A stretch of 64,000 bases of DNA from assembly GCA_009776955.1 (NCBI GenBank), contig WRMW01000008.1, positions 18,945-82,944 on the forward strand, given 5' to 3'. The stretch comes from Clostridiales bacterium. Its GTDB lineage: Bacteria; Bacillota; Clostridia; Peptostreptococcales; Anaerovoracaceae. The translations under genes were made by a program, and so were the position numbers. The notes under the pieces were generated by a model. That model was given only the letters and a program-made list of their open reading frames with translations, had not been told where the DNA came from and made no database searches. Below are positions 1-64,000 of the stretch, piece by piece. Positions within the stretch are counted from its first letter, which is position 1, and every line of letters begins with the position of its first letter.

Positions 1-261
1 CGGACGCTGGTACTGCTTCTGGCTGCTTTGATGTCGGTCGCGCTGTTCGTGTGCGTCACGGGGCTGATATCCGTGGTGTACTATCCGATGTTTGTTATGG
101 AGAGCGTTTCTCCCTTTGCGGGGATTGCGTATGTCTGCCACGGCGCGGTTTGCTTGCTGCCGCTTGCGCTTGAACTTAGGGAGGACGCGATTTGGAACAT
201 GGCGCTGCACGGGTGCGGAGCGTGCGCTGGAAGGCAGGAGGGCGTGCCATGTTTGAAGTGA
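1..261 (+). CDS. Integral membrane protein, C-terminal fragment (probable ECF/cobalt-type ABC transporter membrane component), truncated by window start
   Basis: Open frame 1 from base 1 with hydrophobic helices (LVLLLAALMSVALFVCVTGLISVVYYPMF); its stop overlaps the ATPase start at 249. Confidence 0.55.
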   Translation, partial: RTLVLLLAALMSVALFVCVTGLISVVYYPMFVMESVSPFAGIAYVCHGAVCLLPLALELREDAIWNMALHGCGACAGRQEGVPCLK

Positions 262-2078
262 GGGGGCTGACGTTTGCCTACCCTGAGCGGGGGCGGGCGG
301 CGCTTTCCGATGTGTCGCTGTCGGTGGAAGCGGGCGAGTTTGTGGTGATATGCGGCAAGTCGGGGTGCGGCAAGTCCACGCTACTGCGCCACTTAAAGAC
401 AGTGCTTACGCCGTTTGGCAGACGGGAGGGCGAGGTGTTTTTTGACGGCCGCTTGGTCGAAAGCATTTCAAAGCGCGAGCAGGCCTCACGAATAGGCTTT
501 GTATTGCAGAGCGCCGAGAACCAGATTGTCACCGACAAGGTGTGGCATGAACTGGCGTTCGGTCTTGAAAGCCTTGGCGAGAAAACGCCTGTCATACGGC
601 GGCGCGTTGCGGAGATGGCGTCGTTTTTCGGTATTCAGGAGTGGTACGAGAAAAGCGTGTTCGAGCTTTCGGGCGGGCAGAAGCAGATACTTGCGCTTGC
701 GGCGGTGCTGGCCATGCAGCCAGATGTGCTGATACTCGACGAGCCGACGAGCCAGCTCGACCCGATTGCGGCAGAGGACTTTATAGAAACGCTAAAAAAG
801 ATAAATGATGAGATAGGCACGACCATTATCCTGTCCGAGCACAGGCTTGAGGGGGTGCTGCCGAGGGCCGACAGGGTGGCAGTGATGGCAGAGGGGCGGG
901 TGCTGTGCGAGGGGGGCGCGTCCGAGGTGGCGTGGGAGTTGAAGCGTCTGGGGGATCCGATGTTGACTGCTATGCCGACGCCGGTGCGGGTGTATTTGGC
1001 GCTGGAAGCAAGCCAGGCCTTGCGACGCGTCCGCAGAGGTTCTACCGAAAGGCTCGCTCCGCCTTCGTTTGGCTCCGCCTCGCTTTCGGTAACCCCTTGC
1101 TCCGCCTCGCGCCTTCGGCGCTCGACGCGAAGTCCCGGCTTTTCTTCGGTCCGGCAAGTGCCGCAGACTGTGCGGGAGGGGCGGGTTTATCTTGAGGGGA
1201 AGTACGCTGGACGTGGCGTGGACGGTGAGCGTGGCGTTGGTGGTGATGAGCCTGCTCGCAATAATGACGGTGCCACCCGCGAGCCTATTATCGAGATGAA
1301 GGAGCTGTGGTTTCGGTATGAGCGCGATGGGCGTGACATTGTGAAAGACCTTGCGCTCAATGTATATCCGGGCGAGTTTGTGGCAGTGGTAGGCGGCAAC
1401 GGCGTGGGCAAAAGCACCATGCTCGGCATCGTGGCCGGCGACAACAAATATTACCGAGGCAAGGCGCGTGTCCTCGGCTTCGACCCGAAAAAGGCTGACG
1501 GGCGGTGCCTTACCGACGCGGGCTTGGCTGTGTTGCCCCAAGACCCGCAGACATTGTTCACGCGCGCCACGGTCTTTGACAACCTTATAGATGTGGCAAC
1601 GGCCCATGCGAAACGGCGCGGCGAGCCTGCGAGCCCCGAAGAAATAGAAGCGGAAGTGTGCCGCGTCTGCGAAATGACAGACATAGTGAACCTGATGGGT
1701 TTTCACCCCTTTGACGTAAGCGGCGGCGAGCAACAGCGCACCGGGCTTGCGATGGCGTTGCTTACAAAACCAAAGTTATTATTGCTCGACGAGCCAACCA
1801 AGGGGATGGACAGCTTTTTCAAGGAGAAGTTTTCCGCAATACTGAAGCGTCTTTGCTCGGACGGGATTGCCGTGCTTATGGTCTCGCATGACGTGGAGTT
1901 TTGCGCGAAATATACAGACCGCTGTGCGTTGTTTTTCAATGGCGGCATCGTCAGCGAGGGCACGCCACGCAAGTTTTTCAGCGGAAACAGCTTCTATACG
2001 ACCGCCGCCAACCGCATGGCGCGGGGGTTGTTCCACGACGCGATCACCGCAGAGGAAGTCGTGGCTCTGCTTTTATAA
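249..2078 (+). CDS. ECF-type ABC transporter ATP-binding protein with two fused ATPase domains (CbiO/EcfA-EcfA' like)
   Basis: Two Walker A (GKSGCGKST, GGNGVGKST), two signature (LSGGQKQ, VSGGEQQ) and two Walker B (LILDEPTSQ, LLLLDEPTKG) motifs in one ORF; ATG at 249. Confidence 0.9.
   Translation: MFEVRGLTFAYPERGRAALSDVSLSVEAGEFVVICGKSGCGKSTLLRHLKTVLTPFGRREGEVFFDGRLVESISKREQASRIGFVLQSAENQIVTDKVWHELAFGLESLGEKTPVIRRRVAEMASFFGIQEWYEKSVFELSGGQKQILALAAVLAMQPDVLILDEPTSQLDPIAAEDFIETLKKINDEIGTTIILSEHRLEGVLPRADRVAVMAEGRVLCEGGASEVAWELKRLGDPMLTAMPTPVRVYLALEASQALRRVRRGSTERLAPPSFGSASLSVTPCSASRLRRSTRSPGFSSVRQVPQTVREGRVYLEGKYAGRGVDGERGVGGDEPARNNDGATREPIIEMKELWFRYERDGRDIVKDLALNVYPGEFVAVVGGNGVGKSTMLGIVAGDNKYYRGKARVLGFDPKKADGRCLTDAGLAVLPQDPQTLFTRATVFDNLIDVATAHAKRRGEPASPEEIEAEVCRVCEMTDIVNLMGFHPFDVSGGEQQRTGLAMALLTKPKLLLLDEPTKGMDSFFKEKFSAILKRLCSDGIAVLMVSHDVEFCAKYTDRCALFFNGGIVSEGTPRKFFSGNSFYTTAANRMARGLFHDAITAEEVVALLL
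1030..1150. repeat. In-frame palindromic, 'gctccgcct'-rich insert in the inter-domain linker of the ABC ATPase
   Basis: Inverted repeat taccgaaag...ctttcggta; gcgccttcggcgc palindrome; repeated (g)gctccgcct units; encodes low-complexity S/R-rich linker. Confidence 0.5.
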
Positions 2079-2148
2079 TGGACAGGGAGTATTCGGTGCA
2101 TTAATATATGACTTGAGGAAATCGAATATGAACTTGTGAGAAGAAACC

Positions 2149-2736
2149 ATGCGGCTTTTTATTGCGATAAATTTAAGTGATGGCATGAAGGACGTGCTTG
2201 ATGAGACTGCGGCGGAGTTGCGTTCGGTTGCGCGGCGCGGGCGTTATACCCATCGCGAAAACCTGCATCTGACGCTTGTGTTTATCGGCGAGAGCGACCG
2301 CGTGGATGACATCCTCGATGTGATGGAGGACGTGGCGGAGGAGTTTTTCACCGAACCCATTCGGTTGGCATTGTCGGGGGCGGGGGCGTTTCGAAGGAGC
2401 GGAGGCGATTTGCACTGGGTCGGCGTGGAAAGCACGCCGGAGCTGAAAGCCCTTGCGAAGGCTCTGGCCGACGGCCTCCGCGCCGACGGGTTTGATATCG
2501 AGAGGCGCCGCTATGTGCCGCATATCACGATAGCCCGCGAGGTGGTTGTGGGTGCGGGCGGCGGTGCAGACGGCGGGGGCGGGGCTGGCGGTGCCGCTGT
2601 CAAAGTACACCTTGCCACTATGGAAGCGGACCATATATCCATTATGCGCTCAGACCACATAGGCGGCCGGCTTGTCTACACCGAAGTCGCCTCCGTGCCC
2701 TGCGGTTCACTTGCTTACGCGAAAGACCCTCTTTGA
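2149..2736 (+). CDS. thpR: RNA 2',3'-cyclic phosphodiesterase (2'-5' RNA ligase family)
   Basis: MRLFIAINL start, HLTLVFIGE and HITIARE (two HxT/S motifs). Confidence 0.88.
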   Translation: MRLFIAINLSDGMKDVLDETAAELRSVARRGRYTHRENLHLTLVFIGESDRVDDILDVMEDVAEEFFTEPIRLALSGAGAFRRSGGDLHWVGVESTPELKALAKALADGLRADGFDIERRRYVPHITIAREVVVGAGGGADGGGGAGGAAVKVHLATMEADHISIMRSDHIGGRLVYTEVASVPCGSLAYAKDPL

Positions 2737-5412
2737 GAACTCGCTCCCTACAATCGGCACCAGTATAAAGGCTATGCAGGCAAGAAGCTGCGTGATGCTT
2801 AGCGGCACCACCGTAAAGACGTCGCCAAAAACCGGGACGTACACGACGGCAACCAATATCGCCAGCGAAAGCCCCATTGATATATTCAAGAATTTGTTTC
2901 CGAACAAAGCCCGTTTGAATCCCAAGAACGTTTCGGTCTTGGATGTGTACGCCAGCAAGAGCTCGCTCGCCACCAAGGTGAAAAAGCACATGGATATCGC
3001 CACATTGTAGTCGTGGAGATTTAGCCCGTATAGGAACGCCCCCAGCGATCCCGCGCAAAGGAAAACAGCCCTGAAAGCGACCGAGCCACGCATGGCCTTG
3101 TTTATTATCGCCTCCCCGGGGTCTCGTGGGCGACGCTGCATCACCCCAGGCTCTTTGCCCTCCATGCCAAGGGCAAAGGCGGGGAAGGCGTCCGTAAGCA
3201 GGTTCACGAACAAAAGCTGGGTCGCTACAAGCGGCACCGGTAGCCCGAAAACTATTCCTAGGAGTATCACCAATATCTCGCCGATATTGCACGCAAGCAA
3301 ATAGCCCGTGACCTTTCGGATGTTTCCGTAAATCGTCCGGCCCTGCTCCACGGCGCTCACTATGCTTACGAAATTGTCGTCGGTCAATATCATGTCCGCT
3401 GCCTCTTTTGAGACGTCCGTGCCTGTGATGCCCATCGCGATGCCGATGTCCGCCTTTTTGAGAGAGGGTGCGTCGTTTACGCCGTCGCCGGTCATCGCCA
3501 CGATATTGTTGTTTTCCTTGATGGCCGTCACGATGCGTACCTTGTGCTCGGGCGACACCCTTGCGAAAACATTTGCATGCTTCACATGCTCCCTAAGCTG
3601 CTCGTCGCTCATCCCGCTTATGGCGGCACCGTCCAACACCTCGTCGCCAGGTGCCATGATGCCCAAGGCCTCCGCTATGGCGGCGGCCGTCGTCTTGTGG
3701 TCGCCAGTAATCATCTTGACGTTGATGCCTGCGCCGTGGCATTGCTCGACGGCCGCCTTCACTTCCTCGCGCGGGGGGTCTATCATGCACATCATGCCCA
3801 CGTAGACCAAGCCATCTTCCTTGCCGTCTATTGCGGCCTCGTTTTCGTATTCTTTGTACGCAAACCCCAGGACGCGTAAGGCCTGTTTTGCAAACGCTTC
3901 GTTTTGGGCGGTCAGCCGCTGCCGTATATCATCCGTCATGGGCACGACGTCGCCGTCTATGAATACTGAGGCGGAGCGTCCGATAATGGCGTCGGGTGCG
4001 CCCTTGGTGTTCATAATGACCTCGCCGCCCTTGATGCCGTCCTTGAGATTGTAGGTGGACATCAGCTTTCTGTCCGAGTCGAAAGGTATTTCCTGCACTC
4101 TTTCGTAAAGCCCGTTCAGCTCGTCCTTGTCCATGCCGAGCTTCGTGCCGAACACCAGCATGGCAGCCTCGGTCGGGTCGCCTATGATTTTCGCTTCGTG
4201 CCTGTCGTAGATGGAGTCGTTGCACAGTACTGAAATTTTTGCCATTAAAGGGATATTTTGGCTAACAGTTGGGGTGTCCGCTTTTGCTTCTCCGTCTGCC
4301 CAGACATCGCCACTCGCCACGACCTCGCCCTCTGCGCTATAGCCGACCCCCGTTACTTCGTATGTGGTGCTTGCATCAAAGACTTTTACGACGGTCATCT
4401 TGTTTTGGGTCATAGTGCCGGTCTTGTCCGAGCATATGACGGTGGTGCTGCCAAGAGTCTCGACCGCTCGCAGCTTCTTCACTATGGCGTTGGACTTGAC
4501 CATCTTCTGCACGCCGATAGCCAGTATGACCGTGGCAACGATCGCCACGCCCTCCGGCACCGCCGCCACCGCAAGCGACACCGACACCATCAGCATTTCG
4601 ATTATGTCCATGCCACGCAGGAAGCCGATGCAGAATATGAACGCGCAGGTGAGGATGCAGACGATGCCCAAGGTCTTTGCCATGGCGTTCAGCTTGTCCT
4701 GGAGCGGGGTGTTCGCCTCGTCGGTCTCGCTCAAAATGGTGGCTATCTTGCCCATTTCGGTGTCCATGCCTGTGGCGTAGACCACGCCCACGCCCCTGCC
4801 GTAAGTGACTACCGTCCCCATGGACGCTAGGTTTATCCTGTCGCCCAATGTTGTTCCGTTATCCAAGACGGCAAGGGCATCTTTCTCGACCGCCAACGAC
4901 TCCCCGGTCAAGGCCGCCTCGTCCACTTTCAGGTTCATGCTCTCGACTATCCTGACGTCCGCCGGTATATAGTCGCCTGCGTCCAGGATGATGATATCGC
5001 CGACCACCACATTCTCGGAATCGACCTTTTCGACCACGCCGCCCCTTCGTACCTTAGCCTTGGGGCTGGACATATCCTTGAGCTCTTTTAGCGCGTTGTC
5101 CGCCTTGTTCTCCTGCGTGATGCCGATAATCATATTTATGACGAGTATGGCAAATATGATGATTGCGTCCTTTTCGCCATCGCCCACGAGCATGGATATG
5201 ACCGCCGCAATAATAAGGATGATTACGAGAAAGTCCTTGAACTGCGCGAGTATCCTCAAAAGCAGGGACTTTTTCTTAGGGCTCCTGAGCCGGTTCGGGC
5301 CGTTCTGCTCAAGCCTTTTGGCGGCCTCGTCAGCACCAAGCCCATTGTGCATATCGGACCCCAATTCCGACAGGGTCTGCTCTATATCCTTGCTGTAAAA
5401 ATCGTTTTCCAC
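2707..5412 (-). CDS. Calcium-translocating-type P-type ATPase (SERCA/PMCA/PacL-like; may transport Mn2+)
   Basis: DKTGTMTQNKMTVVKV phosphorylation motif, TGES (ALTGESLAVEK), TGDGVNDAPSLKKADIGIAMG, PEGV in TM4. Confidence 0.93.
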   Translation of the reverse strand: MENDFYSKDIEQTLSELGSDMHNGLGADEAAKRLEQNGPNRLRSPKKKSLLLRILAQFKDFLVIILIIAAVISMLVGDGEKDAIIIFAILVINMIIGITQENKADNALKELKDMSSPKAKVRRGGVVEKVDSENVVVGDIIILDAGDYIPADVRIVESMNLKVDEAALTGESLAVEKDALAVLDNGTTLGDRINLASMGTVVTYGRGVGVVYATGMDTEMGKIATILSETDEANTPLQDKLNAMAKTLGIVCILTCAFIFCIGFLRGMDIIEMLMVSVSLAVAAVPEGVAIVATVILAIGVQKMVKSNAIVKKLRAVETLGSTTVICSDKTGTMTQNKMTVVKVFDASTTYEVTGVGYSAEGEVVASGDVWADGEAKADTPTVSQNIPLMAKISVLCNDSIYDRHEAKIIGDPTEAAMLVFGTKLGMDKDELNGLYERVQEIPFDSDRKLMSTYNLKDGIKGGEVIMNTKGAPDAIIGRSASVFIDGDVVPMTDDIRQRLTAQNEAFAKQALRVLGFAYKEYENEAAIDGKEDGLVYVGMMCMIDPPREEVKAAVEQCHGAGINVKMITGDHKTTAAAIAEALGIMAPGDEVLDGAAISGMSDEQLREHVKHANVFARVSPEHKVRIVTAIKENNNIVAMTGDGVNDAPSLKKADIGIAMGITGTDVSKEAADMILTDDNFVSIVSAVEQGRTIYGNIRKVTGYLLACNIGEILVILLGIVFGLPVPLVATQLLFVNLLTDAFPAFALGMEGKEPGVMQRRPRDPGEAIINKAMRGSVAFRAVFLCAGSLGAFLYGLNLHDYNVAISMCFFTLVASELLLAYTSKTETFLGFKRALFGNKFLNISMGLSLAILVAVVYVPVFGDVFTVVPLSITQLLACIAFILVPIVGSEFSKRVFRVSK

Positions 5413-5453
5413 TTACGCCTTTCCCTCCTGCCCGTCCCCGCCGAGCCTGGGAA

Positions 5454-5493
5454 ATAAAAAAGACCCATGCACGACCCAAAGGGCGTTACATGA
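5454..5493 (-). terminator. Rho-independent terminator / expression platform of the yybP-ykoY riboswitch
   Basis: Minus strand catgtaacgccc-ttt-gggtcgtgcatg followed by ggtcTTTTTTattt; its 5' arm reuses the P1 3' strand (catg). Confidence 0.65.
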
Positions 5494-5580
5494 ATCTCGT
5501 TCTTTAAGGCAAACCAGGCGCACCGGCCGTGATGTTGATTTGCCACGCGGAGCCATCCCGCGCAAACTACTCCCTCATGA
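5490..5580 (-). promoter_or_regulatory. Probable yybP-ykoY (manganese) riboswitch aptamer upstream of the P-type ATPase
   Basis: Minus strand reads catgaGGGAGTAGtttgcg...ATCAACATCACGG...CCTGGTTTGCC...AACGAGAttcatg: GGGAGTAG and AACGAGA consensus loops closed by a catga/tcatg P1. Confidence 0.72.
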
Positions 5581-5669
5581 ACTGCTATACTGTCCTCAAT
5601 AATATAGCAATAACGGTGAGGTTAGTAAAGTGTTTTTTGAGGGGCTTCCAGGGCGCCATTTGTTGGGTT

Positions 5670-5867
5670 TTAGGCAACGCTGCTTCGAGAGGGCATCACC
5701 CCTTGTCGTTTAGCACGCTTCCTGAAATATATCCGCAGCTCGATGCCGAGTACAAACAATGTGGCGATGCCAAAGCCAAGCATAAGGATTTCATGCACCA
5801 CCGCAAAATAAGCTATATACACTCTATCACTGCCTATAGAAAGATTCTCGCTTTTGCAAAGCGTCAA
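5670..5867 (-). CDS. Hypothetical small membrane protein (one TM), possibly remnant sequence after apbE fragment
   Basis: ORF with TM segment EILMLGFGIATLFVLGIELRIYF; TTG start, no clear RBS. Confidence 0.3.
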   Translation of the reverse strand: MTLCKSENLSIGSDRVYIAYFAVVHEILMLGFGIATLFVLGIELRIYFRKRAKRQGVMPSRSSVA

Positions 5868-5883
5868 GGTTTTGCTTATGCTG

Positions 5884-6168
5884 TCAGAGGACGGCAGTTT
5901 GTTTCCGCCCCCTGCGTCCCTCCAAAACCGTCAGCATATCTGACTTCACATTTACAGCCGATTCACCCGCAAAACGGTTTAGCAGCGAAACCTCGCTCCC
6001 TTCCCTGTATAGGCTCATCGCACATTCCAGCATATGCAGCTTTTTTGCGGAGGCGGCGTATATCTTGTCGGGGGCTCTGCCGAAGTTTTTCTGCTCCACA
6101 GGCGTGTTCATGATAAAGTCCTGTGCCGTAAAGCTCTGCACATCGGAAACGGATTCTTGTATTCCCAT
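5884..6168 (-). pseudogene. ApbE-like FAD:protein FMN transferase, N-terminal fragment only
   Basis: DFIMNTPVEQKNFG...AMSLYREGSEVSLLNRFAGESAVNVKSDMLTVLE resembles the ApbE N-terminal region (SxYxxxSEvSrLN); ends after ~94 aa without the catalytic C-terminal part. Confidence 0.55.
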
Positions 6169-6590
6169 TATTGTGCCTGTCTACCCCCGCTCTCTGGCAC
6201 ACCTTCTTCCAAGGCAAGTTCAATCGCCTTGAGGATCACCTTGCTACTGTTTGTCGCGCCAGAGACCGTATCGACATCCAATGTCTGATTCAATATGACA
6301 TCTTCCGTGATGACCTCCGCTGACGCGCCTCTGCCATTGTGGTGCTCGTTGATTGTTATCCCAGCAATCCTATGGCCTTTCACGACAACATCGACATCGA
6401 CAGAGATAAGGCCGGCATCGAAAAACCCATTATAGACACCGTCTTGAACCAATGAAATGTCCGGGGTCGCGATCACAGTGTCCGCTATGACTTTTTGGTA
6501 TCTCGCCGTATCATGCAGTACTTTCCCTCCAAACCCGAGGAACACGGCGACGACAACGCATACAATTACAATTACAGCTTTCTTTTTCAA
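6168..6590 (-). CDS. FMN-binding domain protein (RnfG/NqrC-like FMN_bind), membrane anchored
   Basis: N-terminal TM helix, C-terminal DVDTVSGATNSSK (SGAT flavinylation motif); stop/start overlap TAATG with the downstream apbE fragment. Confidence 0.8.
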   Translation of the reverse strand: MKKKAVIVIVCVVVAVFLGFGGKVLHDTARYQKVIADTVIATPDISLVQDGVYNGFFDAGLISVDVDVVVKGHRIAGITINEHHNGRGASAEVITEDVILNQTLDVDTVSGATNSSKVILKAIELALEEGVPESGGRQAQ

Positions 6591-6706
6591 AACAATTCCC
6601 TCCTGTCAAAACGTCATACAAAACCATCAAAGCCATAATACTGCAACGTGCTCAAATGCGAATTTAAGCAAGATTGAGGGAAGGTTAAAAAGGGGTTAAA
6701 AAAGCT

Positions 6707-7945
6707 TTATCGGGGCATCTTTTTCAATATCAGCATTATGACGATCCCGCCGACCGCGCAGCACGAAGCTATCACAAATGCCGGGAACATAAGGCTGATA
6801 TCGTCCGCAGCGATGTTTTTGTAATGCCCTGCAATCTGCGAGGACACTATCGCGGCGACGCCGAAGCCCAGCAGCACAAACCCGTAGTTGGCCGCCATAT
6901 GCTTTGCGCCGAAGATGTCGGAGGTCAGCGAGGGGAAGGTGCTCAGCCCGCCGCCGTAGAAGAAGCCGATAAGCGCAATCAGGACATAAATAGCATAATC
7001 CTGTGCGACGTTCACGAAAAGCGCGAACACGGCAGAGCCCGCGAGCAATATCAATATCGTGTTGATACGGCCGAGCTTGTCCGAGACCATGCCCCAGAAC
7101 AGGCGTCCGAGCGAATTAGTCATCGAAATCGCGAGGACGCCGATGGTCGCTGTCGATTCGAGTCCTTTCGCGACCGCGATGGGCTTCGCGAAACCTATCA
7201 TCATAAGGCCGCCCATGCAGGCGAGCAAAAAGGCGGCTGTGATCAGGTAGTATTTCGTGGTCTTGACCATTTCCGAGGACGTGTAATTTTTGGGCTCGTT
7301 TACGCTTGCGTTCACGTCGTCGGACGCGGCGGCCTCCATACCATAGCCTTCGGGGGGATTCTTCATAAAGATGCTTCCGATGGAGCATACGACGAGAAAG
7401 ACCACGCCCAGAACCATAAAAGTCTTGGGCTCGCCGATGCCTGCCCCTCCAAAAGTCACTATCAGCGACTCCACAATGGGCGTGAAAATCACTCCGCCAA
7501 AACCGAGCGTTGCCACTATTATGCCGGTTACGCGTCCCTTCTTGGTTGGATACCATTTCTGGGCGCAGGCGATGGTGGTGGAATACATAAAGCCCATGCC
7601 GATGCCGCCCATGATGCCGTAAGTGACCCATAGCAGCCAAGGGACTTCAGCCGTCACGAGCGACGCAAGGAAAAACCCGGCGGCAAGAATGAGCCCGCCG
7701 ATAAACACGACGATGCGCGTGGTGTACTTGACGGCCAGCTTGCCGCCTATGACGCTCCCGATGGCGAGCAGGGCAAGCAAAAGCGAGAACGTAAGCCCCG
7801 CCGCCGCATTGTCGCCGCCAAATATGCTGTCCGCGATACCCGTCTGGAACACGCTCCAGATATATGCGATCCCGATGGTCAACTGTATTGCGATTGCCGC
7901 AAACACGACTTTCAAACCTGATTTTTTGTCCATAGTATTGTTCAT
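6707..7945 (-). CDS. MFS transporter, OxlT (oxalate:formate antiporter) family
   Basis: 12-TM protein starting MNNTMDKKSGLKVVFAAIAIQLTIGIAYIWSVFQTGI, typical OxlT-family N-terminus. Confidence 0.85.
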   Translation of the reverse strand: MNNTMDKKSGLKVVFAAIAIQLTIGIAYIWSVFQTGIADSIFGGDNAAAGLTFSLLLALLAIGSVIGGKLAVKYTTRIVVFIGGLILAAGFFLASLVTAEVPWLLWVTYGIMGGIGMGFMYSTTIACAQKWYPTKKGRVTGIIVATLGFGGVIFTPIVESLIVTFGGAGIGEPKTFMVLGVVFLVVCSIGSIFMKNPPEGYGMEAAASDDVNASVNEPKNYTSSEMVKTTKYYLITAAFLLACMGGLMMIGFAKPIAVAKGLESTATIGVLAISMTNSLGRLFWGMVSDKLGRINTILILLAGSAVFALFVNVAQDYAIYVLIALIGFFYGGGLSTFPSLTSDIFGAKHMAANYGFVLLGFGVAAIVSSQIAGHYKNIAADDISLMFPAFVIASCCAVGGIVIMLILKKMPR

Positions 7946-8011
7946 AGTATTTATCTCCGCCGAGTATATTAACACACTTGCGGCAACTGGGGCAAATGGT
8001 AAAATGGGAGC

Positions 8012-9187
8012 ATGAAAGAGCGCATCGTATTCTTGTATATCGTGACGTTGGCGGGGGTAGCCATGTCGTTTGCTCTTGGGAATAGTGTGGGTGCGGTGCA
8101 GACGGTGGTGGCGGCTCTGGCGGCGGTGGTGCTTGTGAGTGCCGCATTGCTGTTCGGGCTTTTGGGGCGGCTGTGGGTCGGTCGTGTAGGGCTGGTGCTT
8201 GCCATCGCCGTGACGTTGTGGGCTGTGGGATCTGCCGCTTTGCCGATGGCGGCCATGGCGGCATTGTGGGCTTTGCTGCCAATGCAGCGGGATGGCGGTA
8301 TGGGGGAAGGGCTTGTGTCCGTTTGCGTTGTGATCGCCTGTGTGAGCGTTGCGTTGGCGCTGATATTCTGGCCGGAGCCTATGGTGGTCGTAAGCGTCGC
8401 CTTGCTGTTCGGCCTGTCGGCATATGCGCTTAGGCTGATGGGGCGGCTGGAAAGCGCGGAGCGGTCGGCGGAGGGGAATTTGGGCAGGGCAGAAGAACTG
8501 AAGGGGCTGCTTGGGAGCCGTAAGCGGATGGTGAGGACTGCGGAGCATGTTTCGAGGCTTGAGGAACGAAACAGGCTTGCGGCACGCATTCACGACGAGA
8601 TAGGCCACGGCATGTCGGGGAGCATATTGCTTCTTGAGGGGGCGGAGCTTGTGATGGACAAGGAGCCGGAAAAGGCACGCGAGACCGTAAGAAAAGTTAC
8701 GGAAAACCTGCGCGAGAGCGTCGAGGAAATTCGCAAGGTCCTGCGGGAGGAACGCTCGGCCTCTGCCAAGGTCAGCCTGGCGCGGATAGAGAACGAGCTG
8801 AGCGCTTTTGAGGCCGACCATCCGCAGATAAAGACCCTGCTTGAAACCGAAGGGGATATGGGCAGGGTGGACGCCACGGTCTGGACCTGCGTGCATGAAA
8901 ACTTGGTTGAGGCGTTGACGAACGTGTTAAAACACTCGGCGGCAACCGCATTCAGCGTCAGCCTGAAGAACAGCGGGGCGCTTTTGCGCGTCGAGTTTGC
9001 AGACAATGGCGGGGGGGCGGAGCAAGGCGGCGTAGCGGGCGGTTTTAAGGAGCGGGACGAGACCATGGCCGGTATCGGGCTGCAGAGCATGGAGGAAAGG
9101 GCGGCGCTATGCTATGGGCGGTGCTTTTTCAGGCATGAGCCGGACGGCTTTCATATAGTGATGACTTTTCCAAGGAGAGGACAATGA
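8012..9187 (+). CDS. Sensor histidine kinase (NarL/LiaS-type, HisKA_3)
   Basis: N-terminal TM helices, ARIHDEIGHGMSGSI H-box, HENLVEALTNVLKHS N-box. Confidence 0.88.
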   Translation: MKERIVFLYIVTLAGVAMSFALGNSVGAVQTVVAALAAVVLVSAALLFGLLGRLWVGRVGLVLAIAVTLWAVGSAALPMAAMAALWALLPMQRDGGMGEGLVSVCVVIACVSVALALIFWPEPMVVVSVALLFGLSAYALRLMGRLESAERSAEGNLGRAEELKGLLGSRKRMVRTAEHVSRLEERNRLAARIHDEIGHGMSGSILLLEGAELVMDKEPEKARETVRKVTENLRESVEEIRKVLREERSASAKVSLARIENELSAFEADHPQIKTLLETEGDMGRVDATVWTCVHENLVEALTNVLKHSAATAFSVSLKNSGALLRVEFADNGGGAEQGGVAGGFKERDETMAGIGLQSMEERAALCYGRCFFRHEPDGFHIVMTFPRRGQ

Positions 9188-9822
9188 TAAAAGTATTGAT
9201 TGCGGACGACGATCCCATCATCGTGCAGGGCGTTTCGATGATAATAGGCTCAAATGACGGCTTTGAGGTGGTGGGCGCCGCCGCCGACGGCAGGGAGGCG
9301 GTAAGGCTCGCCCGCGAGACAAGGCCGGATGTTGCGGTGCTTGATATCCGCATGCCGCTGATGAACGGAATAGAGGCGGCGGCCGTGATGCTAAAAGAAG
9401 GGCTTTGCGCCCCGTTGCTGTTGACGACATTCGACGAGCCGGAGCTTATCGCGGACGCGCTGACGGTCGGCGCACGCGGGTATATACTGAAAAATAGCAG
9501 CGCAGAAAGCATCATATCCGCCATACGCGTGGTTGCCGACGGCGGCACTGTCTTTGCGCCCGATGTCATAGGCTATATAAGGAGCATGATAAAGTCACCG
9601 CAACGGGCAGGGTCTCCGCCGCAAAAGGACGTGTTCCAAGACCTTTCCCCGCGTGAGCTTGAAGTGGCCGCCTTGGTCGCCGAAGGGCTGTCAAACACCC
9701 AGATTGCAGAGCGGCTTTTCCTTGCGGACGGCACGGTGAGGAACCATATATCGACCATCCTCGAAAAGGCAGGATTGGAGCACCGTACACAGATTGCCGT
9801 AAAATTCTTCGAACGGGGGTAG
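9184..9822 (+). CDS. NarL/LuxR-family response regulator
   Basis: Receiver domain (IADDDPIIVQG, VAVLDIRMPLMNGIEA) plus LSPRELEVAALVAEGLSNTQIAERL HTH; overlaps kinase by 4 bp. Confidence 0.93.
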   Translation: MIKVLIADDDPIIVQGVSMIIGSNDGFEVVGAAADGREAVRLARETRPDVAVLDIRMPLMNGIEAAAVMLKEGLCAPLLLTTFDEPELIADALTVGARGYILKNSSAESIISAIRVVADGGTVFAPDVIGYIRSMIKSPQRAGSPPQKDVFQDLSPRELEVAALVAEGLSNTQIAERLFLADGTVRNHISTILEKAGLEHRTQIAVKFFERG

Positions 9823-9842
9823 GGGGCGGCAAAGGGGATGCT

Positions 9843-10298
9843 TCACTGGCCGCTTACGGTTGGGTAGGGCCAGTCGGTGATGCCGCCTATGTCGTAGACG
9901 TTTGTGTAGCCTAAGCTGGCAAGGGTTTCGGCGGCGGCTGCGCTTCGGACGCCGGCTCTGCAGTAGACGAAGATGGCTTGGTCTTTGTTGGGGAGTTCGG
10001 CCTCGGCGCGGTCTGCTACCTCGTCGTGCGGGATAAGGAGCGCGTTCTCGATGCGGGCTTCTCGGTATTCGAGTTCCGTGCGGACGTCGAGGATGATGTA
10101 ATCGTCCGACGCGTCCATCATTTGGCGGGCGTCATCGGCGGAGATTTTTTCATAGGTCGGGGCGGAGTGGTTGTCGGTGGCGGGGTCACCGGCGGTATCG
10201 TCGACAGAGGGGCTGCACGAAGCCAACACCGCCACTCCAATTACCAAAAAAACAATTATCGAAATTATTCGCATATTCATATTATTATTATACAGCAA
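9843..10298 (-). CDS. Rhodanese-like domain lipoprotein
   Basis: Lipobox VLASC; YIILDVRTELEYREARIENALLIPHDEV; VYCRAGVRSAAAAE active-site loop. Confidence 0.88.
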   Translation of the reverse strand: MLYNNNMNMRIISIIVFLVIGVAVLASCSPSVDDTAGDPATDNHSAPTYEKISADDARQMMDASDDYIILDVRTELEYREARIENALLIPHDEVADRAEAELPNKDQAIFVYCRAGVRSAAAAETLASLGYTNVYDIGGITDWPYPTVSGQ

Positions 10299-10348
10299 GC
10301 AAAGGGGCTTGTATGTTGTATAATAGGGGCGAGGAGCGTAGAGGCATT

Positions 10349-11959
10349 ATGCAGACATATGTTTTGTTATTCAAGTTTGGGCGGTCGACGTCGCGCAAGT
10401 ACAAGGAGGCGATAGAGCTTGCGGGGCAGTTTTCGGATTTTACGGAGGCGACTGACAAGAAGCCGGTCAATACCATTTGGCTGCCGGCGGGGGAGTGGTT
10501 TATCAAGAAGCGGGAGTTCGACGATCTCTATGCGCTTGTGTGCGGGTGGAAGGGCACGAGCGTGAGCTTGGACGGCGAGGAGATAAGGCCGCATGAGTTT
10601 TTTTGGAAGTTCAATACGGTTATCAAGTGCGCGAAGGAGTACGAGGACGCGGTAGACAAGGACAATTATTGTTGCACGCATGGGACTTTTGAGGGTTGGG
10701 GGTGCAAGCAGCTTGACGACCTCGACCGGCATCTAAGCAAGCGGGCGTCGTATGCGATGAAGTATTGGTACGGCTTCGGCGAGTTTGTGAGCGAGGGCGT
10801 GTGGAAGGTCAACAAGGGGCTAATCAAGGATTATTTGAAGAAGGAGGCCGGCGACAAGAACCTGGATTATTGCAAGATTTTTTCGCTTGAGAAGGCGTGG
10901 AAAATCGTGGATGGGCTGCCGGACGAGATAGATACGCACGGGAGCGCCTGGTGGGATATCGACTATCGGGAGGATTTTGAGGGGGCGGCGATACTCAAGC
11001 GGCCTGTCGGGATAAAGCATAGGGCGGCGGGGTCGCGTGCCCGTGGCGGCGGAGTGTCGGCGGTGATGAAAGACGGGGTGCTGAACCTTGAGGCTGCCGA
11101 GGAGCGGACGCGGTATATCCCGAACGTGACGTTTGACGATGTGGGCGGCATCGACGATATCATCGGGCAGATACGCGAGGTGATAGAGCTGCCATTGAAA
11201 CGGCCGGATATCTATCGGTATCTGGGCATCGAGCCGCACAAGGGGATATTGTTCTACGGGGAGCCGGGGACGGGCAAGACGCTTATCGCGAAGGCGATAG
11301 CGAACGAGACGAAGGCGCACTTCATACCGGTGAGCGGGCCGGAGGTGCTGAGTAAGTGGTATGGAGAATCGGAGTCGAATCTGCGGGATATTTTCGAGGA
11401 GGCGCGCGAGCTTCAGCCGGCAATCATCTTCTTTGACGAGATAGACTCTATGACGCAAAACCGCTCCGAGTCGGAGGGAGCGCGCGTGGATTCGCGTATA
11501 GTGAATCAATTGCTTACGCTGATGGACGGCATGGAGTCGTATGACAATGTGACGGTGCTTGCGTCGACGAACCGCCCTGAGCTGCTTGACGAGGCGTTGC
11601 TCAGGCCGGGTAGGTTTGACTACAAGATCGAGATAAAACGGCCTGATGCGGCGGGGTGTTTGCGTATACTTGAGATAGCGACGAGGAATATGCCGGTCGA
11701 GCCGGGTTTTGATTTGGGGGATATCGTGCCGGAGCTGCTTGGCAGTTCAGGGGCTGATATCGTCTTTGTCGCGAAAGAGGCGGCGATAGGGGCTTTGCGT
11801 CGGAGCACCGATGTAGAGGGGCTGATACAGAGCGCAGAGGGCGATGGGTTTAAGCTGGATGATGTCAAGGTCGAGCGCGAGGACTTTGTTCATGCGATTG
11901 ATGAGCTGCGGTCGAACAAGCTAGGGATGGCGCCGACGCGGACGGTAAGCGAGCGGTGA
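10349..11959 (+). CDS. Cdc48/ATAD-like AAA+ ATPase with uncharacterised N-terminal domain
   Basis: [48 protein letters not shown]; ~240-aa N-terminal region of no recognised family. Confidence 0.85.
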
Positions 11960-13512
11960 GTGAATGCTATAATTTAGACCAGAGCAGGACGCCGCTTTTT
12001 GATGCGCTTAGGAAGTTTGTCGATTGGGATCCGGCACCTTTTTTTATTCCGGCGCATAAGATGGGCGTGGGCATAGACCCTAGGTTCAAGTCCTTTGCAG
12101 GGGAGAATATCTTTAAGCTCGACCTTTGCGAGGTGCGGTGGACGGACGATTTCCATGGCGCTGCTTCGTCTATAAAGGAGGCTCAGGAGCTTGCCGCCGA
12201 TGCTTGGGGGGCGGTAAAGACCCACTTTCTTGTGAATGGGACTTCGGGCGGTATAATCGCTTCGATATGTGCGGTCTGCGGGGAGGGCGAGCCCATAATA
12301 GTGCCGCGGAATGCACATAAGTCGGCGGTCTACGGGCTTGTGGTAAGCGGCGCGAGGCCTGTCTATGTGGAGCCTGAGCTTGATGTGGGGCGTGGTTTTG
12401 TGGGTGGGCTTTCGCCTGCCGCCCTCGAACGTACGTTCTCCGAAAATGCGGGCGTGAGGGCAGTGTTCACGGTCAGCCCGACATATCATGGGGTGATGAG
12501 CGATACGGCGGCGCTTGCGGAGATCGCGCATAGTCATGGGGCTGTGCTTATCTCGGACGAGGCGCATGGGAACCATATGTATTTTAATAAGCGTTTGCCA
12601 ATGGGGGCGCTCGAACTCGGCGCGGATATAGTCTGCCAGAGCACGCATAAGATGTCGGGGGCGCTTACTCAGGCGTCAATGCTGCATCTTGGGAGTGGGG
12701 CGGCACGGCGTGTGGATTTTGACAAGCTTAGCGCGAACCTTAGTATGATGCAGACCACGAGCCCGTCATATATATTGCTTGCATCGCTCGATATGGCACG
12801 GAGCTATATGGCGACGCAGGGTGAGGTTTTGCTTGATGGCGTGCTTGATTTGTTAGATAGGGCGCGGGCGGATATCGGGGCGTTGCCGGGAATTGAGGTG
12901 CTTGGGGGCGAGGCTGTCGGGGGTGCGGGTTGCCGCCCATACGTTGGGAGTGCGGGTGTGTGGGGCTATGAGCCGACGCGGTTGGTGGTGTCGGCGTGCG
13001 GGCTTGGGCTTGATGGATATGGGCTTTTTGATGTGTTGCGTGAGCGCTATGGCGTCGAATGCGAGTTTGCGGACCCGATGTGGGTGGTCTGCGTGGCGGG
13101 AATCGGGACTACGGCTAGGGATACGGAGACGTTGGTCGGGGCGTTGCGTGAGGTTTCGGGGGAACGAGGCGGGGAACAGGAAATGTGCGGTTCTGTGCGT
13201 TCGGATAAGGCAGGGGAGCAAGGTTGTGGCTCCGTGCGCCCCTCGGCGGCGGTGCTGCCGCCTATGCCGCCGCTTCGTATGACGCCTCGTGAGGCCTGGT
13301 TTGCGGACAAGGAGACCGTTCCCTTTGAGGCGGCGCGTGGGCGTACAAGTGTCGAAATGGTGGTGCCGTATCCCCCAGGGATACCGGTCTTGTGCCCAGG
13401 CGAAGTCGTTACGGACGAGGTACACGACTATCTTGCCGAGCAGAGGCGGGCAGGGCGGCATATGCATAGCGCAGCGGGCGATGGGCTTGAGACGCTCCTT
13501 GTGGTGAAGTAA
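11956..13512 (+). CDS. Orn/Lys/Arg decarboxylase family PLP enzyme (SpeA/YaaO type)
   Basis: QSRTPLFDALRKF...FFIPAHKMGVG, ISDEAHGNHMYF, QSTHKMSGALTQASMLHL (PLP lysine); GTG start overlapping the previous stop. Confidence 0.88.
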   Translation: MSECYNLDQSRTPLFDALRKFVDWDPAPFFIPAHKMGVGIDPRFKSFAGENIFKLDLCEVRWTDDFHGAASSIKEAQELAADAWGAVKTHFLVNGTSGGIIASICAVCGEGEPIIVPRNAHKSAVYGLVVSGARPVYVEPELDVGRGFVGGLSPAALERTFSENAGVRAVFTVSPTYHGVMSDTAALAEIAHSHGAVLISDEAHGNHMYFNKRLPMGALELGADIVCQSTHKMSGALTQASMLHLGSGAARRVDFDKLSANLSMMQTTSPSYILLASLDMARSYMATQGEVLLDGVLDLLDRARADIGALPGIEVLGGEAVGGAGCRPYVGSAGVWGYEPTRLVVSACGLGLDGYGLFDVLRERYGVECEFADPMWVVCVAGIGTTARDTETLVGALREVSGERGGEQEMCGSVRSDKAGEQGCGSVRPSAAVLPPMPPLRMTPREAWFADKETVPFEAARGRTSVEMVVPYPPGIPVLCPGEVVTDEVHDYLAEQRRAGRHMHSAAGDGLETLLVVK

Positions 13513-13530
13513 AAGAGATTTAAGAGGGAT

Positions 13531-14898
13531 TTAGGCAATGGCGCGCATGGCGGCGATGCCGATGGCGCATTCGAGACGTTTTTTTTCAAGTTCGCAGGAC
13601 AGGCGGTGGGGTTTCATCATATCGCCTTCGATATGCAGGGCGTTGGCGTGGCAGCCGCCGCTGCAATAGTATTTTGCCCAACACTCGCGGCAGTCATCTT
13701 TGGAGAAGATATGCGATTTCTCGAATGCTTTGAGAAGCGGGTTGTGAAAGGCGTTGTCGTGGACACTGCCGAGCCGGAATGTATGCTCGCCTACGAATTG
13801 GTGGCAGGGGTAGATGTCCCCTTCGGGCGTGATGGCCGCGTATGTCGTGCCGGCGCCGCAGCCCGATGCCCTCTTGTACACGCATGGGCCTTGGCTGAGG
13901 TCGACGTTGAAGTGGAAGAACGAGATAGGCGTGCCTGCTGCGTCATAATCTAGGATAAGGTCCGCGAGGCGGTCGTATTCTGCAAACAATTCGGGCAGGT
14001 CGGCGTCCGTTAGCGCCCAGGGCTCGTCCCTGTCCGTTACGGCGGGTTCTATGGAAATATTTTTGAAGCCCATATCCGCAAGAAACCGAACGTCCTCGGC
14101 GAAATCTTTGTTGAGAGCCGTAAATGTGCCACGGACGTAATAGAGCGGGCTACGGCCAGGTGCGCCGTTTGCTTCGCGGGCGTTTTTGAACTGTGCCAAT
14201 CTGTCGATGATATGTGCGTAAGTGCCCTCGCCGTTTACGGTCTTTCGCATACGGTCGTTGACTTCCGGCCTGCCGTCGATGGAGAGAATCACGTTGTCCA
14301 TATGCTCGTTTATAAAAGCCGTGTTTTTTTCGTCGAGCAATAGGCCGTTTGTCGTAAGCGTGAAGCGTATATTTTTGCCGTAGTCTTTTTCGCGTTCGCG
14401 GCCGTAGAGGACGAGGGCTTTTACGACGTCGAAGTTCATCAGGGGCTCGCCTCCGAAGAAGTCTATTTCAAGGTTTCGGCGGTTGCCTGATTGCACGAGC
14501 AGAAAGTCGATGGCGGCCTTGCCTGTTTCGAGGGGCATCAGGGCGCGGGTGCCTGAAAAGCCGCCGGTGTCGGCGAAGCAATAGGCGCATCGCATATTGC
14601 AGTCGTGCGCGGCGTGCAGGCAAAGGGCTTTGATATGGGTGCCGCGGCCTTCGGGGGAAATGTCGCTTTCGGGGGGGGCGGGGGAGTAGAGAAGGCCGGC
14701 GGCGGTAAGGGCGTCGATTTCGTCGCGGGCCTCGCGGAGGGTTGCGGGCGGCAGGTTGTTGCCCCTACGGGCATCATCCGTGGGTGTGCCGTCGCAAAAA
14801 GAAAGGACATCAAAGACGGTATCGCTGACCGCATGGACAGCCCCGCTGTTGACATCCAGAACTATATTAAGGTCTTTGAAACGGTATAGGTGTATCAC
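13531..14898 (-). CDS. scfB: Radical SAM thioether-forming SCIFF maturase (CteB/ScfB-like, SPASM domain)
   Basis: IHLYRFKDLNIVLDVNSGAVHAVSD, CLHAAHDCNMRCAYCFADTG (CxxxCxxC), SPASM-like Cys cluster; GTG start overlaps SCIFF stop (TAGTG). Confidence 0.92.
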   Translation of the reverse strand: MIHLYRFKDLNIVLDVNSGAVHAVSDTVFDVLSFCDGTPTDDARRGNNLPPATLREARDEIDALTAAGLLYSPAPPESDISPEGRGTHIKALCLHAAHDCNMRCAYCFADTGGFSGTRALMPLETGKAAIDFLLVQSGNRRNLEIDFFGGEPLMNFDVVKALVLYGREREKDYGKNIRFTLTTNGLLLDEKNTAFINEHMDNVILSIDGRPEVNDRMRKTVNGEGTYAHIIDRLAQFKNAREANGAPGRSPLYYVRGTFTALNKDFAEDVRFLADMGFKNISIEPAVTDRDEPWALTDADLPELFAEYDRLADLILDYDAAGTPISFFHFNVDLSQGPCVYKRASGCGAGTTYAAITPEGDIYPCHQFVGEHTFRLGSVHDNAFHNPLLKAFEKSHIFSKDDCRECWAKYYCSGGCHANALHIEGDMMKPHRLSCELEKKRLECAIGIAAMRAIA

Positions 14899-15053
14899 TA
14901 CCTCGGATGTTTGATACGTTCCTGCTCGCACTCCTGGTTTGCGACTGTGCATGAAGTCTTGCACGCCGACTGGCATGAGGTCTGGCACTCGCCGCAGCCT
15001 TTGGCTTCAGTCTCTTTGAGCGTTCCCTTGATGATGGTCTTGATCTGATTCAC
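14898..15053 (-). CDS. scfA: Six-cysteine SCIFF ranthipeptide precursor
   Basis: KGCGECQTSCQSACKTSCTVANQECEQ, the highly conserved SCIFF core; GTG start at 15053 preceded by gaagcgaggg RBS. Confidence 0.95.
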   Translation of the reverse strand: MNQIKTIIKGTLKETEAKGCGECQTSCQSACKTSCTVANQECEQERIKHPR

Positions 15054-15143
15054 GTTTTTTCCCTCGCTTCCGTTGATATTTTCCGAACTAAATAATACCA
15101 CAAAAAATAAACGCCGCGACTATTTTTCTGTATTGTTCCCCGC

Positions 15144-15905
15144 TTATGCCCCGTATTGCTCTTTTTTCTTCGCCACCATTTCGGCGATCTCGCCGTCGTG
15201 CTCTGCCATCATGTCCTTGAAAAAGCCTTCGTAGTCGTAGACCAGTTCGTCCGCAGGCTCGGCCTCTATTTTGCGGACATAGCCTTCGATAAGGGCGAAG
15301 TTCTTTTCGTAGGCGTGCATGGAGTTTGAGCGGTGCGAGTAGGAGCCTATAGGCACGCCGAGCTCTGCGGCCACTTTTTCCTGCAAGCGAATCAAGGCGA
15401 AGGCGTTCATAAAAAAGGCCTCTGGCAAGTCGTTTGAGCGGAACAGCACGCAGCAGTCGAGCTTGCCGTCACGGATAAAATACTGGATGCTTTGCAGGCA
15501 GGCGGGGTGGCTGTTTGCGCTGTCCACCTCGAAGTCGCGCAGCGACATAATGGCGCGTCTGCTGAAAAGCTCGCGTTTCAGGTCGGCGATTACGAAGCCT
15601 AGCTGGTGGGCGTAGCGTTGATGGTAGGTGTACTCCCAAAGGTGGTCTGCCTTGCCGATAACAAAGTCGAGTATGCCGTCAAGCATCTCAAGCTCGTACT
15701 GGCGAAGCTCTTTCGGCCCGCAAATAAGCAGCTTGCTGATGCGTGGCTCGGCGGTCGGCGCCTCTACACGCACGGTCATGGTGCATTCCTTCTGCATTTG
15801 CTCGTAGTCCGGGCAGTCCGCAAGCTCGCCGAGATTGTGCAAGGTCTGCAACGCCTTGTGATATGCTTCGGGCAGGGTGCGCCCCTCGATAAAAAACTCT
15901 TTCAT
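15144..15905 (-). CDS. Thymidylate synthase-like protein (ThyA superfamily, archaeal-like form)
   Basis: HPACLQSIQYFIRDGKLDCCVLFRSNDLPEAFFMNAFALIRLQEKVAAELGVPIGSYSHRSNSMHAYEKN resembles the TS PC-x(n)-Q..RS.D..lG..N core and HIY region. Confidence 0.72.
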   Translation of the reverse strand: MKEFFIEGRTLPEAYHKALQTLHNLGELADCPDYEQMQKECTMTVRVEAPTAEPRISKLLICGPKELRQYELEMLDGILDFVIGKADHLWEYTYHQRYAHQLGFVIADLKRELFSRRAIMSLRDFEVDSANSHPACLQSIQYFIRDGKLDCCVLFRSNDLPEAFFMNAFALIRLQEKVAAELGVPIGSYSHRSNSMHAYEKNFALIEGYVRKIEAEPADELVYDYEGFFKDMMAEHDGEIAEMVAKKKEQYGA

Positions 15906-16022
15906 GCAACACTCTCCTACGTAATCCATGCTCTACACTTATTGTTGATTAATACTAACATATTTTGTTACAATTACTCGAAAACAGATGCACATTATAT
16001 AGAAATTATCGAGGTAAAAAAA

Positions 16023-17360
16023 ATGGCAGATAGAAAAATTATTATTATTGGGGCAGCGGGCAGGGATTTTCACAATTTCAACACCGTTTATCGGGACAAT
16101 CCTGCGTACAAGGTGGTGGCGTTCACGGCGGCGCAGATTCCGGACATCGCAGGGCGGAAGTATCCGGCTGCGCTTGCGGGGGGGCTCTACCCCGACGGGA
16201 TACCGATATACGAGCAGGGCGAGCTTGAGCGGCTTATAAAGGAGCTCGACGTGGACGAGTGCGTGTTTGCGTATAGCGACATCCCATACACTGTGGTGAT
16301 GGGCGTGGGCGCAAAGGTCAATGCGGCGGGGGCGGACTTCACGCTGCTAGGCGGCAAGGGCACGATGATAAAAAGCACGAAGCCGGTGGTCGCGGTGGGG
16401 GCAATACGAACGGGCTGCGGCAAGAGCCAGACCTCGCGGCGAATCGCAGAGGTGCTGATGGCGGCCGGTCTCAAGGTGATAGCCATTCGCCACCCGATGC
16501 CCTACGGCGATCTCGAAGCCCAGAAGGTGCAGAGGTTCGCGGCGATAGAGGACCTTGCCAAGCACGATTGCACCATCGAGGAAATGGAGGAGTACGAACC
16601 GCATATAGCGCGCGGCAATGTCATCTATGCGGGCGTGGACTACGATGCGATATTGAGGGCGGCAGAGAACGACCCAGACGGCTGCGACGTGATACTGTGG
16701 GACGGCGGCAACAATGACTTCCCATTTTACGTGCCGGACTTGATGGTGACGGTGGTGGACCCGCACAGACCGGGGCACGAGTTGCTTTACTACCCAGGAG
16801 AGACGACGCTTCGCATTGCGGACGTGGTCGTTATAAACAAGATCGACAGCGCCGACCCTGCGGGGGTGGAGGCGGTCAGGCGAAATATAGCAAGCGTCAA
16901 TCCTGGTGCGAAAGTGGTGGATGCCGCGTCAACCATAAGCGTTGACAAGCCCGAAGCGATAAAGGGCAAGCGGGTGCTTGTGGTGGAGGACGGCCCGACC
17001 CTGACGCACGGCGAAATGAAGATAGGCGCCGGCGTCGTGGCAGCCCAAAGGTTTGGGGCGGCCGAGATCGTGGACCCGCGGCCATACGCTGTGGGCAGGC
17101 TTGCGGACACATTCCGTACCTATCCCGACATAGGAATGCTGCTGCCTGCAATGGGCTATGGCAGCGAGCAGATGGCAGACCTCTCCGCCACGATAGAGCG
17201 GACGGACTGCGACTCCGTGGTCATAGCCACGCCGATAGACCTTGGGCGGGTGATAAAGATAGACAAGCCCAATACGCGTGTGGAGTATTGCCTCGATGAA
17301 ATGGGGCATCCGAATATGGAGGACGTGCTAGCGGGCCTTATCGCAAAGGTCAAGAAGTAG
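16023..17360 (+). CDS. Cyclic 2,3-diphosphoglycerate synthetase-like P-loop GTPase
   Basis: VVAVGAIRTGCGKSQTSRRIAEVL P-loop; ILWDGGNNDFPFYVPDLMVTVVDPHRPGHEL; VVINKIDSA; internal ATG with upstream AT-rich region. Confidence 0.75.
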   Translation: MADRKIIIIGAAGRDFHNFNTVYRDNPAYKVVAFTAAQIPDIAGRKYPAALAGGLYPDGIPIYEQGELERLIKELDVDECVFAYSDIPYTVVMGVGAKVNAAGADFTLLGGKGTMIKSTKPVVAVGAIRTGCGKSQTSRRIAEVLMAAGLKVIAIRHPMPYGDLEAQKVQRFAAIEDLAKHDCTIEEMEEYEPHIARGNVIYAGVDYDAILRAAENDPDGCDVILWDGGNNDFPFYVPDLMVTVVDPHRPGHELLYYPGETTLRIADVVVINKIDSADPAGVEAVRRNIASVNPGAKVVDAASTISVDKPEAIKGKRVLVVEDGPTLTHGEMKIGAGVVAAQRFGAAEIVDPRPYAVGRLADTFRTYPDIGMLLPAMGYGSEQMADLSATIERTDCDSVVIATPIDLGRVIKIDKPNTRVEYCLDEMGHPNMEDVLAGLIAKVKK

Positions 17361-17844
17361 TAGCTGCCTCCGCTTTTTTCTTGGCGGCCTCGTGCCGCTG
17401 ACGGTCAAACTCCCGTCGTGTTTTTACGTGTTCGTAAAGCTCTTTTTCACGTTTGGTCTCCGGCACATATGCGGGCACGGGCGTCGGCAGCCCGTCTTTG
17501 TCCAACGCTACGAGCGTGAAAAATGCTTCGATGGCGCGGCCTTTGGTCTGGCTGTCGCGTATGTCCTCGGTATCGACCGTGACGCGTATCTCCACTGAGG
17601 TTTTGCCGGTGTAAGCGACGGTGCCGGTGCAGGTCACGAAATTGCCGAGGTGGATCGGCTTCAAGAATTGCAATTCGTCCACACGCGCAGTCACGCAGAT
17701 GTTCTTTGCGTACTTGATGGCGGTGCATCCCGCCGTGGTGTCCATAAACCGCATTATCTCTCCGCCGTGTACGCTGCCTATCAGGTTTGCGTGATGCGGC
17801 TCCATAATCATTGTCAGTGTGACAGTCCTGTCTTTTGCGCTCAT
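17350..17844 (-). CDS. Acyl-CoA thioesterase, hotdog fold (YciA/Acot-like)
   Basis: ANLIGSVHGGEIMRFMDTTAGCTAIKYA motif. Confidence 0.88.
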   Translation of the reverse strand: MSAKDRTVTLTMIMEPHHANLIGSVHGGEIMRFMDTTAGCTAIKYAKNICVTARVDELQFLKPIHLGNFVTCTGTVAYTGKTSVEIRVTVDTEDIRDSQTKGRAIEAFFTLVALDKDGLPTPVPAYVPETKREKELYEHVKTRREFDRQRHEAAKKKAEAATTS

Positions 17845-18033
17845 TTATCGCTCCCCTCCTATTTGTCCCCTATATCATACAGGCTATCGAGAGTCCTGCC
17901 AAGAAGCATGGTGCGATAATTCTTGTAAAATTTTATAACGATAAAAACCTTGATTTTTCAAGGACTGCAATATTCTAAAAATTTTTTTGTGACAAGATTG
18001 CAATAAAAACGGGAAAATCCGGGTCTATATATA

Positions 18034-18086
18034 TACGGGGCATACGGCACATCAGTGCCTAAGAACCGTACAAGAACTTCGAAGTT
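18034..18086 (+). promoter_or_regulatory. Candidate structured 5' leader (nested hairpins) upstream of small zinc-ribbon protein
   Basis: TACGG(ggcatac)GGCAC-atca-GTGCC(taagaa)CCGTA nested stem, then palindrome ACTTCGAAGT extended by flanking complementarity. Confidence 0.4.
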
Positions 18087-18149
18087 TTGTAAGTTATAGC
18101 AGCCAGTTTTATCAAAATCGTTGTAATGTAAAAAGGAAAGAATCGAGTT

Positions 18150-18347
18150 ATGAAAACAAATGTGGAAAACGTGGCGAATTCGAATCGCCAGATGGGGCAG
18201 GCCCATCAGAAGAAGGGGATCGCTTATCAGGTTGACGCAATGGTGAAGACGGCATGCCTGATTTGCGGGGAGCGCCTAGGGAGCTACAAGCACTACGGCA
18301 AAGACGTTTGCGCGGAGTGTGTGGATCACATACGAGTGAATTTCTAG
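18150..18347 (+). CDS. Small CxxC...CxxC zinc-ribbon protein (weakly Gin/CsfB-like)
   Basis: MVKTACLICGERLGSYKHYGKDVCAECVDHIRVNF; good RBS aaaggaaag; followed by terminator hairpin. Confidence 0.7.
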   Translation: MKTNVENVANSNRQMGQAHQKKGIAYQVDAMVKTACLICGERLGSYKHYGKDVCAECVDHIRVNF

Positions 18348-18356
18348 ACGGCGTGC

Positions 18357-18400
18357 GACGGGGCGGAGCCTTAGGCTCCGCCCCCGCCCTGACTTTTTCA
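18357..18400 (+). terminator. Strong GC hairpin, likely terminator
   Basis: ggggcggagcc-tta-ggctccgcccc perfect inverted repeat; downstream gactttttca. Confidence 0.7.
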
Positions 18401-18547
18401 CGTCACCGCAATGATAAAAACCAAAAATATGAGACAAGCGTGACGAAAACTATAGCATCGCCCGCCAATAAGCGGTACAATAGCGGATAGGAAAAGTCGT
18501 GCTGCGGATTGCGTGCGGCGATGTGTATGCTTAATTGGAGATTGTAG

Positions 18548-18979
18548 GTGAAGATCGTTCTTGCGTCAGATCACGGCGGGTATCAACTTAAAGAAAGCGT
18601 AAAGGCGGCGCTGGCAGCGCAGGGCCACGAGATAGCCGACCTTGGCACGGACAGCGAGGCGAGCGTGGACTACCCCATTTACGGCAAGGCGGCCGCAGAG
18701 TATGTGGCGTCCGGGAAGGCGGAGCGAGGCATAGTTTTTTGCGGCACGGGCATCGGCATCAGCATCGCGGCGAACAAGGTGCATGGCATCCGTTGCGCCG
18801 TGGCCATGGATGACGAGTGCGTGCGTCTTGCGTCTGCGCACAACCATGCGAACATGCTTGCGATCGGCGGCAGGTTCGTGGATGTTGAAGATGCTCTTCG
18901 TTATATTGACATTTGGCTGGCGACGCCGTGGGATGGAGGTCGGCACGACAACCGCACGGCGATGCTGGATGATATGTGA
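18548..18979 (+). CDS. rpiB: Ribose-5-phosphate isomerase B
   Basis: MKIVLASDHGGYQLKESVK, GIVFCGTGIGISIAANKVHGIRCA. Confidence 0.95.
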   Translation: MKIVLASDHGGYQLKESVKAALAAQGHEIADLGTDSEASVDYPIYGKAAAEYVASGKAERGIVFCGTGIGISIAANKVHGIRCAVAMDDECVRLASAHNHANMLAIGGRFVDVEDALRYIDIWLATPWDGGRHDNRTAMLDDM

Positions 18980-19033
18980 TGATGTGTAAGGTAAGGTAAC
19001 GTTTAGGTAAGAGAGAGGAGCAAAAGAGAAATT

Positions 19034-19663
19034 ATGGCCAATGTATACGTATTCGAGCACCCGCTGATTCAGCACAAGACGGCGCTTATTCGCGACAAGG
19101 ACACGGGGGTAAAGGATTTCCGTCAGCTTGTCCGTGAGATCTCGCTGCTGATGGGCTACGAGGTGATGCACGACCTGCCGCTTCAGGACGTCGAAATCGA
19201 GACGCCTCTGGCAAAGACGACAGTCAAGATGCTCAGCGATAGCAGCCTTGCGCTTGTGCCGATATTGCGTGCGGGGCTCGGCATGGTCGACGGGTTCCTC
19301 GATCTTGTGCCGACGGCGCGTGTCGGGTTTGTCGGCATTTACCGCGACCCGGATTCGCACGAGCCTGTAGAATATTATTGCAAGCTACCTGACGATTTGG
19401 AGAAGCGTCAAGTGATAGTGCTCGACCCGATGCTTGCGACGGGCGGCAGCGCGGCGGCGACGGTGGACTTTATCAAGAAGCGCGGCGGCAAGCGCATCGC
19501 GTTCGTCTGCTTGATAGCGGCGCCCGAGGGCATCGAGGTGCTTAGCGAAGCGCACCCCGACGTGCCTATCTATGTCGCGGCGAAGGACAGCCACCTAAAC
19601 GAGCACGCTTACATCGTGCCGGGGCTCGGCGATGCAGGCGACAGGCTGTATAGCTTGAAATAA
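19034..19663 (+). CDS. upp: Uracil phosphoribosyltransferase
   Basis: [42 protein letters not shown]. Confidence 0.97.
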
Positions 19664-19704
19664 TTGAGAAGTAATCGTGAAATAATTGTCAAATAAGGGA
19701 AATT

Positions 19705-20991
19705 ATGCCGAACAATGTAAATGTATATGATGTGATGGTCGAGCGCGGATTTATCCGCCAGACGACCCACGAGGACGAAATACGAAAGCTGCTTGGCGAG
19801 GAGTCGGTGACGTTCTACGTCGGCTTCGACCCGACGGCGGACTCTTTGCACGTCGGCCACTTCATTCAGGTGATAATAATGATGTGGATGCAGAAGTACG
19901 GCCACACGCCCATAGTGCTTGTGGGCGGCGGAACCACGATGATAGGTGACCCGTCCGGCCGCACGGATATGCGAAACATGATGACGCGCGAGACGATAAT
20001 GGAGAACGGCAGGCGCTTTGTGCAGCTGTTTGAGCGGTTTCTCGAATTTGGCGAGATCGATCCTGACGGGCGGCCTGCTGAGCCGGGCAAGGCAATCCTT
20101 GTGAACAATGCCGACTGGCTGCTCGACCTCAATTATATAGACTTTATACGCGACATAGGCCGGCATTTCTCGGTGAACAATATGCTTCGTGCGGAGTGCT
20201 TCAAGTCACGTATGGAGAAGGGGCTTTCGTTCCTTGAGTTCAATTATATGCTGATGCAGAGCTATGACTTCCTCGAACTGTACAAGCGCCATGGGTGCAA
20301 GATGCAGTTCGGCGGCGACGATCAATGGTCTAATATCATAAGCGGCGTGGACCTCGTGCGTAGGGAATTGAGCGAGCAGGCGTATGGGATGACCTTTGCC
20401 CTGCTTACGACGAGCGAGGGCAAGAAGATGGGCAAGACGCAGGCCGGGGCGTTATGGCTCGACGCGTCCAAGGTAAGCCCGTATGAATTTTATCAATACT
20501 GGCGAAACGTGGAGGACGCCGACGTCCGCACCTGCCTGTCGATGCTGACTTTCTTGCCGATGGACGAGGTGGAGCGTCTGGCGTCGCTCAAGGATGCGGA
20601 GATAAACACCGCCAAAGAGGTGCTTGCCTTCGAGGTGACCAAGCTCGTGCATGGCGAGGATGAAGCGCTGAAGGCGCAGGATGCGGCGCGGGCGCTGTTT
20701 GGCGCGGCCGGCGGTTCGGGAGAGGGCGGCGATATGGAGAACGTGCCGACCACGGAGATCGAGCGCGCGCGGTTTTCCGGCGAAGGCGTAGGGCTTGTGA
20801 ACCTGATGCGCGAGGTCGGGCTGATTTCGAGCAATAGCGAGGGCTTTCGCGCCATAGGGCAGGGCGGCGTTTTCCTCGGCAATGACAAGGTGCAAGACGC
20901 GAAAATGGCCGTTAAGGAAAAGGATTTTACGGACGGCGCCCTTATTGTCAGGAAGGGCAAGAAGGCGTACCATAGGGTGGTGTTGGTGTAG
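19705..20991 (+). CDS. tyrS: Tyrosyl-tRNA synthetase
   Basis: [44 protein letters not shown]. Confidence 0.97.
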
Positions 20992-21030
20992 AGAAGTGCA
21001 GTGTTTGGCCGGCCTGAGGGCGGCCTTTCG

Positions 21031-21138
21031 GGCAGGGCCGGGCCCTGCGCAATGGAGATCTGTGAACCTCGTCAGGCCCGGAAGGGAGCAGCGATAAGCG
21101 GAGTCCTCCATGTGCCGCAGGCTCACCCGGTCCTGCCG
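21031..21138 (+). ncRNA. ffs: Signal recognition particle RNA (4.5S/scRNA, small bacterial type)
   Basis: GTGAACCtCGTCAGGcCCGGAAGGgAGCAGCgataaGcGgA conserved SRP loop, flanked by complementary arms (ggcagggccgggccctgcg / cgcaggctcacccggtcctgcc); immediately upstream of dnaX. Confidence 0.92.
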
Positions 21139-21173
21139 GGAAGACCGCACGAGTAAATATGAGTTGAGGGAAG

Positions 21174-22271
21174 ATGAACGAGAAGGGTTACGAGGCGATT
21201 TATAGGCGGTTTCGGCCGCAGACATTCGGCAAGGTGCTTGGGCAGGCGCATATCGTGCGTGTGCTTGAGCGGCAGATCGCAATGGACGAGACCCTGCACG
21301 CATATATGTTTGCAGGGACGCGAGGGACGGGCAAGACGACAATGGCACGGCTTTTGGCAAAGGGCGTCAACTGCCTTGCGGACGAGGGGAGGCCGTGCGG
21401 CGTATGCGAGAATTGCGAGTCCATCCGCAATGGCACATTTATAGACGTAATAGAGATTGATGCGGCCTCGAACAATGGGGTCGCGGATGTGCGCGAGCTC
21501 GTCAGCTCCGTTGTGTATCCGCCGACGGCAGGGCGGAAGCGGGTGTATATCATCGATGAGGCGCATATGCTTTCGACGGCGGCGAACAATGCGTTCCTCA
21601 AGACTTTGGAGGAGCCGCCGGAGAATACCATCTTTGTGCTTGCGACCACGGAGCCGGGCAAAATGCTTGCGACCATACGTTCGCGTTGCCTTATGTTTGA
21701 GTTCAAACGCGTGCCGGCGGCGGTCATCGCAGACGGCATGAAGGATATTTTAGGCGAGATAGGAATGGAAGCGGACGACGATGCGCTTATGCTTATCGCC
21801 GGGTGCGGGGATGGGAGCGTGCGCGATGCGCTTTCGATACTTGAGCAATGCGTGTCGCTCGGCAAGGACAAGTTCGGGCGGGGCGATGTGCTTGACGCCA
21901 TAGGCGGAGCAGGTGATGAGGCTATCTCGGTTTTGGCGGGCTCGGTGTTTTCCGGCGATGCGGCCGGGGCGCTTGTGAAGTTCAACGAGGTGCTGACGGC
22001 GGGCAAGGACGTACGGCGGGTCATAGAGGAATGGATCGACTATCTGCGTAGTGCGCTGCTGATAAAGTATCTTGACAAGCCGGAGGCCGTGCTTGGGCGG
22101 TCGCTTGAGAGCATCGCGGAGATAAGGGAGCGGACGGCGGCGGTGGACGAGAAGGTCTTGGCGTCGCATATACTAAGGCTGTCGAAGGTTTATAACGAGA
22201 GCAGATGGTCGGCACGGCCAGGGATATTGGCCGAAATGATGATAATTGAGCTAAGCGAAAGTAAGGAGTAA
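21174..22271 (+). CDS. dnaX: DNA polymerase III gamma-type subunit (short, tau-less DnaX)
   Basis: YRRFRPQTFGKVLGQ, GTRGTGKTTMARLLAK, zinc CxxxxxxxxCxxCxxC, VYIIDEAHMLSTAANNAFLKTLEEPP; only 365 aa. Confidence 0.96.
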   Translation: MNEKGYEAIYRRFRPQTFGKVLGQAHIVRVLERQIAMDETLHAYMFAGTRGTGKTTMARLLAKGVNCLADEGRPCGVCENCESIRNGTFIDVIEIDAASNNGVADVRELVSSVVYPPTAGRKRVYIIDEAHMLSTAANNAFLKTLEEPPENTIFVLATTEPGKMLATIRSRCLMFEFKRVPAAVIADGMKDILGEIGMEADDDALMLIAGCGDGSVRDALSILEQCVSLGKDKFGRGDVLDAIGGAGDEAISVLAGSVFSGDAAGALVKFNEVLTAGKDVRRVIEEWIDYLRSALLIKYLDKPEAVLGRSLESIAEIRERTAAVDEKVLASHILRLSKVYNESRWSARPGILAEMMIIELSESKE

Positions 22272-22273
22272 TT

Positions 22274-22660
22274 ATGGGCAAGGGTATGAAAGCAGGCAAG
22301 AAAAGGTCTGGGGGCGGTGCGCCAGGAGGGTTCAAGGCGGGCGGCGGTGGCGGGCAGGCCGCTCAAATGAAGCAGCTTCAGGCGATGCAGGCCGAAATGG
22401 AGCGTATGCAGGAGGAGCTTGACGCCAAGGAAGTCGAAACGACTGCCGGCGGCGGCGCCGTTGCTGTTCGCGTCAACGGGAAAAAGGAGCTCGTGTCCAT
22501 CAAAATCGACCCCGACGTGATGGACAAGGACGATCCCGAAATGCTTGAGGACTTGATTCTTGTCGCTGTCAATGAGGCCCTGCGGCAGATCGAGGAAATG
22601 AGCCAGGCGGGAATGAGCAAGTTGACCGGCGGGCTAGGCCTGCCAGAGGGGTTATTGTAA
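22274..22660 (+). CDS. YbaB/EbfC family nucleoid-associated protein
   Basis: [48 protein letters not shown]; located between dnaX and recR. Confidence 0.95.
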
Positions 22661-22664
22661 AGCC

Positions 22665-23267
22665 GTGCAGAACTACCCCGCGCCGCTTGCGAAATTGATA
22701 AATGAGCTTGCGAAGCTGCCAGGCGTCGGCGGCAAGACGGCGCAGCGGCTCGCTTTCCATATACTAGCCATGCCCGAAAGCGACGCACTTGGGATTGCCG
22801 AGGCGATTGCCGTGGCAAAGCGTGAGCTCGTCTGCTGCTCGGAATGCGGCAATCTGACGGACATAGAGCCTTGCCATATATGCGAGGACGCAGGGCGCGA
22901 CCGCTCCACTTATTGCGTTGTCGAGTCGCCGCGCGATGTTGTTGTTATTGAGCGAATGAGGGAGTACAAGGGGCTGTACCATATCCTGAACGGCGTCATC
23001 GCGCCGATGTCGGGCGTGGGGCCGGAGGACATAAACCTCGAAAGCCTTATCGTGCGGCTCACCAAGAACGACGAGGCAAAAGAGGTCATTATCGCGACCA
23101 ACCCCAATATCGAGGGCGAGGCGACGGCCATGTATATCGCCCGACTTATCAAGCCTGCGGGCATCAAGGTCACGCGAATCGCCCACGGCGTCCCCATTGG
23201 CGGCGACCTGGAATACACGGACGATGTTACGCTCGCAAAGGCGATAGAGGGCCGGCGGGAACTTTAG
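22665..23267 (+). CDS. recR: Recombination protein RecR
   Basis: [20 protein letters not shown], zinc finger [16 protein letters not shown], Toprim [15 protein letters not shown] start. Confidence 0.97.
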
Positions 23268-23300
23268 CGGGAGAATTAAGGGAAAGGACGGACATTAGCA

Positions 23301-23852
23301 ATGGACAAAAAAACGATTGGCATTATTGTGGGGAGTTTGCGGCGCGATTCTTATAACAAAAAGGTCGCAGAGTGCCTGGCGGAATTATTGAAGGAGCGTT
23401 TTGAGACAAGGATGCTGGACATCGCCTCCCTCGCGCTGTACAACGAGGATCTGGACAACGACGCAAAGATGCCGCAGGAGTGGCGGAGTTTTCGTCAGGA
23501 CGTGAAGGCGGTGGATGCGGTGCTGTTCGTCACGCCTGAGTACAATCGGTCTGTGCCGGCGGCGCTCAAGAACGCGCTTGACGTGGCCTCGCGGCCTATG
23601 ACCGAGAACGCATGGAAAGGCAAGCCTGGGGCGGCGGTGAGCGTGACACAGGGGAAGATCGGCGGGTTCGGCGCGAATCACCATTTGCGTCAGGCGGCGG
23701 TCTGTCTGAACATTCATATGATGGCGCAGCCAGAGGCGTATATCGGCGGCATCGCGGAAATGATTGGCGAGAACGGCGTCCCCAGTGAGGAGTTTATGGG
23801 ATTTCTGAAAAAATTCGCCAGTGCGTTCGCGAATTGGATTGACAAAAATTGA
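23301..23852 (+). CDS. NADPH-dependent FMN reductase (chromate/quinone reductase family)
   Basis: IGIIVGSLRRDSYNKKVAECLAE, FVTPEYNRSVPAALKNALDVASRP. Confidence 0.9.
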   Translation: MDKKTIGIIVGSLRRDSYNKKVAECLAELLKERFETRMLDIASLALYNEDLDNDAKMPQEWRSFRQDVKAVDAVLFVTPEYNRSVPAALKNALDVASRPMTENAWKGKPGAAVSVTQGKIGGFGANHHLRQAAVCLNIHMMAQPEAYIGGIAEMIGENGVPSEEFMGFLKKFASAFANWIDKN

Positions 23853-23914
23853 TTTGGGCGAAAAATTGCCATGCAAGTGTGGTAGAATGTCCGCATAATT
23901 GAAAAGCGTTTGTG

Positions 23915-24156
23915 TTTCGGCTGATGCGCCTTGGAGGTAGGGTGCGGGAAGCCGGCGAAAAGGGAAGCGGGTGTGAATCCCGCACGGTACCGCCGCTGTA
24001 AACGGGGAGCGAGAGCCGACTCCTGTTATGCCGACAAGAATTGTGCAGTATTTTGTTGGCGGAGCAATGCGACAGGTGGGGCAACCACTGGCAGAAATGT
24101 TGGGAAGGTTGGCTCAAAGCTAAGAACCGTGAGTCAGAAGACCTGCATAAGCGCGC
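23915..24156 (+). promoter_or_regulatory. Cobalamin (AdoCbl-type) riboswitch
   Basis: gggaagcgggtgtgaatcccgcacggtaccgccgctgtaaacgggga, accactggcagaaatgttgggaagg, gagtcagaagacctgc; sits upstream of B12 transport/salvage operon. Confidence 0.9.
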
Positions 24157-24213
24157 ACTGCGAGCCGCCCACGGTTATGGGCGTTGTTTGGGGCGAATTT
24201 GAGAAAAGCAGAG

Positions 24214-24238
24214 AAAGCGGTCTGATGGGCCGCTTTTT
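24214..24238 (+). terminator. Riboswitch-controlled rho-independent terminator
   Basis: aaagcgg-tctgatggg-ccgcttttt between aptamer and btuF start. Confidence 0.75.
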
Positions 24239-24279
24239 GCGTGGCTTCGATATGGGCGCTTCGGACGGGAAGGAGAGTA

Positions 24280-25287
24280 ATGAAGAATAGGTTTGCAAAG
24301 GTAATGATGGCGTTGGCGATGGCTGCGGTTTTGGCGCTTGGGGCGTTCGGGCTTGCGGGGTGTTCGGGGGGTGGCGCGGTAGAGCCTGTGACTACGCCCG
24401 TGCCGATATCGGCGCCCGTCGAGGATATGGGCGATGATGTTGGCGATGGGCTTGTGGTGGTGGACATGATAGGTCGAGAGGTGCGACTTTCCGGGCTGGC
24501 GGAGCGGGTTGTGGCGTTGATGCCCGCCGATGTCGAGACGCTTTACGCCATAGGCGCGGGCGATGTGCTTGTGGGCAGGGGCGAGTATTGCAATTACCCG
24601 CTTGAAGCCTTGGAAGTCCAGTCGGTGCAGTCGGGATTTGAGACGAACACCGAGCAGATAATCGCGCTTGAGCCGGACTTGCTGCTGATGACGAAGTTGG
24701 CGCAGGACGAAGGCCAGATACAGCAGTTTGAGGCGGCGGGCATAGAGGTCTTTGTGACGGACGCGCAGGATATCGAGGGGGTCTATATGGCGATAGGCCT
24801 TATCGGGCAGCTTGTCGGCAAGGAAGCGGAAGCCGAGGCCGTCGTGGGCGATATGAGGGGCGTGCTCACGGACTTGGGCGCACGATCCGCAGCAGCAGTA
24901 GAGGCGGCGGGCGGCGAGCCGGGCACTATATATTTTGAAGTCTCGCCGCTTGAGTTCGGGCTTTGGACGGCGGGCGCCGGCACATTTATGAATGAGGTTG
25001 CGGAGCTTTTGCACCTCAGAAATATTTTTTCCGACGTGTATGACTGGGCGGAGATATCGGAGGAGCAGGTGATTGAGCGTGACCCCGATTATATACTTAC
25101 CGTGGGGATGTATTTCGGGGACGGCCCGACGCCGATAGAGAGCATTCTTTCCAGGCAGGGCTGGGAGAATATCGCCGCCATAAGAAACGAGGCGATCCTG
25201 AACCTGACCGAGGACGAGCTTTCGAGGCCGGGGCCGAGGCTGGCGCTCGGGGCGCAGATGCTTTATGAGTTTGTGTATGGTGGATGA
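24280..25287 (+). CDS. btuF: ABC transporter substrate-binding lipoprotein, BtuF-like (corrinoid)
   Basis: Signal LALGAFGLAGCSGG; VVVDMIGREVRLSGLAERVVALMPADVETLYAIGAGDVLVGRGEYCNYP; downstream of B12 riboswitch. Confidence 0.88.
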   Translation: MKNRFAKVMMALAMAAVLALGAFGLAGCSGGGAVEPVTTPVPISAPVEDMGDDVGDGLVVVDMIGREVRLSGLAERVVALMPADVETLYAIGAGDVLVGRGEYCNYPLEALEVQSVQSGFETNTEQIIALEPDLLLMTKLAQDEGQIQQFEAAGIEVFVTDAQDIEGVYMAIGLIGQLVGKEAEAEAVVGDMRGVLTDLGARSAAAVEAAGGEPGTIYFEVSPLEFGLWTAGAGTFMNEVAELLHLRNIFSDVYDWAEISEEQVIERDPDYILTVGMYFGDGPTPIESILSRQGWENIAAIRNEAILNLTEDELSRPGPRLALGAQMLYEFVYGG

Positions 25288-25308
25288 TAAGGGATAGTTG
25301 CATGGTGG

Positions 25309-26352
25309 ATGATGGGAAATAGCATTGTGAGAAGCGAGACGTTCAGGGCGGCGGACTATGGGTTGTTCGCCGCGCTGACGCTCGGCATATTTGTCGTATG
25401 CGTGGCGGTGGGAAGCGTGAATGTGCCGTTGGGCCATACGGCGGGGGCGCTTTGGAATGCGGTGGCGGGGCAGCCGCAGGCGGAGGGCACGGCTGCGTCC
25501 ATAATACTCACGTCGCGGCTGCCCCGCGTCATATGCGTGGCGCTCGTTGGGGCGTCGCTGTCCATCGGCGGCGGGGCTATGCAGGGCTTGTTGAAAAATC
25601 CGCTTGCGGACGGTACGACGCTAGGCGTGTCTAACGGCGCGGCGTTAGGCGCCGTCTTTGCGATGACCTTCGGCATAGCGATACCGGGCGTGCCGTTCGC
25701 GGGCACTATGGTGATGGCGATTCTATTCGCGTTTCTGTCCCTTATAATTATTCTTTCGCTCGCATACAGGCTCGATTATAGCCTGTCGACAAACACGATA
25801 ATACTCCTGGGCGTGATTTATTCCATGTTCGTCGCGAGCATCGTGTCCCTTTTGACTACTTTCGCGGGGGACAAGGTGCGGAGCATCACGTTTTGGCTAA
25901 TGGGGTCGCTTGCGGGCACGAGCTATGCGGACGCGGCGGTGTTGGCGGTGACCGCGCTCGTGTGCGGGATAATTTTGCTCAAATGCGCGCGGGAGCTAAA
26001 CGCCTTTGCGATAGGCGAGGACAACGCTCGGCATGTGGGGGTGGACGTGCGACGCGTGCGGCTAGTGGTGCTTATCACGGTGTCGGCGCTTATCGGCGTG
26101 TGCGTGTCGGTGGGCGGGACCATAGGGTTCGTCGGGTTGGTGACGCCTCATATGGTGCGGATGGTGGTGGGGCCGAACCACAAAAGGCTTTTGCCAGGCG
26201 TGATGTTCGGCGGGGCGTGCTTCTTGATGCTTGCGGACTTGATAGCGCGGACGATACTTTCGCCTAGGGAGCTGCCCATCGGGGTGGTAACGTCGCTTAT
26301 CGGGGCGGTGGTGTTTTTGGCGATTTTCTTTAGAATGAGGAAGGGGCGGTAA
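25309..26352 (+). CDS. btuC: FecCD-family ABC permease, BtuC-like
   Basis: SRLPRVICVALVGASLSIGGGAMQGLLKNPLADGTTLGVSNGAALGAV; GFVGLVTPHMVRMVVGPNHKRLLP. Confidence 0.93.
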   Translation: MMGNSIVRSETFRAADYGLFAALTLGIFVVCVAVGSVNVPLGHTAGALWNAVAGQPQAEGTAASIILTSRLPRVICVALVGASLSIGGGAMQGLLKNPLADGTTLGVSNGAALGAVFAMTFGIAIPGVPFAGTMVMAILFAFLSLIIILSLAYRLDYSLSTNTIILLGVIYSMFVASIVSLLTTFAGDKVRSITFWLMGSLAGTSYADAAVLAVTALVCGIILLKCARELNAFAIGEDNARHVGVDVRRVRLVVLITVSALIGVCVSVGGTIGFVGLVTPHMVRMVVGPNHKRLLPGVMFGGACFLMLADLIARTILSPRELPIGVVTSLIGAVVFLAIFFRMRKGR

Positions 26353-26357
26353 AGTCA

Positions 26358-27119
26358 ATGCTTGAAGTGCGTAATCTGTCTGTGCGGTATGGCGACCTCG
26401 TGATAGTGGACGAGGTGAGCTTTGGCGTGGGCAGCGGCCAGTGGCTTATGATAGTCGGGCCGAACGGCGCAGGCAAATCGACAATAATCAACGCGATTTC
26501 CGGTGGGGCGCCGTATAGCGGCAGCATCGACTGCATGGGCAGGGACATTAAATCCTATAGGCCGCACGATATCGCGAAAATCATAGGCGTGCTTTCGCAG
26601 AGATATCAGATCAGCTACCCTTTTACGGTGGGCGAGATAGTGCGGCTTGGGCGGTACGCGCATTCAAAGGGCGTTTTTGCCGGCGGGTCGGACGAGGACG
26701 AGACGGCTGTCGAACGTGCCATCGACTTGACGGGCATGAGGCCGTTTTTGAACCAGTCGGCGCTGACGCTTTCGGGCGGTGAGCTCCAGCGGACGTTTCT
26801 GGCTCAGCTGTTCGCACAGGAGCCTAAGATATTGATACTTGACGAGCCGACCAACCACCTCGATTTGGTGTATCAAAAGCAGGTGTTCGCCTTGATAAGC
26901 GAGTGGCTGAAAACGCCGGGGCGGGCGGTGATATCCGTGGTTCACGACCTTTCGCTCGCGCGGGCGTACGGGACGGATGCGTTGCTGCTGCACGAGGGGA
27001 AGGTGGTATCGCAGGGCGCGGCACGGGAGACTCTGTCGCCGGAGAATTTGAACAGCGTCTATGATATGGACGTGTTCGAGTGGATGCGGACCATGTTGGA
27101 GCAGTGGGTTGAGAATTGA
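26358..27119 (+). CDS. btuD: ABC transporter ATP-binding protein, BtuD/FepC-like
   Basis: VGPNGAGKSTIINAISG, LSGGELQRTFLAQLFAQEPKILILDEPTNHLDL. Confidence 0.94.
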   Translation: MLEVRNLSVRYGDLVIVDEVSFGVGSGQWLMIVGPNGAGKSTIINAISGGAPYSGSIDCMGRDIKSYRPHDIAKIIGVLSQRYQISYPFTVGEIVRLGRYAHSKGVFAGGSDEDETAVERAIDLTGMRPFLNQSALTLSGGELQRTFLAQLFAQEPKILILDEPTNHLDLVYQKQVFALISEWLKTPGRAVISVVHDLSLARAYGTDALLLHEGKVVSQGAARETLSPENLNSVYDMDVFEWMRTMLEQWVEN

Positions 27120-27144
27120 GAATGGAGAGTCAGGAGGGAAAGCT

Positions 27145-27672
27145 ATGAGCAAGGGATTGATACATCTGTACATCGGCGATGGCAAGGGCAAGACGACGGC
27201 GGCCATCGGTCTGGCGGTGCGTGCTGCCGGCCGCGAGCGAAAGGTCGTGCTCGCGCAGTTTTTGAAAGGGCGCAAGACCGGCGAGGCGGCTATGCTCGAA
27301 GGGCTTGGCGTAAGCGTCATACGCTCGGAGAAGAATCGGAAGTTTTATTGCAATATGAACGATGATGAGCGCGTTGGCTTCCGTGAGGAACAAGTACGTC
27401 TGCTTGAGGAAGCAAAGGAAGCGGTTTTCGGGGGTACACAGGTCGATCTGTTGGTGCTTGACGAGGCGGTGGATACCTTGGATTTGAATATGCTTGACGA
27501 GGGGGCGCTAAAGGACTTTATTATGCAAAAGCCGGAGGACATGGAGCTCGTGATAACCGGCCGCTCCGCTCCACCGTGGCTTATTGAAATGGCTGACTAT
27601 ATTACGGAAATGAAAAAGCACAAGCACCCATATGACCGTGGCATTGACGCCCGCGAGGGCATAGAGTTTTAG
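27145..27672 (+). CDS. cobA: Corrinoid adenosyltransferase, CobA/CobO/BtuR family
   Basis: LIHLYIGDGKGKTTAAIGLAVRAAGR, LLVLDEAVDTLDLNML, LVITGRSAPPWLIEMADYITEM. Confidence 0.95.
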   Translation: MSKGLIHLYIGDGKGKTTAAIGLAVRAAGRERKVVLAQFLKGRKTGEAAMLEGLGVSVIRSEKNRKFYCNMNDDERVGFREEQVRLLEEAKEAVFGGTQVDLLVLDEAVDTLDLNMLDEGALKDFIMQKPEDMELVITGRSAPPWLIEMADYITEMKKHKHPYDRGIDAREGIEF

Positions 27673-27700
27673 CTGGCGGTACGGAAGGAAGTGTGAACGC

Positions 27701-28780
27701 ATGGACTATAAGAAAGCAATCAATGAAATCAAGGGCGCCGACGAAGCTGCGATGGCGAGCGCGCGCGATTATTGCGATACGCTTATAAAACCGCTCGGCT
27801 CGCTCGGCAGGCTTGAGGAGCTTGCCGTACGGCTTGCGGGCATAACTGGTCAGGTGAGGAACAGATTCGACAATCGTGCAATAGTGGTGATGGCGGCGGA
27901 CAACGGCGTCTGCGCGGAGGGGGTCGCGGCGGCACCGCAGGCGTTCACGCTGTTGCAGGCAATCAATATGACGCGCGGCATCTGCGGCGTTAATGTGTTC
28001 GCCAGTGCGTTCGGGGCAGAGGTCGTCGTCGTCGATATCGGCATAATGACCCCGCCCGCCACGGACGCGATAATAGACAGAAACGTGCGACGTGGCACGG
28101 ACAATATGGCCGTCGGGCCTGCAATGTCAAGGGGCGAGGCGGAGGCAGCAATAGCCGCAGGCTTCGATGTCGCATCGGAGCTTTTCAAAAACGGCTGCGA
28201 CATACTCGGCACTGGCGAAATGGGCATAGGCAACACGACGTCCACGAGCGCGTGCGCCATAGCCTTTCTCGGCATCGTGCCGGAGCTTGCCGTAGGGCGG
28301 GGAGCCGGCCTTACGGACGAAGCGCTTGCAAACAAGGTCGAGGTCGTCAAGCGGGCGCTTGCCGTAAACGCGCCTGACAAAGGCGACCCCGTAGATGTGC
28401 TCGCAAAGGTCGGAGGACTCGATATCGCAGGGCTCGCAGGTTGCTATATCGCAACGGCTTACCATAGAAAGCCCATTCTGATAGACGGCGCGATCTCAGT
28501 TGTCGCCGCCCTGATTGCGGCTCGGCTCTGCCCGCCCGCGAAAGACTTTATGATCGCGACGCACCGCTCGACGGAGCCGTCCTACGACGCAGCCATCGCC
28601 GAATTGGGCTTGAGCCCCTTCCTCGAAATGGAAATGCGGCTTGGCGAAGGCTCGGGCTGTGCGCTTGCTTTCCCGATAATTTCCGCCGCATGTGTTATGA
28701 TAAACGAAATGGGAACTTTCGCAGATATCTCATTTGACGATTCGGTGTTGGTGGACATAAGGGAAGGGACGGAAGAATGA
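27701..28780 (+). CDS. cobT: Nicotinate-nucleotide--dimethylbenzimidazole phosphoribosyltransferase
   Basis: LIKPLGSLGRLEELAVRLAGITG, VVMAADNGVCAEGVAAAPQ, LGTGEMGIGNTTSTSA. Confidence 0.97.
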   Translation: MDYKKAINEIKGADEAAMASARDYCDTLIKPLGSLGRLEELAVRLAGITGQVRNRFDNRAIVVMAADNGVCAEGVAAAPQAFTLLQAINMTRGICGVNVFASAFGAEVVVVDIGIMTPPATDAIIDRNVRRGTDNMAVGPAMSRGEAEAAIAAGFDVASELFKNGCDILGTGEMGIGNTTSTSACAIAFLGIVPELAVGRGAGLTDEALANKVEVVKRALAVNAPDKGDPVDVLAKVGGLDIAGLAGCYIATAYHRKPILIDGAISVVAALIAARLCPPAKDFMIATHRSTEPSYDAAIAELGLSPFLEMEMRLGEGSGCALAFPIISAACVMINEMGTFADISFDDSVLVDIREGTEE

Positions 28781-29331
28781 CATCTGACATCTGGCTGATA
28801 ACCGGCGGAGGGCGCAGCGGAAAGAGCGCCTATGCGGAGGGGCTTGCCGAGGGCGGCGTGCTCTATATCGCGACCGCCATAGAGACGGACGGGGAAATGG
28901 CGGAACGGATAGCCATTCACCGCGCAGCCCGTCCCCAAGACTGGATAACGTGGGAGCGACATAGCGGCTTCGAGGATATCGAACATACGTTTTCGCCAAA
29001 CGACTTCGACACCATCTTGCTCGATTGCGTCGGCAATTTGCTTATGGGGATACTTTTCGAGGAGATTCCCGATGCGGACGAGTTTGCAAGCGAGGATTTT
29101 GACCGCGTCGAGCATATGTCGATGTCGGAGGCAGACAAGCTGTGCGCCTACGCCAGAAAACACGGCAAACGCCTTGTGTTCGTCACCAACGAAGTCGGCA
29201 TGGGCATAATTCCTGGGACGCGTTATTCACGGTACTACCGTGACGCGCTCGGCCGCATCAACAAGCATATAGCCAAGGCTGCGGACAAGGCGGTGCTGAT
29301 GGTTTCGGGCATCCCGATGACGCTTAAATGA
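28777..29331 (+). CDS. cobU: Bifunctional adenosylcobinamide kinase / phosphate guanylyltransferase
   Basis: WLITGGGRSGKSAYAEGLA, FVTNEVGMGIIPGTRYSRYYRDALGRINKHIA. Confidence 0.96.
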   Translation: MTSDIWLITGGGRSGKSAYAEGLAEGGVLYIATAIETDGEMAERIAIHRAARPQDWITWERHSGFEDIEHTFSPNDFDTILLDCVGNLLMGILFEEIPDADEFASEDFDRVEHMSMSEADKLCAYARKHGKRLVFVTNEVGMGIIPGTRYSRYYRDALGRINKHIAKAADKAVLMVSGIPMTLK

Positions 29332-29341
29332 GGTTTCAAGG

Positions 29342-30124
29342 ATGAAATCATTTTTCCTGATGCTTGGGTTTTTCACACGCCTGCCCGTTCCTAAGATCGA
29401 GTTCACCGAGGAACGGTATCGCAGAGCTATGAAACTGATGCCGCTCGTCGGTCTTGTTGTCGGCGTTGTCATCGTGCTGATTTCATTGCTTCTTTCGGTG
29501 CTGCAAGTGCCTGGCCTGATTCGTGGCGGCGTGCTCGTCTGCGCCTATATCATCCTTACCGGAGGCCTACATTTCGACGGCCTTGCCGACACTTTCGATG
29601 GCGTTTTCAGCGCTCGCTCCCGCGAGCAGTCCCTTGAAATAATGAAGGACAGCCGCATCGGGGTGTTCGGGCTTCTTGGCATCGTGATGGTGGCGTTGCT
29701 CTATTTCGCCACGTTTATCGAGGCCCCGCTCCCCGCACTGCTTTTATTCCCCCTCTGCGGGCGCGCTTGCTGCCTGATATCGGCATCGCTCGCACCCTAT
29801 GCACGCGAGGACGGCATGGGCAAAGCGACTAGCGTGGAGGGCGGCCCCGCATCCGTAACGGCGGCGATTGTCGCCATTGTCGGCGCGTCATTTTTGACAA
29901 TCCCATTTGACCTATATGTTCTGCACAACAATAATTTTGCACTTTCGCTTGTTTGCTCATTGATAGCTGCCGCGGTCGCGGTATTGGTGACTGCGTGCGT
30001 AACGGCGCACTTCAAGAAAAAGCTTGGTGGCGTCACGGGTGACACTTTTGGCGCAGTTATCGAGATTTCGTCGATAGCGTATCTGCTCGTTTTCGCGATA
30101 ATCTATCAGGTATTGCCGTTATGA
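29342..30124 (+). CDS. cobS: Adenosylcobinamide-GDP ribazoletransferase
   Basis: FFTRLPVPK, GGLHFDGLADTFDGVFSARSREQSLEIMKDSRIGVFG. Confidence 0.96.
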   Translation: MKSFFLMLGFFTRLPVPKIEFTEERYRRAMKLMPLVGLVVGVVIVLISLLLSVLQVPGLIRGGVLVCAYIILTGGLHFDGLADTFDGVFSARSREQSLEIMKDSRIGVFGLLGIVMVALLYFATFIEAPLPALLLFPLCGRACCLISASLAPYAREDGMGKATSVEGGPASVTAAIVAIVGASFLTIPFDLYVLHNNNFALSLVCSLIAAAVAVLVTACVTAHFKKKLGGVTGDTFGAVIEISSIAYLLVFAIIYQVLPL

Positions 30125-30924
30125 AATCAAGGCTGATAGCGCTCGACATAGACGGCACCATACTCGACAGCCCTGCGGGCATCCCTGTGCCGGAGGAGGT
30201 TCGCGAGGCGGTGCGTGAGGCGCGGGATGCTGGTGCGCGCGTCTGCCTTTGTTCCTCGCGACCGTGCTATATGATGGAGGAGGTCACGAGCAGGCTCGAT
30301 GGGATAGATGCGCTTGCGGGATGCAGCGGGGCGATGATCGAGCTTGCCGGAGCGTCGGCAGGCGATTTGTTCTATCTGGACAGGATTCCCGACGCTCTTT
30401 CGCTCGCCTGCCTTGAAACGGCAAAAAGTCTGGGTGCGTATGTATCTTTTGCAGGCAGGGAGCGGATCTATGTGCTGCAAAAGGGTGTTATAGGCCTTCT
30501 GGCCGCGAAAGACCCGACATTCACGATTATGAAAGAAAAAGCGCTTGTGAAATTGTTCAAGACCGAGCAGATTTCAAGCGCCTTTATCATCACCGACCCC
30601 GATGTGCCGGCCGAAGCCGTGACGGGGGCGCCGGTGCTGAAAGACGTCAATGTCCACCACTCAGGCCATAGCTGCTTCACCATCACAAACAAGGGGACGG
30701 ACAAGGGGGCCGGAGTTCTGAGGCTTGCGGAACTCTGGGATATCCCCCAAGAAGCGATTCTTGCGGTCGGCAACGACGAGAACGACATCCCGATGCTCAA
30801 GGCTGCGGGGGTCGGGGTCGCTGTCGCAAATGCGGTTCCTAGCGTGTTCGCCGCCGCCGACTGGGTCGCACCAAGCGTCCGACAGGCGGGCGCCGCCGCC
30901 GCTATACGACGGTATGCACTATGA
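30121..30924 (+). CDS. Cof-type HAD-IIB family phosphatase, translationally coupled to cobS
   Basis: LIALDIDGTILDS, KGTDKGAGVLRLAELW, AVGNDENDIPMLKAAGVGVAVANA; ATGA overlap with cobS. Confidence 0.92.
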   Translation: MKSRLIALDIDGTILDSPAGIPVPEEVREAVREARDAGARVCLCSSRPCYMMEEVTSRLDGIDALAGCSGAMIELAGASAGDLFYLDRIPDALSLACLETAKSLGAYVSFAGRERIYVLQKGVIGLLAAKDPTFTIMKEKALVKLFKTEQISSAFIITDPDVPAEAVTGAPVLKDVNVHHSGHSCFTITNKGTDKGAGVLRLAELWDIPQEAILAVGNDENDIPMLKAAGVGVAVANAVPSVFAAADWVAPSVRQAGAAAAIRRYAL

Positions 30925-30975
30925 TATGCGTCCAAGGTTTTGCTTTTATCTGCGGTTGCGTGATAAACTCTCACC

Positions 30976-31434
30976 ATGAAATATTATTACGTTTATGAAT
31001 ACCCCACTGGGCCTGTCCGCATTGCGGAAGCGGACGGGAGCATAGTGGGGGTGACCTTCGCAGGTACGAACCCGCCCGGCGGCTTTGAGGAGCGTGAGTC
31101 GCCGCTGATAAAGCGGGCGGTGAAGCAGCTCGACGAATATTTTGCAGGAAAGCGCCGTGAATTCGACTTGCCGCTTGCGTTTAGCGGCACGGACTTTCAG
31201 CGAAAGGTCTGGGCGGCCTTGCTTACGATACCTTACGGCGAGACCCGCACCTACGGCGAGATAGCGGCACAGATAGGCAACCCCCAGGCCGCCCGCGCCG
31301 TCGGCATGGCAAACAACCGCAACCCCATATCCATCATCTGCCCGTGCCACAGGGTTATAGGCGCAAACGGCGCCCTCGTCGGCTATGGCGGCGGCCTCCC
31401 CGCAAAGCGGCTGTTGCTCGACCTCGAAAAGTGA
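30976..31434 (+). CDS. ogt: Methylated-DNA--[protein]-cysteine S-methyltransferase
   Basis: FQRKVWAALLTIPYGETRTYGEIAAQIG, NPISIICPCHRVIGANGALVGYGGG (PCHR active site). Confidence 0.97.
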   Translation: MKYYYVYEYPTGPVRIAEADGSIVGVTFAGTNPPGGFEERESPLIKRAVKQLDEYFAGKRREFDLPLAFSGTDFQRKVWAALLTIPYGETRTYGEIAAQIGNPQAARAVGMANNRNPISIICPCHRVIGANGALVGYGGGLPAKRLLLDLEK

Positions 31435-31573
31435 CGGCAGCCCCCGTCACTTGCATTATCGTAGCTAATCGCATAAAAAGACGCCGCCTCCGACCTCGCC
31501 GCAAAGCGACAATCGAACGACAGCGTCTCCCTTATTATTAAATTGTGCTATTCCCTAAAGTTATGCCCTAGAA

Positions 31574-33106
31574 CTACGCCTCCTGTACGTCTTCGGCCTC
31601 CGGCAAGGGCTGCTGCGTCCTCTCGAACTCGTGCATCATTTCCTCGGACGGCGGCTTTGTCATAAGGCTTACAACGATGCCGAACACAAGCGAGATGGCG
31701 AAGCCCGGCGCAAGCGAGTAAAGCTCCGTGGCGTCGCCTATCGTGGTGCCGGCAAAGGGTATATAGTCCCAGACGATGACGGTCAGGCCGCCGGCGATGA
31801 TGGCCGCCGCAGCACCGGCGCGGTTGATGCGCTTCCAGTAGAGCGAGAGCAGTATAAGCGCCCCGAACGCGGAGCCGAAGCCCGCCCATGCGTTGGACAC
31901 GAGCGACATAACATTTGAATTGTGGTCGAGCGCGATGACAAATGCGATGACTGCGACTGCTACGACCGCGATGCGGCTGACCCATACATAGTGCTTGTCG
32001 GTGGCGTCGCGCTTGGCGGTGGTCTTGTAAATGTCGCTCGTGATGGAGGATGCCGTGACCAAGAGCTGCGAATCCGCCGTGGACATGATGGCGGCGAGGA
32101 TGCCGCAGAGGAAGAACCCAGCGAGAAGCGGCAGATACGCAACGGCGTTCTCGCCCATAAAGACGCTTTGTATCATTTGGATGAATACGGTTTCGGGATT
32201 TTCCAAGCCGGGGGTGAACGCCTGTCCGACAACGCCGACGATAATGGCGAATATAAGCGTAAAGACGACCCAGACGATGGCTATAGCCGCAGACCGCTTT
32301 ACGCGGCTTTCGGACTTGATTGCCATAAAGCGAATTAATATGTGCGGCATACCGAAGTAGCCGAGCCCCCACGCAAGCTGTGAAATGATAGATACTGCCG
32401 TGATGGTATTGCCTGAGCCGTCGTTGAGCGGGTCAAGCATATCAGACGGCACTATAGCTGTGACCGCGTCCATGCCTCCGAGCGCCGCAAGAGCCAAAAG
32501 CGGTACGGCGATGATGGCGGCAAGCATCAGCAGGCCTTGGATAAGGTCTGTCCAGCAGACGGCAGAAAACCCTCCCAAGAAAGTATAGATGAGGATAACA
32601 AGCACGCCGATCAGCAGAGCCACATTATAGTCGATTCCAAACAATTGCGAGAACAGCGTGCCGCCCGCCACGAAGCCCGAGGCTGTGTAGATGGCGAAGA
32701 ACAGGGTTATGAAGCATGCCGCCGCCACGCGGAGTATGCGGGACGTATCGTGGAAGCGGTTCTCGAGATACTCCGGTATGGTGATGGAGTTCTTCGCCAC
32801 GATGGTGTACCTGCGAAGGCGTTTTGCGACCAGCACCCAGTTGAGCGCCGTGCCTATGGCAAGCCCCACGGCGATCCAAAGCTGACCAGTGCCGAAGGCG
32901 TACACCGCCCCCGGAAGCCCCATAAGCAGCCAGCCCGACATATCGGACGCCTGCGCCGACATCGCCGCCACCCATGAGTTGAGCTTGCGACCGCCAAGAA
33001 AGTAATTTGACAGGTCGGATGAGCGCTTGAAGAAAAACGCCCCGATAAAAATCATTATTGCCGCATATATAAGAAAAGCGACAATAATCCATACACTATC
33101 TCCCAT
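31574..33106 (-). CDS. putP: Sodium/proline symporter (SSS family)
   Basis: YFLGGRKLNSWVAAMSAQASDMSGWLLMGLPGAVYAFG; ATG at 33106 preceded by ggaggt RBS. Confidence 0.93.
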   Translation of the reverse strand: MGDSVWIIVAFLIYAAIMIFIGAFFFKRSSDLSNYFLGGRKLNSWVAAMSAQASDMSGWLLMGLPGAVYAFGTGQLWIAVGLAIGTALNWVLVAKRLRRYTIVAKNSITIPEYLENRFHDTSRILRVAAACFITLFFAIYTASGFVAGGTLFSQLFGIDYNVALLIGVLVILIYTFLGGFSAVCWTDLIQGLLMLAAIIAVPLLALAALGGMDAVTAIVPSDMLDPLNDGSGNTITAVSIISQLAWGLGYFGMPHILIRFMAIKSESRVKRSAAIAIVWVVFTLIFAIIVGVVGQAFTPGLENPETVFIQMIQSVFMGENAVAYLPLLAGFFLCGILAAIMSTADSQLLVTASSITSDIYKTTAKRDATDKHYVWVSRIAVVAVAVIAFVIALDHNSNVMSLVSNAWAGFGSAFGALILLSLYWKRINRAGAAAAIIAGGLTVIVWDYIPFAGTTIGDATELYSLAPGFAISLVFGIVVSLMTKPPSEEMMHEFERTQQPLPEAEDVQEA

Positions 33107-33261
33107 AACAAACCTCCATAACATTCATACTATTATTCCAATACCAATAGCGAGAAGTATAACAGAAAAACGCTTGCAAGACTATGTTGCGACAAAAAAT
33201 GGAGTATACTTGCATTGTATTGAAAAGCAGGTAAATGGGCGTGAGCTCAAGGAGGCGGGAA

Positions 33262-35187
33262 ATGAAATTATTGGAATCGATCAAAATCAACAATATGGAA
33301 TTGCGTAACCGCATCTTTATGCCGCCGATGGAGACGCGGCTCAACACGGTAGACGGCGATGTGACAAGCGAAATGCTTGACTACTATGCGGTGCGGGCGC
33401 AGGGCGGCGCGGGGCTGGTCGTGGTGGAGAACACGTTTGTGGACGCCAAGGAGAGCCGCTCGTCGCTGATATCGTCTGGCTTGTATTCGGATCATTTGAT
33501 ACGCGGAAAGAATCTGCTTGCGGAGGCAATAAAAGGCCACGGCGCAGCGGCGGTAATACAGCTTTCCCACGGCGGGAGGCAGTGTACGGCGGCGGCGAAC
33601 CCCTTGCAGCCGGTGGCGCCCTCCACTGTGATGTGCAATGTGACTGGGCGTATGCCGCGGGAGCTCCCAATTGCTGAGATACATGAGATAGAGGACGCTT
33701 TTGCACAGGCGGCGCGGCGTGCGAAGCAGGCCGGGTTTGACGGGGTGGAGATACATGGCGCCCACGGCTACCTTGTGTCGTCGTTCTTCTCGCCGTATAC
33801 AAACCGCCGGACGGACGAATACGGCGGGAGCATGGAGAACAGGGGCAGGCTTGCGAAAGAGATACTTGAGAAAGTGCGTGCGATAGTCGGCGCTTATTTT
33901 ATCGTGGGCATACGCATGAACGGCAGCGAGTTCTATCCCGATGGCGGCCTGACCGAAGCTGAGTCTCCCTTGCTTGCGAAGATGTTCGAGCCGTACGTGG
34001 ACTATATAAGCGTTTCCGGCTCCACGTACGAGACCGGCGCTTTGTGGAATATCGCCGCCATGTATGTGGGCGACGGGCCGATGGTGTTTTTGGCCGATGC
34101 GATAAAAAAGGTGGTGGACGTGCCAGTAGTGGCAGTGGCGTCGCTCGATGCCGCCGCTGCGGAGCGGGTGCTTGAGGAAGGCAAGGCGGACATGGCCGCG
34201 CTCGGAAGGGCGCTTATAGCCGACCCTGAGCTTCCGAACAAGCTTGCTCAGGGGCGCGCCGAGGACATCCTGCCGTGCTGCCGTGGCAACGAGGGCTGTA
34301 TCACAAGGTTTTACGATGGCAAGTCGATACGCTGCGAGCTGAACCCGGCGTGCGGGCGTGAGCGTGCGTACGGTCTTGCGGGAGCGGCGCGGAAAAAGGT
34401 GGCGGTGATAGGCGGCGGCATCGGGGGCATGGAGGCGGCGCGGGTCGCAGACCTTGCAGGGCATGGCGTGACGCTTTATGAAAAGACCGGTGAGCTAGGC
34501 GGGCACCTTATAGAGGGCAGCGTGCCGGACTTCAAGGAAAAGACGGGGCATTATCTGGAGTGGCTGAAAAGGCAGGTCGGCAAGGGCGGCGTCAAGGTCA
34601 GCCTGAACACGGAGATAGCGCCGGATGACATCGCCGGCATGAGCGTGGACGCCGTAATAATCGCGGTCGGCTCGGAATATATTTCACCGAATGCATTCGG
34701 TATCGAGCGCGCCGTCTGCGCCAAGGACGCGTTGATGGACGGCGTGGCGGCAGAAAGCGTCGCGGTGATAGGCGGCGGGCTTATAGGCTGCGAAACGGCG
34801 CTGATGCTTGCCGAGCAAGGCAAGAAGGTGACAGTGCTTGAAATGCTAGGCGATATAGTGCCTGGCCACGAGGCGAACGCAAAGGCCGGCCTCGTGCATA
34901 GAATGAAAGCGGCGGGCGTGGATGTGCGCCTGAACACAAAGGTCGCCGGCATAGGGGATGGCCATGTCGAATGCGAGGGCGGCGAACGCATCGAGTGCGG
35001 CGACGTGGTCAACGCCGCCGGCCTGAAAGCCAGGAAAGACCTAGCGGGGCAGCTGGCGGCAAAGACCGCCGCCGCAGGCAAGGAAGCCTATATCATCGGC
35101 GACTGCAAAGAGGCGCGAAAAATCTACGATGTGACGCACGAAGCATGGCAGGCCGTCCTGCGTATTGGCGAAAAACCGTTTGTCTAA
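33262..35187 (+). CDS. Old-yellow-enzyme/2,4-dienoyl-CoA reductase family FMN/FeS/FAD NAD(P)-dependent oxidoreductase
   Basis: NRIFMPPMETRL, VEIHGAHGYLVSSFFSPYTNRRTDEYGGSMENRGRL, Cys cluster CCRGNEGC, VAVIGGGIGGMEAARVADLAGH. Confidence 0.92.
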   Translation: MKLLESIKINNMELRNRIFMPPMETRLNTVDGDVTSEMLDYYAVRAQGGAGLVVVENTFVDAKESRSSLISSGLYSDHLIRGKNLLAEAIKGHGAAAVIQLSHGGRQCTAAANPLQPVAPSTVMCNVTGRMPRELPIAEIHEIEDAFAQAARRAKQAGFDGVEIHGAHGYLVSSFFSPYTNRRTDEYGGSMENRGRLAKEILEKVRAIVGAYFIVGIRMNGSEFYPDGGLTEAESPLLAKMFEPYVDYISVSGSTYETGALWNIAAMYVGDGPMVFLADAIKKVVDVPVVAVASLDAAAAERVLEEGKADMAALGRALIADPELPNKLAQGRAEDILPCCRGNEGCITRFYDGKSIRCELNPACGRERAYGLAGAARKKVAVIGGGIGGMEAARVADLAGHGVTLYEKTGELGGHLIEGSVPDFKEKTGHYLEWLKRQVGKGGVKVSLNTEIAPDDIAGMSVDAVIIAVGSEYISPNAFGIERAVCAKDALMDGVAAESVAVIGGGLIGCETALMLAEQGKKVTVLEMLGDIVPGHEANAKAGLVHRMKAAGVDVRLNTKVAGIGDGHVECEGGERIECGDVVNAAGLKARKDLAGQLAAKTAAAGKEAYIIGDCKEARKIYDVTHEAWQAVLRIGEKPFV

Positions 35188-35282
35188 GGCGAAAAACCGT
35201 AGATTCAATCAGCAGTATGTAGAATAATGTAGGAAAATATGCGATAATTGTACTCGTGGGTGTGTAACCTGCACGTTTTCGT

Positions 35283-38200
35283 GTGCAAAAAACGCATCCG
35301 AATCGGAGAGTGGATTTGAGCGTAAGGCGAGAGGTTTTTCATAGGTTTGTTGCATGGGGGCTAACGTTCGCCTTGGTGGCTGCGATAGCCTCTGTAGGCA
35401 CGTTCGCGGAAACCGATCAGGGCGAGGTTGCTTCTGGCATTGCGATGGGCGAAGCGGAACAGTCCGACGAAGCGGAACAACCCAGCGAGCAGGGCGAAGC
35501 CGATGATGAAGGCACCGATGACATTGGCGACGACGGCGCTGACAATGAGGGCTACCCGGAAGCGATCACTCCCGCGAATGATGTCGATGACAATCCTGAT
35601 CAAGAAGCATTGGATCAAATAATGGCATTGATGTCCGATGACGAGCCAGATGAGAGTGCCTACGACGGCTACATAGTTGTAGTAAAACCTGAAGAAGTTT
35701 CAGGCGATATGGCTGGGGCGGCATCGGAAGACCCGGTCGCGGGCAACCTCTTTGCTGTCGAATCGCCAGAGGAGGCGCTGGAGTTCGCCGAGCCCGAGCA
35801 GATAATAGCCATAGAGCCTAACTTTATCCTTATGCCTCTTGAATTTCCCCAGACCGCGCCAGAAGATCCCTACTATAAGGATGGTCTCCAGTGGAATCTT
35901 AGCGGAGACTTCGGCGTGGATGCGCTCGGTGCGTGGAGCCGCGAGCTATCAGGTACGGGTGTGCGCGTGGCGGTGATAGATTCTGGCATCAAGGAGCATG
36001 AAGACATGGAGCCAATCAAGGACGGGTATAGGTTTGGCAACAGCGGCACCCTGCTTGGAACTTTCGCCCAAGGCGGCTATGCGGTGGTGGACGATGATTA
36101 TCTGAGTACTCACCGATCGGCGGGGCATGGCACTTTTGTCAGTTCAATGGTGTCTGCCAAGACCAACAACGGAGTGGGGATAGCGGGGCTTGCCTACGGT
36201 GCGGAGGTAGTCCCGTACAAAGTGCTGGGACGTACGCTGAACGCGAGTTTTCTAGACCTTGCGGCGGCGCTTAACCATATAGCGCAGCACAATGAGCAAA
36301 ACCCTGAATCGAAAATAGAAGTTGTCAATATGAGCCTAGGGGCGGCGTCGTCGGCGAAGCCGACTTCGCTTCAGGGAAGCATCGACGCGTTGGACGAGCA
36401 AGGAGTCATCATGGTGGCTTCGGCAGGGAACGGCGCTGACAACAACACAACTAATATAATGTATCCGGCGGGCAATGACAGCGTTGTTGGCGTCGCATCA
36501 ATTGATGAAGACGGAATAAGGGCGGACAATTCCCAGACAAACGACTCTGTTGATATCGCAGCGCCTGGAGTATTGATATACGGGCTTTCGTATGCAAGCC
36601 CGACGTCCTACAGGACTATGAGCGGCACATCTATGGCGGCGCCGCAGGTAGCCGCTGTTGCTGCGCTGGCCAAGGAGATGGATCCTGATATCGACCACGA
36701 GGAATTCATGGACTTGCTTGAAAGGACAAGCAAGGCGCCTACGGACGGCGATACAGGCAAGACGCCGGAGTACGGCTTCGGGCTGCTTGACGCGGCGAGC
36801 CTCGTCAAAGAATATAACCGCTACACAATAAAGCACTCATACGACGACGTGATAGACGAATCGCTGACAGTGAGAGGCTATGCAAAAACGGATGAGCAGT
36901 CGTTTACTGCATCTCTCGCAATGGCGGATGTGGGAGACCCGAAGCGCGGATATATGGTCGAGAGCTGTACGCTTAACGGGGTGCCGATTGACCTCTCGCT
37001 GACCTATGTCTTGGTTGAAGACGAGGATGTGCTTGTGGTGGACTACGTCATTGACGAAGGGCAGTTGTGCACCATCGAGTTTGAATACGAGATACATAAT
37101 GACTCCCTTGACGGCACAGATGCGGAAATCACTGCGACGTATGATGACGCGGCGATAGAAAGCGGCGATGTGGTGTTCAAGGGCGGAGAGCTTGTCGTCA
37201 CCGTGGAGGCTGAGGGCGCGGATGCGTACGCATACGCTTGGGCGGTAGACGGTGAGCCGGTTTCGGCTGACGGGGCAAGCTATAGCATGTTCTTAGGCGA
37301 CGGGGACTATAAGTCGGTAGAGGTTTTCTGCAAAGTGCGAGGGGTGAGCTTGCCGGCTGTCATTACGGAGTCCTTGCCGGACGGCAAGGTGGGCGAGGAG
37401 TACAATGCGACGCTGGAGGCTACGGGGACAGAGCCCATAGAGTGGGGCATTGCGGGCGGCAGCGAAGCCGGTGGCCTCTGGATCGGCGGCGGCATGCCGG
37501 GCGGCCTTTCACTCAACTCGCAGACCGGTGAAATCTCCGGGATGCCGACTGCGGAAGGCATATTCAGCTTCACCGCAATGGCGGGCAATATAGCCGGCGA
37601 TGACACAATGGAGCTTTCCATTAAAATCGATGCCGTTCCAGAGCCGGATATGACCGCGACTCTTAGCCTGATGCCGTCCCATGCCATAATTTTCGATATA
37701 GGCGAAACGGCGGTCTTTGAAGCGTTTTACAGCGCGGATGCATACGATCCCGAGCTGGTCAAGTGGGAAGCGGAGGGCGATGCGGGAGATTTCATCACCA
37801 TAGACGATTCCGGCAAGGCCATCGCCTTGGTGCAGGCTACGATAGACGGGCTTTCCGAGGCGAGGACGGTACGGATAAGGGCTACTTACAACGAAGCGTA
37901 TATCGCTACTGCGACGGTGACGCTGCTCCCGCCGGACGAGGGCGAGGATGACGGCTCTCCCGCCGTTCGGCTGCTCGCAACCAAGGCCACCATAAACCTT
38001 GCAAAAACGGAAGGGACGATGGTGCCCTTGCATATCACAAGGCGGCTAGAGCCGCCAAGCGGTGGTGGCAATGGGACTTACGATGTCGTGTTCACGGGCA
38101 AGGGCGCCGAAAGCTTTACAGGCTTTGTCCGAGACAGCAGGTTTTTGGAGATACTTGCCGCAGAGGGCACGAAGAAGGGCACGTACAAGAAAATAGGGGT

Positions 38201-39923
38201 TGAGATCAACGGCGTTTCCGCTGGCACGATGACGCTTGCCGTCAATGAAAAATTTCCAAAGATCAAGATAGTGACGGAGCGGCTGAACCTTTCGCGTCCA
38301 GAGGATATCGCACGGGTCACGGCAACAAGCAACGACGGCGCCATATGCACGGTCGAACGCATCGAGGTCGTGTCCTCGAACAAAGCTTCGTATGTGGCCG
38401 TGCAGGGCGTGGACGGCAGGGACGGCTTGATGCTCACCTCTACTGCGAAAAAAGGAAGCGTCAGAGTGGAGGTGACGGTCAAGGCGGCAGGCTACGAAAG
38501 GCTTTCCAAAAATGGAAGCCCGACAGAGGGCACAAGTTTCAGAGCCACGGTAAAAATAGTAAACGACGTGCCGAGGCTCAGGCTTTCGACAAGCTTATTG
38601 AGGATGGCGGGCACGGCGCCGGCAACAGTCCGACTGGAATCGGCAGTCAAAAAGAGGGCGCTCGAAAGCTGGGGCGCAATAACGGCGATAAGGCTTGCCA
38701 AAGCGGGCGAGCTTACAGCGTCGCAGACCAAGAAAGCCCTTGGCGGCATTGTTTTGGAGCGTACGGGAAAAGATGCGTTTGCCATAAACTTTGACCGTCC
38801 AGAGGATGTCAAGGCGGGTACAGTCTTTGTCGCGGTGGATATTGACGGAGGAGCGAGGCCTGTCATTCTGCCTCTTACGATGAAAACAATAAACCCTGCC
38901 AAATCCACGATGACCGCCAGCCCCAGAAGCGTCGCATGGAACAGGAACCAGCCGAATGAGACGACACCCATAGCACTCGGCTCGAACCAGAGCAATCTTG
39001 TATTTGAAGCGGGGAATATTGGGGTGGAGCTCGTCACTGGCAGCGGCAAGTCGGAAAAAGTCGGCACGCTCCCGTTGTATATAGATATAGCGGAACGCCT
39101 CGACAACCAAGTGGTGCTTAGCCTGAACAATGGCGAGCTTGAAGACCATCTTGGCAATGGCGGCACGTGGCCTAAGGGCGGGAAACACAGGCTTAGGATA
39201 GCCGACGATGCCACCGGAAAGAAGGTGCATGTGACCCTCACGATTGCCGACCGGCCTGCTTCGGCAATCATCTCCCTTAGGGGCAGGATAGATATCGCAA
39301 ATCCGGATTCGGCCATAACGGCGACTGTGCGGTTGCGGAACACCACGGCGCCCGTAAGAAGCGTTGCGCTCAGCAGTAGCGACTTTGAAGCCCGGTACAG
39401 CGAGGGCAATACCTTTGCCATCATGGCAGGCCATAGGTTTGTCGTGCCGGTCAAGCAAAGCGTCACTGCCACGATCACGCTAGAGAACGACGAAGTCCTG
39501 ACCCGTAACATAAACATAACTCCAAGACAGGGCACTCTCAGGGCGTGGCAGAGCAGAAGCGCCGTGACCTTGTACAAGGATAGGCCTCTGGAAGGCGAGC
39601 AAGTGGGTCTAAAGCTGAGGAAGCCGGACGGCGCAGTGCTCGGCGTGGTGCAGATACGTGAAGCGAGCCAAAAGCCCTTTGTGGGCGACGGCTTCAGGCT
39701 TGAGCGGAACGGCGCAAACGACTGGAGCATCTATTTTGCGTGGGGCGAGCCTCCGATACCCGCAAAAGGCAGTAAACTGGCTTCGCGATACACCGTCGGG
39801 ATAGAACTTTGGGCTGAGGGGACTTACAGGATGGAAGGCGGACGCGCGGCCCCGCTTAGGGATGATCGGAATCGAGCAAAAACCAAACCGAGAATCGTAA
39901 ACGTCCGTGTGAATATCCGGTAG
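35283..39923 (+). CDS. Large secreted subtilase (S8 family) with C-terminal repeat domains
   Basis: Signal peptide, catalytic triad regions VAVIDSGIKEHEDM, GHGTFVSSMVSA, MSGTSMAAPQVAAVAAL; Ig-like (He_PIG) module and ~6 divergent C-terminal repeats. Start is GTG 35283 or TTG 35316. Confidence 0.92.
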   Translation: MQKTHPNRRVDLSVRREVFHRFVAWGLTFALVAAIASVGTFAETDQGEVASGIAMGEAEQSDEAEQPSEQGEADDEGTDDIGDDGADNEGYPEAITPANDVDDNPDQEALDQIMALMSDDEPDESAYDGYIVVVKPEEVSGDMAGAASEDPVAGNLFAVESPEEALEFAEPEQIIAIEPNFILMPLEFPQTAPEDPYYKDGLQWNLSGDFGVDALGAWSRELSGTGVRVAVIDSGIKEHEDMEPIKDGYRFGNSGTLLGTFAQGGYAVVDDDYLSTHRSAGHGTFVSSMVSAKTNNGVGIAGLAYGAEVVPYKVLGRTLNASFLDLAAALNHIAQHNEQNPESKIEVVNMSLGAASSAKPTSLQGSIDALDEQGVIMVASAGNGADNNTTNIMYPAGNDSVVGVASIDEDGIRADNSQTNDSVDIAAPGVLIYGLSYASPTSYRTMSGTSMAAPQVAAVAALAKEMDPDIDHEEFMDLLERTSKAPTDGDTGKTPEYGFGLLDAASLVKEYNRYTIKHSYDDVIDESLTVRGYAKTDEQSFTASLAMADVGDPKRGYMVESCTLNGVPIDLSLTYVLVEDEDVLVVDYVIDEGQLCTIEFEYEIHNDSLDGTDAEITATYDDAAIESGDVVFKGGELVVTVEAEGADAYAYAWAVDGEPVSADGASYSMFLGDGDYKSVEVFCKVRGVSLPAVITESLPDGKVGEEYNATLEATGTEPIEWGIAGGSEAGGLWIGGGMPGGLSLNSQTGEISGMPTAEGIFSFTAMAGNIAGDDTMELSIKIDAVPEPDMTATLSLMPSHAIIFDIGETAVFEAFYSADAYDPELVKWEAEGDAGDFITIDDSGKAIALVQATIDGLSEARTVRIRATYNEAYIATATVTLLPPDEGEDDGSPAVRLLATKATINLAKTEGTMVPLHITRRLEPPSGGGNGTYDVVFTGKGAESFTGFVRDSRFLEILAAEGTKKGTYKKIGVEINGVSAGTMTLAVNEKFPKIKIVTERLNLSRPEDIARVTATSNDGAICTVERIEVVSSNKASYVAVQGVDGRDGLMLTSTAKKGSVRVEVTVKAAGYERLSKNGSPTEGTSFRATVKIVNDVPRLRLSTSLLRMAGTAPATVRLESAVKKRALESWGAITAIRLAKAGELTASQTKKALGGIVLERTGKDAFAINFDRPEDVKAGTVFVAVDIDGGARPVILPLTMKTINPAKSTMTASPRSVAWNRNQPNETTPIALGSNQSNLVFEAGNIGVELVTGSGKSEKVGTLPLYIDIAERLDNQVVLSLNNGELEDHLGNGGTWPKGGKHRLRIADDATGKKVHVTLTIADRPASAIISLRGRIDIANPDSAITATVRLRNTTAPVRSVALSSSDFEARYSEGNTFAIMAGHRFVVPVKQSVTATITLENDEVLTRNINITPRQGTLRAWQSRSAVTLYKDRPLEGEQVGLKLRKPDGAVLGVVQIREASQKPFVGDGFRLERNGANDWSIYFAWGEPPIPAKGSKLASRYTVGIELWAEGTYRMEGGRAAPLRDDRNRAKTKPRIVNVRVNIR
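37959..39923 (+). repeat. Array of about six divergent ~95-120 aa C-terminal domains in S8 protease
   Basis: Units begin near 37959, 38256, 38571, 38901, 39258, 39531, e.g. VRLLATKATINLA, IKIVTERLNLSRP, LRLSTSLLRMAG; similar units in the 60499-63876 protein. Confidence 0.5.
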
Positions 39924-39951
39924 CGTATAGGCCAAGGGGGGAATCTGAGGC

Positions 39952-42900
39952 ATGAAACGGTTGCAACTCAATAAAGTTATTTCGATATTGTTGCTATCGG
40001 CGATGATGGCGATGTTTGTGCCGTTGTCGGGCATGGCGCTGATGGATGCCGGCGAAGGAATAGGGTCGGATGCCGGCGGCGAAACGGAGCACGGCGGTGG
40101 AGCGGAGCACGGCAACGAATCAGATGCGAGGCCGGATGCCCACGACTGCCTGGACGGGGATGGCGAAGCTCCGGAATGCGATTTGGAGCATGGCGAAGAA
40201 GCTGATATAGAAGCAGGCATAGAAGCGGATGTAACAGATGAAACACTCACAGACGGGGACGGTATTCTCGAACCGCCCATGGTGCAGGCTTTTGCAGGGG
40301 ACTCGGAAGAAAGCGACGAGGAGCTGGCGCCGCTGGCAGACCATCCCTGGAGCGGCTCTACTCCGCCCACGGTCGCTGGCGGCGATACGGTGACGCTCGG
40401 CGGCTCGCCGTCCGGCACGCTTGACATTCCGATCGGCGCGACCGTCACCATGAACGGCGTGGCCGCAGAAACAACGGCAGGTCTTACCCTGAATATCGGC
40501 GCGGGAGCGACAGTTATATGGGACGCGATCCTTGCCGGCTCGTCGTCGGCGTACCTCGTATCCCTGACAGGAAGCGGCACGTTCGAGATGAGGGAATCGA
40601 AAATTGCGAATATGGGGACGCCGGGCGGCGGCATAAGCATAGGGGGCAATGTGGCCGTCAATATCGGCAGCGGCGCCTCGGTTTTCTCCGATGTGCGCGG
40701 CAACCCCATCCGTGTCAATGCGGGTGGCGTCACCATCACCATAGGCCCTGGCGGGCTGGTCGAGAGCCTTGGGGCGAACTCCGCCGACCCCAACGCCGCC
40801 ATACAGGTCAATAATAATTTGCCGAACGTCACCATAAACGTGAACGGCGGCTCAGTGGTTTCAACGAATGAAGGCTATGCGATCAATGATGGCGCGGGGA
40901 CGGCTGAGGTCGGCAACACCACCGTTATCAATGTCCGCAGCGGCGTGGTAAGCGCCGACCGAGCCTGCGCGATTCACTCCACAGGTTCGGGTTCCGTCGC
41001 GAATATAAGCGGAGGCTCGGTGTCGAACGCCGCCGCCAACAATCTCAACCCCGCAATCAACATGAACGCCGGCTCAGGCTCCGGCATCGACAATATAAAT
41101 ATCAGCGGCGGCACGGTGCAGTCGAGGACGGCTGCGGGGTGGGCTGTTCAGACGAAAGGCAATGTGGTGGTCAGCGGCGGCCTTGTCACCGCAGTGAACG
41201 GGCGCGCGATAAACCTCGCCGGCATGACGTCCAAGGCCACGGTCACGGACGGAAGGGTGGAGGCGACAGGCAACGGCACGGCCATAAGCACGTCGACCAC
41301 AGCCCTAGGCGAAGTGGTCAATACCTCCGTGGTCGTATCGGGCGGGGCGGTCTGTTCGGAAGCCGGCCTTGCGATCAATGTCACGGGCGCGAACTCCATC
41401 GTCGAGGTGAGCGGCGGCTCGGTTTCGACTGAGGCTACGATGTCCACGGCCGCCGCCCAAAGGCACGCAATCAATGCATCGGGGGCGAACTCTTCCGTCA
41501 CGGTGAGCGGCGGCGAAGTCACCGCCACCTTCGGCAGGGCAATAAACGCCGCTGCGGGCGTCACGGTAGGCGACGGGTTTGTGTTCGCATATGGCACGGG
41601 GATGGCCGATGTGGTGCAGGGCTCCCCTTTCGCCGGGCCTTCCCTGCCCGCAATAGTGGTGGCATGGAATCAGGCGGCAGGGCGAAGGACATACTTGTCG
41701 ATGCCGATAAACCATCAAGACTTGGTTTTTATGCCTGAAGAGTTAAGCCTTAGCGATTTCTCGTGTTTTTGGTATAACGACCCGGCCACAGACAGCGCGG
41801 GAATCCGTTATATAGTGACCGCCCCGACTTCCAATGTGGGATTCTTCCCGATAGATATTGTGACCATAATCAGCGACTACGGCCTGATTTTCGACGCGAG
41901 CGACGGCAGGATGTATATGAACAATACCGGTTCCGGCGTGCCAGGGGGCGAGAATGGCGAGTTCACTGCAGGCAGGGGGTCTGTATGGGACGGGGCGCCG
42001 GCGATTCTTACCCTGAACGGCTTCTTCTGGGCTACTGCCGCCCCGATCGCGTTGACTATTATAAACGGCAACACGGAGATTGTGGCGACGCCCGGGACTT
42101 TCAACGGTTTTTCCGTAATCGGCTCGCAGGCGAGCGGCAATTCTGTTGGCATGTCCGCACCAGGTCTTGATATCACGATAGGGGGCGGCGGGAATATGAG
42201 CGTCAGCGCTGGAGAGGCCGCAGGCTCGTCTTTCGGGATAGATTGCGACGGCCTCATTTTCGGCGGCGGGACGCTGACTGCCCAAGGCTATACGAGGGCG
42301 TTGAATGCCGACAGCTTCGGCGACACGACCGATGCCTATAGATATTGGTGGGATACCGGGTACAACGATCCTGGCGGCACGGGGACGGTATACGCCGCCG
42401 ATGCCCCGCCGCCCCTTAATACGCCATATAGCCAAGACCCGTCCCACAGGTATGTCAAGTTCACCACGGTCCCGTTTGCGGTGGTGGATGACGTGAGCGT
42501 CACAGGATTGACGGGCACCCCGCTCATTACGGTACCGCAGCCGCAGAGGGCGAGGCTGACGATAAGCGGCGACAGCGTTTCGGCGGGCGGGCTTTCCGGC
42601 GTGGATGCCGGAAGCTGGTTCGCATATCTGCCTGCGGGAGTGACGGTTACTGCAAGCGCTTCGCCTGGCGGCACCCACGTCATAGAACTTACGTTTACGG
42701 GAACGCCGCTGGAAGCATCCGTTTCAGTGTTTGACATTGTAATACCCGGAAGCGCACTTGCAGGGGGCGGAAGCCTTGCTGTGTTTTTCAACCCTGACGC
42801 GGGGTTCAATATAACGGCGATTTATGATCTGCTCGTGACTGCCGGCGACGGCGGCGCCATAGCGGACATCAGCACAAGCACAGGGAAGTACCGTGCTGCC

Positions 42901-43257
42901 ACCGCCATAAGCGTGTCGGCAAATGCGGATGCAGGCTACCGTTTCACACAATGGACGGCAAGCGGCGTGGAATTGGGGAGCGGGGCAGCAAGAACGGCCA
43001 CAGTAGCGTTCCCCATGCCTGCCGAGAGGGTGGTCCTTACGGCCAACTTTGCGCGCATAACTCCCCCGGGCGGCGGTGGCGGCGGCGGCGGCGGGCATCA
43101 TATAGTTTCCGGTGCAGATGCGGCTCTGCCGCGCACTGGCGACGATAGAAACATGCAGGGCTGGGTGATGGCGCTGCTGGCATCTGTGATGGGGCTGGTC
43201 TTTGTCGGTATTTTCGTTGCTTGGAAAAAACGGTTTGACATAAACCAGGGTTTTTAG
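39952..43257 (+). CDS. LPxTG-anchored surface protein with beta-helix-like repeats and InlB-type repeat
   Basis: Signal peptide; repeated VSGGxVxxxxGxAI units; YDLLVTAGDGGAIADISTSTGKY...YRFTQWTASG repeat; C-terminal LPRTG-TM-KKR sorting signal. Confidence 0.88.
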   Translation: MKRLQLNKVISILLLSAMMAMFVPLSGMALMDAGEGIGSDAGGETEHGGGAEHGNESDARPDAHDCLDGDGEAPECDLEHGEEADIEAGIEADVTDETLTDGDGILEPPMVQAFAGDSEESDEELAPLADHPWSGSTPPTVAGGDTVTLGGSPSGTLDIPIGATVTMNGVAAETTAGLTLNIGAGATVIWDAILAGSSSAYLVSLTGSGTFEMRESKIANMGTPGGGISIGGNVAVNIGSGASVFSDVRGNPIRVNAGGVTITIGPGGLVESLGANSADPNAAIQVNNNLPNVTINVNGGSVVSTNEGYAINDGAGTAEVGNTTVINVRSGVVSADRACAIHSTGSGSVANISGGSVSNAAANNLNPAINMNAGSGSGIDNINISGGTVQSRTAAGWAVQTKGNVVVSGGLVTAVNGRAINLAGMTSKATVTDGRVEATGNGTAISTSTTALGEVVNTSVVVSGGAVCSEAGLAINVTGANSIVEVSGGSVSTEATMSTAAAQRHAINASGANSSVTVSGGEVTATFGRAINAAAGVTVGDGFVFAYGTGMADVVQGSPFAGPSLPAIVVAWNQAAGRRTYLSMPINHQDLVFMPEELSLSDFSCFWYNDPATDSAGIRYIVTAPTSNVGFFPIDIVTIISDYGLIFDASDGRMYMNNTGSGVPGGENGEFTAGRGSVWDGAPAILTLNGFFWATAAPIALTIINGNTEIVATPGTFNGFSVIGSQASGNSVGMSAPGLDITIGGGGNMSVSAGEAAGSSFGIDCDGLIFGGGTLTAQGYTRALNADSFGDTTDAYRYWWDTGYNDPGGTGTVYAADAPPPLNTPYSQDPSHRYVKFTTVPFAVVDDVSVTGLTGTPLITVPQPQRARLTISGDSVSAGGLSGVDAGSWFAYLPAGVTVTASASPGGTHVIELTFTGTPLEASVSVFDIVIPGSALAGGGSLAVFFNPDAGFNITAIYDLLVTAGDGGAIADISTSTGKYRAATAISVSANADAGYRFTQWTASGVELGSGAARTATVAFPMPAERVVLTANFARITPPGGGGGGGGGHHIVSGADAALPRTGDDRNMQGWVMALLASVMGLVFVGIFVAWKKRFDINQGF

Positions 43258-43264
43258 GTATACT
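43235..43264 (+). promoter_or_regulatory. Sigma70-type promoter for rplM-rpsI
   Basis: TTGACA-18 bp-TATACT, inside the 3' end of the preceding gene. Confidence 0.75.
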
Positions 43265-43269
43265 CCCCT

Positions 43270-43467
43270 TTGCGTGCCTGAAAAGGCAGGCGTGGTACAG
43301 GCTGGACATCAAACCGGCCGAGGCCAAGACGTTAGCGGCTCCGGGAGACCGGATAGCGGCGCCGAAAAAGATTGGGGAGGGTGCGGACAGGTTCCGTGCG
43401 TACCGCAATCGGAGTAGGCAGAGACGGGACTCTAAAGCAGGGTTCTGCAATACGGAGGTTCAGAAAA
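43270..43467 (+). promoter_or_regulatory. Long structured 5' leader of rplM (candidate L13-type ribosomal protein leader)
   Basis: ~200 nt GC-rich leader with hairpins TGCCT-GAAA-AGGCA, TCCGG-GAGA-CCGGA, GCAG-GGTT-CTGC. Confidence 0.5.
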
Positions 43468-43914
43468 ATGAGCACAGGCAGTTTTATTGCGAAGCCTCAT
43501 GAGGTTGAGCGCAAGTGGTATGTGGTGGACGCTGAGGGGAAGACCCTCGGGCGGCTTGCCAGCGAGATCGCGGCGATACTCAGGGGTAAGAAGAAGCCTA
43601 TCTACACACCGCACGTCGACACGGGCGACTATGTCATCGTGATCAATGCGGAAAAAGTGGAAGTGACGGGCAAGAAGCGGCAGGAAAAAATCTACAAGCG
43701 ATATACAGGGTATCCGGGCGGGCTGCGTGAGATAACTTTCGACAAGCTTTTGGCGAGAAAGCCGGAGCAGATAGTGCGGCATGCGGTCAAAGGGATGATG
43801 CCGAGCGGCAGGCTTGGCCGTCAGATGTACAAGAAACTCAAGGTTTATGTCGGGGCGGAGCATCCGCATACGGCACAGAAGCCGGAAGTCTGGAATTTTG
43901 AGGAGGGCAGATAA
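43468..43914 (+). CDS. rplM: 50S ribosomal protein L13
   Basis: [48 protein letters not shown]. Confidence 0.98.
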
Positions 43915-44313
43915 ATGGCAGCGAAAATGCAATACCCCGCAACGGGCAGAAGGAAGTCGTCGGTCGCCAGAGTCCGCCTTATGCAGGGAACCGGCGAGAT
44001 AACCATCAACGGCAGGCCTATGGACGAATATTTCGGCATGGAGCTTCTAAGGCAGGAAGTGAAGCGGCCGCTTGTTCTGACGGATACAGATGGCAAATTC
44101 GATATCATAGCGCGTGTTTCCGGCGGCGGCACCACAGGCCAGGCGGGGGCGCTCAGGCACGGTATAGCACGTGCTCTCTGCAAGGTCGATGAGGAGGCCT
44201 ACAGGCGTGTGCTTAAAGATGGCGGTTACCTGACGCGTGATCCGCGCATGAAGGAGCGCAAGAAGTACGGGCTGAAGAAGGCGAGGAGAGCCAGCCAGTT
44301 CTCTAAGCGTTAA
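43915..44313 (+). CDS. rpsI: 30S ribosomal protein S9
   Basis: [38 protein letters not shown], ending [12 protein letters not shown]. Confidence 0.98.
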
Positions 44314-44335
44314 AATCGTTCGGGAGGTCTTAAAT

Positions 44336-46258
44336 ATGGCGAAGAAACAATTCAAGGCTGAGTCCAAGCGGCTTTTGGACTTGATGATCAATTCCGTCTA
44401 TACGCACAAGGAGATTTTTCTGCGTGAGCTTATCAGCAATGCAAGCGACGCGATAGACAAGCTCTACTACAAGATATTGACGGAAAAGATAACGGGCGTT
44501 TCAAAAAAGGACTTTTTTGTACGGCTCGCTCTAGATGAGGACGCCCGCACCATCACCATTTCTGACAACGGAATCGGCATGACGAAGCCGGAACTCGAGG
44601 AAAACCTTGGAACCATTGCGAAAAGCGGCTCCCTATTGTTCAAGAGCGAGGAAGCCACGGAAAAGGCCGCAAGCAAGATAGACATTATCGGGCAGTTTGG
44701 CGTGGGATTTTACAGCGCGTTTATGGTTTCATCGAGGATACGCGTGGTGTCGAAAGCCTATGGCGAGGAACAGGCGTGGGTCTGGGAGTCGGACGGCGCG
44801 GACGGCTACACGATAAAGGAGAGCGACAAGGCGGAGGTCGGCACGGAAATAACCCTTTTCGTCAAGGAGGACACCGACGAGGAGAAGTACGGGGAGTTTC
44901 TGTCGGCGTGGCGCGTGAAGTCGCTGGTCAAGCGCTACTCGGACTATATCCGCTACCCGATATTGATGGTTGCGGAAAAATCCAGAATGATAGAGCCGGC
45001 AGAGGGCGCCCCTGAAGACGCGCCGCCGGAATACGAAACGTATATAGAGGAAGAAACCTTGAACTCCATGGTGCCGCTGTGGAAGCGTCAGCGCAGCAAG
45101 ATAACCGAGGAGGAGTATGCGGAGTTTTACAAGGGCAAGTTCAGCGACTTCGAGGATCCGCTCAAGGTAATCCATACGGGCGTAGAGGGCGTCATCAGCT
45201 ACGATGCGCTGCTGTTTATCCCGTCGCGCGCGCCCTATGGGTATTACACCAAGGATTTTGAGAAGGGCCTGCAGCTCTATTCGAGCAATGTGATGATAAT
45301 GGACAAGGCAGCGGATCTGCTGCCGGACTATTTCAGCTTTGTGAAGGGTGTCGTGGACTCGCAGGATCTCTCGCTCAATATAAGCCGCGAACTGCTGCAG
45401 CACGACCGGCAGATGAAGGCCATCGCGCAGCGTTTGGAAAAGAAGATAAAGAGCGAGCTTGAAACGATGCTCGGCACAGACCGCGAAACTTACGAAAAAT
45501 TTTGGGAGGCCTTTGGGCTGCAGATAAAATTTGGGCTTTATGACGGTTACGGCACGGCGAAGGAAAAGATACAAGACCTTGTGCTGTATTATTCTAGCTC
45601 GGAGAAAAAGCTTGTCACTTTCGGCGAGTACGTGTCGCGTATGCCCGAGGACCAGAAATACATCTACTATGCGACGGGCGAGAGCGTCGAGAAGATAGAC
45701 AAGCTGCCTCAGACGGAGCTGCTCAAGGACAAGGGCTACGAGATACTTTACGGCGCCGACCAAGTCGACGAGTTTGCCTTGAAGATGACGCGCGAGTACG
45801 AGGGCAAGGAGTTCAAGTCTGTGTCGGAGGGCGACCTCGGGCTTGAGGAAAGCGAGGAGGACAAGAAGAAAGCCGAGAAGAAGGCGGAGAAATATGCGGA
45901 CGTGCTGGCCGAGATCAAGAAGGCGCTCGGCGAGAAGGTGACGGACGTACGGCTCTCCAAGCGGCTCAAGTCCCATCCGGTGGTGCTGGTTTCCGAAGGC
46001 GGCCTTTCGCTGGAGATGGAGAAGATACTCAAGCAGATGCCTGGCGCGGAAAAGGAGCATATCAAAGCCGAGCGCGTCTTGGAGATAAACGCCGATCACA
46101 AGGTGCTGAAAGCTCTCGGCAAAATCTACGAAAGCGACAAGAAAAAGATAGCGAAATATGCGGACATACTCTACGCCCAAGCGCTTCTTATGGAGGGCAT
46201 GCAGATTGATGACCCCGTTGCGTTCTGTAACGCTGTTTGCGACCTTATCGAGCCATAA
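44336..46258 (+). CDS. htpG: Molecular chaperone HtpG (Hsp90)
   Basis: FKAESKRLLDLMINSVYTHKEIFLRELISNASDAIDKL, DNGIGMTKPELEENLGTIAKSG, GQFGVGFYSAFMV. Confidence 0.97.
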   Translation: MAKKQFKAESKRLLDLMINSVYTHKEIFLRELISNASDAIDKLYYKILTEKITGVSKKDFFVRLALDEDARTITISDNGIGMTKPELEENLGTIAKSGSLLFKSEEATEKAASKIDIIGQFGVGFYSAFMVSSRIRVVSKAYGEEQAWVWESDGADGYTIKESDKAEVGTEITLFVKEDTDEEKYGEFLSAWRVKSLVKRYSDYIRYPILMVAEKSRMIEPAEGAPEDAPPEYETYIEEETLNSMVPLWKRQRSKITEEEYAEFYKGKFSDFEDPLKVIHTGVEGVISYDALLFIPSRAPYGYYTKDFEKGLQLYSSNVMIMDKAADLLPDYFSFVKGVVDSQDLSLNISRELLQHDRQMKAIAQRLEKKIKSELETMLGTDRETYEKFWEAFGLQIKFGLYDGYGTAKEKIQDLVLYYSSSEKKLVTFGEYVSRMPEDQKYIYYATGESVEKIDKLPQTELLKDKGYEILYGADQVDEFALKMTREYEGKEFKSVSEGDLGLEESEEDKKKAEKKAEKYADVLAEIKKALGEKVTDVRLSKRLKSHPVVLVSEGGLSLEMEKILKQMPGAEKEHIKAERVLEINADHKVLKALGKIYESDKKKIAKYADILYAQALLMEGMQIDDPVAFCNAVCDLIEP

Positions 46259-46362
46259 GGCGACAGGCTCTTCGATTTTTTGCATGCGGCCCGTGATTTG
46301 AAAAAGTTGCGGGCCGCGCTCTATTTATTAAACAAAAATCCCAAAGAAAACCCGCTTTTCCG

Positions 46363-46391
46363 TTGACATCAAACTGTAAAACAATTAGACT
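46363..46391 (+). promoter_or_regulatory. Promoter of VAO/CCG operon
   Basis: TTGACA-17 bp-TAGACT. Confidence 0.7.
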
Positions 46392-46397
46392 GAATGC

Positions 46398-46414
46398 ATT
46401 CGGTGAAAACCGAA
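46398..46414. promoter_or_regulatory. Candidate TetR operator 1
   Basis: aTTCGGT-gaaa-ACCGAA perfect inverted repeat immediately downstream of the -10; shares ATTCGGTGAA with the site at 58280. Confidence 0.5.
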
Positions 46415-46455
46415 AAAATCAATCGAAAAACTGGAAGTGAGAGGAGGAAAGCTAT

Positions 46456-47925
46456 ATGGCAACGAAGGATAGTCTTGTGACTATATTCGGCAAAGCGAAC
46501 GTGCTGGACGACCCGGCTGTGCTCGCGGCGTATGCGAAAAGCCACAGCTTCGACCCCGGGTTCAAGCCTTGGTATGTGGTCAAGCCCAAGGATTCGGAGC
46601 AGGTCGAAAAGCTTGTGAAGTGGGCGAACAAGACGAAAACGCCGCTGGTGCCGGTCAGTTCGACGGGCGTGAAGCTGAGGGGGGACAGCGTGCCCAGCGT
46701 GCCCGAGGCGGTAGTCGTCGACATGTCGGGGATGAACAAGGTGCTGAATGTGAACAGGCAGCAGCGCATGGCGGTGGTGGAGCCGGGTGTGACATACGAC
46801 CAGCTCAACAAGGAGCTTGCGAAGCAGAAGATGACCATCCCGGGAAGCCTCAAGGCGAAAGCCGGGCAGTCGGTGCTGACCGATGTGGTGGAAGCCGTCC
46901 CGAGGCTCAACCCGATGATACAATGGAACTTTTTCGATCCGCTTCGCTGTGCGGAGATAACGTGGGGCGACGGGCAGCGGATGTTCACGGGCGAGGCCGC
47001 AGGCGGCCCGCGAGACCTTGAAAAACAATGGAACAACCAGACATGGCAAGTTCTGTATATGGGGCCGTGGATGACCGATTACTTCAGGTTTGTCACGCAG
47101 GCGCAGGGCACCATGGGCATAGCCACGTGGGTGTCGCTGAAGACGGCTGTGAAGCCTTTGGTCCATCAGCTCTTTGTTGCCGAGGCGGACGACCTTGCAG
47201 CGCTTGAATCATTTGTCTACAAGGCCATGTGGACGCGCTTTCCGGACGAGATATTCATTCTCAACAGGGCACAGGCTGCGAATGTCATGGGCAAGACGGT
47301 GGAAGAGATAGAGATGTTGAAGGAAGTCCTTCCCCCATGGATAGTGGCGGTCGGCGTCGCGGGCAGGGAGATCGTCCCCGAGGTGCGTTTCGAGGCTAGG
47401 TCCAAAGACCTTATCGACATCGCGCAGGCGAATGGGCTCGATCTGAAAGAGGGCATCTCAAACCTCAGCGGCAGGGCGCTCTACGAAGAGGTGAGCGGTA
47501 CGGACAAGGGCAAGACTTACTGGAAGGACGTATATGCTGGGAGCCACCAGAACGTTTTCTTCCTGACGCAGCTCGACAAGACGGGCATGTTCCTCAAGGC
47601 CGTCCGCGAAATTGCGGAAGACCTAGGCTACCCGACAGAGGATATCGGCGTCTATATCCAGCCCAAGCACTTGGGCAGCAGTTATCACATGGAGTTCACA
47701 TTCCCCTACGATCCCGACAGCGCGAAGCAAGAAGGCCGCGTGCAGGATCTGGTGGATGCGGTCAGCGTCGCGGTTTCCGACCTTGGCGGCTATTTTTCCA
47801 GGCCATACGGCAAATGGGCGGGCATCCAGCTCAACAAGGATGCTCAGTCTGCCAGCGCCCTCAAAAAGCTGCGCGAGATCTTCGACCCCGCTGACATAAT
47901 GAACCCCGGCAAGCTGCCTATTTAG
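46456..47925 (+). CDS. FAD-binding oxidoreductase (VAO/PCMH-type, GlcD-like)
   Basis: VVKPKDSEQVEKLVKWANKTKTPLVPVSSTGVK; C-terminal LREIFDPADIMNPGKLPI. Confidence 0.85.
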   Translation: MATKDSLVTIFGKANVLDDPAVLAAYAKSHSFDPGFKPWYVVKPKDSEQVEKLVKWANKTKTPLVPVSSTGVKLRGDSVPSVPEAVVVDMSGMNKVLNVNRQQRMAVVEPGVTYDQLNKELAKQKMTIPGSLKAKAGQSVLTDVVEAVPRLNPMIQWNFFDPLRCAEITWGDGQRMFTGEAAGGPRDLEKQWNNQTWQVLYMGPWMTDYFRFVTQAQGTMGIATWVSLKTAVKPLVHQLFVAEADDLAALESFVYKAMWTRFPDEIFILNRAQAANVMGKTVEEIEMLKEVLPPWIVAVGVAGREIVPEVRFEARSKDLIDIAQANGLDLKEGISNLSGRALYEEVSGTDKGKTYWKDVYAGSHQNVFFLTQLDKTGMFLKAVREIAEDLGYPTEDIGVYIQPKHLGSSYHMEFTFPYDPDSAKQEGRVQDLVDAVSVAVSDLGGYFSRPYGKWAGIQLNKDAQSASALKKLREIFDPADIMNPGKLPI

Positions 47926-47943
47926 CGGGAAAGGAGGATAGAC

Positions 47944-49272
47944 ATGGCAAAGAAATCACTATATGAAATGAAGCTCCCGAAAGGGTATGAGAAAAAGCTG
48001 GAAGACTTCTTCCCGATGGAACGCCGGTGCAGCAATTGCCTCGGGTGCAAGTTCGTGCCGTTCGAGAAGATCAAGAGCGACCGCTTCAGCCGCAATTGCC
48101 CGAGCGTTTGGTACTACAATTTCAATACTTACTCGGCTCGTGGACGTTTTCAGCTCGGCCAGAACATTATCGAGGACGGCTATGTAAAGTTCGAAGGACA
48201 GGCGCTTGAGGCGATATTCAATTGTCAGGCCTGCGGCGCCTGCGATGTGGGCTGCAAGATAACGCGTTTCAACCTTGAGCCGCTTGCGCACAATATCGCG
48301 CTGAAAGAGCGTGCGGTGGAGAAGGGCTTGGCCCCGGTCGAGCTTAAAGCAGCGGCGAACTCGCTGGCGAAGCAGAAGACCATGCTGCCGGATTGCAAGA
48401 AAGCGGATAGGGCGAACTGGGCTAAGGGGCTTGGACTCAAGGACGTTTCCGGCAAGGATACGGCCGAGTATGTGTTCTTCCCCGGTTGCCAATACGCATA
48501 TGACGCAGACCTCAAGAAGAAGGCCAAGACCTATGTCAAGGTGCTAAAGCAAGCCGGCGTAGACCTCGGATATCTCGGGAACCTCGATATGTGCTGCGGC
48601 GGCAGAGCCAAGCAAATGGGCTTCCGTGACGACTTCGAGGCGGCGGCTAAGGGCAACGGGGCGGCATGGGCCAAGGCTGGTGTCACCAAGATTGTCACGC
48701 CTTGCTCGGACTGTTACCACGCCATCAAGCGCCAGTACGCGCTGCTTGGCATAAAGGTCGAGGTGGTTCACGCGGTCGAGCTTATCGCAGAGTTGGTGAA
48801 GGCGAAGAAGCTCAAATTCAAGAAAAGCGTGGACAAGGCTGTCACCTATCACGATCCCTGCCACCTCGGTCGCCTCGGCGAGCCGCATGAGGACTGGAAC
48901 GGCACGGAAGTGAAGATACTCAACCAGATTCATACATGGGAGCCCGCCCGTCCGCGCTATGCCGGCACATACGGCATATATGATGCGCCGCGCGAGATAC
49001 TGGCAGCGATTCCCGGCCTGCGGCTTATCGAGATGGAGCGTTGCCGCGAGAATAGCTGGTGCTGCGGCGCCGGCGGTGGGTGTTCCGTGTTCAACCCGGA
49101 ATATTCAGACGCTATCGCATCCGAGCGCGTGACCGAAGCGCAGGCGACAGGCGCCGAAGCTATTGTGACGGCCTGCCCGTGGTGCGAAATCAACTTGAGT
49201 GGCATCGAGTCTGACAACGGCACATTCACCAATGTCGTCGACATCATCGATCTCGTCGCCAAGGCGCTGTAG
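47944..49272 (+). CDS. (Fe-S)-binding CCG-domain protein (HdrD/GlcF-like)
   Basis: CQACGACDVGCK ferredoxin-like motif; CCG motifs MCCGGRAKQ and SWCCGAGGG. Confidence 0.87.
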   Translation: MAKKSLYEMKLPKGYEKKLEDFFPMERRCSNCLGCKFVPFEKIKSDRFSRNCPSVWYYNFNTYSARGRFQLGQNIIEDGYVKFEGQALEAIFNCQACGACDVGCKITRFNLEPLAHNIALKERAVEKGLAPVELKAAANSLAKQKTMLPDCKKADRANWAKGLGLKDVSGKDTAEYVFFPGCQYAYDADLKKKAKTYVKVLKQAGVDLGYLGNLDMCCGGRAKQMGFRDDFEAAAKGNGAAWAKAGVTKIVTPCSDCYHAIKRQYALLGIKVEVVHAVELIAELVKAKKLKFKKSVDKAVTYHDPCHLGRLGEPHEDWNGTEVKILNQIHTWEPARPRYAGTYGIYDAPREILAAIPGLRLIEMERCRENSWCCGAGGGCSVFNPEYSDAIASERVTEAQATGAEAIVTACPWCEINLSGIESDNGTFTNVVDIIDLVAKAL

Positions 49273-49289
49273 GAAAGGAGGAAAGAATT

Positions 49290-50951
49290 ATGGCATTATC
49301 AAGGGATTTTTTCAGGGCGCTGGAAGATATCGTCGGCAAACGCAATGTTTCCGAAGACCCGGCAGTGACTGAAAATTATCGCTGCATCACTGCGCAGTCC
49401 TCCGCACACTACGGCCCCGTGAACACACGGACGCCGAAGCCGCTTGCGGTCGTACTGCCCGGAAGCACGGAAGAGGTGCAGCAGGTCGTCAGGCTTTGCA
49501 ACAAGTACAAGGTCGAGTTCAAGGCCGCGACCACGTTCTGGGCGGCGATGGGCTTTATCGGCAGCGACAACGCGATACAGATAGACCTTATAAGGATGCA
49601 GGGCATCGAAATCGACGAAAAGAACATGATTGCGGTGGTTGACCCGTTCGCGATCGGCGGTACGGTGCAGGTTGAGGCGATGAAGAGAGGGCTCAATTGC
49701 AATGTGGCAGGCGTCGGCTGTTCGAGTTCCACGCTGGCGGGCACCGCAGGCTGGGTCGGGTTCGGCCCCAGCTCCATATTTATGGGCATAGCCAGCGAGA
49801 ATCTGCTGGGCGCGGAGTGGGTGCTTCCTGACGGCGAGATATTGCGTACAGGCACGCTCGGCGCGGAGGGTGAATGGTTTTGCGGCGAAGGCCCTGGGCC
49901 GAGCACGCGCGGCATGCTACGTGGCTGGATGGGTACGGCTGGCACCATGGGCGTTTGTACGAGGATCGCCATACGCCTGCACCCCTGGCCCGGCCCCAAG
50001 TGGATACCGGTGCGCGGCACGGCTCCGCTCTATATGGCGGACGGCCTCGACAACGTACGTGCCTATACGGTCTGCCTTCCCGACTGGGAAGCGTACGCGA
50101 AATTGTTCCAGCTTTTCTACGAAGCGGACATCTGCTACCTTGCGCACAGGCAGTTCAATATGTTCGGGCGCGACATCAAGACCGCGATGGTGGAGATATT
50201 TACGCATCCTGAGCTGCAATTCCGCGATATTCCGCGCCTTGTGGAAGACCCGTATCTCAAGGAGCAGAACGCCCAGATGAAGGTCGATGTCCAGATAGTC
50301 ATGGCGGGCTTTTCGGATCGCGACCTCGACTATAAGGAGAAAGCGTTTGACGCCATCCTTGCGAAAGTCGGCGCGCATAAGTCCGAGTATTATCTGCAAC
50401 AAGATATCGAGGACTTTGTAAAGCTCTATCTGCTCCGTCTTGCTCGGAAAAATTACAACTACACCCTATGTTCGTCATACGAGGGCAACTTCGGACTCCA
50501 TCCCAATGTATGGAAAGCGGCACCCTTTATGGAAGAGGCCGCTGCGCTCAAACTCAAGTGGGAGCAGGAGCACACCGGCATCGCTGCGGTGGGCGGCGAC
50601 TCCGATATGGGTTCCGTTTCGGGCATCGGCGGCGGCGGCACGACGGGCTGGGAGTTCTTTGTGCACTTCGACGCTTTCGATCAGGAGTCCATCAAGAATG
50701 CGGATGCCCATATCGAAGATACCCAGAGGTGGATGTTCGAGAAAGGCCTTGGTGTGGACTTCGGACGCTGGAACGCGGATTGCCGCAAGAACAGCGGTTA
50801 CAGCTACACACAGGATGAGCACGACGCTATGTACAGCAAGCTCCCGCAGCCAGGGATAGCCACATATCAGTACAAGATACGCGAGGCGTTCAACCCGAAC
50901 CGACTGGGTGGAAGCTACTACAAGACCATGACCCCGCCAGAGTGCAAGTAG
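49290..50951 (+). CDS. FAD-binding oxidoreductase (VAO family, 4-cresol dehydrogenase-like)
   Basis: PLAVVLPGSTEEVQQVVRLCNKYKVEFKAATTFWAAMG; VGCSSSTLAGTAGWVGFGPSS; C-terminal IREAFNPNRLGGSYY. Confidence 0.83.
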   Translation: MALSRDFFRALEDIVGKRNVSEDPAVTENYRCITAQSSAHYGPVNTRTPKPLAVVLPGSTEEVQQVVRLCNKYKVEFKAATTFWAAMGFIGSDNAIQIDLIRMQGIEIDEKNMIAVVDPFAIGGTVQVEAMKRGLNCNVAGVGCSSSTLAGTAGWVGFGPSSIFMGIASENLLGAEWVLPDGEILRTGTLGAEGEWFCGEGPGPSTRGMLRGWMGTAGTMGVCTRIAIRLHPWPGPKWIPVRGTAPLYMADGLDNVRAYTVCLPDWEAYAKLFQLFYEADICYLAHRQFNMFGRDIKTAMVEIFTHPELQFRDIPRLVEDPYLKEQNAQMKVDVQIVMAGFSDRDLDYKEKAFDAILAKVGAHKSEYYLQQDIEDFVKLYLLRLARKNYNYTLCSSYEGNFGLHPNVWKAAPFMEEAAALKLKWEQEHTGIAAVGGDSDMGSVSGIGGGGTTGWEFFVHFDAFDQESIKNADAHIEDTQRWMFEKGLGVDFGRWNADCRKNSGYSYTQDEHDAMYSKLPQPGIATYQYKIREAFNPNRLGGSYYKTMTPPECK

Positions 50952-50982
50952 TAGGGTCAGGAAAAGCAAAAGTTTTCAATAA

Positions 50983-51008
50983 GGGAGTCCCTCTTAACGG
51001 AGGGACTT
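50983..51008. terminator. Bidirectional terminator-like hairpin overlapping the tetR stop codon
   Basis: AGTCCCTC-ttaacg-GAGGGACT between convergent operons. Confidence 0.55.
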
Positions 51009-51575
51009 CTTTGCGAGAGCGATATACTCGTCCATCTTTGCGGCGAGGTCGTATTTGCCCCGTGCGAGCACCCAGTCGAATAGCAGGCCTCTTGCCACAA
51101 TAAGCAGATAATCCACAACAAGGTCTTCGGTCGTGCCATCTCCGAACATGCCGTCGGCTATTGCCGCGTTTACAAGCCTGTGAAGGCAGACGTACATATA
51201 GCGGTCTTTGTCGAGGAAGAACTCCCCTTGGGTTTTCAGGATTGTGCCTGTGGGTTCATGCCCTTGCTCCACATGGAACTTTGCGTAATAGCGGAAGAAT
51301 GTGTCGATATCGGCGGCTACATCGCCGGAAAACTCCGGCGCGACCGTTTCCTCGTAGTAATAGTCTATCTGCTTGAACAGCTCCACCATGATGTCGGATT
51401 TTGAATTGAAATAATGATAAAACGCGCCGACCGAAACCCCTGCTTTCTTGCAGATCTCCTCGATTGTCACATTGTCGTAGCCATAGGCGTTTATAAGTTT
51501 TGCGGCGTTGTAAAAGAGCTTTTTGCGAGTCTTGATGGCTCTCAGCGAGCGATCAGTCAGGGGTTTTCTTGGCAA
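50994..51575 (-). CDS. TetR/AcrR family transcriptional regulator
   Basis: AIKTRKKLFYNAAKLINAYGYDNVTIEEICKKAGVSVGAFYHYFNSKSDIM; TTG start directly after upstream stop. Confidence 0.93.
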   Translation of the reverse strand: MPRKPLTDRSLRAIKTRKKLFYNAAKLINAYGYDNVTIEEICKKAGVSVGAFYHYFNSKSDIMVELFKQIDYYYEETVAPEFSGDVAADIDTFFRYYAKFHVEQGHEPTGTILKTQGEFFLDKDRYMYVCLHRLVNAAIADGMFGDGTTEDLVVDYLLIVARGLLFDWVLARGKYDLAAKMDEYIALAKKSLR

Positions 51576-54149
51576 TTACTTGTCCTCCATTAGCTGTTCG
51601 ACCTCGGCCATTTTGCCGTCGGCCAACTCCTTTGATATAAAGACTATACCACATTCTGGGCAGCGTTTGACCTCGTGGGAGAAAGTCATGCCCATATATG
51701 CGAACACTGTGTTTTTTTGTGCGAGAGGGATGTCGCACTTGGCGCAGATCCATTCGTTTTTGGGGGGGGTGATGGGGGGGTGACCAGGGGGTTGAGGGTG
51801 ACAGGTGGGGTCACTGGCGGCGGAGGTTGCTCCAGTCGCGGGGCGGTCACCGCCGGAAAAACGCATACGGTGGCTCCATGTGTCTATGATGGCGTAGGCT
51901 TGGGGTGTGTGTGCGGGAGCGGCGGCCGTGGGGGTGGCGGTCGGCGCCGTGTACTGCGCCCAGGTGGTAACGACATCGCGTATGAGGCAGCATTGCCGCA
52001 GTTCGCCGCCGTTCGGCGTTCCGTCCGGCAGGATAAAAAACTCGCCGCTTTGCTCGGCCTTGTATATCGCTTCTTTAAGGTCGTCGGCGAGTATAAGCCT
52101 GCCATCCATTTCGTGGGTGAGCGCAGGCGGGATGTCTATGCGCATGGCATCCCACAGGTTTTGGGCGGGGTCGTAGGCTTTGCCCTCGTAGAGCTCCATA
52201 AGCATGGCTTTGGTGCGTAATGCATTGTCGCGCCGTGCTTGCAGGCTTTCGCCTGCGGGGGTCTGCGGGTTTTGAGACCCGTCTGCCGATTCCGACAGCA
52301 CGAGGTCAAGTATATGCGCGTGCTCCTTGCCCTCCAAGGCGAAAGACCCTGCACAGTTCACGCAATACACTAGGTAGGGCGCTTCATCTGCCGAGCGTCT
52401 GTTTTCGACTATCACGTCGTACAGCTTAGGGTTCGCCGTTCGCATATGGCCGCCAAAGCCGCAGCAGCGGTTGCGTTCGGGAAGCTCGGTGAGTTTTATG
52501 CCGGCGTTTGTGGCGAGCTTGCGTACGGCCTGCTCCATTTCGGGGAAGTCTCTTGCGGTGCATGGGTCGAATACCGCATAGGGGGTGGCGGGGTCGTTTG
52601 CCACGGCGGGCGTTGCGGGGCTGCCTTTGCGTGTTGCGGCATCCGTTTCCGCCAGCGCTTCATAAAGCGACACGATTTCGACTTCGGGCAGAAACTCTCC
52701 GAACAGACGCATACAATAGGCGCACGCAAGTATGAACACGGGCTTCCCTGCCGCTTCCCATCTTTCGCGTATATAATGAAGCTGTTTGCGGAAGATAGCG
52801 TCCTCGCCCGCCCAATACGCAGGGACGCCGCAGCAGTCGAGCAGCACGCCCGCCCCGTACGCTTCCATTAATATAGAGGTCGTTTTTTCCGTTTGTGCGG
52901 GCGAGCGGGCGCCGAGCTTGCAGCCCGGGAAGAATATATAGCGTCGGTCGCTTCGCGAAACACCGTCTGGCAGGCCGGGCGCAAAGTACGAGCCCTCCGT
53001 GCTATGCCATTCAAGATCCCTAAGCCAGAAGTCGTGGAAGCCTTTTGGGTGCTTCCCCGTTTCCGCTCGCCCTGTCCTCGCCATGTAGAACACCTTTTCT
53101 AGGTCTATGCCTACGGGGCAGACCGCCTTGCAATGCCCGCAGAGATTGCATGAATAGGTCTGGCGGGTGAGCGAGCATGCAGAGAAGGGCGGGGCTGATT
53201 TTGTGTCGGTATATGCTTCAAGGGCTATTTTCTGCGGCCTTTTGGTGTAGCGTCCCAGCATTTCGCAAGCGTCCATGCAGATACGGCAGTCGCAGCCCAT
53301 GCAGCGTGAGGCTTCGGCGGAGGCCTCCTCCTTGGTATAGCCCGCCTCGGGGTCTGCCGCGACCACAATCGCCTTGCTCGGCTCGCCCTTATGGGCGACA
53401 TAGTGCTTTTCCGGTTTGGGCGGCGTGTCGCTGTCTTTCGGCCATTCACCGATTTGAAGCCATGTTTCAAGGGCTTTTGATTTTTCGATGCCCGCGGCTA
53501 TGGCATCCACCGCTCTGGGAGCTTCCGCAGACTCATAGCCCGCCTCCTCATCCCCCGTGGCGAAGTGTACGTAGTCAAAGCCTTCGAGCGCGGGGTCATT
53601 CTCCCCCTCTATCTCACGCCCATAGACAAAGTCCACATTGACCTGCGAGAACTGACGTTCGACTTCCTCCAGAAACTCGGCAAACTTAGGGTGCGATGCC
53701 CAGGTATAGAGCGCCTGTCCGCCACGCTCGAACACGGTCACAGGGTAGGCTTTCTGCGCCATGTTGAGGGCGAGCGAAAGACCCGACAGCCCTGCGCCGA
53801 CTATCGCGATGCTTTGGTCGCGCGGCGGTATGCGGTAGGTCTCAGGGGCACGGTCCTTGGCGAATCGCACGGCGGCAGCCTCGATGGAGCGGATGTCTAT
53901 AGGATTATCGCTTTCTATATGCCCGCGCTGGCATTCCGTACGGCAGGGCGCCTCGCATAGTTCGCTTACTATGGCGGGGAAAACCACGGCGTTGCGGTAG
54001 AGCTTGTACGCGAGCCCCCACTTCCCGTCGCGTGCGCGCGCCAGGAAAGTCCTTACGTCAAAGAAGAAAGGGCAGGGATGCGAACACGACGCGGGCTCCC
54101 CATGGAAGCACCGCGCCGTAATTGCTGTTGTGTCCTCTTGTCTCAACAC
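51576..54149 (-). CDS. Multidomain flavin/iron-sulfur oxidoreductase: GltD-like NAD(P)-binding + dicluster ferredoxin + CCG domain + C-terminal rubredoxin/zinc-ribbon-like domain
   Basis: IAIVGAGLSGLSLALNMAQKAYPVTVFERGG; CMGCDCRICMDACEM; CNLCGHCKAVCPVG; CCGVPAYWAG and CCGFGGHM; C-terminal WICAKCDIPLAQ...KRCPECGIVFISKELADGKMAEVEQLMEDK. Confidence 0.85.
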   Translation of the reverse strand: MLRQEDTTAITARCFHGEPASCSHPCPFFFDVRTFLARARDGKWGLAYKLYRNAVVFPAIVSELCEAPCRTECQRGHIESDNPIDIRSIEAAAVRFAKDRAPETYRIPPRDQSIAIVGAGLSGLSLALNMAQKAYPVTVFERGGQALYTWASHPKFAEFLEEVERQFSQVNVDFVYGREIEGENDPALEGFDYVHFATGDEEAGYESAEAPRAVDAIAAGIEKSKALETWLQIGEWPKDSDTPPKPEKHYVAHKGEPSKAIVVAADPEAGYTKEEASAEASRCMGCDCRICMDACEMLGRYTKRPQKIALEAYTDTKSAPPFSACSLTRQTYSCNLCGHCKAVCPVGIDLEKVFYMARTGRAETGKHPKGFHDFWLRDLEWHSTEGSYFAPGLPDGVSRSDRRYIFFPGCKLGARSPAQTEKTTSILMEAYGAGVLLDCCGVPAYWAGEDAIFRKQLHYIRERWEAAGKPVFILACAYCMRLFGEFLPEVEIVSLYEALAETDAATRKGSPATPAVANDPATPYAVFDPCTARDFPEMEQAVRKLATNAGIKLTELPERNRCCGFGGHMRTANPKLYDVIVENRRSADEAPYLVYCVNCAGSFALEGKEHAHILDLVLSESADGSQNPQTPAGESLQARRDNALRTKAMLMELYEGKAYDPAQNLWDAMRIDIPPALTHEMDGRLILADDLKEAIYKAEQSGEFFILPDGTPNGGELRQCCLIRDVVTTWAQYTAPTATPTAAAPAHTPQAYAIIDTWSHRMRFSGGDRPATGATSAASDPTCHPQPPGHPPITPPKNEWICAKCDIPLAQKNTVFAYMGMTFSHEVKRCPECGIVFISKELADGKMAEVEQLMEDK

Positions 54150-54164
54150 GCCACGCGATCAGGA

Positions 54165-57011
54165 CTAATGGCCGATATTGATCGGGTTGTCCTTGATGAA
54201 TTGCAATTCTTCCTCAAACTCCGAGCCGAGGAAGTATTTTGGCGGGGTAAGGCTTTCGCCTTTCTGCACCTTTTCCCATCCGGCCTTCACCTTGTCCGGC
54301 GTAGCAGGCAGCTCGTAGACGCGGACGCCTGTGGCGTTGTTGATGCCGTTGATGACCGCCATATGTTGCGAGCATTGGAAGTCCTCGGAGCAGCCGCAAG
54401 AGCCGAACGGCCCTTCGGGGCGCGGGTTCTCGACGAAGATAAGCTGCATATCGTCCGGCGTGTCCGTCGCCGTCGGCACGCCGCAGCCGATCATATTGTC
54501 GTACTTCTTCTCGGGGTGGTAGTTCTCCGACAGGGCGAAGCCTATAGAGTGGGACAGCCCGCCGTAGCCCTGGCCCTCGACCGAGAGCATATTGCCGACG
54601 GTGCCCACGTCCGCGACCGTCGTGTACCGCAGCACTTTCGTCTTGCCTGTTTCGACGTCCACCTCGACGAGTGCGGCGTTGACCGCATACATATACGTGG
54701 GGTTCTTCTCGCCCTGGCCCGTGTTGGGGTGGAGACCTGGTGGCAGGCCGATATTGAACTGGTCGTAGTGGCCGATATACTTGGTCGGAATGTTCTCGGC
54801 CGCCATTTCGTCGTGGGTGCGGTAAGTGCCGTCCGCCTTACGCATCGCGTCCATAAGCTGGTTTGCCGCGTCGATGGTGGCTCTGCCGTTCATGTAATGG
54901 GAACGGGAGGCTGCCGAAAGGCCTGAGTCAGGGCATTTGTGGCTGTCGTTCATCACGAGCCGCATCTGGGACGCCTTGACGCCGAGCGGCTCAAGCGCCT
55001 TGACCGCAAGCGTGAGTGCGCCTATGTCGCCGCCTTGCCCGACGTCCTGCCATGTGTTGTAGTGCGTGAAAGTGCCGTCAGGGTTGAGACCGAGCGCCAC
55101 TTCGCTCTTGTCGAACATTCCGATGGTGACGATAAAGCCGCCCATGCTCATGCCGACGCCAAGCTTGCGTCCGTCCTTCTTGCCGGCTTCCGCCTGCGCC
55201 TTGTACTCGTCGTAGACGGGCTTTATCTTTTCGAGCAGGTCTGGATAATAATAATCGTGGTAGGGGCAGCTGTTTATGGTGAGGTCGCCTTCGCGAGCTG
55301 CGTTCTTGTAGCGGAACTCCCACGGATCCATGCCCACGGCCTCTGCGGCCATGTCGATCAAGGCCTCTGTGGTCGTGTAGATCTGCGGCGAGCCGAAGCC
55401 CCTGTATGCGGTGTTGAAGTTGTGGTTGGACGAGCCGCCGCGGGCAAGCGCCTTGAAGTTCGGGATGTTGTAGCCGTGGAATCCGACCGACACCAAGTTG
55501 TTGAATATCTTGGAGCCGACTATGGCGTAGGCGCCGTGGTCGAGCGCGATGTCGTACTCGGCCGCGACTATCTTGCCGTCCTTGCCGACCGCTATGCGTG
55601 CGTTCGAGAACGTTGCCGAACGCTTGCCGCTGTTGTGGTTGAACTCCTTGTAAGTCATGGTCATCGTGCAGGGGCGCTTGAGCACCATCACCGCCGCAGC
55701 GACGAGCGCCATGCTGTTTGGCGTCGTGGAATAGCCGAAAGAGCCGCCTGTCGGGTTCATAACGAGGCGAAGCTTTTCTTCGTCCATGCCGAGGGCGTGC
55801 GCGATATGCTCGCGGTTCTCGCCTATGGCTTGCGACTTGCAGAGGATTGTAAGGTTGCCCTCGCTGTCATAGAAACCTTGAAGCACGTCAGGCTCTATTG
55901 GCAGATGCGGCTCGTGCTGGCTGTAAAACGAGCCTTCCGCCACGATAAGCCCGTCATCCTCAAATACCTCAAGCGTGTCCCTGCCCTTGAATACGGGTTG
56001 CTCCAAGTAAAAGTTCGGCAGATCTTTGTGGAGCTGTATGGCGTTGGGCATAAAGGACTCGACGATGTTCGCATAGGACGGCAGGGGTTCGATGTCGCAC
56101 TTGACCGCAAGGGCGGCGGCACGGGCCTCTTTCTCCGTCTCGGCGCAGACCAGAGCAAGCACGTCACCCATGCGGCTGAACTTCTCGCCGCAGATGATGG
56201 GGAACTCCGTGATGCCCTTGCCCTTGGTACGCGGGATGACCGCCGGGAAGTCTATATTGTTCGTGCCGGGGATGTCCTTTGCGAGCATCACCTTCACGAC
56301 GCCGGGCATCTTCTCGGCTTCGCTTATGTCGATATTCTTTATCTTGCCGTGCGTCGTCTCGCTGTACACGCCGACGAGGTGGAGCGTGCCTTCAGGCATC
56401 TTGAGCTTCACGTCATCGCCATAGTCGGTAAGGCCGGTGACCTTGCCGAGCGCGGCAGGGCGCGGATGCCTGCTGCCGTAAATCTCCTTTTCGCCCTCGA
56501 AGTCATAGGTGATGTCGGCCATGGTCTTTTCGCCGCGCATCACCGCCGCCGCTTCCATGACGGCGTCGACGATGGGTTTGTAGCCCGTGCAGCGGCAGAT
56601 ATTGTTGTTCTTCTTGAACCAGTCGCGTATATCCTCGCGGGTCGGCGAGGGGTTTTCCGTGAGCAGCGCGAAGGCCGACACGATAAAGCCCGGCGAGCAG
56701 AAGCCGCATTGCACGCCGCCGTATGTGATGAAGGCCTGCTGCAGAGGGTGCAGCCTGCCAGGCGCTCCGATACCTTCGATGGTGAGGATGTCGCAATGTT
56801 CGTCGACCTTTGAAATCTTGCGGGTGCAGCTGCGGACGGTCTTGCCATCCACCAGCACCGTGCATGCGCCGCAGACGCCGATATTGCAGCCGACCTTGAC
56901 GCCGGTAAGGCCGATCCTGCGTAGCACCCCCGCTAGAGTGTCCTTCTCCGTGTCCACGACAGCGTAGCGCTCGACGCCGTTGATATTGAAAGTCCTTCTC
57001 TCAAGTGTCAT
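54165..57011 (-). CDS. Molybdenum aldehyde oxidoreductase, Desulfovibrio MOP-like (two 2Fe-2S domains + Mo-binding domain in one chain)
   Basis: GLTGVKVGCNIGVCGACTVLVDGK, GGVQCGFCSPGFIVSAFALL, NNICRCTGYKPIVDAVMEAAAV, SRHPRPAALGKVTGLTDYGDDVKLKMPEGTLHL. Confidence 0.93.
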   Translation of the reverse strand: MTLERRTFNINGVERYAVVDTEKDTLAGVLRRIGLTGVKVGCNIGVCGACTVLVDGKTVRSCTRKISKVDEHCDILTIEGIGAPGRLHPLQQAFITYGGVQCGFCSPGFIVSAFALLTENPSPTREDIRDWFKKNNNICRCTGYKPIVDAVMEAAAVMRGEKTMADITYDFEGEKEIYGSRHPRPAALGKVTGLTDYGDDVKLKMPEGTLHLVGVYSETTHGKIKNIDISEAEKMPGVVKVMLAKDIPGTNNIDFPAVIPRTKGKGITEFPIICGEKFSRMGDVLALVCAETEKEARAAALAVKCDIEPLPSYANIVESFMPNAIQLHKDLPNFYLEQPVFKGRDTLEVFEDDGLIVAEGSFYSQHEPHLPIEPDVLQGFYDSEGNLTILCKSQAIGENREHIAHALGMDEEKLRLVMNPTGGSFGYSTTPNSMALVAAAVMVLKRPCTMTMTYKEFNHNSGKRSATFSNARIAVGKDGKIVAAEYDIALDHGAYAIVGSKIFNNLVSVGFHGYNIPNFKALARGGSSNHNFNTAYRGFGSPQIYTTTEALIDMAAEAVGMDPWEFRYKNAAREGDLTINSCPYHDYYYPDLLEKIKPVYDEYKAQAEAGKKDGRKLGVGMSMGGFIVTIGMFDKSEVALGLNPDGTFTHYNTWQDVGQGGDIGALTLAVKALEPLGVKASQMRLVMNDSHKCPDSGLSAASRSHYMNGRATIDAANQLMDAMRKADGTYRTHDEMAAENIPTKYIGHYDQFNIGLPPGLHPNTGQGEKNPTYMYAVNAALVEVDVETGKTKVLRYTTVADVGTVGNMLSVEGQGYGGLSHSIGFALSENYHPEKKYDNMIGCGVPTATDTPDDMQLIFVENPRPEGPFGSCGCSEDFQCSQHMAVINGINNATGVRVYELPATPDKVKAGWEKVQKGESLTPPKYFLGSEFEEELQFIKDNPINIGH

Positions 57012-57064
57012 ATTTTCTCTCCTTCGTTAAATTTACCCAATTCATACCTTATATTATGCATCCC

Positions 57065-58243
57065 TTAAAAATCAATATCGGTGCCGTCGTAAATGCATTG
57101 CAGCACCTTCTTCATCGTATCAAGCTCAATCTTGCGCGGGTTGCTTATAAGCAGCTCGTCCTTCATGGCGTTGGCGGCTATTTCGTCCAGCTTTGCGTTC
57201 CATTCCGCTTCCGGTATGCCGTATTCCTTGAGGCTCTTCGGCGAGCCGAGGGAGCTTGCGAAAGCCCGTACCTTGCTGACAAGGCCGGCAACGAGCTCAT
57301 CGTCCGTGGCGCCGCACACACCTACATACCTTGCCATCGCGACGTACTTCGCCTTGGCTTCCGGCATCGTGCTGTTGTATTGGATGACATAGGGTATGTA
57401 GATCGAGTTGGCGAGCCCGTGCGGGATATGCCCATCGTCGAACATCCCGCCTGTCTTATGCGCCATGGCGTGGCTGAGGCCGAGCATCGAGCTTGTGAAC
57501 GCCATGCCTGCTAGGCACTGTGCATAGTGCATCGCCTCTCTCGCGCCGGGGTCGCCTTCGTAGGCTGCGGACAATGTGTCAAATACGATCTTGGATGCAT
57601 ACAGCGCGTCCGCGTCCGAGAACGGGGAGGCAAACCTTGCGACAAAAGCTTCCAAAGAATGCGAGAGCGCATCGAGCCCTGTGTGCGCCGTAAGCGTCTT
57701 TGGCATGGTGTCCGTGGTGTCTGGGTCAAGTATGGCAATGTCAGGAATGATGTCGAAGCCGGCAACGCCAAACTTGATGCCCGTCGAATAATCACATACG
57801 ACGCTTGCATTCGTGACCTCGCTGCCCGTCCCGGATGTCGTCGGAATCGCGACGAAACGCGCCTTGTTCCTCAAGGGGGGCATATTGAATGGATTGATAT
57901 TGAAGATGTCGGCGTCCGGATGCTCGTACAGCACCCACATGGCCTTGGCAGCGTCCATGGGAGAGCCCCCGCCGATAGGGATGATCCAGTCAGGCCCGAA
58001 GGCTTGCATCTCCGCTGCGCCTCTCTGGACGGTCTCGACGGATGGGTCTGGCTCCACGCCCTCGAAGATATAGACTTCAAGTCCGGCCTCTTTCAGATAG
58101 CCTGTCGCTTTGTCAAGCACGCCGGATTTTCTTACCGAGCTGCCGCCCATGACGATAAACGCTTTCTTCCCGTCAAGCGTCTTAAGCGCGTCCAGACAGC
58201 CGCGTCCAAAATAGATGTCCCTTGGTGTAGTGATTCTTGGCAT
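57065..58243 (-). CDS. Iron-containing alcohol dehydrogenase
   Basis: GGGSPMDAAKAMWVLYEHP, IPTTSGTGSEVTNASVV, LGLSHAMAHKTGGMFDDGHIPHGLANSI. Confidence 0.95.
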   Translation of the reverse strand: MPRITTPRDIYFGRGCLDALKTLDGKKAFIVMGGSSVRKSGVLDKATGYLKEAGLEVYIFEGVEPDPSVETVQRGAAEMQAFGPDWIIPIGGGSPMDAAKAMWVLYEHPDADIFNINPFNMPPLRNKARFVAIPTTSGTGSEVTNASVVCDYSTGIKFGVAGFDIIPDIAILDPDTTDTMPKTLTAHTGLDALSHSLEAFVARFASPFSDADALYASKIVFDTLSAAYEGDPGAREAMHYAQCLAGMAFTSSMLGLSHAMAHKTGGMFDDGHIPHGLANSIYIPYVIQYNSTMPEAKAKYVAMARYVGVCGATDDELVAGLVSKVRAFASSLGSPKSLKEYGIPEAEWNAKLDEIAANAMKDELLISNPRKIELDTMKKVLQCIYDGTDIDF

Positions 58244-58269
58244 ATTTTCATCCTCCTGTATAACTCAAA

Positions 58270-58289
58270 CACTGAACTAATTCGGTGAA
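58270..58289. promoter_or_regulatory. Candidate TetR operator 2
   Basis: CACTGAAcTAATTCGGTGAA imperfect inverted repeat downstream of the adh promoter; 10-mer ATTCGGTGAA identical to operator 1. Confidence 0.5.
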
Positions 58290-58292
58290 TAT

Positions 58293-58321
58293 ATTCTATA
58301 TCATGCAGGGCGCAAGTTCAA
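58293..58321 (-). promoter_or_regulatory. Promoter of adh-mop operon
   Basis: Minus strand TTGAAC-17 bp-TAGAAT. Confidence 0.65.
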
Positions 58322-59217
58322 ACGGTCTTTTCAGAGCGTCTGATATATTCAAATAGATACATTTGGGCGATGCCGCTCCACGGCGCGAAGTGGTTTTGGG
58401 CATATTCGCGCATGGCGTCGTGGTCGTCTTCCGGTATGCCGTAAAGCTGATGCATGGCACGTGCCACCCATACGTCGACAGGGAAGATGTCGGCTTTCTT
58501 CATTGAAAAGAGCATTACGCAATGTGCCACTTTAGGGCCGACGCCCGGCAGGGATAGCAAGTATTCCTCGGCTCTTTCCGATGTCGCCTTGTCCGCCGTG
58601 TCCAGAAACACCCCGCCGTCTATATTTATCCGCCTCGCCGTCTCGGCGATATATTGCGCGCGGTAGCCTAGCTTGCAAAGATCAAGCTCGTCCACGGTCG
58701 CATCCGCAAGCTCGGCGATGGCAGGGAACGAATAAAGCTCCCTGTCCCCGAAGCGTCCTATCTTCTCCCCGAAGCGCTCGCACATGTCCTCGATGCAACC
58801 GCGTATGCGCGGGATGTTTGAGTTTTGCGAGATTATGAAAGAGACAAGCGTCTCCCACGGCTCCTGATTGAGCACGCGCAGCCCGCCTGCCGCCAGGATC
58901 GCCTTTTCCATCACGGAATCTTTGTCCGACAATGTACGCTTTATCTCTTTGTAGTCACGGTCAAGGTCTAGGTATTCTCGCCAGAACCTTAGCCGTAGAG
59001 CATCGCTGCCCTCATTCAGGTAATTGCTCCATATTGTGAGAGTGTCCTCTTCATTATTATATGAGATATTTGCGAAGCAGCCACGGACGACGCCGGTATA
59101 GCTTCCGTCGTGCTCGCATACGAAGCGGAAGCACTGGCCGGACTCGAAAATCTGCGCCGTGTCAAAATCGCGCACGTCCTCAAGGACAAGTTTGTTCAGC
59201 TCGCTGTTTCCGGCCAT
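58318..59217 (-). CDS. 8-oxoguanine DNA glycosylase (OGG1-type HhH-GPD)
   Basis: FDTAQIFESGQCFRF; SFIISQNSNIPRIRGCIEDMCERFG; LLSLPGVGPKVAHCVMLFSMKKADIFPVDVWVARAM (K...HhH...D). Confidence 0.93.
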   Translation of the reverse strand: MAGNSELNKLVLEDVRDFDTAQIFESGQCFRFVCEHDGSYTGVVRGCFANISYNNEEDTLTIWSNYLNEGSDALRLRFWREYLDLDRDYKEIKRTLSDKDSVMEKAILAAGGLRVLNQEPWETLVSFIISQNSNIPRIRGCIEDMCERFGEKIGRFGDRELYSFPAIAELADATVDELDLCKLGYRAQYIAETARRINIDGGVFLDTADKATSERAEEYLLSLPGVGPKVAHCVMLFSMKKADIFPVDVWVARAMHQLYGIPEDDHDAMREYAQNHFAPWSGIAQMYLFEYIRRSEKTV

Positions 59218-60020
59218 GACAGGTCCTCTATCACAATGTCCGCACCGATAACGAACATCGCGGTCATATTTTCGATGTTTTCGCGGACAGCGACTTGAAA
59301 TTCGTGAGCCGCTTCAAGGATGGGGCGGCCTGCCAGCACGATGATGCCTATGTCGATGATGACCCCATCCTGTCTTTTCCGCACGAATACGGAGTGGATG
59401 CCTGCGATGTCCGCCATGCCGTCCGCAGTGATGCGTACTATGTCCCTTATTGCGATATCCGAAATCGTGAAGCTTCCGAAATAGCTGAATGTCGGTCGCA
59501 CCACCGAGCGTTCCGTCGCAAGCGCACGCCCGTCGCGTATGTCCTTGAGTATTTTGAGCGGGTGCAGGAAGTATCCCGAAAAGTCGCGTTTCACTTCGAG
59601 CGTCGGCGCCGGTATTATATGCTGGCCGAGTTCGTTCCGCCGGTACTTTGCGAGCCTGCGTTCATCCTCGGTCGTGAGGCTTTCGATATACACGCGCTCA
59701 TCGACAGGGCGGAGCCCCAGCCTTTCCGTGATTTGGTCCACCATGCGGTCGCTCGTCCCTATCACGAGCAGTGCTTCCGGCACGGTTTTCGCAATTGCGT
59801 CCGCAACCTCATCCCTATGGTCGTCGCTCGAAAACAATGCGGTCTTTATCGCTCCTACTTTTGTCGCCTGCCGCTTTGCCGACATGCCCGCAAGCACCGT
59901 CCCTTTCTTTATAAAGAGCCCGTCGTCTATGATGCACTCGATGCCTTCGCGCTCGCACAGCCCTATTGCCTGAAAGCTCTTGCCGGTCCCGCTCTTTCCT
60001 ATCAACCCAAAAATCTTCAT
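59196..60020 (-). CDS. P-loop NTPase fused to C-terminal Asp23/Gls24-like domain
   Basis: MKIFGLIGKSGTGKSFQAIGLCE; C-terminal TFSYFGSFTISDIAIRDIVRITADGMADIAGIHSVFVRKRQDGVIIDIGIIVLAG. Confidence 0.75.
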   Translation of the reverse strand: MKIFGLIGKSGTGKSFQAIGLCEREGIECIIDDGLFIKKGTVLAGMSAKRQATKVGAIKTALFSSDDHRDEVADAIAKTVPEALLVIGTSDRMVDQITERLGLRPVDERVYIESLTTEDERRLAKYRRNELGQHIIPAPTLEVKRDFSGYFLHPLKILKDIRDGRALATERSVVRPTFSYFGSFTISDIAIRDIVRITADGMADIAGIHSVFVRKRQDGVIIDIGIIVLAGRPILEAAHEFQVAVRENIENMTAMFVIGADIVIEDLSWPETAS

Positions 60021-60130
60021 GCCTATATTTTCGTATAGTTTTGACAATATTGCAATCTTTCATGATATTGGGTAAAATAGCTTTTGGAATTTTAGTATTG
60101 GCATGTAGTGTTGTGCGCTTTGCGCGGAGG

Positions 60131-60370
60131 ATGAAACAAATGACGTTTGAGAAAATCAAAGAAATAATCGCTACCAAGATTCAAGTGGACGAGGACAAGA
60201 TCACCCCTGAAACGAGCCTTATGAAAGACCTTGAGGCTGACTCGCTTGACGCGGTCGAAATCATCATGGGCATCGAAGAGGAGTTCGATATCGAGATTCC
60301 TGATTCCGCGGCGGAGAGCTTTGAGTGCGTCGGCGATATCGCAAAGTTCGTGGAGTCCAAGATAAGCTAA
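60131..60370 (+). CDS. acpP: Acyl carrier protein
   Basis: DLEADSLDAVEIIMGIEEEFDIEIPD (phosphopantetheine Ser in DSL). Confidence 0.97.
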   Translation: MKQMTFEKIKEIIATKIQVDEDKITPETSLMKDLEADSLDAVEIIMGIEEEFDIEIPDSAAESFECVGDIAKFVESKIS

Positions 60371-60392
60371 GCGCTGCATCCTGGCAGAAAAA

Positions 60393-60427
60393 ACAAAGCA
60401 CGTGGCCTTCTTAGGCCCGTGCTTTTG
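60393..60427 (+). terminator. Rho-independent terminator after acpP
   Basis: aagcacgtggcc-ttctta-ggcccgtgcttttgcttt. Confidence 0.8.
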
Positions 60428-60437
60428 CTTTGTGCGG

Positions 60438-60466
60438 TTGACAGTTGTGACCACGCCCTGTAATAT
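60438..60466 (+). promoter_or_regulatory. Near-consensus sigma70 promoter for large surface protein
   Basis: TTGACA-17 bp-TAATAT. Confidence 0.75.
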
Positions 60467-60498
60467 TGTTGTAACACAAAGGGAGGCACGGAATCAGA

Positions 60499-63400
60499 TT
60501 GTCAGCAACGAAGAAATTCATCAGTCTGGCCATCGCGGCCATTTTGGCGACAAGCGTTTTTTCGCAGCCTGTGGAGGCGCATTCCGGGCACGGGCCGGAT
60601 GAAGGCGCCAGCGCCGCCGTTTCCGAGGAATGGCCTGCGGGTCCTGCGGACGAAGAAGGCGCAGGCGACGGCATGGGGGATGAAGGCGTCAACGAGTCAG
60701 GAGAGGGGCTGGACGGCGGCATGGGGGATGAAGGCGTCAACGAGTCAGGAGAGGGGCTGGATGAAGTCGACGTGGACGCAGGCGATGAACACATGTTCGA
60801 CACATTTGACACCCCGCCCCTGCACGGGCTTTCCGACGAAGATTTTGTCGAGATAGACGATGCGGACGGCCTGTTGGAGATAGGCGAGGACGATGGCCCG
60901 CCGCTTTCGGGCAGGTACATACTTACGGGTGACATAGCGCTGACGGACGAGTGGACGCCCATAGGCAGCGCCGAGGAGCCGTTTACAGGCGTTTTTGACG
61001 GGGGCGGGCACAAGATAAGCGGGTTAAGGATAGAGTCGACGGAGGACGGCGTCGGCTTTTTCGGTTTTTTGGGCGATGGCGCGGAGATAAGGAACTTGAG
61101 CCTGGAGGCGGTCTTGGTCATGGGCGGCGACGGCGTCGGGGCGCTTGCGGGCATAAGCGGGGCCGCGAAGTTCGAGAACTGCTTTGTGGCTGCGGGCGAA
61201 GCCATAGAGCCGGACGGGGATTCTGGCGGTGACGGCGGTGACGGCGATGGCAACGGCGATGCGCCTCCCTCAGACGGGGGCGAGCCTGCCGCCCCCCGCG
61301 TGGAGGGCGGCTCCCGTGTCGGCGGCCTTGTCGGTTCCGTAGTCGGGCGCGCCGTGTTTGAAGGCTGCGGCGCCACGATAGACGTCCATTCGGACGACGG
61401 GTGGGCGGGCGGCCTCGTCGGATATGTCCGTGGCGCATCCCCCTCCGCCCGCGCCTTCGTCAGGAACTCGTACGCTACGGGCGACGTATGGGCGTGGAGC
61501 GGCCATGCAGGTGGGCTTGCAGGCGGCATGGAGAACGCAGGCGTCGAGAGCTCCCTCGCCTCCGGCAATGCGCGTACATTCATAGGCGGCTCAGGCGGCA
61601 TAGCCTACATAGCCGCCGTGTCCTCAAGCATCAGGAACACGGTCTCCGCAAACAAGCATCTTGCCGTTTTCGCCCAGCACTCGCGATCGAACACCGTCAC
61701 CACGCAGACGCCCGCATCGTCGCTCAGCGGCAACATACATTATTCATATATGGCGTACACGCCATACAACGACCTTACTGACAGGGGCGAGCCCAAGAGC
61801 ATTGCTGGGCTTCGCGCGCAGGGTACGTATGCGGCGCTTGGGTGGGACTTTGAAAACGTATGGGACTGGGACGGCGTACACGGCAGCCCCCGTCTCAGGG
61901 GCAGCGCCCACCCGCCTGCCGACATCCTGGGCCTGAGCGAAGACGCGCCCCGAATGACATCGGAGCCTTTTGCGTTCCCCAGGCTGTTTGCGGGCGAGAC
62001 GCTTGTGCTTGAGACAGAGGCCGAGGGGCCGGACCTTTTGTACCAGTGGTACAGGGACGGCGTCCCGCTGGAGGACAGCCCGCCGCCCCCAGAGCCCCCC
62101 GACCCTTCAGACGCCCCCCCGCCGGACGATCCAGAGGACTCTGACGCTGAGACCATATCCGGCGCAAACACCGCGATACTTACAATAGAGAACATCGAGC
62201 CGAGGCCGGCGTCGGTATACGTGCTGATGGTCGCAAACGCCTACGGCGAGACCGCCTCGAACAGGATCGTCGCAAGCGTCTCGAACGTGGCGTCGATGCC
62301 CACCATCATATTGCAGCCACGAGGCCAGGAAGCGGGCGATGGGCATAGGGCAACGTTCAGCGTCATAGCCGTGAACAACAGAGGGGAGGTCCTTTCCTAC
62401 CGATGGGAGAGAGCCGATGACCCTGACGGCCCGTGGTCACCTATCCCAAGGTCCGCATCGAGCACGTACACGACGCCTGTCCTCCAGATGGCGGATGACG
62501 GCACATGGTATAGGTGCATCGTCACAAACACCTTGGGGCATACCTCGAAAACGGCCATCACGGTAGCTGCGGGGCTCAAGGTGTTCAGGTCGATAAGAAG
62601 CGTGAAAATAAGCGAGGCCTCCATCACGATGAGCGTCGGCGAGAAAATGCAGCTTGAGGCCATATGCCTGCCGGAAGCCGATGGCCGCGACGATTCGATC
62701 ATCTGGAACATAGCGACGGGCAGCATGTCCGTCTCCGTCAACATCGGCACGGGCGAGGTGGAGGCGATAAGGCCCGGCACGGCCACCGTCGTTGCAATGG
62801 CGGCGTCGGACACCGACATATCGGAGATATGCTTCATAAGGGTCGTGGAAAGCGGCGGAGCCGCCCCCCTGCCGAACGAAAACGACGATGGTACGCCCAA
62901 GCTGCCTGTCAGAGCCGTGAACATACATTCGATGTCCTCGGAGGGCACGCCCTTCATGGTCCTTCCGAGCGACAGGGGCGCCTACGACAGCATAAAGGTG
63001 GTCGGCGCCACCCCCGCCCCTGCGTCAGGCATATTTGAGGTGGACGCTACGGGCGCCCCTTCGTGCCGCGTGGTCGCAAAGGGCGTCCCAAAGGGCAGGT
63101 ACGCCCTTGAGCTGAGGGCGCAGAAGGGCGGCGTCGACATAGGCGGCGTATTCATGCTCACCGCAAACGTGAAGGACGCCATGCCAAAGGCGAAGGTGAG
63201 GCTCCCCTCGTTGAACACGTTCTATACGGATGCGGCAGGCTTCATAAGCATTTCAGGCACGGACATCCCTGCTGTGGAGCGAATCGAGCCTGTGGCAAGC
63301 ACGAAGGCCGCAGACGGCGATATTTCTCAGAACTTCGGCGTGTACGATGACGGCGAAGGGTTTGTCCTCTATGCGAAAGAGGTGTTTGGGAGCCTGCTCA

Positions 63401-63876
63401 AAAACGGCAAGCCCGCCGTGAAAGGGCAGCTCCACCTTTGGTACAGGGGCTTTGACGAGCCGTACAGGGTGAACGTGACGATCCCTGCAAAGCCAAGGGC
63501 GCCCAAAGCTGGCTTTACGAAGGCAACGCGCCGTATCGACCCTGACAACGGCCTGAGCGTTGATTTCGTGTTTGCGGGCGCGGACATCCTCAATGCGGAG
63601 CCGAGGGACCCCGCCAGATTCGCCCAGAAGTTCGACAGCTACGGCTTCGACGCAGACAGCGTGACCCTGTCCATGAACCATGCCGTCGTATACAACGAAA
63701 ACGAAAGGGTCAGAAACCCCATCGCGAACAAGACCCATTCCGTCCATATGAACATATGGCTCGACGGCGCACGCGAGCCGCTTGTCCGCAAAGCGGGCAT
63801 CAGGGTCCTGAAGCCGAGCACCCGTCCGCGCTTCACGCTGTCATCAAAGACTGTGACGATCAACAAGCGCTGCTGA
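60499..63876 (+). CDS. Large secreted surface protein (GLUG-like, Ig-like/Big_2-like, repeat domains), C-terminus apparently truncated by IS
   Basis: Signal peptide; acidic region; TGVFDGGGHKISGLRIES; VKISEASITMSVGEKMQLEAICLPEADGRDDSIIWNIATG; repeats shared with S8 protein; abrupt end TVTINKRC. Confidence 0.85.
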   Translation: MSATKKFISLAIAAILATSVFSQPVEAHSGHGPDEGASAAVSEEWPAGPADEEGAGDGMGDEGVNESGEGLDGGMGDEGVNESGEGLDEVDVDAGDEHMFDTFDTPPLHGLSDEDFVEIDDADGLLEIGEDDGPPLSGRYILTGDIALTDEWTPIGSAEEPFTGVFDGGGHKISGLRIESTEDGVGFFGFLGDGAEIRNLSLEAVLVMGGDGVGALAGISGAAKFENCFVAAGEAIEPDGDSGGDGGDGDGNGDAPPSDGGEPAAPRVEGGSRVGGLVGSVVGRAVFEGCGATIDVHSDDGWAGGLVGYVRGASPSARAFVRNSYATGDVWAWSGHAGGLAGGMENAGVESSLASGNARTFIGGSGGIAYIAAVSSSIRNTVSANKHLAVFAQHSRSNTVTTQTPASSLSGNIHYSYMAYTPYNDLTDRGEPKSIAGLRAQGTYAALGWDFENVWDWDGVHGSPRLRGSAHPPADILGLSEDAPRMTSEPFAFPRLFAGETLVLETEAEGPDLLYQWYRDGVPLEDSPPPPEPPDPSDAPPPDDPEDSDAETISGANTAILTIENIEPRPASVYVLMVANAYGETASNRIVASVSNVASMPTIILQPRGQEAGDGHRATFSVIAVNNRGEVLSYRWERADDPDGPWSPIPRSASSTYTTPVLQMADDGTWYRCIVTNTLGHTSKTAITVAAGLKVFRSIRSVKISEASITMSVGEKMQLEAICLPEADGRDDSIIWNIATGSMSVSVNIGTGEVEAIRPGTATVVAMAASDTDISEICFIRVVESGGAAPLPNENDDGTPKLPVRAVNIHSMSSEGTPFMVLPSDRGAYDSIKVVGATPAPASGIFEVDATGAPSCRVVAKGVPKGRYALELRAQKGGVDIGGVFMLTANVKDAMPKAKVRLPSLNTFYTDAAGFISISGTDIPAVERIEPVASTKAADGDISQNFGVYDDGEGFVLYAKEVFGSLLKNGKPAVKGQLHLWYRGFDEPYRVNVTIPAKPRAPKAGFTKATRRIDPDNGLSVDFVFAGADILNAEPRDPARFAQKFDSYGFDADSVTLSMNHAVVYNENERVRNPIANKTHSVHMNIWLDGAREPLVRKAGIRVLKPSTRPRFTLSSKTVTINKRC
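60669..60764 (+). repeat. 48-bp tandem duplication (two copies, about 45 bp identical)
   Basis: cggcatgggggatgaaggcgtcaacgagtcaggagaggggctgga repeated twice; encodes GMGDEGVNESGEGLDG x2. Confidence 0.9.
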
Positions 63877-64000
63877 CCTTCCCCCCAAGATTCATACCAC
63901 TTTTTAAGATAGGATATGATAGTCGTAACCAGTTTTAAAAAGGAGGAAGCAGAATGCCAAAGAGGAACTATACGCCGGAGCAGATCATCGTGATGCTGAG
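63874..64000 (+). mobile_element. Left end of IS3-family insertion sequence (truncated by window)
   Basis: TGACCTTCCCCCCAAGATT resembles IS3-family terminal repeat; followed by 5' end of a transposase ORF. Confidence 0.65.
63954..64000 (+). CDS. IS3-family transposase OrfA, 5' end only
   Basis: aggagg RBS then ATG: MPKRNYTPEQIIVML..., matching the typical IS3 OrfA N-terminus (KRYTPEQI). Confidence 0.75.
   Translation, partial: MPKRNYTPEQIIVML

Follow-up and report, generated by a model that had tools for sequence, protein, structure and literature searches.

How does a MOP-type molybdopterin aldehyde oxidoreductase hand on its electrons, and why are two of its presumed helpers encoded here as one protein? 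The natural electron partner of these enzymes has so far been guessed at (flavodoxin, in vitro). The 64,000-nucleotide stretch of DNA analysed here (the window), from a Family XIII-type genome (Clostridia), carries a mop gene followed by a gene that the first-pass annotation described as an unusual fusion of redox proteins, forming an electron wire for the aldehyde oxidoreductase. We find this to be half right: on our best reading, a recurrent fusion tethers a docking or redox module to the multi-cluster electron partner of MOP.

As had been claimed, positions 51576..54149 contain a single uninterrupted frame of 857 codons; it has a GTG start and lies on the minus strand, a plus-strand reading of the same positions being ruled out by 11 stops. 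Families were assigned with Pfam and NCBIfam profiles at curated cut-offs (530 for NF045663, 60 for NF045645 and 1100 for NF045668). Residues 1-764 of the predicted 857-aa chain match NF045663, an FAD/Fe-S/CCG oxidoreductase (DIC), at 554.5 bits; residues 799-857 match the DVU_1557 family (NF045645; PF24292, DUF7479), and the chain ends in ADGKMAEVEQLMEDK. The proposal that a dicluster-binding oxidoreductase is fused to a small redox protein thus holds, and both partners do stand alone beside mop in most relatives. "Unusually fused" is apt for the DVU_1557 addition and not for the rest: the combination of GltD-like, ferredoxin and CCG parts is the standard NF045663 architecture, and stand-alone members of ~750 aa are common.

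All parts of the chain are encoded on the minus strand. It begins with a Fer4_20 domain (GltD/DPD domain II; residues 4-98, 53856..54140; Pfam and alignment) with conserved cysteines 14, 22, 26, 65, 69 and 73. Next comes a truncated FAD-type Rossmann domain (residues 112-~204, 53538..53816; alignment and model), which keeps GxGxxG and ATG and lacks the later GG segment. Of the GltD-like NAD(P)/flavin N-terminus first proposed, Fer4_20 and a portion of a single FAD Rossmann domain therefore stand, while the NAD(P)-binding part falls: the NAD(P) domain that GltD-type enzymes carry within their FAD domain is absent from the window protein and also from its relatives, in which the alignment shows a short stretch from ATG to GG. 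GltD-type structures match over ~170-220 residues (about a third of the solved structure, the start of GltD only) at ~22-25% identity. An identity as NAD(P)H reductase was rejected because the NAD(P) domain is missing. The later GG segment is present in 32 of 37 relatives; it is missing from the window protein, from loci L036, L039 and L102, and from a second copy in the window genome (contig C6). The AlphaFold2 model of the whole chain (mean pLDDT 89.9) drops to low confidence at residues 201-210, exactly where this segment is gone. Given the missing segment and the low local confidence, this protein might be unable to bind flavin.

A two-cluster ferredoxin segment had been noted and is found as a 4Fe-4S dicluster (residues 279-349, 53103..53315; Cys 283, 286, 288, 291, 295 and 334, 337, 340, 344); the HdrB/D-like CCG domain noted with it consists of two CCG motifs, the first with Cys 410, 439, 440, 476 and 479 (52692..52940) and the second with Cys 530, 562, 563, 596 and 599 (52335..52580), each invariant in 37 relatives (Pfam and alignment for all three). 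Together, 25 cysteines (6 in Fer4_20, 9 in the dicluster, 10 in the twin CCG motifs) are kept in the window protein and in 35-37 of the 37 relatives. The NF045663 C-terminal domain (51855..52262; NCBIfam, alignment and model) is without conserved cysteines and has a conserved HRM motif at its end. Cys 325, 720, 721 and 783 show no conservation in the alignment of 37 relatives, and the "Cys-containing middle segment" of the first-pass annotation dissolves with them, C720/C721 being present in 8 of the 37. Separately, two NF045663 proteins (L105 and L094) have lost three dicluster cysteines, SCxxCG having become NMDNLSG or SASNLAG with the other cysteines kept; judged by these sequences, their branch would represent a stepwise loss of the second ferredoxin cluster.

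Between the two families lies a linker of 32 residues, rich in Pro, Thr and Ala (51759..51854; GGDRPATGATSAASDPTCHPQPPGHPPITPPK), whose DNA holds a C7 and a C8 tract and weak tandem repeats. It is predicted to be disordered (pLDDT < 50 at residues 770-790), with high confidence on both sides, the DVU_1557 domain being well defined again beyond it. The latter (51579..51758; Pfam/NCBIfam, alignment and model) is the C-x2-C/C-x2-C domain noted earlier; at 81.4 bits it belongs with the stand-alone mop-linked proteins. Its CxxC...CPxC cysteines are invariant in 30 aligned relatives. Modelled alone, the domain folds into a ribbon of two strands followed by the C-terminal helix. Its best Foldseek matches in the PDB are zinc proteins, namely the N-terminal domain of MqsA and the zinc finger of ZifS (prob 0.93-0.99, TM 0.43-0.55, marginal E of 0.02-0.1). 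DVU_1557 profile matches in the PDB are likewise mostly zinc-finger proteins with weak E values. No rubredoxin is among the structure matches listed, and a rubredoxin identity was rejected.

These likenesses bear on what the domain does. In the model it appears most like a zinc ribbon, albeit by a weak match, so that electron carriage by it is an assumption. It could be a purely structural zinc ribbon, serving in docking or in maturation and assembly (e.g., cofactor or cluster insertion), with the fusion merely fixing stoichiometry; the strongly conserved E..EDK of its C-terminal helix, which resembles a binding surface, would suit such a role. However, a CxxC/CPxC site can hold iron equally well, as in rubredoxin, and the model would suit zinc and iron alike. 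NCBIfam does call NF045645 a "redox protein", but this is a name and not a test of activity. On balance, we rate the structural reading as a strong contender that falls somewhat short of even chances. At the other extreme, the domain might be a tethered single-metal shuttle, swinging between a [2Fe-2S] cluster of MOP and the Fe-S centres in the NF045663 portion, and so provide a physiological, single-chain outlet for MOP other than flavodoxin; this we regard as doubtful.

Our preferred reading, in which the tethered domain assists an electron partner of MOP, draws on the gene neighbourhood. The minus-strand order, from upstream to downstream, is iron-containing alcohol dehydrogenase (57065..58243), MOP (54165..57011), fusion gene and TetR regulator (50994..51575). 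The MOP homologue, a relative of the D. desulfuricans and D. gigas aldehyde oxidoreductases (AORs), matches NF045668 at 1125.8 bits. One Glu aligns between PFGSCGCSED in the window and PFGASGVGEM in the Desulfovibrio enzyme; this we take to be the catalytic Glu, its position being kept. The fusion gene starts 15 nt downstream of mop, and the TetR gene begins at the base after the fusion-gene stop codon. By profiles and locus comparison, six related loci (L099, L116, L037, L113, L100 and L109) likewise have a TetR gene after the cassette, and in L102 it adjoins mop. Wherever the contig extends far enough, MOP, DIC and DVU_1557 genes are almost always neighbours, and the window genome encodes only two MoCoBD proteins, each with such a cassette.

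Converging on these genes is a plus-strand operon (46456..50951; profiles) for an FAD_binding_4 protein, a CCG iron-sulfur protein and a second FAD_binding_4 protein, which is similar to D-lactate dehydrogenases and, to a lesser degree, to vanillyl-alcohol oxidase and 4-cresol dehydrogenase. In two other genomes of the family (L100 and L113), the CCG and second FAD_binding_4 proteins adjoin the mop cassette, with 79-84% identity to those of the window. Judging from gene content, this operon and mop probably belong to one pathway; the adjoining genes and the likenesses of the FAD protein suggest that it makes an aldehyde and then oxidises it.

The alcohol dehydrogenase gene, which also adjoins mop in two congeners, can be read the other way: electrons would enter MOP and drive the reduction of carboxylic acids to aldehydes, which the dehydrogenase would turn into alcohols. 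D. gigas-type AOR, though, is a known aldehyde oxidiser (PMC10223205), the FAD site of the window protein is eroded, and a low-potential donor is only hypothetical, all of which makes such reversal rather improbable. Weaker still is the notion that the fusion is a frameshift of sequencing or assembly: in the three nearest relatives (L036, L099 and L037) the frame does stop once past the HRM motif, and the linker does contain C7 and C8 tracts and weak repeats, but no single indel in these tracts restores two genes, with a stop codon to end the first and a start codon to begin the second. Indels able to split the gene fall outside homopolymers (further upstream or before the HRM motif), and nine other loci carry fused forms with similar linkers; a homopolymer artefact is not supported and an indel artefact of any kind is unlikely.

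The fusion is not unique. At the level of whole genomes, DVU_1557 matches occur in 19 of 300 in a sample of the phylum, 17 of 391 in the class and 40 of 199 in the window's family; counted from the family list, 8 of the family's 70 above-cut-off loci are fused, in frames of 665-1051 aa, and two more fused copies lie outside the family (G208 and G294). On a tree of the part shared by fused and split proteins (47 rows), the two states are interspersed, with 7 changes of which at least 6 are forced by well-supported branches. A scan of genome contigs returned two relatives only. On the tree, the sister of the window protein is a split copy (L036, 63% identity), followed by L099, its orthologue in congener G691, which is split as well. 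The second cassette of the window genome (contig C6, L009) is split, while its counterpart in G691 (L111) shows the reverse state, fused. Split states within fused clades could be reversions. In split loci, dvu usually starts no more than ~35 nt from the dic stop codon, often overlapping it, which makes in-frame joining an easy step.

Three observations lie to the side of this. Firstly, the L036 contig comes from a bin labelled Acidobacteriota; its mop gene is 84% and its redox gene 63% identical to those of the window, and the contig is likely either mis-binned or a recent transfer. Secondly, L044 (G141) has a tandem pair of DVU_1557 genes together with a complete oxidoreductase and another CCG copy that is cut short at its N-terminus (394 aa). 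Thirdly, a GC-rich repeat of ~150 bp (encoding LRRVRRGAAERLATASQSSASASLSETPCSASRLRHSTRSPG) sits in frame within at least 12 open frames of the window genome: at 1008..1148 (+) in the window, between two halves of an ABC ATPase, and on contigs C1, C2, C4, C6, C7 and C15 (L121-L134). Other hosts include, by eye, IspG-like and UDP-sugar enzymes, and the redox protein copy on C6 holds two. None was found in three congeners. The fold z-score of the repeat is modest (-2.3); the repeat is reminiscent of the palindromic elements found inserted in coding genes of Rickettsia.

From the observed sequences, domains, operon and recurrence of the fusion we infer a complex, and consider it fairly probable that MOP and its NF045663 partner pass electrons from aldehydes to the CCG sites with the assistance of DVU_1557, the last two being joined here. 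MOP would be the catalytic subunit, and the operon-encoded partner would replace the subunit that carries FAD in enzymes of the xanthine-oxidase type. Electrons would run from the MOP [2Fe-2S] clusters into the partner, through its 4Fe-4S clusters and on to the twin CCG sites, whose acceptor would be either a quinone in the membrane or a thiol/disulfide carrier; DVU_1557 would help this contact, acting in docking or as a module with a single metal. In the window lineage, DIC and DVU_1557 would have become joined in frame via the flexible linker, from an ancestor with abutting or overlapping genes, and would therefore be made 1:1. The partly deleted FAD domain and the weak likeness of DVU_1557 to the MqsA zinc domain count against this explanation. 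As to the sink, the window genome encodes a UbiA prenyltransferase and a polyprenyl synthetase, clustered with HdrABC-like and molybdopterin-oxidoreductase genes, and no RnfC above cut-off was found in it (an absence that is not firm in a 91%-complete assembly); on this gene content a quinone sink is possible, although the presence of UbiA does not prove a quinone.

A gene set that is conserved across Clostridia, and in which the same two proteins are repeatedly fused, argues for action in one complex; the fused forms offer single-chain constructs with which this idea is more easily tested. The literature search returned no mention of the families by accession, as DUF7479 or by family phrase. 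By term count, papers on DVU1557-1559 contain passing mentions only, and the passages seen of the sigma54 regulon, selenium trait and D. gigas genome papers contain no description of the cassette.

How, then, does the locus compare with known systems? Desulfovibrio MOP (PDB 1dgj, 1sij) aligns with the window homologue over 4-909 (E 1.9e-248). That AOR is without FAD, flavodoxin substituting in vitro and being taken as the partner (PMC10223205), whereas the window has an NF045663-type partner gene. With GltD, NfnL and StnABC-type subunits, the partner has Fer4_20 and the start of the FAD Rossmann domain in common, but not the NAD(P)-binding domain. From the NF045663 entry (pyridine nucleotide-disulfide oxidoreductase/dicluster-binding protein, diclust_near_Sec) it differs by the extra C-terminal domain and the partial loss of the FAD domain; from usual DVU_1557 proteins, which are stand-alone and of ~60-90 aa, by being a domain, with the four Cys and the EDK end retained. 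The closest described set is that of C. ljungdahlii (CLJU_RS11830/11825/11820/11815), reported in 2017 to comprise an AOR, a fused FAD/CCG protein and a four-Cys protein (PMC5640608). There, the CCG pair was proposed to pass electrons to a membrane-bound carrier, in an organism said to be without genes for known quinones (PMC5640608). The four-Cys protein is separate in that set, its fusion is not described, and a C_GCAxxG_C_C protein is the fourth member (PMC5640608). Set beside these systems, the window locus is no new machine but a small variation, arisen repeatedly, on a gene set already known.
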